From Arctopsyche grandis (Eukaryota > Arthropoda > Insecta > Trichoptera > Hydropsychidae), in contig NC_135362.1 in assembly GCF_051622035.1 (NCBI RefSeq), positions 15,289,501-15,353,500 on the forward strand: a stretch of 64,000 nt of DNA. The letters run 5' to 3'. The notes below the pieces were generated by a model. That model was not told the origin of the DNA and ran no database searches. It saw only the letters and a program-made list of their open reading frames with translations. The position numbers were made by a program, and so were the translations under genes. Below are positions 1-64,000 of this stretch, one piece after another. How positions within the stretch are numbered: the first letter of the stretch is position 1; every line of letters begins with the position of its first letter.

Positions 1-50
1 TGCTCATATATTTAGAATAAAAATTGGTTTAAAGTTCTAATTCATTTTAG

Positions 51-2096
51 AAAACTTTAGTGAATAGACCAGCTTTGGGTGTTTTTCCTGGCGCAGATTG
101 GCCATCAAAACTACAACAAATATTGTTAAAAGTAGCTCCAAAAGGTTTGTCAAATTTGACCACTATGATGTGTGGATCTTGCTCAAATGAAAATGCTTTC
201 AAGAATATGTTCATCTGGTACCGACGCACTCAGCGGGGTGAAAATGTGCAATTTTCCAAGGAAGAGATGGAATCTTGCATGATTAATCAAGCACCTGGAT
301 CACCAGCCCTATCTATATTGTCTTTCAAGGTTTCCTCGTAATTTTTTTATATGTTAATGTGTATGTAGGTATGTGTTCCACCAGAAAATAATTTTTACTT
401 TATTTTATGGTTTTAAGGGTGCTTTCCATGGTCGTACTTTAGGAGTGTTATCAACGACTCACTCAAAAGCAATTCACAAGTTGGACATTCCAGCATTTGA
501 TTGGCCAATTGCTAGATTTCCACAATATAAATATCCGTTGGAAGAAAATGTACGAGAGAATGCCGAAGAAGACGCAAAGTATTATATATATGTTTATTTT
601 TAATTGTAATATTATAGATAATAAGATGAGGTTGCGTCACAATTTTAAAGTTGTATTTATTGGGCATAGTATTATGACTTTGATATTATCGATATAACTA
701 TGGTATCATTGATCTAAAAAAAATCTCCAAAAATATATATTATTGTTATGAATTAAAAGTTATAAAGTAATAATTTTATATGATTTTAAATTTGAAAGAT
801 ATCACTTACCGTTTCTAAATGAAAGTTTTCTTTCTAAGGTGCCTTGCTGAAGTGGAGGATTTAATTGATATATACAATAAAAAAAATATTCCTGTTGCCG
901 GAATCATCGTTGAGCCAATTCAATCTGAAGGAGGTGATAATGAAGCTTCTCCGGAATTCTTTCAAAAGCTACAGCGCATTGCTAAGAAGGTGAAAAAAAA
1001 TACCAAGTTTAATTTAATGAATATATGTATATGTATGTATGTAGTAAAAATATTAAAACACATTTTTATTTCAGAAAGGTTGTGGCTTATTGATAGATGA
1101 AGTTCAAACTGGTGGTGGACCAACTGGTAAAATGTGGTGTCACGAACATTTCAACTTGGATTCGCCACCGGATATTGTTACATTCAGCAAAAAGATGCAG
1201 CTTGGAGGATACTTCCACACACCAGAGATGTCGTAAGAATTTATGTCAATAATTAAATTCAAAAGCATAATTATTACGATATGTATTAAAGTAAATGTAG
1301 AGTATATGTCAAGGCCGTGTTTCTGTGTTGATGCTTGCATTTTGCGATTAAAATATTTTCAAACAAGATCTATTATAGTTTATCGATTTTCAAAGGTTAA
1401 TAAGTACTTGAGAAGGGGGTTAAACGAATTATATTTTTTAAAAGGATCTTTTAAAAATCAAATATTCCTATAGCTATATATGTACATAGTTAACCATTTC
1501 GTAATAATAAAATCTATAATCAATATTAATTGTTTTAATGTTATGTAATACAGCGCATTTAATTGCAGAGATACTGAATTGCATATATGTACATGTTTAT
1601 ATTTGTTTTAGTCCTGTTCACCCATATAGAGTGTTTAATACATGGATGGGAGACCCAGGAAAGCTGTTGTTGTTGGAGTGCGTAATTAGCACCATTCAGA
1701 AGCAAAATCTTTTGGATTTGGTTCAAAAGACTGGAAATGTACTCAAAAGTAGTCTGCTCAGTTTGGAAAAAGAATTTCCACACTTATTAAACTCTACAAG
1801 GGGGCGTGGTACATTTTTAGCCATCACTTGTCCAACTACCCCCATTAGAGATGACCTTGTCAATAAAATGAAACAAAAAGGTATAACATTTTGTATACAA
1901 TTATACGTTTGTACTTTTATTGACTTTAATAAGACAGTTCATTAGCAAATATTATATTTGGTATATTCCTAAAGGCTTCCAGACTGGTGGATGTGGAGAA
2001 CTTTCTATACGATTGCGACCAGCACTCATCTTCACGCCTAAACATGCTGAAATATTTATAGATGGTTTCCGCAGTGTTCTCAAGGAAGTCAAATAA
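51..2096 (+). CDS. Gabat: 4-aminobutyrate aminotransferase (GABA transaminase), 5'-partial
   Basis: PLP-dependent mitochondrial enzyme that moves the amino group of GABA to 2-oxoglutarate, giving succinic semialdehyde and glutamate. Exons read from frame and GT-AG sites: 51-329, 418-578, 839-989, 1075-1232, 1612-1880, 1975-2096; all phases join. The first exon here follows an acceptor at 49-50, so the start codon, mitochondrial presequence and N-terminal domain lie upstream of the window. Visible family signatures: [13 protein letters not shown], whose CxxC matches the iron-sulfur cysteines of animal GABA transaminases; GAFHGRT; the cofactor-site [10 protein letters not shown]; the PLP-lysine motif [10 protein letters not shown]; and the C-terminal [14 protein letters not shown]. 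The protein ends VLKEVK, with AATAAA at 2120-2125. No frame break is seen, so the gene looks functional. It is convergent with the TCTE1-like gene. Confidence 0.95.
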
Positions 2097-2125
2097 ACTT
2101 CTCAAAACATGAAGAAAATAATAAA

Positions 2126-3200
2126 CGTTTTATATTATTTTTGTATGATCATATTGATTTCGGTATATGTAACTTTATAATATTAAAATTTTAACCAAAG
2201 AAGAATTTGCATTTACAGTGCATTAGAAAATACATATGTATGTATTATATATTCATATTTGTATTTACTGTTTACATAGAATGTTAATTATACCATAGTG
2301 TTCTTATAACGGCTTCCAATTGAAACCAGAATGTGTTTCAAAATTTTAAATTGAAATTGAAATTGAGCATGTCTTCCATTTACAATTGTATTGTATTTTA
2401 TATGAATGTGTATTTTTGTAAAAATTATCAAGCTATGAAAATCCAAGTTCAAATGTCTTCCATTTATCGTATTAAAATACATATGTACCTTTACAATCTT
2501 ATAACAATAATTATGCTATTAGAAAATAATAGTGCAATAAATATGTACCAAAAGTTTTAAAATTAAAATATATTGTCTACAATATGATAGTATTGTTTTA
2601 TTTAATACTAGTTGTTTTACCAGGCTTCGCTCAGTGTTTGTAATATAAACAGCTTAAACATGGCGTATCTAATAGTAAATATTAAATGGTAAATTTATTT
2701 GAATCGAAAAAAATATAATTTTCAACCAATTGAATTGTCGACATAGTAACATTGTTTAAAGATACTTACATATATACATACATACTTACATACAAAGTCT
2801 GTTTCGAAAATATATATTAGATATATATGTATATGTATATATACTGTTTAATTTAAAACATACACACCAAATGTGCTCACAAATAAATAAAAATAAAAAT
2901 AAAAGAATAAAATTTTTGTAACGAACACATTAAGAATGAATGAATTTGGGAAAAGTTCATAATGCTGTCAGTGACAATATAATGGTGATCACAAATTAAA
3001 ACAAGTTTAAAAGGAAGAAACACTATTGATAGCAAACTATTAAATATATACATATGTATGCACTTATGTACATTTGTATGTATATAATATTTATATGTAC
3101 ATATACATGTTAATAAGGAAAAGGGGCAATTAAAAAAAATATAAAAACTACAGATTTTGCATTACCTTCATAGATGCCTATGATAATTTTATGAAGGCAT
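2126..3200. other. Convergent intergenic region, AT-rich
   Basis: Lies between the 3' ends of the transaminase and TCTE1-like genes. Apart from the Helitron-like copy at 2608-2821 it contains only A/T-rich DNA and CATA/TATG microsatellites (about 2760-2840 and 3045-3110). TTTATT at 3201-3206 can serve as the polyadenylation signal of the minus-strand gene. Confidence 0.6.
2608..2821 (-). mobile_element. Short Helitron-like element, complete copy
   Basis: On the minus strand this 214-bp copy runs from TCTAATATAT to CTAG and sits between a host A and a host T, the insertion site typical of Helitrons. It shares its 3' end (TACC..GGTA-like stem, then CTAG), the block around TTTATATTACA, and the 5' GACTTTGTATG block with copies at 12039, 63594 and 63829. 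There is no coding capacity. It is probably a non-autonomous member. Confidence 0.65.
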
Positions 3201-3257
3201 TTTATTTTATTCAAAATTTTATGCAAAAGTTATACGAAATTACTATGTTGAAAATTT

Positions 3258-5092
3258 TTAAACGAATTCATCTGAATAAAGACCCGGTATATGGTCTGGA
3301 TTGTGAGGGTTGTATTCCCAAACTAAATATTCTGGTTCGTCCAAATTGAAGGTTTCTGATAAAGAATTGGTTTCAGATTTGCTGCGAGAACTATTTCTCA
3401 CTAGGATTTTTGTAATTTCAGCAGAAACAACATCAGAAATCCCTGAAAATGATTTGACTAATAAATCTTAACTAAAAGAAATTTATTATTTGTCGTAACA
3501 TCAAAGTACATATACACCTGAAAATTGCATATCAATTTTTACAAGATTTTTATTTGCTTTTATAGCTGTCAGCAAAGTTGTTTCTGCTATTGAAAAATCG
3601 TTGGAGCTTATATTTATGCTTCGAAGACTTGAATTATATTCCAAACATTCTGAAAACTATAATTAAATGACAAAATATTTCAGTTTTCGTTTACATTCCA
3701 ATTAATTAGTTATACTGATTATTATTTACAACGGCAGCAGATGAGTCTATAAATCCACAACAAGAGACGTTAAGTTCTTTTGGCTTTTCTTTACATCTCA
3801 CCAAAGCTGAAGCCAAATAGCATGCTCCTTTATATGACAGCATGTTCATACTAATATCTGAAAATTTTATTAGGTAGTTTGATTTAGATGGCACAACGAA
3901 GCAAGAAGGAAAATATTATGCTTTTTGGTAGATACGCACCTAAAACTTTTAAAGGAGCTGAAAACTTTTCAGATAGACAAAAGCATAATGCTTGAATTCC
4001 TCTGTCATTGATTTGATCATCACTCAACCTCAACACTTTCAAATTTGTATGTTGTCGAAGAATATTTTCAAATTGCAAAATTATTTCTTCGGTTAAATTA
4101 CAATGAGATATATTTAATTCTTCAACACTATTTTTATGCAAAACAAATTGCTTCAGATTTTTAAATTGTAATAAATTTAATTCACAATTAATAATAGAAA
4201 ATTTAGATAAATTTGATGATGTATCCAATCCAGACAACAACAATTCCCAATCTAATAAATTTAATGCAAATTCCTGATTTCCATGTAAACGGATATCTTT
4301 TAAATTTACTAATTCTTTCAATATTCCGTTTAGTGCGAGATGATCGGTTTCTTTTTCTTCTTTCTCAGCTTGAAAATACATCAACTCAATTTCACTTATA
4401 AATGGATTCATCTAAAATAATTAATTTAAATTAAACATATACTACATAACATGTTAAAAAAAAATAAAGCGGGATCATCTAGTTTAGTCGAGTACTAGTT
4501 TTGCAAGTTCAATGACTGATTTTTCATCACCAGGAATAGCCTCTTGTATATTTTGTTGAAGGAATTTTCGTAAATACAATTCTTTCCAAAAATTTGGACA
4601 TCTATTGGAATTGAATACTCTCTCGGGCCATTTTTCAATGCAACAACGTCTCCAATAGATTTCATCCTGAAAATATATATGTACATGAAATCCGTGCATA
4701 TACATAAACTTGTCGTTACGAAATTAAACCAATTAACGTATACGATGTAGATAAAATCGAAAGCAAACTAGTTACAAATTCGCAAAGATTGCGTCAATAT
4801 TTACTTCAATAACATTTATCGTATACTTCAAGTGCAAATCCGTCGGCAATAATTCCACTAAGAATTCGTAATCTTGTTTAGGCAACTTCGACACTCTCAT
4901 GAAAGTATTAAATTTGTCAAAAATCTTGGAAATTGTGTATATACACATAGTACTTAATTTTGGCACTTGAACTGAGTCAACTTCATAAGTTTTCCGGACT
5001 AATTTCCTCAATTCCTCAGTTCGAGACGTGAAAACATCTTCAATTGGTTTTCCACTTTCTATTACAATCGTTGATTTAACATAAGACGACAT
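3258..5092 (-). CDS. TCTE1: TCTE1/DRC5-like leucine-rich-repeat axonemal protein
   Basis: Complete gene with six exons, in minus order 5092-4805, 4666-4496, 4411-3940, 3857-3730, 3656-3518, 3442-3258. All GT-AG joins keep the frame, giving 460 residues (human TCTE1 is about 500). The N-terminal helical part carries the family signature at about residues 97-145: I/NYWxRCC, WP, a W/F-K-E-L-Y motif, then IPG before the repeats. Leucine-rich repeats follow (VEELNISHCNLTEE, LKVLRLSDDQINDRGIQAL, KELNVSCCGFIDS, LRSINISSNDFS). A short acidic tail ends SDEFV. Known role of the family: subunit DRC5 of the nexin-dynein regulatory complex linking outer doublets in motile cilia and flagella, so expression in sperm is likely in an insect. 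The start at 5092 is the first in-frame ATG. Repeats are weakly conserved in length, but no stop interrupts them. Confidence 0.88.
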
Positions 5093-5254
5093 ATTTTATT
5101 ACAAATTAAACAATGATTCACATATTGTTTATATCTATGTTTATTTATATAAAGTATAAAAACAATCGAATGTTTTTAAAAATATTTTGCATGATTTGAA
5201 TTAACCCCTCAAAATTTATAACGAAAATTTAAATATGCATATTTAGGGTTTGTT

Positions 5255-5511
5255 GCAAACGATCGAAAAGCGCAGATGCACCTTTCGATGTGCACAGATG
5301 CAATTATTGAGTTGGATCTTTCTGGCGAGTTTTTAATAATTTAATACGGAAAAATTCGGAACTAAAGTATCAGAAGCATAGAACGTATACAGGGTAGGTA
5401 TGTCGGGACTTCGGGTAGATTTCGCTTCGTAAGTGCGAGCAGTGCGCACGCATAAGGTACACGTGTCGTTGATCTGTGGTTCAGTCTGTCTGGCGCTTTT
5501 CGATCGTTTGC
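5255..5511. repeat. Element bounded by 19-bp perfect inverted repeats
   Basis: GCAAACGATCGAAAAGCGC at 5255-5273 is repeated as its exact reverse complement at 5493-5511, giving a 257-bp unit with no coding content. It could be a small MITE or the remains of one. I see no convincing target duplication next to it, so the class is open. Confidence 0.45.
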
Positions 5512-5549
5512 ACCGCATCGGCATATTTACTAAGCATATTGTATATAAC

Positions 5550-6968
5550 CAGTGGCGGCTCGTGAATAAGATATCTGGGGGTGCTGCGGTTGATTAAAAA
5601 TAAAAAAAATGTTTATTTGGATTATATTTTACTATTAACATCAATATTATCAAAATTAAAAATTATATGTATTTTATTTCATTATAAAATTGATTCTTCT
5701 GTCTTTTTTCTTTGAAAAAAGATCTATCACCTTTTCGTTAAATTTTTTACTGTCCATAATCATTTTTTTCAATTGACAGCATAGACAAAGCCGTCAATCT
5801 TTCCTGAACCATTGTGTTTCTTATACTCGTATATGTATGTCTTTATTCTATTTATTGATGAAAAACACCGTTCTGGCTCAGAGGTAAGCAGAATTTGAAT
5901 ATGTTTTGCTATTTCCACACGAACTTTGCATAAATTGATTCCAAAAATAAGTTTTTAAAATATTAATAAATCGTTAATACTATGCATTTCTTTCCTTGAG
6001 TAAAAAACTTATAATTCAGTTTGAAGTTTTTCTTTATTTAGCATTGGATATGATTCAACGGTTAGTAGTAGATCTTTCATTGACATTTTCTTTGAGTACT
6101 TTTCAAAATTTTCTTTATTAAATAATTTCACAGCTTTTAATTGATTAGAAAAAGTATATCTTTCTTTAATATCCTTAATAATAACATCGCACATATTTTT
6201 GGCTTCTATAATATGTGCGATAATATATGCATCACATATTTTTGGCTTCTATTTTGTTCTCGTATTTGTATAATGACATTAGTAAAACTTTATAAGTTTT
6301 CTTTAATTGAAAATGCATCGATATTACTAGATTGCATTTGGTTATAAATAATTTATACATGCGGCATTAACTTGTGAAAAAGTTCTGACTAAAATAAAAA
6401 ATTGTATTCACTAAATTGGTAGAATCTGTTATTGTTTTATCGGTATTTTCAGAAGAATATTTAAGTTCTTGAAAACATTGGCTCAGCTTCTCTTGATTTT
6501 TATACCATCTTAAATACTGTGACGTATAGAAGGAAGTGTAGAAAGATAGAAAGTGTAAGAGGTGTAGAAAGAAAGACAAAAGGTGCAGAAGAAATGACGA
6601 AAAGTGAGGAGCGTGTCGAGCGCGCGGCGCGCACACGAACGCAACAAGAAATGTGTAGTACGGACTGTTGGGAGTGCAGTACGGACCAAGCTTCTAGCTG
6701 CCCCCACGCCCCTCCTTCGCCCACTCGAGCAATTCCATCGAAAACCGTACTGCACAAAATCATAAACGATGCCTCACTTTCTGATATTAGTACCGCGATG
6801 TATGATCATTATTGGATGTATCGGTGTGCGGGCGAGCTTAATACACACTTAAATATTATTGATATTTTCATATATTAACATACATTTATGTATATAATAA
6901 TATTAAATTTTTCTCAATTTCCTTGGGGGTGCTGCAGTACCGCAGTGCGTATGGACGAGCCGCCACTG
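5550..6968 (-). mobile_element. hAT-superfamily DNA transposon, internally degraded
   Basis: Begins CAGTGGCGGCTCGT and ends with the exact complement ACGAGCCGCCACTG. It is flanked by 8-bp target duplications tatataac (5542-5549) and tagataac (6969-6976), matching at 7 of 8. Both subterminal regions also share GGGGGTGCTGC. CAGNG termini and 8-bp duplications define hAT. The 1419-bp length is too short for a full element. Its transposase relic is listed separately. A GC-rich, purine-rich stretch at about 6520-6780 is non-coding filler as far as I can tell. Confidence 0.85.
5600..6194 (-). pseudogene. hAT transposase C-terminal relic
   Basis: Minus-strand reading gives an open stretch at 6194-6009 with the ESYPMLNKEKLQTEL-type motif seen in ZMYM1/TTF-finger hAT transposases. 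After stops and frame changes come the dimerisation motif LTSEPERCFSSINRIKTY, then MVQERLTALSMLSIEK in another frame, then FNEKVIDLFSKKKDRR near the end. The order and spacing match the hATC domain. Several stops and at least two frameshifts make it non-functional. The catalytic N-terminal part is missing. Confidence 0.75.
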
Positions 6969-6976
6969 TAGATAAC

Positions 6977-9900
6977 TAAAAATTGTACAAAATATTTAAA
7001 GTTGGACCATTAATTAATTAGTTCTAAAACGGAGTTAATAAATTCACCTGTCATTGATACGACCTGAACGCATTTATGTAAATAATCATTAACCGGTGGT
7101 AGTAAATTGTCGGATTAAAGGACACGCCCAAGATATTTATTTGTTTTATTTGGTCCGGTGAGCATTGTCGTAACAGCAAATGGGCCATTGTGAATATATA
7201 ATTAGATATTTATCAGATAGTATGATCGATCTTGATTGACAGTCACCGGACCATTGGATAACACTGACTTCGACGAATTTTCCATTGAACCGACTCAAGG
7301 TCCCCGAATTATAAACACGCAAATAAGATAAATGCTAATTATATTTACGGTTGTATTATACATTCATATGTGTACATAATTTGTAGATTTAATAAAAATA
7401 TATTTATAGATAAATTTGCTCGACCTGACCTTCCTTAACATAAAATTTTTTTCGATAATAATTGTGTCTTAAGTATAATATTATTTATGAAATTCTGAAG
7501 TAAATCAAAATGAATACTTACGTTTTCACTCATCTTTTCAATTCCATTGATATTGAAATTCGATAAACTTACACCAACAATTAAGAGGGCTGTACACCCG
7601 AAACCTTAATTTTGTTGCCGTTCCTTTCTTCGAGATATATATTGAGTGAATGCGACAGTTGCGCTTCGACCAGATAATACGGTTTCGTATTCTCCAGTTT
7701 TCTCATCCGAAACTAGACCAATTTAAAAAAAATTTCATCATCGGTATGAGAAAGATATTTTTTTTTAAATCGACCGTTAAATAAGCACCCTGGACTTTTG
7801 TGGGTGTAAAAATGAGGCGATTTTATAGATGTTTGGCGGCTCCTAGCTCCTATAAAAAATAACTAATCAAAAAAATAAAAGCACAGATGCATGCCAATGG
7901 TGGATATCCATAGCATATTAAAAAATAATTTCTCTAGTGCCATAATTGAGGAAGGGAGAAGTGTAATACGTTTGTATTACACTTGTATTACATTGAGAAG
8001 GCGCTGGTGTCCAGCCCTCTTAATATTATTATGTTTTAATGTTAATTATTTAATGATTAACACCATACTAGCAGGCATTTAATAAATCAATTCACAAGCA
8101 AAAAGGTGAACACGTGTGAATGTTTTATATCACATATTATGATATTATTATGAGCCTTTTAAAAAACAAAGCAATTTTCTTTTTATTTACATACTGATAA
8201 TATATTTACACATTTATCTATCTGTTAATCTTATCTATATCTAACAACCTATTACCAATTGTCAAAATATTTAAAAAACTTAATGAATTAATTATTACTA
8301 ACACTCTCACATACATTGGACATACCATTTGACAAATGCATTCTAATAAAATGAAACGAGTTTTATTGATTCAAATTTTTGTTTCATTTTCATAATTTGA
8401 TTTCAAGAATTAAGTAGTTTTAACCAGGGCTGTGGAGTTGGTTCAAAATTTAACAACTCCGACTTTTTGTTATGTTTCGACTCCGACTCTGACTCTAACT
8501 TGAACGATTTTAGTAAGATCGACTTTTCTTGCTAACGTATAAAATTACACTGTTCGACAAATGACGACTTTTTGTTTGGTTCAGAGACGAGATATGACTT
8601 TTCTTATAGATCTATGCCCAGTGAACACGAATCTGGTAATAAAAAATGTCGATTGGCTCGAGATTCGTAGATATATGTGTTTTTTAAATCGCGCGATTTT
8701 CGCTTTCAAATCTCTCTAAGTAGTCGTCCAGTTCAAATCAAAAGTCAAAAGTACGTATTTTCACTTGGGATTTTTTCCCACTGTTAATACTATTTTATAT
8801 TGAGATTTTTCTGTTGAAACATGTTTATTGAGATAGTGTTCTAGCCATATTATTTTTTGTTTTCGTTTAAAAGGGTTAATTGGAAGTGTGCTGAATTTTA
8901 AATCGGTAAAATTGCGAGTTAACATCTCGTACTATTATTTACTCGTATTTACACGAATCTGAATTAAATTAATAGGGATAATATATTAAATTGTCTTTAT
9001 ATTAGAATTAAATAAAATTCCACTTAGAAAAATCATATTTAGACTATTCAGGAGACAACATTTTCACACAGGGGGATCATCAAGCTGCGTGACCGTCAAC
9101 ATGTGAGCTTTGCCTTATTTGTGTGACGAGTTAACGATAAGTCATTAGACATAATTGGTCGGCAACGAGAGAAGAATCATTTCCCCGGTCGTGATTCACG
9201 ATCCACGGAATTTCTCAAATATTTTTGTGCCGTGTGTGTCGTCATTTTATGCCAGCGTTTCCCCATCGGCCATTAGCATCTAATTTTGTTTTTTATTATC
9301 TATATTTTTGGCGTTTCCATACAAAAAATAATTTCTGTACGTTTCAAGGTGGCCTTTCGTAATTAGCTATAATGGGTTCGTTTACGCATCAATCAATTGT
9401 TCAAACATGAATATTCATCGATCCATCAGCAGCGATGACCTCACGCTGACCCAAACAATAAATTCAACATCATTGCGAAAAAATAAAAACCACGGTGATT
9501 CGTAGGATTGATGATATTTTGCACTTTCGTCAGAAGCCAATTGATTCTTAACATTATACAATTGGTATATCCATACATGCAATAAGCCATTTAAGGTATG
9601 TAAATGTTTATTTTATATTTAGCGTTACCACTTTCAATTTTTATTCTAAAAATTAAAGTAATACATAAATTGAAATAATTTTAACTGTAGGTCGTCAGTA
9701 TGATTAGACGATCCGTCATATAATCGATTACGCACATTCGAATACAGTATGCATATTATAATTGTTGCTCAATAGCGGAACGTATTGAATGCAAAATTTC
9801 AATAAATTTGCAAATTATGTAAAAAAATTTAAATAAAATCGTTATTACTTATTTATTACGAATATGACGTAAGAGAAAGCGAGCAGCCTCGTCAGTTCAA

Positions 9901-10740
9901 CGATTGCGCAACGTTTTGTCATCCCCGATAGTTGCAGATTGCTCTGTGGACAAGTGGTTCGTTGCAACACTGCAAGGCAAATTGCATTCCCACGATCGGA
10001 ACCAAACTGCACAGCTAAATTATTCTATATCGAAATTGCAACGTTTCCGATCTATGTACCATAATTGCTCTCGCCCAACGACTGGTAATACTGATCGTGT
10101 TTTTAAAGTTGGCACGATTTTTTGCTCCTGATTATATACTTACATATAATAAAATAATTCTCAGTGTTAATCTAAAACACCTAACCGTTACATGGTTTAC
10201 ATTAAATTAAATTTAAGTAAATGTGAAAGGCAGAGAAAGTATGGGACAGGTTCTTTTGAAGGATATACATATGTATGTATATGTACATATGTAAATAAGT
10301 GCAATCGTTGGAACCCCGACCTGAACAGAATAAGGGGATGCAGAAGTTGAAATCAAATATTTTTTTAATAAGTTCTGCTTACTAAAATTCTGGTATTCAA
10401 ACAAAAAATTTAAAATAAATTTATCACAAATTCTTGAATGAAGTATGTAGGCATATGTACATATGTAACTTCAAAGAAGTGGCTATAAAAATAACGTGAA
10501 CAATGAAAAAGTGTCCCGAATTCAATAAACGAAAGCTAGTTTTTACTTCATAAGAAATACATTAAAATTATGTAAATTATTCCGAATCAACAAAAACAAA
10601 TAAAATTATATTATTAGAACCTCCACAGCCTCCAAAGAGAATCTAGAATGTTCGAACCACAAACGTAAGGTTCATAATTTGTAATATAAATTCACAAATG
10701 CCATCCAATATTAGTTCATGGACTTTCTATGAAGTAAAGG
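6977..10740. other. Gene-poor AT-rich stretch
   Basis: No reading frame here has coding character or recognisable motifs. At 8426-8520 a fragment starting CAGGGCTGTGGAGT, with repeated GACTCCGACTC units, resembles the end of a widespread arthropod repeat with a CAGGG terminus, but no matching right end is visible. A TATG/CATA microsatellite lies at 10262-10290. Nothing else is recognisable. Confidence 0.5.
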
Positions 10741-10744
10741 TATT

Positions 10745-12038
10745 TATTTATTTTTTGAAATGCTTTTTATTTTTTATAAATTATGTTCACCAAAAATTTA
10801 TGTATAATATATATATACATTTTATAAGGGAACTAATTATTTGGTGGGTTAAAAATAACTAAAATGATCAGTTAAAAATTAGGATTAATGATCAGTAATT
10901 TATTAAATAAGTGATCAGTTTAATAATATACATGATCAGTAAATATTCATTTTTCGATCAGTAAATAACAATTTTTCTATCAGTAATTAATTAAATAAGT
11001 GATAAGATAAATAATATAAATGATAAGTAAAACCAAATGAATTATAATTTTTGACTGTTGATGATAGCGCGTCGTCCATCTTAGATCTTAGCAGCCGACA
11101 CTTATTTATTTAAGGGTCAGGTTAGGTTAGGTTAAGTTAGGGTTGGCCCTATTCATTTAAGATTAGGTTGTTAGGGTCGGTATTTATTATTTAACAGACA
11201 CACGAGAACTGAGACATTGAGACTGAAATGAACCTGGAGCGAGGGGCGAGGACCGAGGGGGTTGAAAACGGAGAGGGGATCAATATTTGTTTATGAACGA
11301 TGTTCAAGTTGTTAAAGCCTATCTGAGAAAAAGTCAGTCCAAGGGATAAAACAAAAATCAGGAAGCCAGTAGCGTCAGCAAGTGAAAGAAAGCCAGTTGA
11401 AAAAAGAATTCGAAGCCCGAAAACGATCCGATATGGCAACATTGGCTCTATTTCATCTGTCAGAATGCATAAAACTGATTATTTCATTTAATAATTGATC
11501 ATTTATGTCAAAATCTTATCACTTCGTTTTATATACTGATCATTTTGGTTTAATTTCTATTCATATTATTTAAATACTTATCTTACTATTTAATAATTGA
11601 TCGCAAAGCAACTGATCAATAAAAAACTCATTTATTATATTCACTGATCATTTATTATATTCACTGATCATTTATTATATTCACTGATCAATCCATTATT
11701 TTTACCTACCAAATGTTTATTTTACTGATAAAATTTTTTAATTATGAATTGAAAGGCCTCTATAAAAATGAATTTTTATAGAGGCCTTTTATAATAGTTA
11801 CTGATCTACTGATCATTTTCTATTTTACAATTGTTTTTGGTAATATTTATAGTGCTATCTTATTTTAATGTTAGTGTACAGCATAGTAGGAAAAAGCTCG
11901 AAAACCTATTCACAATTTTGTTCATAAGACATTTTATACATAATATTTGAACTAAATATTCATAATATTGTGTCAAAGCAATCTGTGTTTATATCTCAAG
12001 GGTATAGATATCTTGTTGGTATTAATTTTGATCAACCA
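10745..12038 (-). mobile_element. Jockey-type LINE 3' end, interrupted copy
   Basis: The sequence at 11793-12030 and again at 10753-10800 matches, in the same order, the 3' region of the Jockey-like copy at 15290-15900. Shared blocks include ACTGATCTACTGATCATTTT, an ACAGCATAGTAGGAAAAAG-like block, CAAGGGTATAGA, and the AATGCTTTTTATT block with its downstream TTATGTTCAC. About 0.96 kb of foreign DNA splits it, with TTTTATAA possibly duplicated on either side (about 10825 and 11785). A Helitron-like copy abuts the 5' side at 12039. Only the 3' UTR and the last codons remain. Confidence 0.6.
10837..11715. mobile_element. Inserted element with inverted ends rich in TGATCAGT
   Basis: The left end TTTGGTGGGTTAAAAATAA is mirrored on the right by a block ending TTATTTTTACCTACCAAA. 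Next to each end are many TGATCA motifs (left: about 10866, 10888, 10912, 10931; right: about 11496, 11540, 11614 and a 20-bp unit repeated three times at 11631-11690). The middle (11050-11450) is less AT-rich and includes a run of GGTTA repeats at about 11117-11145. There is no transposase. It looks like a non-autonomous DNA transposon with repeated subterminal binding-site-like motifs. The superfamily is unknown. Confidence 0.5.
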
Positions 12039-12259
12039 TCTACATAATATATAATTTCAAAAGAGACTTTGTATGTATGTAACTATGTAACTATCGTTGG
12101 TTTGTAGAATTCGTGACGTTAAATTTAATAAAAAAACAAATGAATATTCAAATAAATTTAAATAAAATAAAACTATTCAAATAAATTTAACAAAACGTTT
12201 ACGATTAGACTAGATATGTTTAAGCGGTTTATATTACATATACCGAGCGAAGCCACTAG
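12039..12259 (+). mobile_element. Short Helitron-like element, complete copy
   Basis: Runs from TCTACATAATATATAATTTC to CTAG, preceded by A and followed by T. It is about 90% alike to the copies at 63594 and 63829 over most of its 221 bp, including the block around GACGTTAAATTTAATAAAA. It lies at the 5' break of a Jockey fragment. No coding sequence. Confidence 0.65.
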
Positions 12260-15200
12260 TGTCTTATAAAGTAAGCCACCAATTTTATTTCATACATTTT
12301 ATATACATATGTACATATGTATGTATGTACATATTGTACATGTACTGGAAAACACAAACTTCATTCGTTTTATTAACAGCATGAATATTATTTCATTTGT
12401 TTAATCTCGAACATTTGAAATTTGTACTTAAATTCTTAATTTCTTATCAATTTATCTACATTTTCAATTGTTGCCAAGATCAGATCAACTCTTCAATGAA
12501 AAAAATATGGAAAAACGAATCAACGAATACTTTTTTGTATTTTTATTTATCACTGACATTTTTGGCCACTTTATATCCATCGGTCGAGGTGGAAAAAAAA
12601 TCATGTCGCAAAACACGTGCACGTCAACTGGTTCCATCAGTCATTGAATTACCCACCACAAATAACAAAAATTTTATCATTGTGATTTAATGCGGTGGGG
12701 ACAGGGCGTGGTGCACCAAAAAATAATATAGCACTTGTTCCGAACGATTGTCCTTGGACACACTATATTGACAACATCGTTTTATTTTATACCTTTCTAT
12801 CGGCTTCCTCGTGATAGCGGCGATCGACAACCTTTTAAATGAAACGACGTTTGAATACCAATTGAAAATTAGCTAGGAAGAATCGAGACGGCATTAAACG
12901 TGCTTGAACGCAAGAGAACGATAAAATCAAAACAATTCGTACGAGTATGACACTAAATATGTAGATTCTACATATTTTGAATATGCATTAAAACGCTTTT
13001 TATGCGAGTTGGAATACCTTTGTGAGTGAAGCAACCGAACAGGGTCAACCGGAGATTATGGTTTAATTTTGTGGGATTTGAGGATTAACATGTTTACTTG
13101 AAAACATGATGAAAGCTGTTATTATGGCGTGTGAGATTAACCGCACAAAGGAATAGAATGAGCACACACATTGTGTACTTATGTATGTACGTTTCGTGAA
13201 CCATCTGTTCTCAAAATCTGATCAGCAAATCGAAACTTATCTCTTGACAGCATTACACCAACTCGAGCAAGCTCGGTAATAAATAAGACTTAAAAAAACT
13301 TTGGACATTTTATTATTAGGCTTGTTGCTCTGAGCCTTATCGACTATCTAATATCAACTATACACAATGTATTACTATTTTTTTTTTATTTATTGACTAC
13401 TATCTCTATTGGTTCAACCCATTTGCATCCGACGTCGATTTTCTTCGCATATATTAACAATAGCTACAGTATACTGCAAATTTAATTAGTGTAAATTATT
13501 TTTATGACATGGAAATGTTGTTGCAAACGACATTGATTGCCACAATAAACGTTTTACATAAATAGCTATAGAGATATATATAAAAAACAACAATATCCTT
13601 ATCAACAAAAGGTGTTCATTGATTAGTGGCAATTAAGTCGTAAAAAACAATTGTGAGTTTCCATATGAGACTAATTTCCTCGAAACTTAGTGTAGCAAAA
13701 ATGTTATACTGATCCGTTTCCGTGTAAGCAAAAAAGTCAAGTCAATCGGATAGAGCTACATACATATGTATGTATATACATAGTGCATTCATTCAGCTTA
13801 CATAATATAAAATTCATTCCACAGAATATGAAAATCACTGTTTAGAAGGGAAACATTCAGTTTTCGGTCCGATAGAAATCCCTTTTATTCCGATTCATTT
13901 TGAACTATTTTTTCCTGTAAGTTTTCAAATTCTGTTGATATCTCCATTTAAATTGATATTTTTTTATTTACTAATTTTCAATAAATCGACCATCAGATTA
14001 CAATGGCTCTTAAATAAAATGCATTGAAAAGAAACTAGTTACAAAGCGAGTCTCACGATAAAATCCCAAAGGTTATACGTTATAACATCAAGCAAATGTG
14101 AAAAATGTTTAATAGTACGTATTTATGTAAATCGTTGGATAATTGAGACTAAATTTAATATTACAAAGTCGAGTTTTCCACTGTGTATAATTTTGTTAAG
14201 TATAAAAGAATGATAAAAAAATCATAATTTAATTGTGGAACACGTAGTAACAACAAATCATTGTTCGCAATCAAGTCAACAATCAATTATGTGCGAATGA
14301 ATTATTGAACCATTGTAAATCTGCATATTGTCCAAACTATTTAGAATGTCGACACCTCCGAAAGGAACTCAACGGTCAAGTGGTTTTTCGATAAGGCAAT
14401 GTGTTTGATATTTCCTTTTCGGCGAGAATTTAAGATTCATGATCATTTCAAAGTAATCAAACACGGAAAAGTCCAAAAGATATAATATATAGAAAGAGTT
14501 TTGTAATAAGACAGAAAGAGTTGAATCTATACATATGTACATATATCATGTGGACATATTTTCATATACAAATATAAATGTCCAGAATGACTTTGGCTAT
14601 ATATATTCGATTTTGGTGAAAGATCGTGACTGTCAAAAGTTAATGGCTATTATTTGACCAGTGGTCGACTTAAACAAGGGGGCACTGCACTGTTAGTGAT
14701 GGATTATCCGGTGAAAGAGGAAGTTGTAGTTCGCTGTCATTATCAGTATCATGCTGGCACACACTCCTTACATTCTTGTCTGAGGGGGAACCACCTTGAA
14801 AATAAAATGCCTTTCCACATGAGGTCCATTCGAGATTTGCACAGTCACCTTGTCGAAGGTTGTTCCCCCAACTGCGAGACCCTAGAACGTTTGATAGCCA
14901 CATTTTTACGACTGCAAACATATCGGACGTGTTTTCTCGCATTATTAGCCTTAAGGGGACAAAGTTTTTTTTTATTAAACTTTAAAACATTCAGTACGAT
15001 TAATTACATTCGTACCATTGAAATTCATCTCACCTTTGCTCATATTCAAAATGTCAAGCCGTAAAGGTCACGGCTCGATGAGTAACAAGTTTAAAATACT
15101 GCATTGTACTGCACTTTAATTGCACTTAACTACAATCTTACTTCCTTCAAATTAATTTAGATCAAATTTAGACGTAAAGGAGAATTTTAAGGATCTAGCA

Positions 15201-15289
15201 TTTAAGAAAAAAATCTTGATGAAATAAGAATAAACAACAAGTTCTTCTAGATTTGCCAACAATGTCTTTTTTATATGGAGATACCAGGT
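12260..15289. other. Gene-poor AT-rich stretch
   Basis: Contains CATA/TATG microsatellites (about 12300-12345, 13755-13780, 14525-14560) and no coding frame I can support. The 136-codon plus-strand frame at 14654-15064 and a 90-codon frame opposite it overlap in a slightly GC-richer patch. Neither shows motifs or splice signals. Confidence 0.45.
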
Positions 15290-15900
15290 TTTGATTTTGA
15301 TTTTTAAATGCTTTTTATTATTACGAAATTATGTTCACAATAAATCTTATATCTATTTTAATAGCTACTGATCTACTGATCATTTTCTATTTTACAATTT
15401 AATTTAATTTGGTTAGTAATCAAAGTATTATATGTATATTATTCTAATGTTAATCTACAGCATAATAGGAAAAAGAGCTCAAAAACCTATTTAAAATCCT
15501 TATAAATGCTTATAATACATCTAATAAATAATATTAATTAAAGACTCTCTAAAGTCGATGACCTAAAGCAGATTGTGTTTAGGTAATCTTTGTTATAACT
15601 GAAGGGTATAGACATTTTGTTGTTATCACCGAGACTCTTCACAAGTGTGTTAGTATGGTTATTAGTGATTCTGTCATAGAATCTACTGGTTAGTTTGTTA
15701 GTAATGTCTGTAACAAACGGAATATTATATATGGCATGCAGTTTTTTCAAGTTAGTATATATGGGTGTATTATAAATTATTTTTTGGGATTTATTTTGTA
15801 TTACTTGGAGCTTGGAAAGGTTAGTATTCGAGGCGTTATTCCATACAGGCGAAGCATAGGTTAATAATGGTAGCATGAGCGCGCGATATAATTTTATTTT
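15290..15900 (-). mobile_element. Jockey-type LINE, 5'-truncated 3' end
   Basis: The minus-strand frame 15876-15538 encodes the C-terminal end of a non-LTR reverse transcriptase polyprotein: the diagnostic LLTYASPVWNNAS motif, then LQVIQNKSQKII, a YNTPIYT block, and a FYDRI-type motif before the stop at 15538. The downstream 3' UTR (15537 to about 15290) matches the interrupted copy at 10745-12038. The 5' end is cut at about 15900, as usual for LINE insertions. The endonuclease and RT catalytic YADD region are absent. Confidence 0.8.
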
Positions 15901-17729
15901 ATTTTAAGTTGATAAAGAACTATGGAGATTAAATATTGGATATATTGAGGATATACCCCGTAACGCCTTGCATTTCGCTGCGTCAATGTAAAATGCAAGG
16001 CAAAACGACATTTATCCAGTCTACAATTTTAATGAAAATTTCTCCAAGATTGATAATTGTAATAAATATTATCCTTGAATTAAAAAAAAATGGGTTATGT
16101 ATGTATATTTTTCTGTAACATTTATTTTTTGAATAAGTAGTTGAAAAAGTACCAAGTGTGGTACACTTTTTTAATTTCTTTCAGCATTCTTTTCAATAAT
16201 TAAGTTAGTTTGGCGAAATGATAGAAAAATAACATAATGCGAGTGGATCTTGTTAAAGTTAAGAGTTAAGCATTGAATCCATTTTGATGTGGAATACAAA
16301 AGTTATTTGTATATGATCTGGATTAAAGTAAATTTGAACATATATTATTGGATACAGCAAAATCGATTTCCGATTTATTCAAATTGTGGAAGATAAAAGG
16401 AACGATAACATCAGATTGAAGGAAGTTCCTGATTTCATTCTTTTTAGTGCTCATACTGTGAAATGTTAAACCAAGTGCAAAAAAATTGTCATGAAGAAAT
16501 GTCAGTTCATTGCATAGTTTCGCGGATTTTCAGTCATTAGAAAAGTGACGATGGAAGAAAAGTTTAAATAAAATAATACTCTTTTAATTTTACCTATGCT
16601 TAACGTTTCAGCTTTTACGTCTAACGACCTGTGTAACCTTTGATGTAAACTTAAAGAAACATTACACAACTACTTCCAATCATTTATCAATAGGCAATTT
16701 TGTTCTACTCACATAGCCTCGAATTGTAATGAAACCGGTTGCCGATATCAATTAAAACAATTGTGTATTTTCTCGCTTAATTTTAAATCAATATCAGAAA
16801 ATTAATTAAATTAATAATTACACCACAGTTAATTTACATTAAAATACCTAGTTACATAATTTTCAAAAGTCACTAACGACACATAAAATGGTTGATATCG
16901 ATCAAAAAAATACTTTTATATACTACATACATCAATCAATTTATAGCAATTAAGTAGCTCTTGATCTAGATTACGCGAAATCGTAAATTATTAGACCGCA
17001 CCCCGCAACGTAACGTATTAATTTGCTAAAAACAACCGAACGCTATGAATGAGCAACGCTTCGTCGTCCCGGACAGACAGACGGATAAATATAGTGAACA
17101 CGAATCTAATAAATCATAACGGAAATACAAAAGGTATATAATAATAATAGCACAGGTTCAATATTATCTGGGTGATTCAGAGACATTGGTCCGACGGTGT
17201 GCGAATCAATCATAAACGAGCAGACTCAATTAATCGACATCACTGTTGGTCAATAAAAGGCCTTTCGATTAATATTTTTCAAATGTCGAATACTGCTTTT
17301 AACCATCATTATTAATTTAATATCCATTGGAGTTGATAAAATCGATTCACACGCTTAATATATCCCCACTAAAACACGAAATACTACTGCAAGTAGCGCT
17401 GTATCACTATAATTAAAGCGTATTTTAATAAATTTGAATCCCACATACGAACCAAATTTCGCATCAAATGCAAAACCTACTCTGAATCTCATTAGATAAT
17501 TGATTCAATGGACCACGCACGGTGTGACAATGTAGATATTTCCGGTGTGACATTTAGAGCATTGAAATTATAATGCATTACATACATTGAAAATGAGTAA
17601 TTTTGATTCTAAGATTTATATTATATATGTACATATGTATATTATTACAATATTAAAATTGATCTTTAGTAAAACCTATAACATAATATAATTCACACAT
17701 TAGTGTGTGGCTTAATATGTGGTATGATA
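15901..17729. other. Gene-poor AT-rich stretch
   Basis: No supported gene. A short hairpin with arms AAAAGTACCA/TGGTACACTTTT occurs at about 16146-16173. Nothing else is recognisable. Confidence 0.45.
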
Positions 17730-18855
17730 GATTTTACCCAGGATTCGATTATAAGAAAGCCTTCGACACAGTTTGTCACAATGCAATATTTAACGGTCTA
17801 CAAACACTTTGAGTGTCGAACCCTATGTGGGGCTATTTAACGCCACAGTTTCGGTTAAACTTTTTTCAGATACGTATAGATTTAAAGGTTCCCGGAAAAA
17901 TGCACTAAATTGCGCTGAAAAATGGCACAGTTTCTAGAAGTCTTAATTTTAAAAGGCGCTCAAAACGAACTTACGAAATAGAATTCCAAAAAAAAGGTTA
18001 GCCCCTTCGGATAACATACAAATACCCCTAGACGCTTTTATGTGGAATTCTATTGCGTTAGTTCTCCTTGAACATCTTTGAAAGTTTGGATGTCTCGAGA
18101 GTACAACTATCTCGGGTGCATTTTTCCAGTCACCAGATTTTAGCATATGAAAATTAGTAAGGCAAGGAGACACCATCTCGCCTAAGTTATTCAATGCGGT
18201 ACTTGAGGGAGTTTTCAAGAACTTGGAATGAGACACAGCAGGAGTAATAAATGCCTTTAAAAATCAATGCTCCCTTCTTGAGTGATCTTCGGTTCGGAGA
18301 CGATATAGTTTTAATAGCTCGCGATCCAGCTAACTTAGTTAACAGACTAACACAACTGGACAGGGAAAGTTGGAAAGTAGGATTAAAAATGAACGTAGAT
18401 AAGACCAAGCTAATGTTCAATAACTATTGCATGCCTGATAGCATCACAAGATATGATAAAATAGTAGAAGTAGTCGATAGTTATTTATATTAAGTACAAA
18501 TAATAGACATGTAGTAATGAAGAAGAAATAAAGAGACGTATGAAATTAGGATGGAGTGCATTTGGATGAATGAATGTGGTTTTTAAATCAAAACTGTCAA
18601 AAGATCTTGAAGAAAAAGATCTTCGATCAATGTGTTTTGTCAGTGATGACATATGGATGTGAAATTTGGACATTGGACGCCAAGTTGCTAAATGGCACCC
18701 GAGAGAATGCAAAAGGGTAAAAGGAAGACCGCAGGGAAGATTGGTGGACGAAATTAGGAAAAGGTGTGGGGTCAGATGGGTGAGAGTTGCGCAAAACAGA
18801 GACGAGTTCATCCAGTAGTGGATGGTGAATGGCTGTAGATGATGATGAAATGATT
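17730..18855 (+). pseudogene. RTE-clade LINE reverse transcriptase relic
   Basis: Plus-strand fragments in changing frames, in the right order: DYKKAFDTV (RT motif), then LRFGDDIVLIARDP at about 18284 (the usual FADD catalytic motif is FGDD here), SWKVGLKMNVDKTKLMFN, then VMTYGCEIWTL at about 18640. GRPQGRLVDEIRKRCGVRW and VRVAQNRDEF follow before the end. Those C-terminal motifs are typical of RTE-like elements in arthropods. The copy ends in a short GATGATGATGA run (about 18838-18850), matching simple-repeat 3' tails. Stops and frameshifts make it dead. Confidence 0.8.
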
Positions 18856-18859
18856 TTCA

Positions 18860-20740
18860 TCGATATACCTAATGAAAAACTTTCATCGTATCAAGGGAAC
18901 GTTGAAAAAAAAACTAAAAGGTTCATGTGACACCAGTGAGTTACATGAACCTTTGAAGATAGCTTTTGACTGTTAGCACTTAAATTACATAAAACCGATA
19001 GTTCGTGTTTGAACAAACTAGTATGTTCATAAACGAATAGGAGTGAAAACTTGTACTCTGACAGAAATATACATAATATTTTGAGCAATATATAATGCTT
19101 AAGTAATTCTCAATCTATATTACGCAAAAATTATAAATTAACATTCCATAAAAATAAGTGAAGCAAACTATTGTGTGTACAGTATTACGATGCAGTTTTC
19201 CGGGACTTTTCCGATCTTTAAATACAATTTTGATATTATTGATTTATTTTTTCGATACTTCAGTATTATTTTTATTAATTTTTTTCTACAACATCGATAT
19301 TGGTTGAAAAAATGATCGCATTCCATTCATTACAAACATCCTTACCGGAACGCTTGAATCATCATTGGCTCCAGTAAAATAGCTAAGCATTGACGAGGAC
19401 CAGCACTGAAATTCAACAGTAGATCAATTATATTGGGGGAAGCCCCCACACGAAATAAATTGCCCAATGACGAATCGTGATGCGTGCAGCGACAAAGATC
19501 AAAGCTCTGCAGTACCTGGAGTGCATCATTAAGTGCAGCGTAGCTGGTGGTGGTCCTTGTGAGCCCCTCCCCCTCTGGCCCACCTGCCGCAACCTTCGTG
19601 GCCACCAGCAGCTGCTGCAGTGGCCGTCGCTGGTGCTGGTTGCCATTCAACCAGATGGAGGTGGTCGCTGGCTGGGCTCGTAGCTTGCACTGCGCCGACA
19701 CCCAGCATCACACAGCAAGGTACTACATACATACATACATACACACATCTCAATCTGTAACAGTTTCCCTTTTTTTAATATCTTCGATCATATCACTATT
19801 TACATACGTAAGAATTTTTAGAAATTTACATAATTCCTTGAGCCTGTGCATCACCTAATCAATCGACTGTTTTACATTTGTAAACATTTATTGCGTTATA
19901 TGTATGTATGTAATGAATTAATTCAATCATTGCAGTAATCAAATGTATTCTCAATACTGTTTCAAGTTTTTACTCTGTGTTATTAATAACAACACATATA
20001 CATTTAAATTAATGTATGTGTGTGTAGTTTTAGTATCGATGTATTCAGTTTTAAGATGTGTTATATTAAAATCATTCATGAAGATTCATACATATACGTA
20101 TTGACATGAGAACTTTGAATTGTTGTTTAATTGATGTTCTTTATTTAAAGAGTATGCTAATTTGCAAAAATTTCGTCAAATTAGCGATGTAGAAAGTGTG
20201 AAATATCATACTCACATAAAGATAATTTGTAAAGGAAATATAATAGTTTGTATTATTTCTTATTAAAAATAACGGGCAATATTGGCATGAAACTGTTTTT
20301 TTAAATATATTTTCTATTATATTATGTTATATTAATCAAATTGTATGTATAGTAATTTATTTTTCATTATATCGTGTATATGAAATCGACAGCCTTTTCC
20401 AATAAAGCTTTCTTCATATAAAACAACACACACACACATACATACATAGAACATATAATTTTTTATTTGATTTATTAAATCATTAACTGATAAATTTTTC
20501 ACGTTTTTTTGACAAAATCAATCACGGGACAGGACTCCAATTTTTGATTATTTGCTATCTGCCGCCAGGCATTGATTCGAAGGTTTAATACCATGGTCTT
20601 GTTTTGATGCAATTATACATTTATTAGTATATTTGTATGTATATATGTAATATTCCATTCAATTTACTTCTATTAGAGGGATCTCGTAACGAATTCTATA
20701 TATGTATATATATATAATACTTATACGATATTTTAAGACA
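18860..20740. other. Intergenic stretch with one GC-rich patch
   Basis: Mostly AT-rich without signals. The exception is the GC-rich patch at 19342-19701, listed as a possible exon. A CATA run lies at 19727-19743. Confidence 0.4.
19342..19701 (-). CDS. Possible coding exon, function unknown
   Basis: A minus-strand frame stays open for 119 codons through a patch much richer in GC than its surroundings. It reaches a strong splice donor (TTCCG|GTAAGG, about 19347-19342). The C-terminal half reads like structured protein (ALNDALQVLQSFDLCRC, SPNIIDLLLNFSAGPRQCL, ILLEPMMIQAF); the N-terminal half is Gln/Thr/Gly-rich and may not be coding. I do not recognise a family. No partner exon is visible on either side: RTE remains lie downstream and nothing upstream. 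It could be an isolated exon of a long-intron gene, a dead exon, or chance openness in GC-rich DNA. Confidence 0.3.
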   Translation of the reverse strand: MSAQCKLRAQPATTSIWLNGNQHQRRPLQQLLVATKVAAGGPEGEGLTRTTTSYAALNDALQVLQSFDLCRCTHHDSSLGNLFRVGASPNIIDLLLNFSAGPRQCLAILLEPMMIQAFR

Positions 20741-20992
20741 TTAACAGCCGTAATAGCATTTGTGTGTTACGAAACCTCGCAATATCGTAATTCGATTTCG
20801 TCGATAGACTCTACCATCGGTAAAATTTATATCTACGTATACGTCATAGTATATTTTAACGTTTCCGTCAGATGAAAAGGCATCTTTGCGTGCTGTACGT
20901 ATTTTATTATCATTCGGGTACTGTTCGTAGGTGACTTTACTTAGTTGCAGGGAAAGTGCTGCTAAGGTATCGTGCGATTTGCTATTTCTCAA
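20741..20992 (-). CDS. Possible terminal exon or small protein, unknown
   Basis: An 83-codon minus-strand frame preceded by an acceptor-like TTTTAG just upstream (about 21001). Composition is unlike the surrounding AT-rich noise: mixed charged and aromatic residues (KVTYEQYPNDNKIRTARKD, YYDVYVDINFTDGRVYRRN) and a Cys pair at the very end (KCYYGC). It could be the last exon of a secreted protein. No upstream exon or polyadenylation signal was found, so this rests on reading-frame quality alone. Confidence 0.3.
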   Translation of the reverse strand: MRNSKSHDTLAALSLQLSKVTYEQYPNDNKIRTARKDAFSSDGNVKIYYDVYVDINFTDGRVYRRNRITILRGFVTHKCYYGC

Positions 20993-23900
20993 CTGCTAAA
21001 ACCGTTTAAGACTAGCTGGTCGGTCGGGTCTGTCTTCCACTCGAAAAACAAACACAAAGACCGATAGTCGAGAGGCAAATTCTCATGCGAAGATCGGGGT
21101 CATGGTCAACTTTCAGTTTTCTTATCTCATTCGTACGTGTTTGTTTATAACGGCGTTTATTGATGTGAAACGCGATTGTCGAACCGCTTGTGCAATTTAT
21201 CGCACTCCATTTTCAGTTTAAGTACATTTCGTCGTACATGTAAAGATGTACGAAATTTCTGAACGACGCGTGGAAAACGTCATAGCGATGATGCGCTAGA
21301 AAAATAGGGGACTTTGCATTTTGAATGAATTGATTTGATTTTTAAAAGCTTTTGTTTCACAATACTTTTTTTATGTATTTATATTTACCATGGTTCCTTA
21401 CGGGGTTTGCCCCAAGGCGACACCTATGGCCAAATTTGTACATATAATTAATTTGTAAATTTATAACATAACAATTATAAATTTGAAATTATATTCAAAT
21501 AATGGTAATCGGTTGCCAATTCGTTTGGAAACTTTTCAACGATGGAATCAAATAAATTTGCAAACTCTAATAGGAAACGATCGACCTGTAGTCACATACA
21601 TATATAGCAACACTGGGCCAGGGATCGAACCGATGACTCCTCAGTTAACTACTGAGCTATATTCCTGGTTCAAAGGTCTCATACACAGTTTTACACATGC
21701 AATAAAACACTAGTACGTCAAATTTGTGTCGCCGCATTCTTTCATAAGTCTACCTTTGAGTGTTTTTTGGATGATATTTTATTTATTGTATTGTCAGCAA
21801 TCGTTAACAGTGATTCCAATATTTGAATATATGTAGAAGAAGCTTGTCGAAATAATAAGACCGAAGTAATTAATAATGACATGGAGATACGCCTCTCACC
21901 GCTGGAGTCGTGCCGCACTTTTGATTGTGTTCTTACTATAAGTCTATTTAGTCACTGATCCGGTGATTATTTTTTATTCTATTATATATATTATTTTAAA
22001 GTATGTGTTTAAGCCTTAAACTTTAAGGCGTTATACAATAAAAAAAAGGTCAAACACCTAACTGAATAGATTAAAATCGAGAATTTGTTCTAAAAAGTTC
22101 ACGTTTTATTTATAGACATATTAAGTTTTGATTATTATTAAAATCGTAACAATTCATAACAATTTTTGAATTCGCACTGCAAAAATATTCACTGCTAACA
22201 CTCATTATAAAGAAAAATTCGGTTTTTTTTAACAGTATTCAAATAATTAGCAATCATATTACGATGTTCATTAAAATACATATTAGATAATTTTGTATGC
22301 AAAAGAAGACTTTCACAAGAAATACTTTCATATACATACATATGTACGTACACATGTACATATGTGTATAAAATATAAAAATAAGTGTTTGTATGCTTGT
22401 TTGTGCGTGATTGAAATCCACAGATTTCAACTTAAGAATCCTACATAAGATGAAATTTGGTGATCATTAGTTATGACCCAACAAAATTTATATATTCTAT
22501 TATTTGCCAAATACGCATGTATAATATGTATGTATTTGTTTATCAAATTGCTACTACAATATTAAAAAAATCATTGAAAATCACCAACCGTCCATATTTT
22601 CCGTACGTCCATCAATGAAATCGAACATTAATTTAACATGAACCTGCACTGCTTTGGTTCATTATTGCGTGTATCAATAGTATTGGTCATTAACCTTAGC
22701 GAAGTTATAATAAATCGAACGTTTTTTTCGGTACTGAATATATTAGTACGCTAATTATGAATTCGCCAGTAGTAATAAATTAGTCTAATATCTTAATTAA
22801 TAAATCATTTTCGTATGACAAATTGTATTTATTATTTGAAATGTTAATCAGTCGATCGTTATATTTTCGTGAGAAACTATCATTCATAGAAAAGATGAGC
22901 TCACGACTAAAACAACCTTGGTAAAATTAACAAAAAAAATATTATGAGCAAACGATAAATATCTTGTTGATTTTAACTAATTATACTCAAAGTTTTTAAA
23001 TTCGGAGTATGCGATGATATCTCGACTACGCTATTAATATATGTACACACATATATGTAGATACATATGTACATACACACGTGTATAATAATATATCATG
23101 AAATGTTCAAAATATTGATCGTGTGAGAGGTTCTCAGAGAAGAAATCGTCAATGAGCCAAATGCGACTGCTTAACATGCAATATTTACAAAGCGTATTAT
23201 GTCACATTCGAAACTGTCAACTTCTAAACTGGAAAGTAAATTCATTGAAATGATAACCAGCAATCAACATAATTAAAAATCGATAAACTTTAACATCTAG
23301 TCAAAGATACAAAGGTGTGCCGAAAATTTAACTATCAACTTTAATGTATATAAATTTATACAAACCTTTTACAAATTATGCAATTTAAAAATGTATAAGT
23401 ATATATGTACATTTATTTTTAAATTGAAAAAAATTGTATAGATTTTGAATCACGTTTCTCGGTAAATTGCACTTTTGCGCACAATACGTTTTCGATAATG
23501 TTTGCTTGTATGCTAATGATTTTCCGAGAAATTTCAATTGGTAAATTATTCCTATTTACAACATGTGCATATGTTTGTAAAAACAAAAGAATCGTAATGT
23601 GCTGGTTTAAATAAGTTTACATGTTTATATTTAAGTTATTTGAAAGAAGAAATTTCTCTATCCAAACAAAATAAATAAAAAATGAGTTCGATTATTTTAT
23701 TCAATATTTTTAATATTGAATAGAATTCAATTTGTCAAATCATTTAACATTGTGCAACTTTGTCCATTCATTGAATTCTGTTCCTTTGTAAATTTACACG
23801 ATGATGCTGTCGAATATACCAGATATATCCATTACCGAACCGAACGCTTTGTCATTGCCGATTGCCATTTTTTTTTTCACCGATTCTATTTGACCACAAA

Positions 23901-24066
23901 ATTCGATTCGGTCAACCATGAAATTATTTACGCACGTACAAAAACAATCGCGTCTGTTTTGTGTTTTATTATATTAAATTATTGGCGTTTAGCAAAGTTC
24001 CTATGTTCTTGAAACGACCTTCTCAAAAAAGTTTTAATAACCTCACATGATGTCAATCAGAGATAT
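20993..24066. other. Gene-poor AT-rich stretch
   Basis: Contains the SINE at 21391-21670 and CATA/TATG runs (22325-22365, 23040-23085). Otherwise no gene or recognisable element. Confidence 0.45.
21391..21670 (-). mobile_element. tRNA-derived SINE
   Basis: Read on the minus strand, it opens with a tRNA-like head: box A TAGCTCAGTAGTTAA and box B GGTTCGATCCC, correctly spaced. The family body follows (GATCGTTTCC, then an AGAGTTTGC block, ending near TTTGAATATAATTTC) and a 3' tail with GGCCATAGGTGTCGCCTTGG. The body is shared with copies at 31508, 37001, 61745 and 62108. Confidence 0.75.
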
Positions 24067-24488
24067 GTATATAGTGGGTCTACGTGACGAGACAGAATGT
24101 TACATTACAGAAAACACAAATATCGGAAGGCAAAGATCGAAAATCGAAAGATCTTAAGTCGAAAGATAAAAAAAAGGGTGCATGGTAAACGGTACATACT
24201 CACTTAATTTGCGCGAGCAGGATACAACAGGAACAAGAGGAACAGGCTTTTCCTCCCGTATTATGCGCGCGCACATTAATACGGGAGGAAAAGCCTGTTC
24301 CTCTTGTTCCTATTGTATCCTGCTCGCGCAAATTAAGTGAGTATGTACGTGAGTATGTACCGTTTACCATGCACTATTTTTTTTTTGATCTTTCGACTTA
24401 AGATCTTTCGATTTTCGATCTTTCCCTTCCGATATTTGCGTTTTCTGTCATTTAACATTCTGTCTCGTCACGGAGACCGGTATATAGT
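24067..24488. mobile_element. Foldback (long palindromic) element with 9-bp target duplication
   Basis: The 404-bp body at 24076-24479 is almost wholly two inverted arms of about 190-200 bp (left 24076-24262, right 24278-24479), separated by a 15-bp centre containing GCGCGCGC. The right arm carries a short internal duplication of GTACGTGAGTAT. Termini are GGGTCTACGTGACGAGACAG and its near complement. The flanking GTATATAGT at 24067-24075 and 24480-24488 is a perfect 9-bp target duplication. Long inverted ends with 9-bp duplications are typical of Mutator-like elements; that class is inferred, since no transposase is present. Confidence 0.8.
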
Positions 24489-24779
24489 ACATGCATATGT
24501 ATATAAAAGATAATAATTATAACTGTAACGTGTACAGTTAAGTATGCATATGCATTATTTAATTTATTTTTTTAAATCCACATTTCAGAGATGATTAATT
24601 GTATAATATTTGGGCGATAATAAATATTTATACCTAATAATTTAGTTATCTGTTTTAATGTTATTATGAATTGTAACATTGTAAAATTACAGGCATTAAT
24701 TATATCAGTTAAACTAATCTTAATCGAGTTGTTCAAACTTTTACCAAACTTAAACTTCAAACACATGGGTTTTTGGGGG

Positions 24780-24984
24780 TTTGACCTGGGTTCTTCTTTT
24801 TAAGTTTATTCTTTTGTATTTTTTTACAATTGTTTGTTTTTTATTTTATTTTCCTCCAATTTTTTTGTAATTTTTGCTTTCTATTTTTATTTCTATTTTG
24901 GTTTTATGATTTTTTTAAAATCTTATTTGTATTCTCGAACCCCTTGGGTCCATCGACTATGCCACCTTTCCCAAGTATTCTTAG
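24780..24984 (+). repeat. LINE/SINE 3' fragment, left part, split by piggyBac-like MITE
   Basis: The reverse complement of about 24935-24984 matches 52942-52990 closely (GAATACTTGGGAA, then GATGGACCCAAGGGG). The other half continues after the MITE as a TAAATAAATAAATA tail at 25541-25557. The same family, with a (TTTA)n end followed by A-rich sequence, also seems to occur at about 35968-36200. No coding part remains. Confidence 0.5.
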
Positions 24985-25538
24985 CCCTTTGAGTGCTGAC
25001 GTCTTTTCTGTTGAAAGCCCACCACGCTAAAAATTTTGCCAACATTTCCACCTATAATTATTTATAAATTCAATAGAAAGCAGGTATTAAAATTGTAGGT
25101 GATCCAAACAAACCCTAGATAACTACCGCCGAGGATTTCGAGTTTTGTAAAGATGTGTTTAGATTCTCTAATATATCTTGCAACAATATAAAATAAACAA
25201 AAGAAGTCTATTAATGAATGTATTTTTCCAAAACTAGTTTCATCTTCTTCATTGTTGTTAAAATGTAATGCTCACAATCTAAATGCCAAGCCACAATCTT
25301 AAATACTAAGCAGTTAGGGATTTCCATCGGGAAATTCTGCTATGGTTATAAATTCAAAAATTTCGATATAAACCAGTCTTTCAATGTTCAATGCATTTTT
25401 TTTCAAAACTACCTGGAAAGGCTTAGCGGGTAGTATTCTTGTTTACTTGACATGCTCAAAATACACCGCATTTCGGCGTTTTTCAGGCCATGGACTTGTT
25501 GGCAAAACGCCGATCGGCATTGGTCAGCATTCAAAGGG
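24985..25538. mobile_element. piggyBac-like MITE at a TTAA site
   Basis: Starts CCCTTTGAGTGCTGAC and ends with the imperfect complement GTCAGCATTCAAAGGG. It is flanked by TTAG (24981-24984) on the left and TTAA (25539-25542) on the right. TTAA target duplication and CCC termini are piggyBac hallmarks. The related repeat at 52921-52990 shows the uninterrupted site with an intact TTAA at 52938-52941. There is no transposase in its 554 bp. Confidence 0.65.
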
Positions 25539-25712
25539 TTAAATAAATAAATAAATAATAAAAATGTAATCTAGTGTAGTTCGTAACTATTACCGAGTTC
25601 TATATTTTTAAGCTTTCCCCAAAAACTTTATGAGTTGTTATCCCCAAAATACATAGGAACAATAAAAATAAACAATCTTTCGTCTTATGCTCATTTTTTT
25701 TTTCATTTTCAG

Positions 25713-27313
25713 ATGTACTGGTCAGCTTGTTTAATTCTTTGTGTGCTGAGCACTTGCAGCGGTGGTCTGCTACGTGTGCCGAAGGTCTATAATGCCATTA
25801 TCAATTCAAGTGACAATTTGACCCCAAGCAGGGCGTTTCCACTGATACAACCAGTAGTGCACGAAACTGCTCTCGGATATCCACTATCTCCTGTGCTGCC
25901 ATTCTATCACCCAGAACTAAAGGTATTAAATTGATTCATCTACCGCTTTACTTTTTCAATATTGCATTAAAAGCGTCCATGAGTTACTTATTATTAAAAA
26001 TTGATATTCTGTGTACATATAATACTTTATAAAGCGAATAAATAGGTCGAGAGAAATAAGCTTTTGCAAGTTCACTTGTGCCTACAGACAAATGTGCATT
26101 GCGTTGCATTTTTAGCTTTATTTACTATCGAGAACTATTTCAAGCGCGTACATTGTACGTTGAGCTCTGGTCTCAACCCAAACTGGTTTTCGTTCTCAAA
26201 ACACGGTCCATATTTGTTTGTTATCTCTCTGTTCGATCATAGTCTTGTGATAACTGGCGACAAAGCCCCTCCTCGGTGAAGACAAGAACATGATATAGCC
26301 AAGACGAAGGACGAGGTGGAACCAGAGCACCGACAACATGCCATCATGATCTCACGACATGATATATGGATCGAGCTCTCTTGGCAAACCTTCAAACGAC
26401 GTAGCCTTGTACATATAATAAACTTAGTTTGTACATACGACTTACGTACTTACATATTATAGCACTTCATAGTCCTTGTTAACAAAGCTGGCGTTAATAT
26501 TATACTGAAAATGTTTATTTTAAACTTTTGAAACGAAGAATGAAACTGTTCTTTAACAATTTGAAACGAATAAAAATCTTATTTGTGTGAAATACATACA
26601 TATGCACATATATATGTATATATTCATAAAACTTAACCTTTTTTCAGCAACAACAGCAATTTCAACAAGTGGATGTAAGTGGACCAGAACAGGCAAGAGA
26701 GCAACCCACATTCGAAATCAAAAGCCCTCCACCGGAACAGGAAAAGACTGAAGGACCAAAGCAAGAACAATCATCCAAAAATCAATCGCAAAACCCACCC
26801 AAAGAAAACATTCCGCTGAAATTGAACGAATTCGGACTTCCACCAAGTCTTGTTCCAATTCAAAACTATAATACCCAATACTCACTACCCAAACTAGCGT
26901 ACCCTTACGATCCGTACCATAATTACAATCCCTATTTTTCCGACCCTTACAATGGCATCATATTGCCCTATAACAATCCGTATAATCCTTACTTTCCATC
27001 ACCGTTTGCACAAAATCCTTTCAATCCTTATTCCATAATCCACGCTCCCTTCTATAGCATACCGCCGACTCAGCAGACTCAACAACCTCAACAGCCGTGG
27101 CCTAACCAGGAATGGCCACAGAGACAACCTGCTAAGCCAGAATCATCGGAAAAGACGCCTCCTGCTAAGAAACCAGAACCGCCCAACTACCCACCTCCTG
27201 ATCTGAACGTGAAGAACAACAGTAACAAGAACTCTGACATACCGGACGTGCCGCCTCCACCTCTACCAGTAGGTGGATTGAAGTACGACAATAGCAAAAA
27301 GCCTACAAGCTAA
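25713..27313 (+). CDS. Secreted Pro/Tyr/Asn-rich protein, unknown function
   Basis: Two coding exons, 25713-25922 and 26648-27313, joined in phase 0, giving 291 residues. The ATG directly follows an acceptor (TTTTCAG), so an untranslated exon probably lies upstream. The first ~18 residues are a clear signal peptide (MYWSACLILCVLSTCSGG). Then come a short conserved-looking segment, a Gln/Glu/Pro-rich stretch, and a central block of NPY/DPY repeats (YNPYFSDPYNG, NPYNPYFPSPF). A QQPQQPWPNQEWPQ segment and a Pro/Asn-rich end follow. Low-complexity Pro/Tyr/Asn secreted proteins in insects include cuticle, eggshell and silk-associated proteins, but no diagnostic domain is present, so no role is assigned. 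AATAAA at 27827-27832 is a distant candidate signal. Confidence 0.8.
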
Positions 27314-28659
27314 AAACTACCCACTTCCAAAGCATACTACGCATATATAAGAACTGATGAACACGTGTATGTCGATTTGAAATATTTTTTTCAAATCGAA
27401 GTATTAATTCTCAAAAAAAATGTATTACTATTTATTATAAAATATTGAAGCGAATATAGATCTCTTCTTTGTTTTTTTTTCTTTATTTATTTTTCTCTCG
27501 TATTTGAGTTACCTATCCATTTCGTATGTCAATTTGGAACCACTTTTCAAAGTTGACAAGGACACGATAAAAAATCGGTCCAACATTGACAACTCCAAAA
27601 TAATTACTTTGCAATTAAAGCTTATTCCGTCTTATTAATGACTTAAGATAAAATCTTAATGGCACGCTTTGTATTAGATAGGAATCTATATATTGTAACG
27701 TTACACTCCAAGCTCAGTTTCAGAATTAAAATTCATTAATTGTAGTCATAAAATTTTTCTTAAAAAAAAAAAATTATCTCTATATGTATTGAACATATAA
27801 TGTGTATACATTTTTTTGTATCACATAATAAATGGAAAACCGTTTATTTTTTCTATTATAGACATCTATCGAAAAGTTTCCATACTAAAATTGGCATTAA
27901 AAATAATATAACTTAAACTTTCAATAAATGACATTGACTAATTTTTGTCACAATATTTTCAATTTTGATTATTTAAGTCTAAGCATATCAAGCTGTTGAT
28001 GAATTTTCTTATTCAGTTTTGAAACATTACTTCTATTACATTCATTTACTACCCCCTATAAAATAAACACAAAATGAATGACTCACTGTACAATATTGTT
28101 GCACATCAATAATTTAAAACTAACTATGGTAATAGGTAAATAAGTAAAAATAGTGAAACTAATAAAAATTAGAAGTTTTATTTTTTTACATATTATTGAT
28201 ATAAATTAAAATATTGGGTCGTCTGATTATGTATTCAAATACATATTAGCGTAGTATTTTAATGACATTTAAATTTATTAATAATAAAAATCACAAGTAA
28301 CTTGCCACTACTATAATATTATTATGCATATATGTAAGCAATAATGCACCTGGTAAATATGTATGTACATATGTATGCAAATATATTAAAAATAACATTT
28401 TTTCTGTTTTTTAGATTAGTTATTCGTCTATAGGAACAATATTTGTCGCTTTCCAAGACAAAATGACGGATCTTCATATGACTGCACATGTAGAAATGTA
28501 CATTCATACATAATCAATTCACATTTAACTACATATATACATACATTCAAAATAATATGACCATTTTTAATATTGAAATTAAAAACATGAAAACAAATGA
28601 AGGTCATTAATCTTGCAAGAAATTTTATTAGAAAAAAAATGTTCGTTTCAACAATAGTT
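27314..28659. other. Intergenic AT-rich stretch
   Basis: Lies between the 3' ends of the convergent Pro-rich and MBF2 genes. Only UTR-like AT-rich sequence, a possible polyadenylation signal at 27827-27832 and a TATG run at about 28360-28380 are seen. Confidence 0.5.
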
Positions 28660-29303
28660 TCAATGATAAAAACCATATAATCTAACGGAAAAATCGAAGC
28701 CTTTTCCATATCCTGGGGAGACTGCCACTTCCACAAAACTTGAACCGATTCCTCCTCGAAGTATTTTAGGATCTTCAGTACTGTTGCTTCTATCGCTGAT
28801 TTCAACGCACGTTATATTTGCTCTATCGCTATGCCTTATCTAAAATACGTATAAATAGAATACGAAATTAAAATTTAAAAAACTTTAATTTCAAAATACA
28901 AAAATACTAACTTCCATTGCAGCAACGACCTGCGACTTATTATCGTTTTCCAAGATGAAATTCTCCGTATAAATCAATGGTTTGCGACTACTACTATTAC
29001 AGTCGCCTTGAAACAGTCCGTCTTCAGTTATCGTATAATTTGCTGTGTTCACCGGTAGTTCTAATTCAAATATTATGCTATAAAGATTTTATTTTAAACA
29101 TTGTAGTCACGAAAATATTTTATAATGTAGTACTAACTGTTTATATCTAAAATTGGTTCATCTGTTTCCACGTTGTTCACTTCTTGATCCAATTTTGTCG
29201 TATTACCATTTTGTATGACAAACATTGAGCTCAGTGCCGGTTTTCCAAGAACAAAGTTGACCATTGAAAAACACAAGAAAACAATCGACACTTTTAAATA
29301 CAT
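28660..29303 (-). CDS. MBF2-family secreted protein
   Basis: Complete gene with three exons in minus order, 29303-29134, 29077-28912, 28839-28660; frames join (phases 2 and 0) to give 171 residues. Residues 1-20 form a signal peptide (MYLKVSIVFLCFSMVNFVLG). A polar linker follows, then a domain matching the arthropod MBF2 family: LRGGIGSSFVEVAVSPGYGK, then FDFSVRLYGFYH at the C-terminus, the usual GG-(I/V)-G..FV....S..G.G....V.IYG pattern. Two cysteines (GDC, ITC) flank the middle. Family knowledge: Bombyx MBF2 was described as a transcriptional co-activator, yet most members carry signal peptides and are multi-copy secreted proteins, so an extracellular role is likelier here. AATAAA lies just downstream (complement at 28624-28629). 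Confidence 0.85.
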
Positions 29304-29503
29304 ATCGAACGTACAAACTCAATCGGATGCTGCTCAGAAATGATTAAAATGTAGTTTAATGTTGTTAAGTGCGTAATGAACCGCGACGAGATAATTTTTT
29401 TTTCAAACAAACTCATATTTGATTGATATTTTACATATACTACGTCCACACAAATAAGTTTGTATGTATCAAAACAATTATTTTTTATTGCAATCAGAAT
29501 AAC

Positions 29504-29707
29504 ATGGATTTTTTAATGAGCAGTGAAAATTATGAAGATATTACTGTGGAATACTGCCAAAGCGATATAATTTTAAAAATAAATTCAAAATTTTACACAA
29601 CTCGATTAATTTTAGACAAACTTATGATAAAAATCAATAAAAGCTTAGAAGCAAGAAACATCAAACAAATTACACCAAATATTATACATACACACACAAA
29701 TGTATGA
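29504..29707 (+). CDS. Possible small ORF, 67 codons, unknown
   Basis: Begins MDFLMSSENYEDITVEY at an ATG closely following an acceptor-like TTGCAATCAG, about 200 bp from the divergent MBF2 start. The first ~55 residues have balanced composition (SDIILKINSKFYTTRLIL, MIKINKSLEAR). The end runs into a CACACA repeat and looks accidental, so a downstream exon may replace it. No family recognised. Chance openness cannot be excluded. Confidence 0.3.
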   Translation: MDFLMSSENYEDITVEYCQSDIILKINSKFYTTRLILDKLMIKINKSLEARNIKQITPNIIHTHTNV

Positions 29708-29829
29708 ACATGAAATAAATAAATTATGATAAAGCTGAAGTGATAATTTACATATACATATGTACATAAGTACATATGTATGTAGGTACATATACAATAC
29801 GTCACTCCGACAAAGCCCGCCGAGGACAA

Positions 29830-30257
29830 AAGTAAATTCCTACGTTTTATACTTCATAAAAAATTAAAACGATCGGATAAGAACCCAAACTTTGTCACAC
29901 GACAAAATCGTTTCTGAACTAAGAAAAGTTTAGTAAAACTTAAAAACATACTTATAATTAGATATTAGAGTTTTTGGTTTTATTTGGTAACATTTTAAAT
30001 GGTTACTTTTATGTTTATCAAATGTAGGAAAAGTTTTTATTTTAATTCACATCAATAAGCTGTCTCATTTTATATAGAGTTGAATTTTGCTTAAAAAAAA
30101 TTTTTATTTTGTCAAAATATTTCGTCTTTCAATTCTACAAAGAAAATTAAGGAATTCCGACAACTGTGTCGAAATCGGATCTTAATACGCCTTTAGTTAC
30201 GTACCTTCAAAATCATATCAGCTTTTAGATTGTTGGAGAATTACAATTTTAAAAAGA
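29830..30257. other. Intergenic stretch
   Basis: No gene or element recognised, apart from CATA/TATG repeats just before it (29750-29790). Confidence 0.4.
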
Positions 30258-30265
30258 CATGAGGA

Positions 30266-30955
30266 GAGTGGCGTAAATACTATGTAGCGGGGGTAAGCAA
30301 TGGTTACGGGCAATAAATCGTCAATATATTTTAAATTAAGACACGTTTTGGTTTTAAACTATTTCGGTTTTCTTGAACCTAGGAAAATTATTAATATGCC
30401 GGAAACAGATATTCCAGACCATTGTTTGAATCCCAGAAAAAAATATTCAAGATCTTTCTGAAACAATGACCATAAGGCAAATTTCAAAATTTCTTATTAC
30501 CAAGTACAGTTGTTCGGAGAGTGAGTTTTCAGAAGTATATACCGCATTCAATGCTATTTTTTACTCTTCCGGTAACTGTGGCTAGCGTAGAAAGAACATT
30601 CAATAAATAATTAAAGATTAAAAATGATTAAAGATTACAAAAGAAATTCGATCCGTCAAACCAGACTCAATGAACAGTCTTTGCTTACAATTGAGCTCAA
30701 AGAAGCAGCCAAAATGGACCTCAAACAACTAATTCATGATTTTGCAAACAGTAAGATTCGAAAGAAGAAATTTTAAAATATACATGTGAGTTAAATTAAG
30801 AAAATTATATTATGTACCTACATATTTACAATAATTATATTCATATTAATACTACATTGCGAAACCAAAAATTTGGTACTTCGATTTAAAAATTTCAGAG
30901 GGGGCTCCGTGATGATTTTTTACTTACAGGCACAAAATTTCTAGTTACGCCACTG
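30266..30955 (+). mobile_element. hAT-superfamily element, internally deleted
   Basis: Left end GAGTGGCGTAAATAC (first base changed from the usual C) and right end CTAGTTACGCCACTG are inverted copies. Flanks catgagga (30258-30265) and catgaggc (30956-30963) are an 8-bp duplication matching at 7 of 8. Inside, plus-strand fragments match the end of a hAT transposase: VYTAFNAI, then LPVTVASVERTFNK at about 30565-30607, the hATC motif, with later frames broken. At 690 bp it is a dead internal-deletion copy of a family different from the element at 5550. Confidence 0.8.
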
Positions 30956-30963
30956 CATGAGGC

Positions 30964-33939
30964 ATATGAAAGTCTACATATTTAGTTACATATACACCAA
31001 GAAGGTAAACCCAGAGAAATGTTATATTAATAGAAGTGGCTTTAGGCGTCATATTGTTGTTAAGTGACGATTGTCCACAGACAATCCTAAATAATTTTAG
31101 CATCAGTCGTATTTGATGCTTGGTGCTCAATGTCCGATAAAAACTTCTCTTTTTTTATATTACTCGCAAGATGGGCAAGCTTCGGTAAAAAATGCACAAT
31201 GCATTAAAAAACACACAATAGATAACATGGGATACATTTTTATAAGCAAATTTATCCGATTGTATTCCGTGCGTTGTAGCGTATTTATAGAGACGTACCG
31301 CATAATATTGACAACTATTATTTATTCCTAAGAACCCTTCTTTTATTATTACATTTCTCTGGGTAAACCCCAATGCGCCATCCTGGCCAATTACAAACAA
31401 TGCAGCATTTTCAATATATAAGTCGCTGAATTACGAGACACTGAAAAATTCGAAATTAACGAGACATCTATAAATTTTAAACTTTATATAAATTTCATTT
31501 TACATAAATCAAACTCAAATAGTGGTGACATAGTGGGTAGGATGAGTTTTTAGCCAATTTAATGAAGGAACCGTTTTAACAATGAAATCAGAAAAATTGG
31601 CAAACTCTGATGGGAAACGATCGACTTGGAGTCACAAATATCCAAGTCTGACCAGCAGCATTAAAGATTATACTTAGAATAAATAATTTTCAAATTTCAA
31701 TCGAGGTCAATTCACGGGATCAAATCCGGCGACCTCTCGGTGCTAGGCAAAATCCCAACCACCAAGCCATGCTGCTGGCTAAAGGAAAAGCGGGCACTTA
31801 CTATCCAAATTAATTGTTTTCTAAATTTTAAATACATATCATACTTAACAAAATTGCACTTAAATATTTTATTGACAAGAGGTATTTTCGACAATCTCGA
31901 GTTTCCCGGCAGTTCTTACATAAAATATATTCTTAAATTTTATGTTGTTAATTTAAACTAAAATAAAAATAAAATTACGTAAATTAATGCTTAGTGTATC
32001 TTTCAATATAAAAAAGATCAAATTTGCTACCATAATTGAGAAAAAAAACAAAAGAAGCAAATCATTCCCCCCCGTTTATGTATTTCGGTTGGTCACACTG
32101 ATTTTATCTACACCTACACAACACGCGATTCAATCCAACATTGTATGCACATTAGTTGAATTAGCATACTACTATAGACAAAAATAATAAGAAAAAAAAG
32201 AAGCAACATTTATAATATTGAAAACGTATCGAATTACCATATTCATCGAATTCACCCCGCGTTGAGTACAATCTAACGTGAATACATTCCGGATACACGT
32301 ATAATTTTTCAAACCTAAGCAAACAAGTCATCTTACACGGTCAAACGAGAAGGCGAATACGCAACGGCCGAAACTTATACGACGTCAAAATCCACCCCAA
32401 AATTATTCTATGCATATGTACATATGTATACGAATATCGAGCATACACACATTTGAACGATCAGCTGTTTGGCTCACGAACACGCGCCAACGCTCGCGAG
32501 CTCAGTACAGCGGCGAGTGTCGCCTCGAACGCGTGTCTCGTTCGCTGTTTTCTTTTCATGTATTTTGACATTTTCTCTGAAATAATCAAAATTGCAAATC
32601 GCATCAAGTCTTCGGTGGATGAGATTCGGTTTTGAATTCCAATTTGGTGGGTGTGCCAGCTTTCATTTTTGACAGCCGAAGAAGGGCTGCTCTGTCACCG
32701 GCTTTTTTGTTTACACGCGCAAACACGAGGGTGAAAATTTAACACATGCCGTCCGCGCACAATCGAAGAGTGTGCATTTTCTCGATTGTTTCGTCGACTT
32801 TCACCTCACGCGACGTAAAAATGCTAAAAATTTGACCATGAATCTTGGCAGAATGTGTTTTCTTAATTTTGTTTTAAATTTTTGCAAATGAGTATTGTAT
32901 TTCGTTTGCATGAAATATATGTTGAGCTAAATTTTGTACTGAAAGTTTTCGTGTTTGGATTTTTGATTGGATGGGCTCTGAAGCCCATCCAATCTTATGC
33001 TCTTATGGCGGACGGAAATATTAATTTGTTTTTATGTCGTGGTCTCTTTTTTATTATTGAAATATGTATATTTACATATACAATCATCGATTCGTTTTTG
33101 TGCATAACTTTTATAAATTAGAATAGAAAAAAATAATTGATTATCTTACGTAGTAATTCAATTTATTATTTATTTAATTATTCAATAAGCTTTTATACCA
33201 TTATTTTATTAAAATTAATAAATTTCAAATCATCGACCATGTCTAGATTATTTTTTATTTATTGAAAGTCGTTACAAATTTTTAATCATAAACTTGTTAC
33301 TTTCATTTGTTTTATTCTGATGTTTTTTCTGTGAGTATATAACGTGTCTGCTAATATAATGATTAAAATTTCAATTCCTGAAATTGAATATAAATGAATT
33401 CCTTAAATATTTATACAAATCAAACAAATCAAAAGTGTGTATGTATATATTCTTTAAATTACTATTAGAAATTATGCACCTGTTGATTTGCTATAAATAC
33501 TGCGATTGCTAAAATCTAACATTTGTCGAATAAAAAATAAAAGTCTATCTAAAAGTAGTTTAAACATAGATTGCTGGCCTTTGTTTGATATTCATAAGAA
33601 TACATTGTACCTTATATAATATATGTATGTATGTAAATATGATAGAAGACTTATGAGACTTTTGCCCTTTCGTCTGAATCCTATCCTCGCAAGGGCATCA
33701 CTTTAATTGGGGCGTAGCCCCCGTTATCCAATCAATAATCTCACCTTTAAAGTTTTTGAAATCTTCAACCTTTGGTATATGTATGTATGTACGTACATAT
33801 TTGCATGTGTAAATTTACTAGTCGGATAATTTGATATATTGCATAACTTGGGCCAAACTACATTGTTCATACCGAATTTTATGAGAACAGATTTGTAATA
33901 TATAATTTAAATGAATTAATAATTTGTTCTAATCAACAG
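30964..33939. other. Upstream region of the carboxypeptidase gene
   Basis: Contains a SINE (31508-31780) and AT-rich DNA. A locally GC-rich, CpG-containing patch at about 32440-32830 could be the promoter and untranslated first exon of the plus-strand carboxypeptidase gene, since coding exon 1 follows an acceptor at 33939. A donor-like GGTGGGTGT at about 32646 would fit. I see no TATA or Inr I would defend. Confidence 0.35.
31508..31780 (-). mobile_element. tRNA-derived SINE
   Basis: Minus-strand copy of the family at 21391. Head with TGGCTTGGTGGTTGGG (box A-like) and GGATTTGATCCCG (box B-like), then the shared body around CAAGTCGATCGTTTCCC and the end near CCACTATTTGAG. The head is more diverged than in the 21391 copy. 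Confidence 0.7.
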
Positions 33940-33949
33940 GAGTATAATA

Positions 33950-36900
33950 ATGAGTGAGGAGGCGACCGCGGAGTCTCTGCTGGAGAGACTTCGCCCTCTA
34001 TCTCACAGACCTGCTGCTGAAAACATCACACTTATTCGTTCTCTGACTACGAAGTTACACGCTAGACTCACCGGCCAAGGTAAATAAACACGACAATCCA
34101 TCAATCTATCTTGAACATAAAACGTATAAAAAACCGTACAAAAATCAATTTGGCATCGTCATTATCGTCTGTGGGCCGTGTTTGATCGTGTCTTATGAAT
34201 AATTATGTACATATTTTCATCTCTCAATATTTGGGTCATCAACATCCTGTGTGCACAGCCCTGATCTGAAATAACAACGCAGAATGCAAAGTGAGAGGAT
34301 AATAACTAGATACATAAAGGCTACGGATGAAATTTTGAAATCATGCCTCGTGATGCGACTAAAAATTGGTACTCATGGTTAACCGATCTCATACTATCTA
34401 CAGGGCCTCTAATAGGAATTCCGGGCCCTGGAAAAATAATCCCTTATTTTTAATATACGAAAAATCTATCAGAACCATTAGAAAAATACTTATATGTTAA
34501 ATGCTATGACAGGTACGATTTCACATGGACACAAAGAATGCGCGGATCGAAAAATGATAAACATTTAGCATTAAAGAAATATATGTATTTGTATGTAGAA
34601 TAATATAAAATATCAGTATCGATCAGTCGAACGTCCAAACAAGGAGCCTCTCAAGTAGTCCGAGCCCTGGAACTTTAGCCCCAGCTTCCCTCCCCTCTCT
34701 TGTTGGCCCTGACATCTATGCAAAAGTCACACTTAAAAGTCACACCTGCCATCATCTGTAGGGACATCGCATGACATTGACTATTCTTACTGACATGTAC
34801 ATAGTATCGTAGTTCAAATCTTTCTCATACGACATTCGTAAGAGTTTTTAGATCATATATGTATGTATGTGGGATTGGTATGAATGAGAATATTTTAAGT
34901 TGGCAGGCTTTGCGCGTCACTCGCTGGTCGAGTCCGAAGCGAAGACATTAAATGAGTTGCGTAAAGACTTTGACTTTGAATATCCTCCCGCACACATTCA
35001 TGGATCCCATATTTATGAAACTCGGCTAGATCGAACTGAGCTTGTAGAGGCAAATCACAATTATTACCAAATTTAGCCGACTGAAGTTGAACGTGACGGT
35101 TTGGCCGTGAGTGCATACTCCACTTGAGATTTATGAAGCTTTATATACATACATACATATGTATCAGTGGCGTGTCGTGAAAATTTTTCTGTTTTGTCGC
35201 ACAGACTCATTCACATGTGCGCGAGCAGGATTTAAGGGGACTTAGTATGACGTCCCCTAAGTAAGGCTGTGCGATAAAAACGGGGAGATTTCCACGGCAC
35301 GCCACTGGTATGTATGTACATAAATATGTATGTATTTGGAGGGATATCAATAGCTAACGCCTACACCAGACAGTAGGATAAAAGATAATAGTAAATATCA
35401 ATAGCACTTAAAACCTTTTAGTCCCACCTCGATGAACTCGTTACTCGAACTGCTGTCCAACTTTTTCCATGTCGCCTGACTTTATAATATACATATAATA
35501 TATCATTCAGCCACCCGAGCATGTTTGAATACGATGATGGGGCTTGGTAGACATGCGATTCGGGCGACTGCACGATCGGAAAACACTTTTGGAATAAATT
35601 TTCCGCGTAAGTTACCATTTACACGTTCGATATATACATACGTCTGTACACGTATGTACAAAGTAGAACACCGGTGTTATCGGCGAAATGTATGGATGGT
35701 TCGCGTGACTAACCACTTCTTTATCGGCCACTTACTTATCGGTGGGTAAGGAAAACGGACGAAGAAGACGAATGGTTCCACTTGTACCGGTCATGTGAAT
35801 ATTTTATGAATAAGTATGAATATTTTTCATCTTTGATACACGTCTATTTGAAACGAATTCGTATATTTTCGACGATAATGATGTATGCAAGCATAGAGTT
35901 CTACGAACACTTTGAAATTTGTCTTTGATCTTGGTTTGAGTAAGATTTGGCATTTAGTTATTAATATCTTATTTATTTAAAAGTTTTGGATCATTGTGGC
36001 ATTACAGGAAGCGCCACAATGGCCTAGGTAATAAAACAAGAGAGGGAGAAAACAAAAAATAAATAGATAGAACAAAAAGCAAAAGCAAAAAATAAGATAA
36101 AAAAAAATTACAGAAAAGAAAAGAAAAAAAAACAACATTTAAACACAATCATAAAAAAACAGTAAAGTAATGAAATAGCAGATGAATGAAAATTTAAATG
36201 AGTAATAAAATACAAAGATAATTTGATAAGTAGTAAAAATACAAAGATGGGAATGTCCGGCACCTGCAGCCTATTCCGATAAATAAGAACAAGCTACAAA
36301 TACAAAACATTAAAATTGCACTCATACATCACATTCAAATTATAATATACCTAGTAGATCTTCCACTTCTTTTAATAAAATTCCCATTGGCACTCACATT
36401 TTATTATTCCTTTTCTTGGTCATTAATCTAAGTATTACATAATATAACATATCCCCACTGTTCGAAGCTTTTTATTTTATTTGGTTGCTATAATTTATTT
36501 TTAGAATCTTTTTTGGTATCAATGTTATGCTATCTACTTTTAGATAGGGGTGGGTTGGGGATCCAAGTGAAAGGCCAAAGTCGGTCACAGCATTTATTTT
36601 ATGACTCAGGAAGTTCACACGAAACGGCCGCTCACTCCAGAATATCCAGTCCACCGTGTCCACCTTCTTTTAAAGGCAGGTAGCCGAGTATTCAGACATG
36701 CAGTAGTCCGAGCAGCCCCATAATTCTCCATGAACGTTATTTCCCACAAACTGGGAATTCACTACAAACCACCCCTTAAAACTCCACTTTACATTGGTCC
36801 CGGATTCCTACGTCACAATACGTTGTATAGTATAATATTGTACAGTACGTTTGTTTTTGTTTTTAAAAAATAAATAAATAATATTATATGACTAACTATC

Positions 36901-38658
36901 TACTGATATTATTTATTTGTTTACATATTTGCCACAGTGACATTACAGAATACTTACTGTCACTCTGACCAGATATGTAAGCGTTATAGATAATACATTT
37001 TTGAAATCATATTCAAATAGTGGGTAGGATGGTTTTTGCCAATTTGATGGTGGAACCGTTTCAACAATTAAATCAGATAAATTCGCAAACTCTGATAGGA
37101 AACGATCGACTTGATCGACTTGGAGTCACAAATATCCAAGTCTGACCAGCAGCGTTTTAAGATTATACTCAGAATTAATTCTTTTCAATCGAGTTCAGCT
37201 CACGAGATCGAACCCGATGACCTTTTGGTGCTTAGTATCAACGCAACCACCCAGCCACGCTGCTGGCTAAATACGCAGGTTCGACAAGTGCACAGGCCCA
37301 AGGCGCAGGACGAAGGCGGGCCCGAAACGGAACTGACAAAAAAAATCCTTCTTTGCTTTTATGTCATTAAATACAAAAATTCCCTGTGGCTTTCTTTACC
37401 CCAGTAAATGATAATAATAATACATGCTTTTTATAAATAGATTTTTAGATTTGTAAAAATATGAGACGTTTTAAATTGTTGTCTACGGGCGCGTGTTCTC
37501 ATTTTATAATTGTTTAAAAATTTCTATGAAGTATAATATTGTTAAAGATATTAAATATGATGACGAAATGATGTATAATAGATATGTATTTGTTATATTA
37601 TTTTTCAACAAAAGTAAGGAGTCTTAAATTGAAACTGTGAGGTTTGATAGCTATAATATATTCAAATTTATATGCAATAAGTTGAATTGAGGAAAGACTG
37701 AAAAAACTCAATATTTCATACTCATATAAATTATAAATATTTCATACCACAAAATTTCTAAAGAAACTATGTATGTATGTATATCCCCTACGATATATTA
37801 CTAAACCGAACTTTTTAAATTATTGCCGCACGACTTACGTAGTCTCTTTAGCGAAAGTCACAAATATGACGATAAACCGTCATTTATAATGTTGCGCTTA
37901 ATAGCCGATTAAAGTTTGCAGTTATTATAGACGACTTCGGTCGCTGTGTTTAGAATTATTCGGCTATGATCGACCCAATTTCTGAAGGCAATTCCAGATT
38001 CGAAAATACTCACGCATCCATTTAACACCGTAGAATAAGTCGCCCTAATTCAACTCGGAACTAATAAAACGAACCACCTCGTAAACAATGTCCTCGCCTC
38101 CCCGATAAAAGTTTGCCGGAATTGAATCGTACGATAATAGAACGAGTTCGCTGGGTCGGGGGAGTTTCCCCAAAAGTAAAATAATCGAAATGAACGTCAT
38201 TTGTGTATGTCGTCTCGAAAGTTTCGCACCCGGCAGTGAAAGAGTTAATGCAGTGTATAAGTTTGGGCCGTAAAATCGTGGCAAAACTCGATGTGATCAC
38301 GCTCCCTCGGCTGAAATTTAAAATCGGTCGCGTGTTTTTCAAATTTGACAGAGCCAAAAGAGGCCGCATTAGTATAATAATGAGACCACTTTTTTGAATT
38401 TTTCGATTCGATAGTTTTACGCCAGTGGCGTGCCAGCTACACCGGATAAGTATATGAAGTTGGAAAACGCGGTTTTTCTTCACGTGTCTCGCGTAAGTTA
38501 TTGCGCTATATGCTAAATCGCTCCAATTTATTACACGTGAAACTTCAAAAAGCTTCGTGATTTTTTTCTTTGGTTCTTCCGGTTACGTTATAAAGTTTTC
38601 CCAATTATCTATAATACATACATATATACCTAAATAAATATGTATATGTATATATATG

Positions 38659-38703
<45 letters not shown>

Positions 38704-41700
38704 TTTTCTAATTATATATAATTAATTAATTAATTTAATTATCTGCAATGGGACTCGGATGTTATATATATTATATACTAGCTGTATTACCCGGCTTCGC
38801 TCAGTGTTTATAATATAAACCGCTTAAACATGACTAAGCTAATTTAATTAAAAAAAAAAAAAAAATTTAAAAATTTAAAAAAAAAATTTAAAAAAAAAAT
38901 AAAAAAAAAAATAAAAAATAAATAAAAAAAAAATCAAAAAAAAAATTTAAAAAAAGCCCTATTAGGGCTTGCGCCCCATGAGGCTGGGCCCCCCGGGCCC
39001 CCTTCGGGGCCCCACGGGGCTGCGCCCCTTGTGGCGCCCCCTTTTGAGCCCCATGGGGCTGCGCCCCATGATGCTGGGCCCCCCGGGCCCCCTTCGGGGC
39101 CCCACGGGGCTGCGCCCCTTATGGCGCCCCCTTTTGAGCCTCATGGGGCTGCGCCCCATGAGGCTGGGCCCCCCGGGCCCCCTTCGGGGCCCCACGGGGC
39201 TGCGCCCCTTGTGGCGCCCCCTTTTGAGCCCCATGGGGCTGCGCCCCATGAGGCTCGGCCCCCCGGGCCCCCTTCGGGGCCCCACGGGGCTGTGCCCCTG
39301 TTGGCGCCCCCTTTTGAGCCCCATGGGGCTGCGCCCCATGAGGCTGGGGCCCCACGGGGCTGTGCCCCTTGTGGCGCCCCCTTTTGAGCCCCATGGGGCT
39401 GCGCCCCATGATTAAATGCAAAAAAAAAAATAAAAAAATAAAATAAAATAATTACCTACTCGATACAACCACGAAGTGGCACTTTTCCAAACCGCTATAA
39501 AAAATCGTTTATATATAATTTATTTTTATAACTCAATAATTTCAACTGTTTTGTAATAAGAGATTGATATCATTCGCGTTTCCGAATGCGCACGCGCCAA
39601 AATATAATTTAAAAAAATTATAATAGTCGCCGGCTATTTTTGTCGACTGTTCTTTATAGCGGAATTATCTAGTTTGCGAAGAGATGGATGCGATTAAATT
39701 TAGCGGTGTACATTGTCAATAGCACTATCAATTTCTTGTAGCATTCGTCAAACTTGAAAAGGGTGCCCATTGTGAGCAAACATTTAATTATTATTTGATA
39801 ACATGCATGTTTGTAGTTGTTGTAAACATTATGGTATAAAAAACACATTGATAGTTATAACTAATATTGGATATGTGAATTAGTATTCGCCTTTCATTGT
39901 CATAATTATAGTAATTGACCTTACTTGCCGTTTTTATCATGATGGCACTGTCACAGTGGAGTCTTTTGATTTTGTGACCGTGTTGCCAGAATGTCTTGGC
40001 AACTTTTCGGCCGATATATGTCCATGTGGGTCATTGCTAATAGATCGTTTGCATGGATTTGATGAAAATTGATGAAATCCATGTGAAATTCAAGTCTACA
40101 CACATGTGTATGTTGCATGTAAGCCGAGCGTACGTTGTGATTTGCGTGGATATTATTCACATTGAAATATATGTGTGTTAATGGGTTTCGTGAAACAACC
40201 CTACCAACACGTTAACGACCAGGTGGAATCTTTTGTTGTGTCGAACAGTTCAAATTTATTGAATTGAGAGGCGCGAGGCTTTTACCAGCTCCTGAATAAG
40301 CCATTTTGTAGGTGTAGATATAACGCGCTATACTATCATAAGACATGTTTTCTAGCAGCGAAATTAGGTCGAGGAAATCGGATAATTTTATGGGGAAAAT
40401 TATTTTTTATAGTTTTCGATCGTATTATTACGATGTCGAAGTTTTGCATGTAATAGTTTTTTTTATGCACCCGTCATAAATCAACCGAGCAAAAATAGCA
40501 TCAATGTGAGCGTTTTTCTGTTTATTTATTGTTTAGCGGAAAGTTTAATTTTTCACTTCGTTTTCAGACAAGTCTATTATATTTATATTTTCACCATATT
40601 TCAGATTTATGATTTTCATAAAATTGATGGCATACTCGGTAGCGAAAATATTATACTTTATTATTTTAAAAAATACCTCTGTATGAGTTTCCAAATTACA
40701 TTTAAGCCTTTTGACGAATACACTAAACATCTATTAGAGCATTTTAATTATCTCCACTTATCACCTCTGTCATCTCATCAAGTTTTCATTCAACCGTAAC
40801 AAGAGAAACAGCTGCTTTTGTTATGTTTTCATTTTTTTTTTATTCAATTTTAATTTTTTTTTCCACCATTTTGCGAAACGCGTTCCGGCCAAAATAAACG
40901 GTGACTTGAACGCTCGGAAAAGCTTCGTAGAGCTTTTCTGAATTTTTCCAATCTACGCTAATAGCGCTTTTCGCGCGGTTGTAGGCTTATATTTAGCTTT
41001 ATTAATTATCGTTGGAACATCAATCCTCGACAGGTAAACACGCCCGTGCTTATTTCAAACCCAGAATCCATCAAAATCCATCTTAAAATTTGATTTATTT
41101 AATATGTGCTTTCGGCATTGATCGAACACTTGTATGCTAGTACGCAATTTTAAAATAGACGTGTGAAATTTATCAATTAAAATAAAGTATTGTTTACAAG
41201 ATGGGGTGATAATTTAGCACAAATTAGATTTTCGTAGAAAATTTATTTTTCTTAAGCTACTCGTATGCACGAGTGTTTAATTTGATTGACAGGTATCATT
41301 TGTTATATTTAAAAATAGTTTAGACATGTTTGTTGAACAGTAAATAACTTTTAATTATATTTATAACAATGGTTTTCCTGTTGAATAAAAGTGGATTATT
41401 TTTTATGTGTTGAACAAAGCATTAACTTTTCTTTACATTTTCTGAAAAAAAAAACAACTAAAACGGCACTCGAATAAAACGAAATGCTTTTAAAGAAAGC
41501 ACAATGTAATTATGCAACGATTTTTTTTTAGAATCTTTGCTATTCGTTTGAAATAGAATGTTTATAAATACAAAAAAATAAAGTCACTGATGCCCTTGCA
41601 TTGTCCTTCAACTAAATATTAACCGTTATTTTATATGATAATTTATAGTTGAATAAATCAATTTTATATCAGGATGGGATATATATGTATGTACATAGCT

Positions 41701-44700
41701 CAAAATTCAGCTATTCTATGGTAGTAGTATTCGGTACTCGATCACTCGTTCAGGTGTTCAAAACGTTTTTCGGAAATGGAATTTCGCAGTTGGCTGTTTG
41801 ATGACAGTTGTCAGTGTCACGCTCGACTAAATGGAAATGCGAGGCGTTCAAAAATGTTTGCCGACAATTGCAGAAATACTGAAAGTTTCAGTGTACCGCG
41901 AAGAAAGTGAAGTTGTCGGTGTATTATGTCAACGGTTTGTTGTCGTGTTGGTTTTAATATGGTAAACAAGTGGCTCTCGGCAGACGGCACCACTTGGAGT
42001 CGGGCCAGCCCTTGCTGTCGTATCTCGTTCACGTCATCGTCTTCGTCAGCGTCATCGTCATCATCATCGGTGATCGATAGCATTGAACTTGACACGAAAC
42101 AACACCTGTAACAAATCGTAACCGATACTTGGCGATTGTGAATGATACACATTATTGTATAATCACACTAGATTCGTTAAACGAAATATACGAATGAGTA
42201 TGCATACTACATACATATATTCAAATTTTATCGGTTATATAAAAAAATGCTGGCAAGATTTGTGATATTTGTTATTTAATTTAAATTTTTATTATACATA
42301 CATAGATTGATGTACATATTCTAAATTCACTCAGTTGATTGCTATGTATATAATGTTTTGTTTTTTATTACAAGCATTAATTTGTATACGTTCGATGTTA
42401 TAGAAACTTCCACATAAGAATGTATGCCCTGGTGAATTTAAATCGTCACAATTGACATTGATTTTGATCTTGAATTGCGCATTGATCCTGACCCATCGAT
42501 GCTTGTCGTCGAATCGATTCGTTGTAATTTATCGTCGCGCATACTCCGACAGCAGTATGATTGGCAAATTAGAGTAGTTTTCATGTCAAGATCGATGGTT
42601 GGCAAATTCTAACATATCGCCAATGTGCCAATGTAAACATTATCGACGTGTCCAAAAATCAATCAAAAATAATGTGAAGAAATGGGAAATGTATACATAA
42701 ATAAACCATCTGTCATGTTGATGCACACTTATTATAATTGTATGTATGTACGTATGTACATCAGGATTTCTGCCTGGGTCGACCCGTGTTGATGTCCCGT
42801 GTCCCGGGAATTCTTATCTTGTTTCCCGGGAAAAATATTTTGATAACAAAACGTTCTTTAAATATTATATAAATATAAGGCGAATGTATGTGTGTATATC
42901 GTACGATGAAACTATTATGAAGCGAGTGTATCCTTCTTGTATTGACAATTCCAAAACGGAAGAAACTCTTTCAAAATTCTGATGAAGATATGTAGGACAA
43001 TTGTGTGTTTGAAGATGAAGATAAATCTACAAAATACCGTAATTAAAAAAAATAGCCTCGGCTGATAAAACCAACTTTGACCGAAACTGAAAGAGTTTTT
43101 TTCCATTTCTGGAAATATTTGTGGCAAATGTAGAAATAGGATTTCGAATTTATTTACATATTTTACTATTCCCAAGAAGCTATTTCATATAAATTTACTT
43201 TTATAATAATATTTTTCCAGATAATAGATATGTATATTGTTAACTTTTTTTTAATGCGTTGTAAATAAATAAACTGTATATTTATAAAAAAAAGTACATA
43301 CATATGTGTATTAAATTAAAAAAAAAAATTGTATCATACAATGTCCTGGGATCTCGGGATCCCGAGCTCCGTCCCATGTCCCGAGAATTAAAAATGTCTG
43401 GGAAATCAGAAACCCTAATGTACTACATACATATGCATGTAAATATGGAAATGTCGGTTAACGATTTGAGTGTCGTAAAGGTTGTTAGTTTATTAGGTTT
43501 CCATTGTGGAAATTTAATATTATGTATACCTCTGTATATAATATTTATGCTATGCGTTTGCTTAATCGTTTCTAAAATTTCAAATTCAAATTTTACATTC
43601 TTCGAAATAATCAATTGCCAATTTCCATTTTATTTATACACCGAAGTCGCATAAATCTGTCAAGTTGTTTGTACTGCGCTTGTGCTGAAATGTAAGATTT
43701 ATATGAGAAAAATTCATGAAGTGTATTGAGAGAATTAATTACTTGTTTATAATTTTTTTTATTATTATGTAATCTTAAATTATTTACTATGTATGACTTA
43801 TTAGTACAAGGATTTTTATTCGTTGGATTCGTTAAATTTAAAATTATTTGGGAATTAAGTTAAGCTAACTTTCTGAGAAATAGCATTGCATTAAACCGGT
43901 GCATGTTACGGTTTTAGCGCGTGGCGTGACGTTATGTTCTTTTGAAACAACTTTCTTTAGATATCCGAATTGGTAGTTTTCCCCTAAACATCCTTTAAAG
44001 AAATTGCTGTGATTGGAGACAATTATATATAACCAATTTCACTATGAATGGAGCTCGATCTATGATCATATGCAAAACTTGATTTATGTATGTACATGCG
44101 TTTAATAATTTGTGGTCGTGGCAAGAAGCCCAGTTTTAATAGCGAACCGCTCATTAATTCTTTAAATAATTCGACACCGTTTTGACAATTGGGTTGGTTT
44201 TATTTTTCGAACTTTCACTGTTGTAAAAATAAAATCTATCATATATATATATACATCAAAATGAATAATTTGGTACTTCTTCGAGCTATAATAATTATGC
44301 TCGCCACGCTACCTACATACATACATATGTATATAAGTTCATCTAAGTTTGTTTACAAGCAGTGTTTCGCATTAATGAGTTTAGTTCATTGAAAGCATCG
44401 ATCAAACACTTGAACGGATTTTTACACCTCGATAATGCAAATATTACCATAATCGATCGACCTAATCTATGAATAGATGCAAAGTTATTCTGTTCGAAAG
44501 CGTCGTTTAGTTTGTAATGTATTGCTTCTGGACAACTTAATTATTGTAGCCCATCCTGATAACTACTTGGCGACGCTCCAATCGTCTTCCAGTCTCTTCG
44601 CGAGACAAAATTTATATGTTGAAGTGTTCCGCATTTTCATATACGTATTTCTCTTATTTTGTAGTATTTCCCGATGTGATGCATCCGGAGAACGTTAACC

Positions 44701-47700
44701 TGTGTACGTTTGCGAGATTTATTGCAAAATAAATTCTGCCTGCTTTTGATCTAAAATGTTTGAAATGTATATCCGTATAAAGCTTTTGATTAGAATAATC
44801 AAAAGCAATAATATTAATATTAATAATAATATTAGAATAATCAATTTTTTTTTCAGATTTAAATGTGCGTCAGTCCACATTGGATACGTTGTGGAAATTG
44901 GATACTGGGAATATATCATTACTGATTGTTCTATTGGAGGTAATAAATATTAATATAAATCTTATTTTTTTAAGATAGTTTTTAATACAACTAATTTTTC
45001 ATTATTCTAGTCATGTCGAGACAGTGGAGTTGGAGTAAACTTAGCTGGAATATTGCGAGAAACAATTTGCCTAAAATCTGGCAAAGGTAAAGCAAACAAA
45101 GGTATTTCATATATGTACATTCATTTTGTTTCCCAAATTCATTTTACCTATTCTGAAGAATCTTTTGTTTTTGTATCCTTCTGTACACATTTAATTAAAT
45201 TTTCTTGCCATTTTTAACTGTATTCACGAACCGACAGCACGGAGGAAAGCGGTTAAAAAGAAGAGTTCAGTTGATATAAGCACAGAAAAATGTCATGAAA
45301 TTAATGTGAAACTACCAAATAGTGTTGTATTGTCACCTGTAGAAATTAAACCGTCAAAAAATCCAATAAACGATAAAAAGGGTATGTAAAAACAAGATGA
45401 AGAATATTTATGAAACGCTTTTCTTACTAATTGACTGCTGCTGAGTGAGATTTTCAAATAAAAATTGGGAAAATAATTGTTCCAAATAATGGAATATATG
45501 ACGCCATTATAATTTTTGCGAAATTATATTTGAGATATACATGTGTACATACATACATATATATGTAGCACCTTCAGACTGTTGTAAATATTTTCAAATT
45601 TTGCACATTGTGATTACAATATTTTGTACATTTTTTTTCATTTACATATATGTAACTCCTTTCACATCCCACATTTGTTTTTATTTCTATATCCAAATAT
45701 ATAATATTTAATATTACTAATACTAAAAATTAAACAATTTTTACTTACTCATCCCCTATATACATGTATATGCAACACATTTAAAATACATATGATCTTT
45801 CAGTGAGCACAGCACGGCAAGCGGCAATCTTGCAAACGATAGAACAGAACTCTATCATAACAATCATAAGAGTTTTATTGCAAATTCAATCTAAAAAAGA
45901 AACTAATGATGTTAATGTCGAATCATATTTATATGACATTCTTTGGGTGCTAAGTCAACTTTCACAAAAAGGTAACTTTTTTCTCATATTTTTTCAATGA
46001 TCAAATTAATTTAGTATTTAATATACAAAAATTTATTGCAGATCCGAAATTCTGCATAAAAGCTCGAATGCTAGGTATTGTTAAATTAATACACAATCTG
46101 TTGCGAATTAACATTAATAACAATAAAATAATTTTTCCTCTACTAAATCTTATGAAGCAATTGTCTAAGCATCGTAAGTATTGCTGTGAAACATATCTGA
46201 ATATTTTTAATTTATTGTTTGTGTTATTGATTTATAAATTTTAAGCAATTACAACTGCAATTCTCGCTCGAGACGGAGTCATAGTAACTTATGAGAAAGT
46301 TCTTATATCGTTGGGTTTTTTGCCTACAGCACGAATGAGACTTTGCCTTGATTCTATAAATTACTTTAGCAGAAATAGTAAGGAAATTTACTAACATAAT
46401 TTTATTCACCATCGGGTGGAGCACGGCATTTCAAAATTTCTTAGGACTAAATCCAATAATGTTTTCTAATTTTAGAAACGTGTTGCATACAATTAGTCAA
46501 AGCCGGAGTGATCCACATATTATTGAGAGTATTTGATCGTTGGGACAAATATGAAGGCAAAATGAGAATAAAACTTTGTACTCACATATTGCAAACACTT
46601 TATCATATTTGTATAATAAGTGAGTATTATAATATATGTAAATACATGTAATTGAATGTTTTTTTTTATAATATTTAAAATATTTCAGAGTCTGGGAGGC
46701 GAACCATTGCTATTAAAAAGCATGTGCAGATATTACAAAGATTCTGTCACAGCTGTCCGGATGAGGATATATTTGACCGACTTCTGGGGAAAGTGTGCTC
46801 TATTCTGTGTTTGTGTATCAACAGTAAAACATTACCTGTATCATCATCAAGTCCAGCAACCTTTTGCTTGACAAAAATTTCATCTGGTAAATATTCAATT
46901 CTTATTTAAATATTTATGTTATTACTGCGTATGACTTGAGAAACAATGTAATAATTCGTTTCAGGAGATTCATTTTATGATAATCTGGATTATAAAACTG
47001 ATGATTTTGCCGGAAGTAGTTCAGAAGAAGAAACGGCTATTGAAGATGATGAGCATATTTTGTCTAAAGACAATAGCGATACGGGAACTGATTCTGACTG
47101 TGCGCAAGATGAGAGTTTTGAAAAAGAATCTAAAAATTGTACTGATTTACTCACAAATAGTAGTAATTTTATTTTTCAATCATTAATGAGAGATTTTGAA
47201 GAATTAAAAAGGTATTTTTCCTTCAATATAATATATAATAATTGTTTACAAGATATTTTGAAATATAATATATTTATCCACTGCAAATCATTTTTAGATA
47301 TAATCATTTGTTCAAAGAATTTACTAGATTGCAAAAGCAATTGCGTCTTATCAGAGGTTCAAAGGCAAACATTTTAGAGGATTCTGGAAGCAACATATCT
47401 TCATCCGACTTCAATATTAGTAAAACGGAACATTCCAATCTAATTCAAGGTTTACTCGCAAGTTCATCACCTTCTTTGATTTATAATAGGGAAACTAATA
47501 ATATTTCTCAAATATGGTTAAATTACAACAGAAATGAAAATAAAAATAGTTGTTTAGGTAAAATAAAGTATGTAGATATTGATTTTCATGCAAATAATCA
47601 TTTCACTTAAAAATGCATTTCACCCAACATGATATCCATGTTATGTGAAATGCTTGATTTACCGTCATGTAAAAATTAAAACTGAACTCCATTTACTTGT

Positions 47701-49369
47701 ATTCAAGTATCAAAGACATTTAATTTACTTATATGAAGTATATTTCCAATAGCAATATGAAATTTTAGGAAAATTTGTGTTTTTAGGTAACTCTATATGC
47801 TCTCTGAAAATTTTAAGAGATCCTCTTCCATCTAATACACAAGAAATATATATCAATGTGGCATCTAAAGTAAAAAGTATTATACCATTTGTAAAAGTAG
47901 CATATCCAAATCTTTGCGGAGGCGATGCGTTTAATAAACCTGAATATTTAAATTATGTTGAACGATCTACCTGCAGGTATTACATACATACTATTTGCAT
48001 GAATTTAAATAAGATTAGGAATTACACAATTTTAATTTTTCGAAAATATCTAAAATTAGAAAGAAGCTGATATCATGTGTTGAACGTGCAATCAATCCTG
48101 ATTCAGTGATGAATGAAGTTGTTTATGATTTGGACAGTCTTTGTTCTGGTGATATGAGCAAATCTTCTGATGGGTACAACAATATATTTAGAATTACGTT
48201 ACATGTGATATTATATTATTTGTACAACAATTTTGAAAAATTCTGAATTTTAATTTTAGAATTCTGAGTAACTGTGATTTACAAAAACTCACAAATCATC
48301 AATATTTATACAAAAAATTGGATTTTGAATCAAGATTTGAATCTGGAAATTTAAGAAAAGTTATACAGGTAATTTGATTTTACATATACACTATTTGTGG
48401 CTTGTAATTGATAAATTTAATAATCATTTCCGTTTCAGACTGGTCCCAGAGAATATGACTTAATACTTATGCCAGATGTTAATTCAACCAAGCGACATTT
48501 ATGGTTTTATTTCGAAGTTAGTAACATGTCTAGTAATGGGTCCTACGTGTTCAATATTGTGAATTGTGAAAAGTCTGATAGTCAATTTAACTTTGGAATG
48601 AAACCAGTTATGTATTCGGTAAAGGAAGCGACTTTAGGACGACCTGGTGTGTTCTAATTTTTCTTATTTTTAATTCAAATTTTCTCAATTAAGCATTGAA
48701 CTTATTAAAATATTTTTTTATAGGCTGGGTGAGAGCTGGATCTGATATATGTTACTATAGAAATAGTTATCAATGCTACAAAAATAAAGTTCCTACTAAA
48801 AGCTATCTAACGGTTACGTTCACGATAGATTTTCCTCATTCTAATGATGTGTGCTATTTGGCATACCATTTTCCATATACTTATTCACAAATGATGGTAA
48901 CATTTTGTTTCTTAATGTTTATTTTAATTTTTTGTCAGTGTTGTAAAAATGATTAAATATATTTTAAAGACGAAAATTTGGTTGTGGTCTCAAAATCTTC
49001 CCCCAAATGTATACTTTCGTGCAGAACCACTATGTTCATCACTTAATAACAATGAAGTGCCTTTATTGACAATAACTGGTCAAGAAACCATCAATAATCC
49101 TATCCAGGTACTATTTTACATATGTATATTGTACCATTGTGTTGTATATGTACATATATGTTTTTATTTTATATTATCGAAATATTTAAGGACAGAGAAA
49201 TAATATTTCTTACATCTCGAGTTCATCCAGGAGAAAGCAACGCTTCTTGGGTTATGGAAGGAACATTAAAACAACTGCTAGACAACTCGTCAACATCTGA
49301 AATTCTTCGTTTATCATATGTCTTCAAGATAGTTCCAATGTTGAATGTTGAAGGAGTTATAAATGGATG
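33950..49369 (+). CDS. AGTPBP1: Cytosolic carboxypeptidase 1 (AGTPBP1/Nna1), 3'-partial
   Basis: M14 metallocarboxypeptidase of the CCP family, which trims glutamate side chains and C-terminal glutamates from tubulin. Exons: 33950-34079, 44857-44939, 45011-45086, 45238-45381, 45804-45971, 46042-46173, 46246-46377, 46476-46619, 46689-46886, 46965-47211, 47298-47557, 47787-47976, 48060-48173, 48260-48368, 48439-48646, 48724-48896, 48970-49107, 49191-49369. All phases agree, giving 941 codons. The order matches human CCP1: helical armadillo-like half, acidic middle ([13 protein letters not shown]), then the CCP N-domain ([60 protein letters not shown]). The peptidase domain opens with [13 protein letters not shown], whose His and Glu are zinc ligands. 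The third ligand, the catalytic Glu and the C-terminus are not found in the window. Linkage of exon 1 across 10.8 kb is inferred from phase. Confidence 0.88.
35165..35307. mobile_element. hAT MITE with palindromic core
   Basis: 143 bp from CAGTGGCGTGTCGTG to CACGGCACGCCACTG, flanked by atatgtat (35157-35164) and gtatgtat (35308-35315), 7 of 8 matching within a microsatellite. The core contains GCGCGAGCAGGAT and a hairpin of AGGGGACTTAGTATGACGTCCCCT type. A diverged relative sits at 56183-56331. Confidence 0.75.
35968..36200. repeat. A-rich repeat with TTTATTTA end
   Basis: Begins TTATTTATTTAAAAG, includes a small hairpin (CATTGTGGC.. / ..GCCACAATG), then becomes strongly A-rich. The layout resembles the repeat at 52921-53160. 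It is probably the 3' part of a LINE or SINE in reverse orientation; no coding evidence. Confidence 0.35.
37001..37268 (-). mobile_element. tRNA-derived SINE
   Basis: Minus-strand copy with the family end (complement of TTGAAATCATATTCAAATAG), the shared body, and a head near the CAGCCACGCTGCTGGC complement. A GATCGACTT unit is duplicated at about 37105-37122. Confidence 0.7.
38640..38700. repeat. TA-rich dinucleotide repeat
   Basis: A run of TATA with some TATG units, next to the Helitron-like fragment and the GC-rich array. Confidence 0.8.
38778..38853 (-). mobile_element. Helitron-like 3' terminus fragment
   Basis: Minus-strand 3' end (CTAG at 38778-38781 with host A at 38777), then the family block with ACCCGGCTTCGCTCAGTG and AATATAAACCGCTTAAACATG. 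After that it dissolves into A-rich DNA leading to the GC-rich array. No matching 5' TC end is visible, so the array may be cargo of this copy or a later event. Confidence 0.5.
38956..39410. repeat. GC-rich tandem array, 90-bp unit
   Basis: The marker GCGCCCCATG recurs at 38971, 39061, 39151, 39241, 39331 and 39401: four exact 90-bp steps, then one 70-bp step from an internal deletion. Units differ by a few point changes. Each unit is made of self-complementary blocks (GCCCCATGGGGC, GGGGCTGCGCCCC, a GGGCCC/CCCGGG core, CCTTCGGGGCC), so it should fold strongly. Its G runs on the minus strand could form quadruplexes. Flanks are almost pure A with few T. Because 90 is a multiple of 3, several frames on both strands are open; I read these as by-products, not genes. 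Confidence 0.9.
41817..42152 (-). CDS. Doubtful exon with Asp-rich run, opposite strand of intron
   Basis: A 111-codon minus-strand frame contains a run of Asp/Glu codons (complement of the GTC/ATC repeats at 42029-42073), followed by [20 protein letters not shown]. The patch is more GC-rich than its surroundings and has an acceptor-like TTACAG upstream. The plus strand is also open for 61 codons. It could be an exon of a gene antisense to the carboxypeptidase intron, or only a trinucleotide repeat. No family recognised. Confidence 0.2.
   Translation of the reverse strand: MCIIHNRQVSVTICYRCCFVSSSMLSITDDDDDDADEDDDVNEIRQQGLARLQVVPSAESHLFTILKPTRQQTVDIIHRQLHFLRGTLKLSVFLQLSANIFERLAFPFSRA
42762..43417. 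mobile_element. hAT-like element with CAGGATTTCTG ends
   Basis: The left end CAGGATTTCTG is mirrored by CAGAAACCCTA on the right. Both ends carry nearby CCCGGGA / TCTCGGGATCCCGAG blocks. Flanks atgtacat (42754-42761) and atgtacta (43418-43425) match at 6 of 8, though they lie in CATA-type repeats. No clear transposase is left in 656 bp. Class inferred from ends and duplication length. Confidence 0.5.
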
Positions 49370-49372
49370 GTG

Positions 49373-49905
49373 AGTGATTTTTTTCAATTTTTTTAAATCG
49401 TATTTTATAGGAGACATTATTGGGATTAGTTGTATGTATGTACATACAGACATATGGTGAACATTAAAAAACGTTATATTTTCAAAATATAGTATTTAAT
49501 GCAATTGAGAATAAATGGTTCGTCAAAGATCAATCTTCAATTGGTAAAGCTTTTACAATTAAAATTAATTATGTTGTCTTTATAGCTAATTCTTCGCTTT
49601 CTCAAAAAGTCAAATACAAAATGCTTTTATCTTAAGCAACTATTGATATGACCGGAACAATAATACGCTTACTCGACAATGAAACTTTTTTCCCCTCTTA
49701 CACCAATATAGTAAGATCTTGGCAAGTAATCATTAAAGCCTATATTATAGCTATCAATGATTTGAATTACCAATATCTTATAAATTTCATTGCCGGGTTC
49801 CCTGGAATGTTGAAGTGATACATTATAAAAGGTTCTTTGAACATTATAAATCTTTCATCCAAAAACATACGTTTAAATTTTTAACTGAGCCAATTACATA
49901 TATAA

Positions 49906-49998
<93 letters not shown>

Positions 49999-50235
49999 TC
50001 TAGTGTGACAAAAACTTAAAAGTACAATTTTAGAATTGTAGGAAATACACCTATACTATATCTTGTTCAGATTTATTTCAAAAATCTCTTATTTCTGTAG
50101 TTAAGTCTATTAAATGTAACTAATGGTCCCATTTGAAACCCCATTATAATATGTTGGACTTTCTAAATTTGAATCAGTCCCCTTATGTTATGGAGTGTCT
50201 TTGATATATTCACATCTAGGATGAAAAAAATCACA
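49373..50235. other. Region after the last visible carboxypeptidase exon
   Basis: Intronic or broken. Contains a plus-strand stretch at about 49490-49816 that is open except for one TAA (near 49635) and could be a relic of a coding sequence I cannot identify, a (TA)n run at 49915-49994, and the lectin polyadenylation signal (complement of AATAAA at 50072-50077). No exon carrying the missing peptidase motifs was found. Confidence 0.5.
49915..49994. repeat. (TA)n microsatellite, about 40 units
   Basis: An almost pure TA run of about 80 bp. Long self-complementary runs of this kind are common sites of assembly error and breakage, which matters because the carboxypeptidase gene loses its remaining exons nearby. 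Confidence 0.95.
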
Positions 50236-53200
50236 TTATTGGGACGGAGCGGCGAGCACCTTTCCAGCAATCTTTTTTAATAGTTCAGATTTGTACGTCG
50301 TGACAATGTCAGGTTCTATTGTAGATACATATTCATCTTCATTGTTGTTGGAAGAAGCGGCAGCATAAGCATTAGGATCGTCCCCCATTTGCATGTAAGC
50401 GTTGTGATTGTATGGTCCCATAGTGGCGGAGCCGTCTTCTTCCACAGAGTTATTAGGATCGTTGGGTAGCTGTGTGGGGGTGTCATTAACATCCGTATCT
50501 CCGTCGTAAGTACTTGGCACCAATGTTGCCTCTTTCTCAAGGGACTTTTCTTGTATGTCTTGCGCGTGTTCATGGTGATTGTTGATGCCCGAATAGTGGC
50601 TGTCGATTTGCGGTGGGTTCTTGTGCGCCAAAGCTGAGGCAGCTTTCAAGTGAGGGGATTGCAAACCGTCTAATGAACTAGGGCGTAATTTGCCAAGAAG
50701 GTCGTTGAGGGTGAAGTGGGTGGGTAAATGCTCTGAGCGTGGTGGAACGGGGGACGAGCTCGTTATCGGTGGTGCTGTTGTCGTTGTCGTCAGAGAAAGA
50801 GGCTTCCTATCAAATAAATTAAAAAATTGCATCATGTTAATATTAATTTATTTGTACCAATTCGATTCTCAGCCATTTAAATTAAAATATATTTACAATT
50901 AAGCAAAAAAAGTATAAATCGGGTTTGATTTATTGTTATTGTTAAATTCTTTAGTATGTATTAATGTAAATTGGATATGTATGTATGTAAATTATAACGG
51001 TATATGGCAATAATGAATTCAATTCGAAAATTATAAAATGTTAATGTAAGAATTAAGAAAAATATATACATGGCTGAGAATCGGCATTAATTAAGATAAT
51101 ATGTGGCAAATTCATGATGAGATACCAAGCAAAGCTTTCTTCCCCATCCACCAAGTAAAGCCAATTTAGAATAAAATAAGAATAAATTATTACCATTTGT
51201 TAAAAAATATATATCAGTTAGTATTAGGATTCGCAAAAATTTGCATTTTTCACATATGTATGTATAATACAAAATGATTTTGGTGGCTGGGTCTATGAAC
51301 ATTGTCAGAGGCTAGATTCCATGCCAGAGATTGCACATGTACAATTATGACATCGCTCTTGATCACAATTGCTTGATATCATAAGGTATCATGAAGCCAC
51401 ACTGATGTCAAAGGCCCAATGGGCACACTTTGCTTTTCTGTCAAGATTTTACTTCAACGAGCAAGGCACTGTTTAGAATCTGGCCGCTGGTCATCTTTGT
51501 AGCTTTGGCTTGTATCTCACCTGTTAATGGCTTTACCCCTGCGCCGATGACACTGGAATAGAGCCGTAGTTGTAGTAGTAACATCTCGTCTGTTCGCAAA
51601 TGAAGTCCTTGATATCTCCACAGTGTTGGGGTTCCCAATGGAACGTGGGGGCTTTCAATGCTACGCAACCGTCACTCAACACATGTTCCGTGCTGAAATT
51701 ACATTTGAAATTTAAAAAAAAATTGTTTCGTTCGAATTTTTGCATTCGACTTTTGCTGTAAATTTACCCGTGTCTCGCTGTTCGCTGGGGTGCTGTACTT
51801 CCTTGAGGTACATCGACGGGATCCATGCTCGTCGGACGAGATGGGATTGTAGCTTCAGCTCCAGACACCGTCAATTCACCACGTTTCATGTAATTGAACG
51901 TGGCGTTGAAAGGCAATCCAGTGCTCATCCAAAGGAACATATCTGTTCCCAAATTGTTACCCGACGTCCAAAAATCATATTTCGTGTATCCTGAAAATAA
52001 AGTTTTTGTACGTTGTAATTGTGTGCGATTAATTTCATTGTTTAATGTGGCATTGGTTATGTTTGGAGTAGCAAATTGGCCAATTATGTATATATGTACG
52101 ATTGATAATTCTACATCTTTCGGAAGTACCCAGTACTGATGTGGACACGTTGTTTGCTCTGTGACCATGGGAAAAATGCATTATAGTAAATTGCTTTTCG
52201 AATGTGTGAGAAACTTTAATCGTTGACTATTAGTATTCGGTATTTTATTTTTTTGATTTCTAAAATTGCTGTTTAAATTAGCTGTGACCAAATTTTATAT
52301 AATTACGCGCGTCATATCCATTTCTAGTATGTATTAAATTGTACGTCTCGGTTATTAATACTTCGGACTGGATCGCTGTGGTAGTCCTTCCGAAAAAACA
52401 CTAGATACATAGATACACTGGATGGTCTGAGGAATTCAAAAAACATGTGTCGTTGAATGGACACGACCAACAGGCGCCGACGTGCATGGCAACAACACGC
52501 TGGAAAGTCAATTATCCAGCGGTGGATTGTGACCTGCCGATACAATTTATAGAAGATGGAATGAGCGAGATTTTAAAAAAACTATTTTATCCATCGGCGA
52601 TTTTTGTATATAACTTGGAAGAACGAAAAAATACGGAACGAATTGTTTGTATGTATTGTACTAAATTTCTGTAAAGGAGTGTGAATAAAGTTAGCATTCG
52701 TTCAGCTGACAAATGCGTTGCAAATAGTGTGAAAAAAGAGAATCAAAGAATGAAAATTACCAATATAGACAACCAAATTATCATAAAAACGTTTTCTTTA
52801 AAGTATAAAAGCCCAGGTCCAATCTGACAGATATATGAGAAATTGATAATTTTGAATATATGAAAAAGCACAATTTAGATTCCGGAGTCCCAAGTCAAAT
52901 TTTAATATTCACGTGGGAACATTTTTTATTTATTTATTTAATTGAATACTTGGGAATGGCGGAAAAGCCGATGGACCCAAGGGGTATGATAATACATACA
53001 TACAGTAGTACAGTAATACAAATATCAAATAAAACAGTGAAAAAAAAATCAAAAACAAAAAAAAAACCGGAAAGAAAATATTAACAACTCAAAATAGACG
53101 AAAATAAAATAAACAATAGAAAATAAAATAAAAACAAACTTAACTTAAATAAAAACCCAAATTTCTTCTGACTTGACATCGTAAATGAAAGTCAGAAGAG

Positions 53201-55474
53201 GCTAGTAAAAAAAGGAAGATTTACAAAAACCTATTTATTTAAAGGAAAACATCAAGTTTATTTTTAAAAAGGTTTCAGTTACTAATTCATTGGATGGACC
53301 TTTAGAAAATTACTAATGAATTTTTTTTCATATGAAATTTAATCCGAGTTTAGCTTAAATTATTTTAGATTAAGGTTGTATATTATATCTTTAAAAATTA
53401 TTATATTTATCACGCTATTAATTGTAGGTCAAACGAACGGATACGCCACTGTATCTTTTGCCTTTTTTCTCCCGTTTGTTTTCTTTTCCAACCTGTGTGC
53501 TCATTATGTATTCATTCTCTTTCAGTATGTAACAGCCAAAAATGCTTTTGTTGAAATTCCACTCTATGACCGAATTACAGTTTTCAAAACGAGCGCATGA
53601 GGAGAAATAGAGAGAAAGAGAGAGAGAGTGCAAGTGTTTCAGACGCATCCAATTGTTCTATTTAAAAAAATTCTTATTTATTTCGCCATGTGGAAAAAAG
53701 CTCTAAAGCTTTACTAAATAGACGAACGCGTACCATACGTATACACAATATGAATGTAGCTAAGCTCGTGCGCAGCTGTCTTTCAGCGAGTGCAGCGCAC
53801 CTTGCAGATCCTGATACGAGAGTTTGCACTTTTTGCTCTTTTCTTTGCGTTTTTCTTCTATTTTTTGCGTAGCGTAAGTGCGCGTGCGTAATGTAAGCAA
53901 TGTGCGGCAACGTAATGATGTAATGAGTGTGTGTTGGGTTGAATGTCCGCGCCTCGTGCTGCGTCTCCCCTCAACTTACCGGCGTTGCTCAGGTACGTCG
54001 TGATGGAGTCCGCCTTCTCCTTGGTCTCGAAAGAAGCCAGCTGTAGACCCAGCGACCTGAAAACAAACATTATGTCTAATCAGTCAATGTCGATGCTGTA
54101 ATGGTGTGCGGGGATCCCTCACCCAAAGTTTCGCTAAACTTTGGAAAGCTCATGGAAAATTAAAGTGTTTTCTTCTAGCATATATGTATGGATGTACTAA
54201 GCAGCTGCAAATAATGAAGGATTACTAATAATTAGTAAACGTACAGATATGCAGAAATTCATGGTGATTTTTAGGGATTTGGATTTGAATGTGTAATAGA
54301 TAACCAATTCCCTTAATATTTATGATCATTAGAATATACATAAATACACAGTTTTTTCGATTTTTTATAGTTTTATTTAATCTCCAAAAAATATTAGTGA
54401 CGTGTTGTTTAATAGTTCCCCATCTTAGAAAAAATATTGATTATATTGATGTAATAGCTGGAGCTTTCTTTTTACTGGTTAAGCATGTCAGGATTTAAAT
54501 TCAGACATAAATCTATTTCGGATTTGTTTGAATCTATATATGCAATATTGAAGCTTATGAAGTAAAATTATCTTGTTTTGTAGATTATATACATATAGAT
54601 ATATGATTATCAGATTACGTAATGATTGATAGTGAAAACTTTATGAAGCTTCTTTATTGGATCGTTTATATCTGCTGCTTTGTAGTCGACGTTACATATT
54701 TTCAAGTCGGCTTATGGCCTCGTTTGATTATGCGACCGTTATGGTATCTGCTTAAGGCGATTTAACGGTGGAGCAAGACCTTTCCGAGAGCATTTTCTAT
54801 GGAGGATTTACACGAAACGTCTCTTTGTCCAGCTGTTGAATTGAATTGTGGCGCCGCAGTTCCTCTCCGCGAACGGAATTCTTTCTCAGAGTTCATTGAA
54901 CATCCAAGATTGGCAATCTCCAGCATAATAGTGGCGCGGCGTCGACTAATGAAGCTACCGGAGATCCCACGGCGCGGAAGTCGAGATGCGAATAAGAGCA
55001 AATCGACGACGATGATGATAGTCGAGATGCTGCCGAAGAAGAAGCGGCGACAAAACGATCAACGATGAGAAGTAACGGTAACGCGATACAAAGCAGTCGG
55101 TTTAACACAATTTGTGGTGCAAAAAGCGTGGCGCTCAGAATAACAGTTCCGACTAAATATCGTTTAGCAAGTAACATTTTATGAGTCATACGACTTTTGA
55201 GCTTCCAAAGCGCTCACAGTGAATCTCGGTGGTCTTCAATTCTTTTTTTTTTGTGGTAAACCTCAAACATTCATGTCCGCGCATCAGAGTGGCTTCACCG
55301 CCGCGTAATATGTATTACAAATGAGTGGTAATCATCGGACATGATTTTATTATGTGCATGTTGCTCACCTGCAGTACTGGTACGCCAAGAAGTAATTGAG
55401 TTCAGGGCTGTAGGGATTCATGCGCGATACGAAGTACTGCACGCCGTCCAACTGGATGGTCGTTATCCTTTGTC
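50236..55474 (-). CDS. Secreted C-type lectin with long low-complexity tail, 5'-partial
   Basis: Five exons in minus order, 55474-55369, 54056-53980, 51990-51768, 51692-51537, 50806-50236; all phases join, about 377 codons seen. The upstream exon(s) with signal peptide were not found in the window. The C-type lectin fold starts at VQYFVSRMNPYSPELNYFLA, then YQYCR..LGLQLASFETKEKAD, then YDFWTSGNNLGTDMFLWMST. It closes with GCVALKAPTFHWEPQHCGD and KDFICEQTRC. Between them an insertion of about 45 residues is rich in Thr, Pro and Ser. The usual sugar/calcium EPN or QPD triplet is absent, so ordinary mannose or galactose binding is doubtful. A 190-residue Ser/Thr/Pro/Asn-rich acidic tail follows. 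Exon 4 would stop with TAA if its donor (GG|GTAAAG) were not used, giving a short tail-less form. Confidence 0.85.
52921..53160 (-). repeat. LINE/SINE 3' fragment, uninterrupted copy
   Basis: The (TTTA)n start, then TTAATTGAATACTTGGGAA and GATGGACCCAAGGGG match the repeat split by the piggyBac-like MITE at 24985-25538. This copy shows the empty TTAA site. The remainder is A-rich with AAATAAAATAAA runs. It lies in a lectin intron. Confidence 0.5.
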
Positions 55475-56182
55475 CTGTAACAAACAATGCACGTTGTGTT
55501 ATAATGCTAATACATGAGACGTTCATGGCGGCCCTTTCGACCGCCTCGTCGTCTTGGCCCTTTGTGTACAAAGCAGTCGACGCATCGACGAGGTGGCTTC
55601 GAGTACCCAAAGGACCCCCTCAGGATCCGATCAATTAAACCGGACTGCGATTCGAAGAATGCAAAAGTCATTACCGCTATCTAGACGCGAACGCATAGCT
55701 ATCTCAGAACGAATCTTTCAATTCGTACGGCGGGAGTGCGTCCATAAATCCGGATAAGGATCCCTTTGTCATGGGGCAATGACGGAGGGGGCCACCCGCG
55801 GCAACGATTGCTAGATTTATTCGCGGTGTATGGGAATAAACAGCCTCGGGGCAGACGCGACCCTGGCCCCTAGAGGTCAATGCGTGAGGTCGAGCTGGTC
55901 AAACTCCTCGTGGCGCCTTGCTTTGCGAACGCGCCTCTTCGAAATAGGTACTCTCATTATACTACGTGTGTGCCAATCGCCCTCGGTAGGTGTGTACTGG
56001 GTGAGAACGAAATCTCTCAGGCGCAACGTATAAACACTCCCGGTGTTGGTTAGTCTTGCTGGGGTCAAAAGATGTCCCACAGCTGTGTACGTTGCTTACA
56101 AGTCGCATTTAGCTACATATACTGAGGCAATTTTAGTGTAATTTAGTGGAATTTTGTGAATTTTAGTTTAATAATTTAATAC

Positions 56183-56331
56183 CAGTGAAAATCTCCCTAT
56201 TTTTGTCGCGTAGCCTTACTTTACGTAGGATACGAGGGGACTCGGTATGACGTCACCTAGTCCCCTTGTATCCTGCTCGCTCACACGTAAGTAAGACTGG
56301 AAGACAGAAGCAGGTAGAATTTGACGCCCTG
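56183..56331. mobile_element. Diverged hAT MITE, relative of 35165 copy
   Basis: Starts CAGTGAAAATCTCCC and ends near TTTGACGCCCTG. It matches the 35165 element in the reverse direction through AATCTCCC, TTTTTGTCGC, AGCCTTACTT and the core hairpin AGGGGACTCGGTATGACGTC. Also contains CCTGCTCGC beside the core. Both termini are eroded and no target duplication is evident. Confidence 0.6.
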
Positions 56332-59300
56332 CCTTACTTAAACTTCACTTCGCCTTATTGACACGTACTTAAATTCAGTTAATTTGAGAATAATGCGATT
56401 CCTATTGGTCTGTTAAGATGTTCTGACCGATAGGAATCGTGCATTTATAGGTTCATAACAAAGATCGATCAATTGAAAATGGAATCCAAAGTTTGCTACA
56501 CCCTGAAATTTAAATTTCAACTGAAATTTTCCCACACTTGCTCTGTGTATTTTAAGGAATTATATGAAAAGACTATTAAATTTATGGTTGTGGACTACTC
56601 AATTAAAATCGTGAGATTAATTTAAAATTTAGGCAATCAAAAAATTTTATGAATGCAATAAATGCAATAAAAATCGCACAATTTAATTTTAATTAGCCTA
56701 TAATACATATTTTCACTGTAAATTTAATTTATAAACTTATGTTTTTGTGAAAATTATGATCGCTATTGTAATAAAAGGCAATTTTAATCAGTATTATACT
56801 TACGGTGAACATATTTTTTTAGAGAAAATGGAAGAATCAATTTATAACTTAAAAAAATTGTATTTTAATGCATTGAAAAATCAGAATCAATAGGAAAAAC
56901 ATGACTATTGATCCAATACTCACTTTTGGCATAGCAATACTAGAGATTTTGAGTCATATCTCGTAAACAAAAATCAACCAACAAAAATCATTGTCATATT
57001 GGAATTCAGTGCGTCAAACTTAGTAAATATTAATTAGTCTCCGCTCCGGTAATCTATACAGGTTTGTTAATATTTATGAATTGTATATTTAAATATTTCG
57101 GCGTTAATTGTATATTTAGTGATAGTCGATATTACGAAATAAAGGACAAAAGCGCAATTTTAGAAAATAAATAAATCTAAAGGACAGAACTGTGAAATAA
57201 AGGACGTATGGTCAACTAATTGTACTATATACATATGTACATATACTAATTGAAATTCAAATTTGAATTCATACTCTTTTTCAAAACTTTGCAGTATTTG
57301 ATACAATAATATTGTCACGAGTAGCAGTAAATATACAAATTAGCGCAGTTTAAAATGTTTTTAAATGATATATTTTTTGAACGCAAACGTGTAGGTATAC
57401 TAATAGGCAAGTAAAAATTCTAAATTTATACTATGTATTTCATTGAATTCAAAGCTTGAAAACATTTTAAAATTTCGGTTTCTTGTTTTTTTTATTGTAT
57501 CTACATACGTTTCATTTAATGGCGTCCCTCTTAAATATTTAAAATATGCGTATTTGTACAATCTCAAAGATCTAATCTGCAAGTGTTGAATGATGAAAAT
57601 ATGAAATGGTGTTTTAAAGACTGTTCACCGTTGCGTAGGCGTCAATGCACGCTCCGATGAAAGATTGCATTTAAACCGAGAATGATCGTAATAAGACAAC
57701 TTGACAGGATGAATGGGCAAAAAGTCTGTTGCTCGCTCTCGGTGAGAATTCACGGACACGGTAAATTGCGATTTAGAATTGGCCAAGGGTTACCCATTTA
57801 ATTGCGCCTGGGCGTATCTTTTGATTTTTCACGGGCGTCCGTCTCTACGGCGAGGCAATATCATTATGAAACTACATATGTATATAAAATTATATAGCTA
57901 GGATGCACTTCCACCTGCACTTCACGTCTTAGCATCCAGCCAACCGGTCAGGCACTTCCGCTTATTAATTTAATACGATTTCGTAATCGACTTCGCCTGT
58001 TGCATCTATGCATCTTGTATTTACATACGCGAGACGACGAACTCACATTTGCAATGTAGTATGTGGTATTTTTTTATAATCTTTGGCTCGATTGATAGTG
58101 TCGTTCTGTCCTATTCGAAATTATCTACCCTCTCCTCTTCTATTGTGTGTGTGTGTCATCAACACTTCCGCTTCCGACAACCGTTTGAGAAGTCTGATAG
58201 ACGTGACTTGAACGTCAATTGTCATCGCTGCACGTATGACTCATTCGTATTTTTCATCGCCTTTCATAAAAAGTTACACTGGCTTGTACGCGAGTAGGTT
58301 CCCATTGGATTGCAAGGTTCACCTTTGGTTAAGCCACAGCTGGATACAAGTATTATTTTTTTGTAGCCAAATGAATGTAAACCGTATATGGTAGACTCGT
58401 GCATACGTGCTCGGTACTTACTATACATATTACAAAGCAACTGTACAAATAAAATAAAATAAAGTAGTAGTAGAAGCAGTAGTGTGTGTTTTCTATCGTA
58501 TTTTCTGCATTTTTAATGAAGATGGTCTATCTCGAACATTCCTTAATTTTAATTTTAGTGTGATGATAAATTAAGGTACTGGTTACTAGTTGTGTTTTTT
58601 TACTAAATATATAAGTATGGGAAATAAATTGATTCACTTTTCACTGACGACATTTTTATGGAAATCGCACCCATCGACCCGTGTATGATTTTAAATGCAT
58701 AATAAATTTCAAGTAGCAATAATCTGTTGTGAAATCTGTGTTAAATTTCTGATGCATCCATGTTTGTTTATCTCGCGATCGTAGACGCGTAAGTCGAGAG
58801 TGTTAATGAAATTTAACCCACAATTGATCTTGTTCTAGTGATATGTCCTTGTCCGCTTTAAGGAATCGTGTGTTGCGGTTAATGGAGTCATTGTGAATTC
58901 ACGCGTGGTATTTTAAACGTGTGCATACGATGCATCTTAAATTTGGATGCAAAAATAAACAGAAAAAAAAATGATCGAGGTTGAGTGGACCGTCAAAGTT
59001 TCGTTTTCGACCCAGAGATCAAATATTTGAGCGTCGATTAAAAGGTTTGCGTTCCACTTTGAGCCTGCGATGCATATCTGGAGTGCATAACCAAACAACC
59101 GAAGGATGAAAAAGAAAATGGAATAAAAAAAGAGCAAACAAGGAGAGTTGGGATGCGTAAAAAGCGCGATCATCCATAAGTCATGAAGTCGGCGACCTAC
59201 CACCGCGGTAAATAAATAAATGCCCATTCTTCTTAGCATTGTGTTTGCGATACAGCGGGTATAATATTTGTTTTTTGTCTCGAGTGGGGACACTATGTAT

Positions 59301-61740
59301 GTTTATGTATGTGAATACTACAAAAATTTCTGGTTTGCTCTTTGCGTTCGGCTTGGTCATTGCATATTTGCACTGCATTCTGAATTGTCCTGCTGGTATG
59401 GCTCCACCACTCCTGGGGCACGTTTTAAAAGCTCTTATTTATATAACCGTCGTTTCGCCGAGGGCTATAAAACTTCAAGATTGTTTAAAACCGATGACTT
59501 CATACCCTCGCTGCACATGTACAATTCATTTTGCATTGTTCTTAATACATCGTAACCAAGAGGTGCTTATTAAGCTCTGGTCTTTGAAACGGTGGAAGTC
59601 ATCGACAGCGGGCATGACCATCTTGGTACAAGGGTAAATACCTGACCGTGGTCACGATTAAAGCTAAATATAGCTCGGGACCAATCCAGCCCCTGAACAC
59701 GAGAACTCTCAATCTCGTTCCTTGCAAACACGGAGAGGTGGGCCTTGTTTGTAAATCTGCGTACTAGGCATTTTCTTTTTTTTTTTAAATATGTATGTAC
59801 ATATCTTATTCATTGACTACATCTGTCCATCCAGTGGGTGCCATCACAAATTCTGGTCGGGTAAGCGTAATTGCTGTCAATTTATACCACCGACCTACCT
59901 ACCAACGACGATCAGCAACGTGAGGACACCTCGGATGTGACACGCGCGTGGTCGATTACCAACAACATCTGATTTGCTTGACAAAGCAATGCAAATTCGT
60001 TTTGCGGCGACATGCTGCGAATTCAATCGCGCCAAACACTTTCAGTCAGTGTCAATCTTCCTTGATCTATAAATGAAAAGACCCGCCTCTTTTTTCACCC
60101 AAATCCTTAATTATCGCACACTAATCACATCCTGCCAGGAAGGAATCAATTAGGTGTGTTGACCTCCATCAGATTTTTCATTCGCGATAATGAAGGATAG
60201 TCTCTATCCCTCACCCAACACGCGGAGTGCCCAAAGTGATGCGTCGAGTGTATTAAATTAACCGGTCACGATGTAATTAATCTGTCAGGAAAATGGGCGA
60301 GAAGGGTTTTATTTTTACCTTAATGATGAAGGATGGAGGGTTTTGTGCAAAAAGGGAATTTAATGCCGTTGGCGTTTTATTTATATTCGGATAATAAAGT
60401 TCGTATTGTTTATTGGATGGGTGCCTTTCATAGACATTCATGTATGTAAGTACACACTGTCGATTTATATTGGGATCTTTTTCGTTCGTAATGTTAATGT
60501 GTGGTCAGTGGATCCTTAAAAAAATGTGTTTTGACTGTTGAATAACTAATTTACATCGTAAAAAAAAGTAACACGAGACGCTATGCGTATTATATATTTT
60601 TTTCAAAGTCAAGGCTTACAAATATACATACATAGAGGGTTTTAAATTAAACGTCTGACTACCTGTCCATCTTCAATTCGGACCGCACTGAATTGTTTTC
60701 ATTGTTGTTTTTTATTCATTGTTGATTATTTTATTATTCTGATGTTGTTATTTGCTTCCCAACCAATATCATTTATCTAGGCAAGGATGGACGTGATGCC
60801 CCCGGGTTACATCACCGCCGCAAACGACCATTAAACCGCCGCGTCTGATCCATCAGAATAATTACACTCTCACGAGAAAGGTACAAAATTAAATTAATAT
60901 CAACGAGAAGAAAAAAAAACAGATGTATATGAAAATCATCGTATATGGAAGAAGCGCGCTATTGCATAACACGCATGTAATTGGGATCCTTGAACTTGCG
61001 CCGGGGCAATTGCGCCATAACTAGTTTTAACCCCTCGCCGCGGTTCGCCGCCGTGGTTTTTCGTGAGGTGTTTATATTGCATTGTTGGTGGGTAATTTTT
61101 ATATTATCGCCATGGGATGTGTCCGAAGATGCGAGGCGCCCACGTTCCACATATTGGGTCCTCCCCCTCTTGGTGTTGTTAATTCGTATTCATTGGAAGG
61201 TGGCACGCGTGGGTCCCTCTCGAGTGCAGCTAATTGCGTATTCCGACAGTGCAAGTCTATGTATCCGTCGTTTGGGAGGAAGGAAGGCGACGATGGTAAC
61301 CGGGAGGGACTTCAGAGGGATACAATGTTCTACCAACCCCGATTAGAAATGCAGAAAGCGTACGAGGCGAGCCATTGTTTCGTCGCGAACACGTCCAATC
61401 CTTACCAAGCGAAAACGAAAGAACAAAATATGCCTATATCGTATCCCATGGTCGGATCGAAAACACTTCGTCATTTTGAATGGAAGCGGATTCGCTTGTA
61501 ATGGTTCTGATTCTACATACTATATTTTTCGGTTTTTTAAGTGGATTTAGGACATGGGTCATGGGCTGTGGATGTACATAGCTACACCATACAGATAAGT
61601 TATGAACCCTATTAATGTGTAACAAATTGATATGAATTTAGATATAGGTTTTAATTAAAAGATAATGATTCAAGACAGACTATTTTTCATCTGTTTTTCC
61701 CATGATATCATTACGGGTTGTCCCTGAACGAAATCTTTGG
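56332..61740. other. Gene-poor stretch, 5' side of lectin gene
   Basis: Probably holds upstream introns or promoter of the minus-strand lectin gene. Some parts (57600-61500) are less AT-rich, but no reading frame shows motifs. No element recognised. Confidence 0.4.
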
Positions 61741-61744
61741 TATT

Positions 61745-62010
61745 AACTTTGTACATATATTTAATGATTATAAAATTTTGAAATCATACTCAAATAGTGG
61801 TGGCATTAGTGGGTTGGATGGTTTTTGCCAATGTGATGGAGGAACCGTTTCAACAATGAAATCAAATAAATTGGCAATCTCTGACAAGAAACGTGGACCA
61901 GCAGCACTACATATTATACTCGGAATAAATTATTTTCAATCGAGGTCAACCCATGGGGTCGAACCCGACAGCCTCTCGGTGGTTAGCATTAACGCAACCA
62001 ATCAATCATA
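61745..62010 (-). mobile_element. tRNA-derived SINE
   Basis: Minus-strand copy sharing the family end (AAATCATACTCAAATAGTGG complement), the body block GGAACCGTTTCAAC and a head with a box B-like GGGTCGAACCC (complement). It faces the plus-strand copy 100 bp to the right. Confidence 0.7.
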
Positions 62011-62107
62011 ATATATGTAAAAGTATAAAATGTATAAAGTATGTATACGCTCTGTTAATCATCATTAACTTTTTAATTAATTACTTATTTTACCAGCTAT
62101 AAAGCTC

Positions 62108-62415
62108 ACAATGAGTGGTTAGCGTATAATGCTAACAACTAAGGGGTCGCAAGTTCCAACCAAATCCAGCGTTGCTGGCCAGACCTTAGATGTATGTTTG
62201 TATGTGACTTCAGGTTGATCGTTTCATATCAGAATTTGCCTATTTATATGATTGCATGTCTCAATATTTCGTGTTATATTTATCTGAAATGGTTCCTATC
62301 AAATTTGCTCATTTATCACCATTATTTGAATTTATTTTCGAATTATTATAATATTATTAATTTATATATGTACATATTCACAAAGTTGGCCATTGATGTC
62401 GCCTTGGGACAATAT
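62108..62415 (+). mobile_element. tRNA-derived SINE
   Basis: Plus-strand copy with head TGGTTAGCGTATAATGCTAA (box A-like) and GGGTCGCAAGTTCCAA (box B-like), body with TTGATCGTTTCATATCAGA, then CCATTATTTGAATTTATTTTC. The 3' tail GGCCATTGATGTCGCCTTGG is also present in the copy at 21391. Confidence 0.7.
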
Positions 62416-62419
62416 CGTA

Positions 62420-63593
62420 CAATGATACAATGGTAAAAATAAATGATGGTTTTGGAAGAAAATACATGTAACAAATATCTTTCGATAATATAATATTATG
62501 CTTACTACATGAAGGGTAATTCTGCAAAGCTTATTGTGTGGCAAGAATATGCTTAGTATAATATATGTTTTAAAAGTAGGGTATTAGGATATTCAAAGCC
62601 TCTTAATTCATATTTATTCTTAAAATATTACATAAATTAATCGTTAACGTATATGCGATACGCGAATTTAATTACCGAGTGAAAGGAAAATACACGTAAA
62701 CAACTAGAGCGTAGGCTTTGACAATGCGATTTGTATCAACAAACATTACGAATGCAAAGTGAGAATCGTATTACACGCGTTGCGAGGAAATCTATCTAGG
62801 TACGCGATGTGCATTATACGAGTAGTATCTCGATATTCAGGTGTAATAAACCTGTTCGATCGATTTGTTTATCTCGTGAAACACGAGAAAATAAAAGTGT
62901 TCGAATGCGTGCGCGTGCGTGTCTTTGATTCATTTGCCGATTTTAATCTTTTTTGTTTCGTACCGTTTTTACATTAACGCGATTTGTTTATGCAACGTCG
63001 TGAGTTAATTTGACGTTTTAATCACAAACATCGTTACACATTCATATATGAAATTGTATACAAATTTGCACATTTATATTAAAAATATATAATTAAAGTT
63101 TTCGTAATTATTGTTATCACACATTTGTGTAGTACGAAATTTATGTTAGTTATTTTTGACTTGCATAAGATTTTATAATAGTTGAAAACATTTTTGCTTT
63201 AGTGTAATATAGTTAGTTTAAAATTTAAAATTACGATAATGCAAAGCTTTTATACACTTTTGAGCGTATCTTTGAGTGCAATGGACTTTAAAAGATCAGA
63301 GTTCAACCCAATAGACGAGAATTTTTTTCCTATTGAAAACCGCTTTTAAATATTTACTTATATTTGAGTTTTTTTATATTTGCATAATATTTGCATAATA
63401 TTACTAATAAATTTAACCCTGTTCAAAGTTGAAACCCTCACTTGAAGTTCTATTACGAGAAAAATTTAATTTCGCATATAATTTTAGTCGCCGAATCAAT
63501 AAAAATCATTATTCTAACTATGTACATAATAATCCTCTTAAATCGAATTTGAGTCAAAAACTACGTCTTTCTGTTATTTTTTAGAATTACTAA
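62420..63593. other. AT-rich stretch
   Basis: No gene or element recognised. Confidence 0.45.
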
Positions 63594-63828
63594 TCTTATA
63601 TATAATTTCGAAAGAGACTTTGTATGTAAGGTTTAAAGGTTTGGGTGGGAGCATCGAAAACAAATCAAAGTTTCTATGACAACGATATTGATATCGTTGA
63701 ATATTATTTTTTTTTTCGATTCAAATAAATTTAATAAAAAAACAAATGAATATTTACTATTAGATTGTTTTGCTATGTTTAAGCTGTTTATATTACAAAT
63801 ACCGAGTGAAGCCGGGTAAAACCACTAG
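63594..63828 (+). mobile_element. Short Helitron-like element, first of a head-to-tail pair
   Basis: 235 bp from TCTTATATATAATTTCG to CTAG at 63825-63828, preceded by a host A. Near the 3' end a TACC..GGTA stem is followed by a few bases and CTAG, the usual Helitron order. The next copy starts directly at 63829 with TC. Confidence 0.7.
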
Positions 63829-64000
63829 TCTAATATATAATTTCAAAAGAGACTTTGTATGTACATATGTATGTTTTGGTTCGTAGAATCCATGACGTTA
63901 AATTTAATAAAAAAACAAATGAATATTCAAATAAATTTAAATAAAATAAAACTATTCGAATAAATTTAATAAAACGTTTACTATTAGATTAGAAATGTTT
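63829..64000 (+). mobile_element. Short Helitron-like element, second of the pair, cut by window end
   Basis: Starts TCTAATATATAATTTC immediately after the CTAG of the first copy. It is closer in sequence to the 12039 copy than to its neighbour (same GACGTTAAATTTAATAAAA and ATGAATATTCAAATAAATT blocks). It continues past the window. Confidence 0.7.

Follow-up and report, generated by a model that had tools for sequence, protein, structure and literature searches.

A GC-rich hairpin array of Arctopsyche grandis is very likely the interior of a young, non-autonomous Helitron family

Results and discussion

A GC-rich tandem array and its surroundings

We analyzed a stretch of 64,000 nucleotides of Arctopsyche grandis (the window; GCF_051622035.1, NC_135362.1:15,289,501-15,353,500, forward strand; C8:15289501-15353500 in the contig labels used here) from an assembly of 475.7 Mb in 189 contigs. 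A tandem array of 90-bp units and one 70-bp unit, hereafter the A array, occupies 38958..39411 on the minus strand, as delimited by TRF, blastn, a hairpin list and folding. The motif GCGCCCCATG recurs at 38971, 39061, 39151, 39241, 39331 and 39401, giving four 90-bp steps and one 70-bp step, and TRF reports a period of 90 (4.4 copies, 95% matches) at 38965-39358 and a period of 70 at 39276-39411, so that both the coordinates and the spacing given in the initial annotation are borne out. The reversed composition described there was also recovered: the GC content is 76.5% within 38956-39410 and 32.5% in the rest of the window, and the next-richest 455-bp stretch reaches 54.5% (sampling step 25 bp). 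Its claim of self-complementarity stands as far as folding is concerned, which lies well beyond that of shuffled sequences both for RNA (z -9.8) and for DNA (minus strand, z -10.8; plus strand, z -8.4; 0/100 shuffles as good in each case), although the share of reverse-complement 6-mers in one unit is only mildly raised (0.21 vs a shuffle mean of 0.12 and a shuffle maximum of 0.29). Pfam matches among 10 chosen open reading frames of the window comprised a class-III aminotransferase, an LRR and a weak reverse transcriptase, none of them adjoining the array, and Rfam gave 8 weak matches over 37000-41000, 0 of which reached the gathering score of its own family.

Beside the array lies the previously noted A-rich tract (38841..38955, 80% A on the plus strand), which reads as T-rich on the minus strand and corresponds in the map of loci to a standard module between the arrays and the 3' terminus. 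The Helitron-like 3' end was likewise found to be real (38777-38800, minus strand): the terminus spans 38778..38860 on the minus strand, ends in CACTGAGCGAAGCCGGGTAATACAGCTAG and is followed by the target base T at 38777, as assigned from an 84-bp query and from the counts of T behind free 3' ends given below. On the other side of the array, eight bases at 39412..39419 (minus strand), together with a neighbouring CATGA, match the piece GCATTTAATCATG when read against the units of a second array type (B array, see below); this B-like fragment, apparently fused to the A array, may point to rearrangement inside the element. A search allowing up to 7 mismatches revealed no 5' end close to this copy, and the four hits within the window are those of short relatives. 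Based on blastn of two complete copies (L013, L030) against the window and the map of 39 loci, 38778..39411 (minus strand) appears to be the 3' part of a truncated, internally deleted Helitron-family copy, a degraded member lacking both the 5' end and the B array. The two complete copies show a difference of 0.44% from it over 454 bp.

The short relatives in the window were identified by blastn. A diverged one with an AT-rich interior and without GC arrays lies at 2608..2821 (minus strand) and ends in CAACTAGT, a degraded one lies at 12043..12254 (plus strand), and a further diverged one at 63594..63828 (plus strand) has the 3' end CTAG and, according to flank alignment, another element directly behind it in head-to-tail orientation. 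Only the start of this second tandem element (63829..64000, plus strand) is contained in the window. Since these relatives, 212-235 bp long, are devoid of arrays, the arrays look like a later gain.

Copies of the array across the genome

A search of the assembly with the array resulted in 950 first-look candidates and one with the 84-bp 3' end (38777-38860) in 1003, and the copy numbers are lower bounds, with 40 of 950 and 40 of 1003 scored. All 40 scored array candidates match, one of them being the window itself, while the other 39 show a rounded identity of 100% over query positions 3-455 with one identical score. They are located on C1-C12, contigs of 30.7-42.7 Mb that are not organelle DNA. 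All 40 scored 3'-end candidates are 100% identical, and all of them lie on C1.

We fetched 38 regions, chosen by similarity to the array alone and not to the ends, and found 41 copies of the window-type array inside. In 40/41 cases, the array is bracketed by a Helitron 5' end upstream and its 3' counterpart downstream, both inside the same fetched region; the 3' end of the 41st (L012) is present in the next stretch. Whether other copies of the array also lie beside a Helitron terminus, a check proposed in the initial annotation, can therefore be answered positively for both ends. The regions yielded 49 elements with paired ends, 47 of which were measured, leaving out L016 because of its inverted duplication and L044 because of a run of N. 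In L044, the run of N lies within the B array at about 3070-5570 (oriented) and represents an assembly gap or a withheld stretch; such copies may therefore be hard to assemble.

Ends and target site

The 5' end of the element is TCTAATCTATAATTTGGAAAGAGAC and the 3' end is GAGCGAAGCCGGGTAATACAGCTAG. Matching the end motifs with up to 2 mismatches, the 5' end starts with TC in 48/49 paired elements (TA in L016), and the 3' end is CTAG in 47/49 (CTTG in L036, CTAT in the first element of L049). Free 5' ends are preceded by A in 33/39 cases (T in 5, G in 1), a set including two diverged relatives, two internal repeats of L046 and one start inside the array of L012, and A remains at 30/34 once these are removed. 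A similar picture is given by the free 3' ends, which are followed by T in 37/38 cases and by C in 1, one diverged relative in L026 included. In addition, we observed 19 exact head-to-tail junctions, with CTAG directly followed by TCTAATC, in 15 loci. Flanking DNA changes at the Helitron ends and not at the array edges. In the 38 free 3' flanks, with the T counted as offset 0, A stands at offset 6 in 31/38 and T at offset 7 in 28/38, a bias that reflects a wider AT-rich target preference.

An empty site can be approximated for L024, which was inserted in an older short Helitron. The alignment of its joined flanks with L037 spans the junction without a gap there, while that with the window relative at 63594 has a one-base gap beside it; the empty site is only approximate, because the paralogs compared are diverged. 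Close to the 3' end, we found a 15-bp palindrome (GTTTAT-ATT-ATAAAC) 28 nt from the end and a two-pair GCGAAGC core. In canonical Helitrons, the palindrome usually lies 10-12 nt before the 3' end. The palindrome observed here is weak, and the folding of the 3' end does not surpass that of shuffled sequences.

Organization of the complete element

The element is non-autonomous, about 1.3-2.4 kb long, and usually contains two GC-rich arrays, namely the A array with its 90/70-bp units and the B array with GGGCGAAGCCC hairpins at a period near 72 bp. The 47 measured elements with both ends range from 1,309 to 2,379 bp and from 54 to 62% GC. On the minus strand of the array, the usual order of modules is 5' end, GTC-rich part, T-run, A array, B array, T-rich tract and 3' end, with the GTC-rich part near the 5' end containing TGACGTCA and CACGTG. 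The number of A-unit markers per element varies between 3 and 11 (0 in L025_3164), and that of GCGAAGCC octamers, the terminal one counted, between 11 and 36; these array numbers lean to close kin, because the regions were picked by likeness to the A array of the window. In the B array, the spacing of the octamers mostly alternates between 31 and 40-41 bp.

Hairpins of the A array on the Helitron strand have the form GGGGC-GCA-GCCCC or CCCC-GAA-GGGG. Listing all perfect GC-rich hairpins with a three-base loop (stem >=4) on this strand gave 1,228 GAA, 566 GCA, 237 GGG and 78 ACA loops besides others, and none with the loops TTC or TGC; the array units descend from few ancestors, and the counts are therefore not independent.

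Several copies depart from the usual module order. The second unit of L015 follows an A-B-A-B arrangement, that of L025 is almost without A array, and that of L012 is interrupted by a new 5' end. The new 5' end in L012 (oriented position 5860) abuts the A array inside a hairpin, with CCCCGAA directly followed by TCTAATC, which points either to premature termination or to an insertion outside the standard target. In L016, B array and T tract are duplicated in inverted orientation within one element, at about 2300-3400 (oriented), and the 5' end of L046 (oriented 1028-1165) shows three consecutive copies of the element's first 46 bp.

Age, tandem copies and candidate helper proteins

Across the 47 elements, the mean identity is 98.8% for the last 84 bp and 98.4% for the 5' region (46/47), age estimates that lean to close kin due to the choice of regions, and 96.2% for the first 40 bp, where a GTAT repeat is variable. 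The first units of L015 (C11) and L038 (C3) are identical over 2,325 bp. These identities mark the copies as young and the family as recently active.

Near-identical first units are found at further loci, namely of 2,271 bp in L012, L019 and L037 and of 2,325 bp in L015, L023 and L038, and the head-to-tail second units behind them differ in length at the different loci. As like first units are followed by unlike second units, simple repeated copying provides no explanation. An origin of the tandems by copying one unit repeatedly was also rejected by comparing the 5' regions of adjacent tandem units with those of random pairs, as adjacent units are no more alike (3.8 vs 2.9 substitutions and 2.2 vs 2.4 gaps; 9 pairs). 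L023 and L030 have a common first unit (99.4%) and last unit (99.7%), with one extra unit between them in L030 and different flanks. For the tandems, repeated copying of a single unit is a poorer fit than read-through of neighbouring copies and inter-unit recombination; read-through past the 3' end is documented for Helraiser in the consulted part of PMC4778049.

Regarding possible helper proteins, Helitron Rep proteins are encoded in the genome, where a search for PF14214 (Helitron_like_N) gave 16 matches among 18 candidates. At C3:20710636-20738225, Rep matches occur at a spacing of about 9,032 bp, and larger Rep-bearing units seem to be arranged in tandem on this contig. A further match on C13 was reported with an 836-aa open frame, which contains PHEHIFLWL, taken by us to be the HUH motif, and GSAGVGKS, presumably the Walker A motif, and stops shortly after the latter. 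The ends of the element were not seen at the Rep loci L051-L054 (about 1.5 kb each side of the match) and at L055, on the 5' side of the C13 copy; as there is no Rep locus with matching ends among these stretches, the Rep helper is inferred.

Origin of the array and alternative explanations

Altogether, we consider it very likely that the window array is an interior part of a young, multi-copy, non-autonomous canonical Helitron. Two options raised in the initial annotation, Helitron cargo and a structured minisatellite, hold jointly, with the minisatellite forming the interior of a Helitron family; the third, a transferred or organelle-type sequence, found no support in the location of the copies (C1-C12) or among the phage, plasmid and bacterial sequences searched. 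A dispersed GC-rich minisatellite that spreads alone, by gene conversion or extrachromosomal circles, and has Helitron ends beside it by chance would account for the variable number of A-unit markers and octamers. Yet nearly all arrays lie between both ends in regions chosen by array likeness alone, and the flanks change at these ends instead of the array edges, which leaves such a minisatellite highly improbable. A coding repeat, with 30 residues per unit of the protein, is even less credible: the 90-bp period is a multiple of 3, and the array is spanned by long open frames in the window and in L044, but two frames per strand are open simultaneously over 100-148 codons in the window array and the 70-bp unit breaks the frame. 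That several frames are open across the array is explained by the rarity of stops, which bear A/T, in this sequence.

Two further readings are each unlikely, namely that the element is a non-autonomous Helentron (HINE/DINE type) and that it carries DNA captured or transferred from a foreign source and recently amplified as cargo of the Helitron. Central tandem repeats, sometimes in two arrays, are described for HINEs in the part of PMC7492417 at hand, and our element shows a short palindrome at the 3' end and a stretch rich in GTC close to the 5' end. However, it has TC/CTAG ends and an A/T site, with A before most free 5' ends, and not a T/T or oligo-T site; HINEs have oligo-T insertion sites and subterminal inverted repeats according to the same excerpt (PMC7492417). 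For foreign DNA, one could invoke the composition, which is the reverse of the window, and the short relatives without arrays, according to which the arrays may be a later gain. Against this, phage and plasmid collections gave no match (E 1e-5, low-complexity filter on), and an exact 20-mer found in three bacterial contigs was accompanied by no array in the fetched 8 kb, three matches being, by estimate, about what a GC-rich 20-mer would give by chance in 257 Gb. A bacterial, phage or plasmid origin was consequently rejected. GC-rich palindromic blocks in AT-rich DNA are also known from yeast-type mitochondrial GC clusters, but here they are located on chromosome-sized contigs, inside a transposon with defined ends.

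Among known systems, the canonical Helitron preferred here shares with Helibat1/Helraiser the TC...CTAG ends, the A/T insertion and the head-to-tail junctions, and the 3' hairpin of Helraiser serves as terminator in the portions consulted of PMC4778049 and PMC5876387; it differs in being non-autonomous, in having GC-rich hairpin arrays inside and in a weak palindrome that lies 28 nt before the end, compared with 11 nt in Helraiser. With the HINE/DINE elements (Cg_HINE of the oyster), it has in common dispersed tandem arrays inside rolling-circle elements, sometimes two (PMC7492417, in part); these are, by that account, Helentrons with oligo-T sites and subterminal inverted repeats, in contrast to the A/T site and GC-rich hairpin arrays found here. 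Insect Hel-2 resembles it in TC/CTAG ends, A/T flanks, a 3' stem-loop (weak in our element) and internal tandem repeats, but its consensus measures 250 bp and bears short (CTGT)n or (GTTT)n repeats, and the accessible section of PMC4344730 describes no GC-rich arrays. Finally, FoHeli1 and FoHeli2 of Fusarium have terminal hairpins in which C-G closes a GAA loop (AGCC-GAA-GGCT), as in many of the hairpins in our arrays, although the extract of PMC5148889 presents them as Helitron2-like, with hairpins at the termini and not in arrays.

Tandem arrays inside rolling-circle elements are already known, as the consulted parts of PMC7492417 and PMC4344730 illustrate. For GC-rich hairpin arrays inside a canonical Helitron, we met no description in the open-licence PMC literature at title/abstract level. 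Within the literature searched, a canonical Helitron with an A/T target site that carries two different GC-rich hairpin arrays in an AT-rich background is apparently new. What looked like an isolated oddity becomes part of a dispersed, recently active mobile family that plants strongly folding elements of 54-62% GC into DNA of 32.5% GC (this window). The elements with their 11-36 GCGAAGCC octamers offer a natural series for asking whether hairpins control the stop of rolling-circle transposition and how arrays borne by transposable elements seed satellites.

Proposed mechanism and possible role of the hairpins

Regarding the mechanism, we suggest that a Rep/helicase acting in trans would nick at the TC and peel off one strand, which could then be circularised or read through into a neighbouring copy. 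In this single-stranded stage, the GC blocks would fold to hairpins, many with GAA or GCA loops. Such hairpins may favour slippage and recombination, leading to unit numbers that differ between copies, and might also influence the point at which the strand ends. A terminator hairpin and exact head-to-tail circles have been demonstrated experimentally for Helraiser, as reported in the available parts of PMC4778049 and PMC5876387.

In the simplest view, the arrays are carried along as passengers and lengthen or shorten in the course of replication. A more speculative reading, to which we attach a low probability, regards them as amplified terminator-like hairpins, dozens of them with GNA loops on the transferred strand, serving as auxiliary or decoy stop signals and thereby as an internal brake on rolling-circle transposition. 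If this were true, hairpins would shape how far strands run and produce mixed tandem arrays.

Several results speak against such a function, the comparisons with the 3' end and between the strands included. The B units have no significant likeness to the 3' end beyond GCGAAGCC (P 0.05-0.23), and an origin of the B array from 3'-end copies was rejected, as only the octamer is shared. On neither strand does a 72-nt B unit fold better than its shuffled versions, and no compensatory changes were seen by eye among the listed variants. We also compared the folding of the two strands in 5/47 elements with 20 shuffles each, where the strand difference of the A array lies about 1.5-2.4 sd above the shuffle mean and that of the B array does not rise above it. 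Strand-specific DNA folding was rejected, since the difference is mostly due to composition.

Limited support for a braking role comes from the following points. The GCGAAGC core, described as an extraordinarily stable DNA mini-hairpin, is common to the arrays, with their many repeats of such hairpins, and the 3' end, and one element in L012 may stop at an array hairpin. GAA loops are also present at FoHeli termini in the extract of PMC5148889. For the 3' hairpin of Helraiser, the consulted part of PMC4778049 reports that an exchange of the stem keeps about 90% of the activity, and that a change of the loop (together with a pair at the base) acts like deletion.
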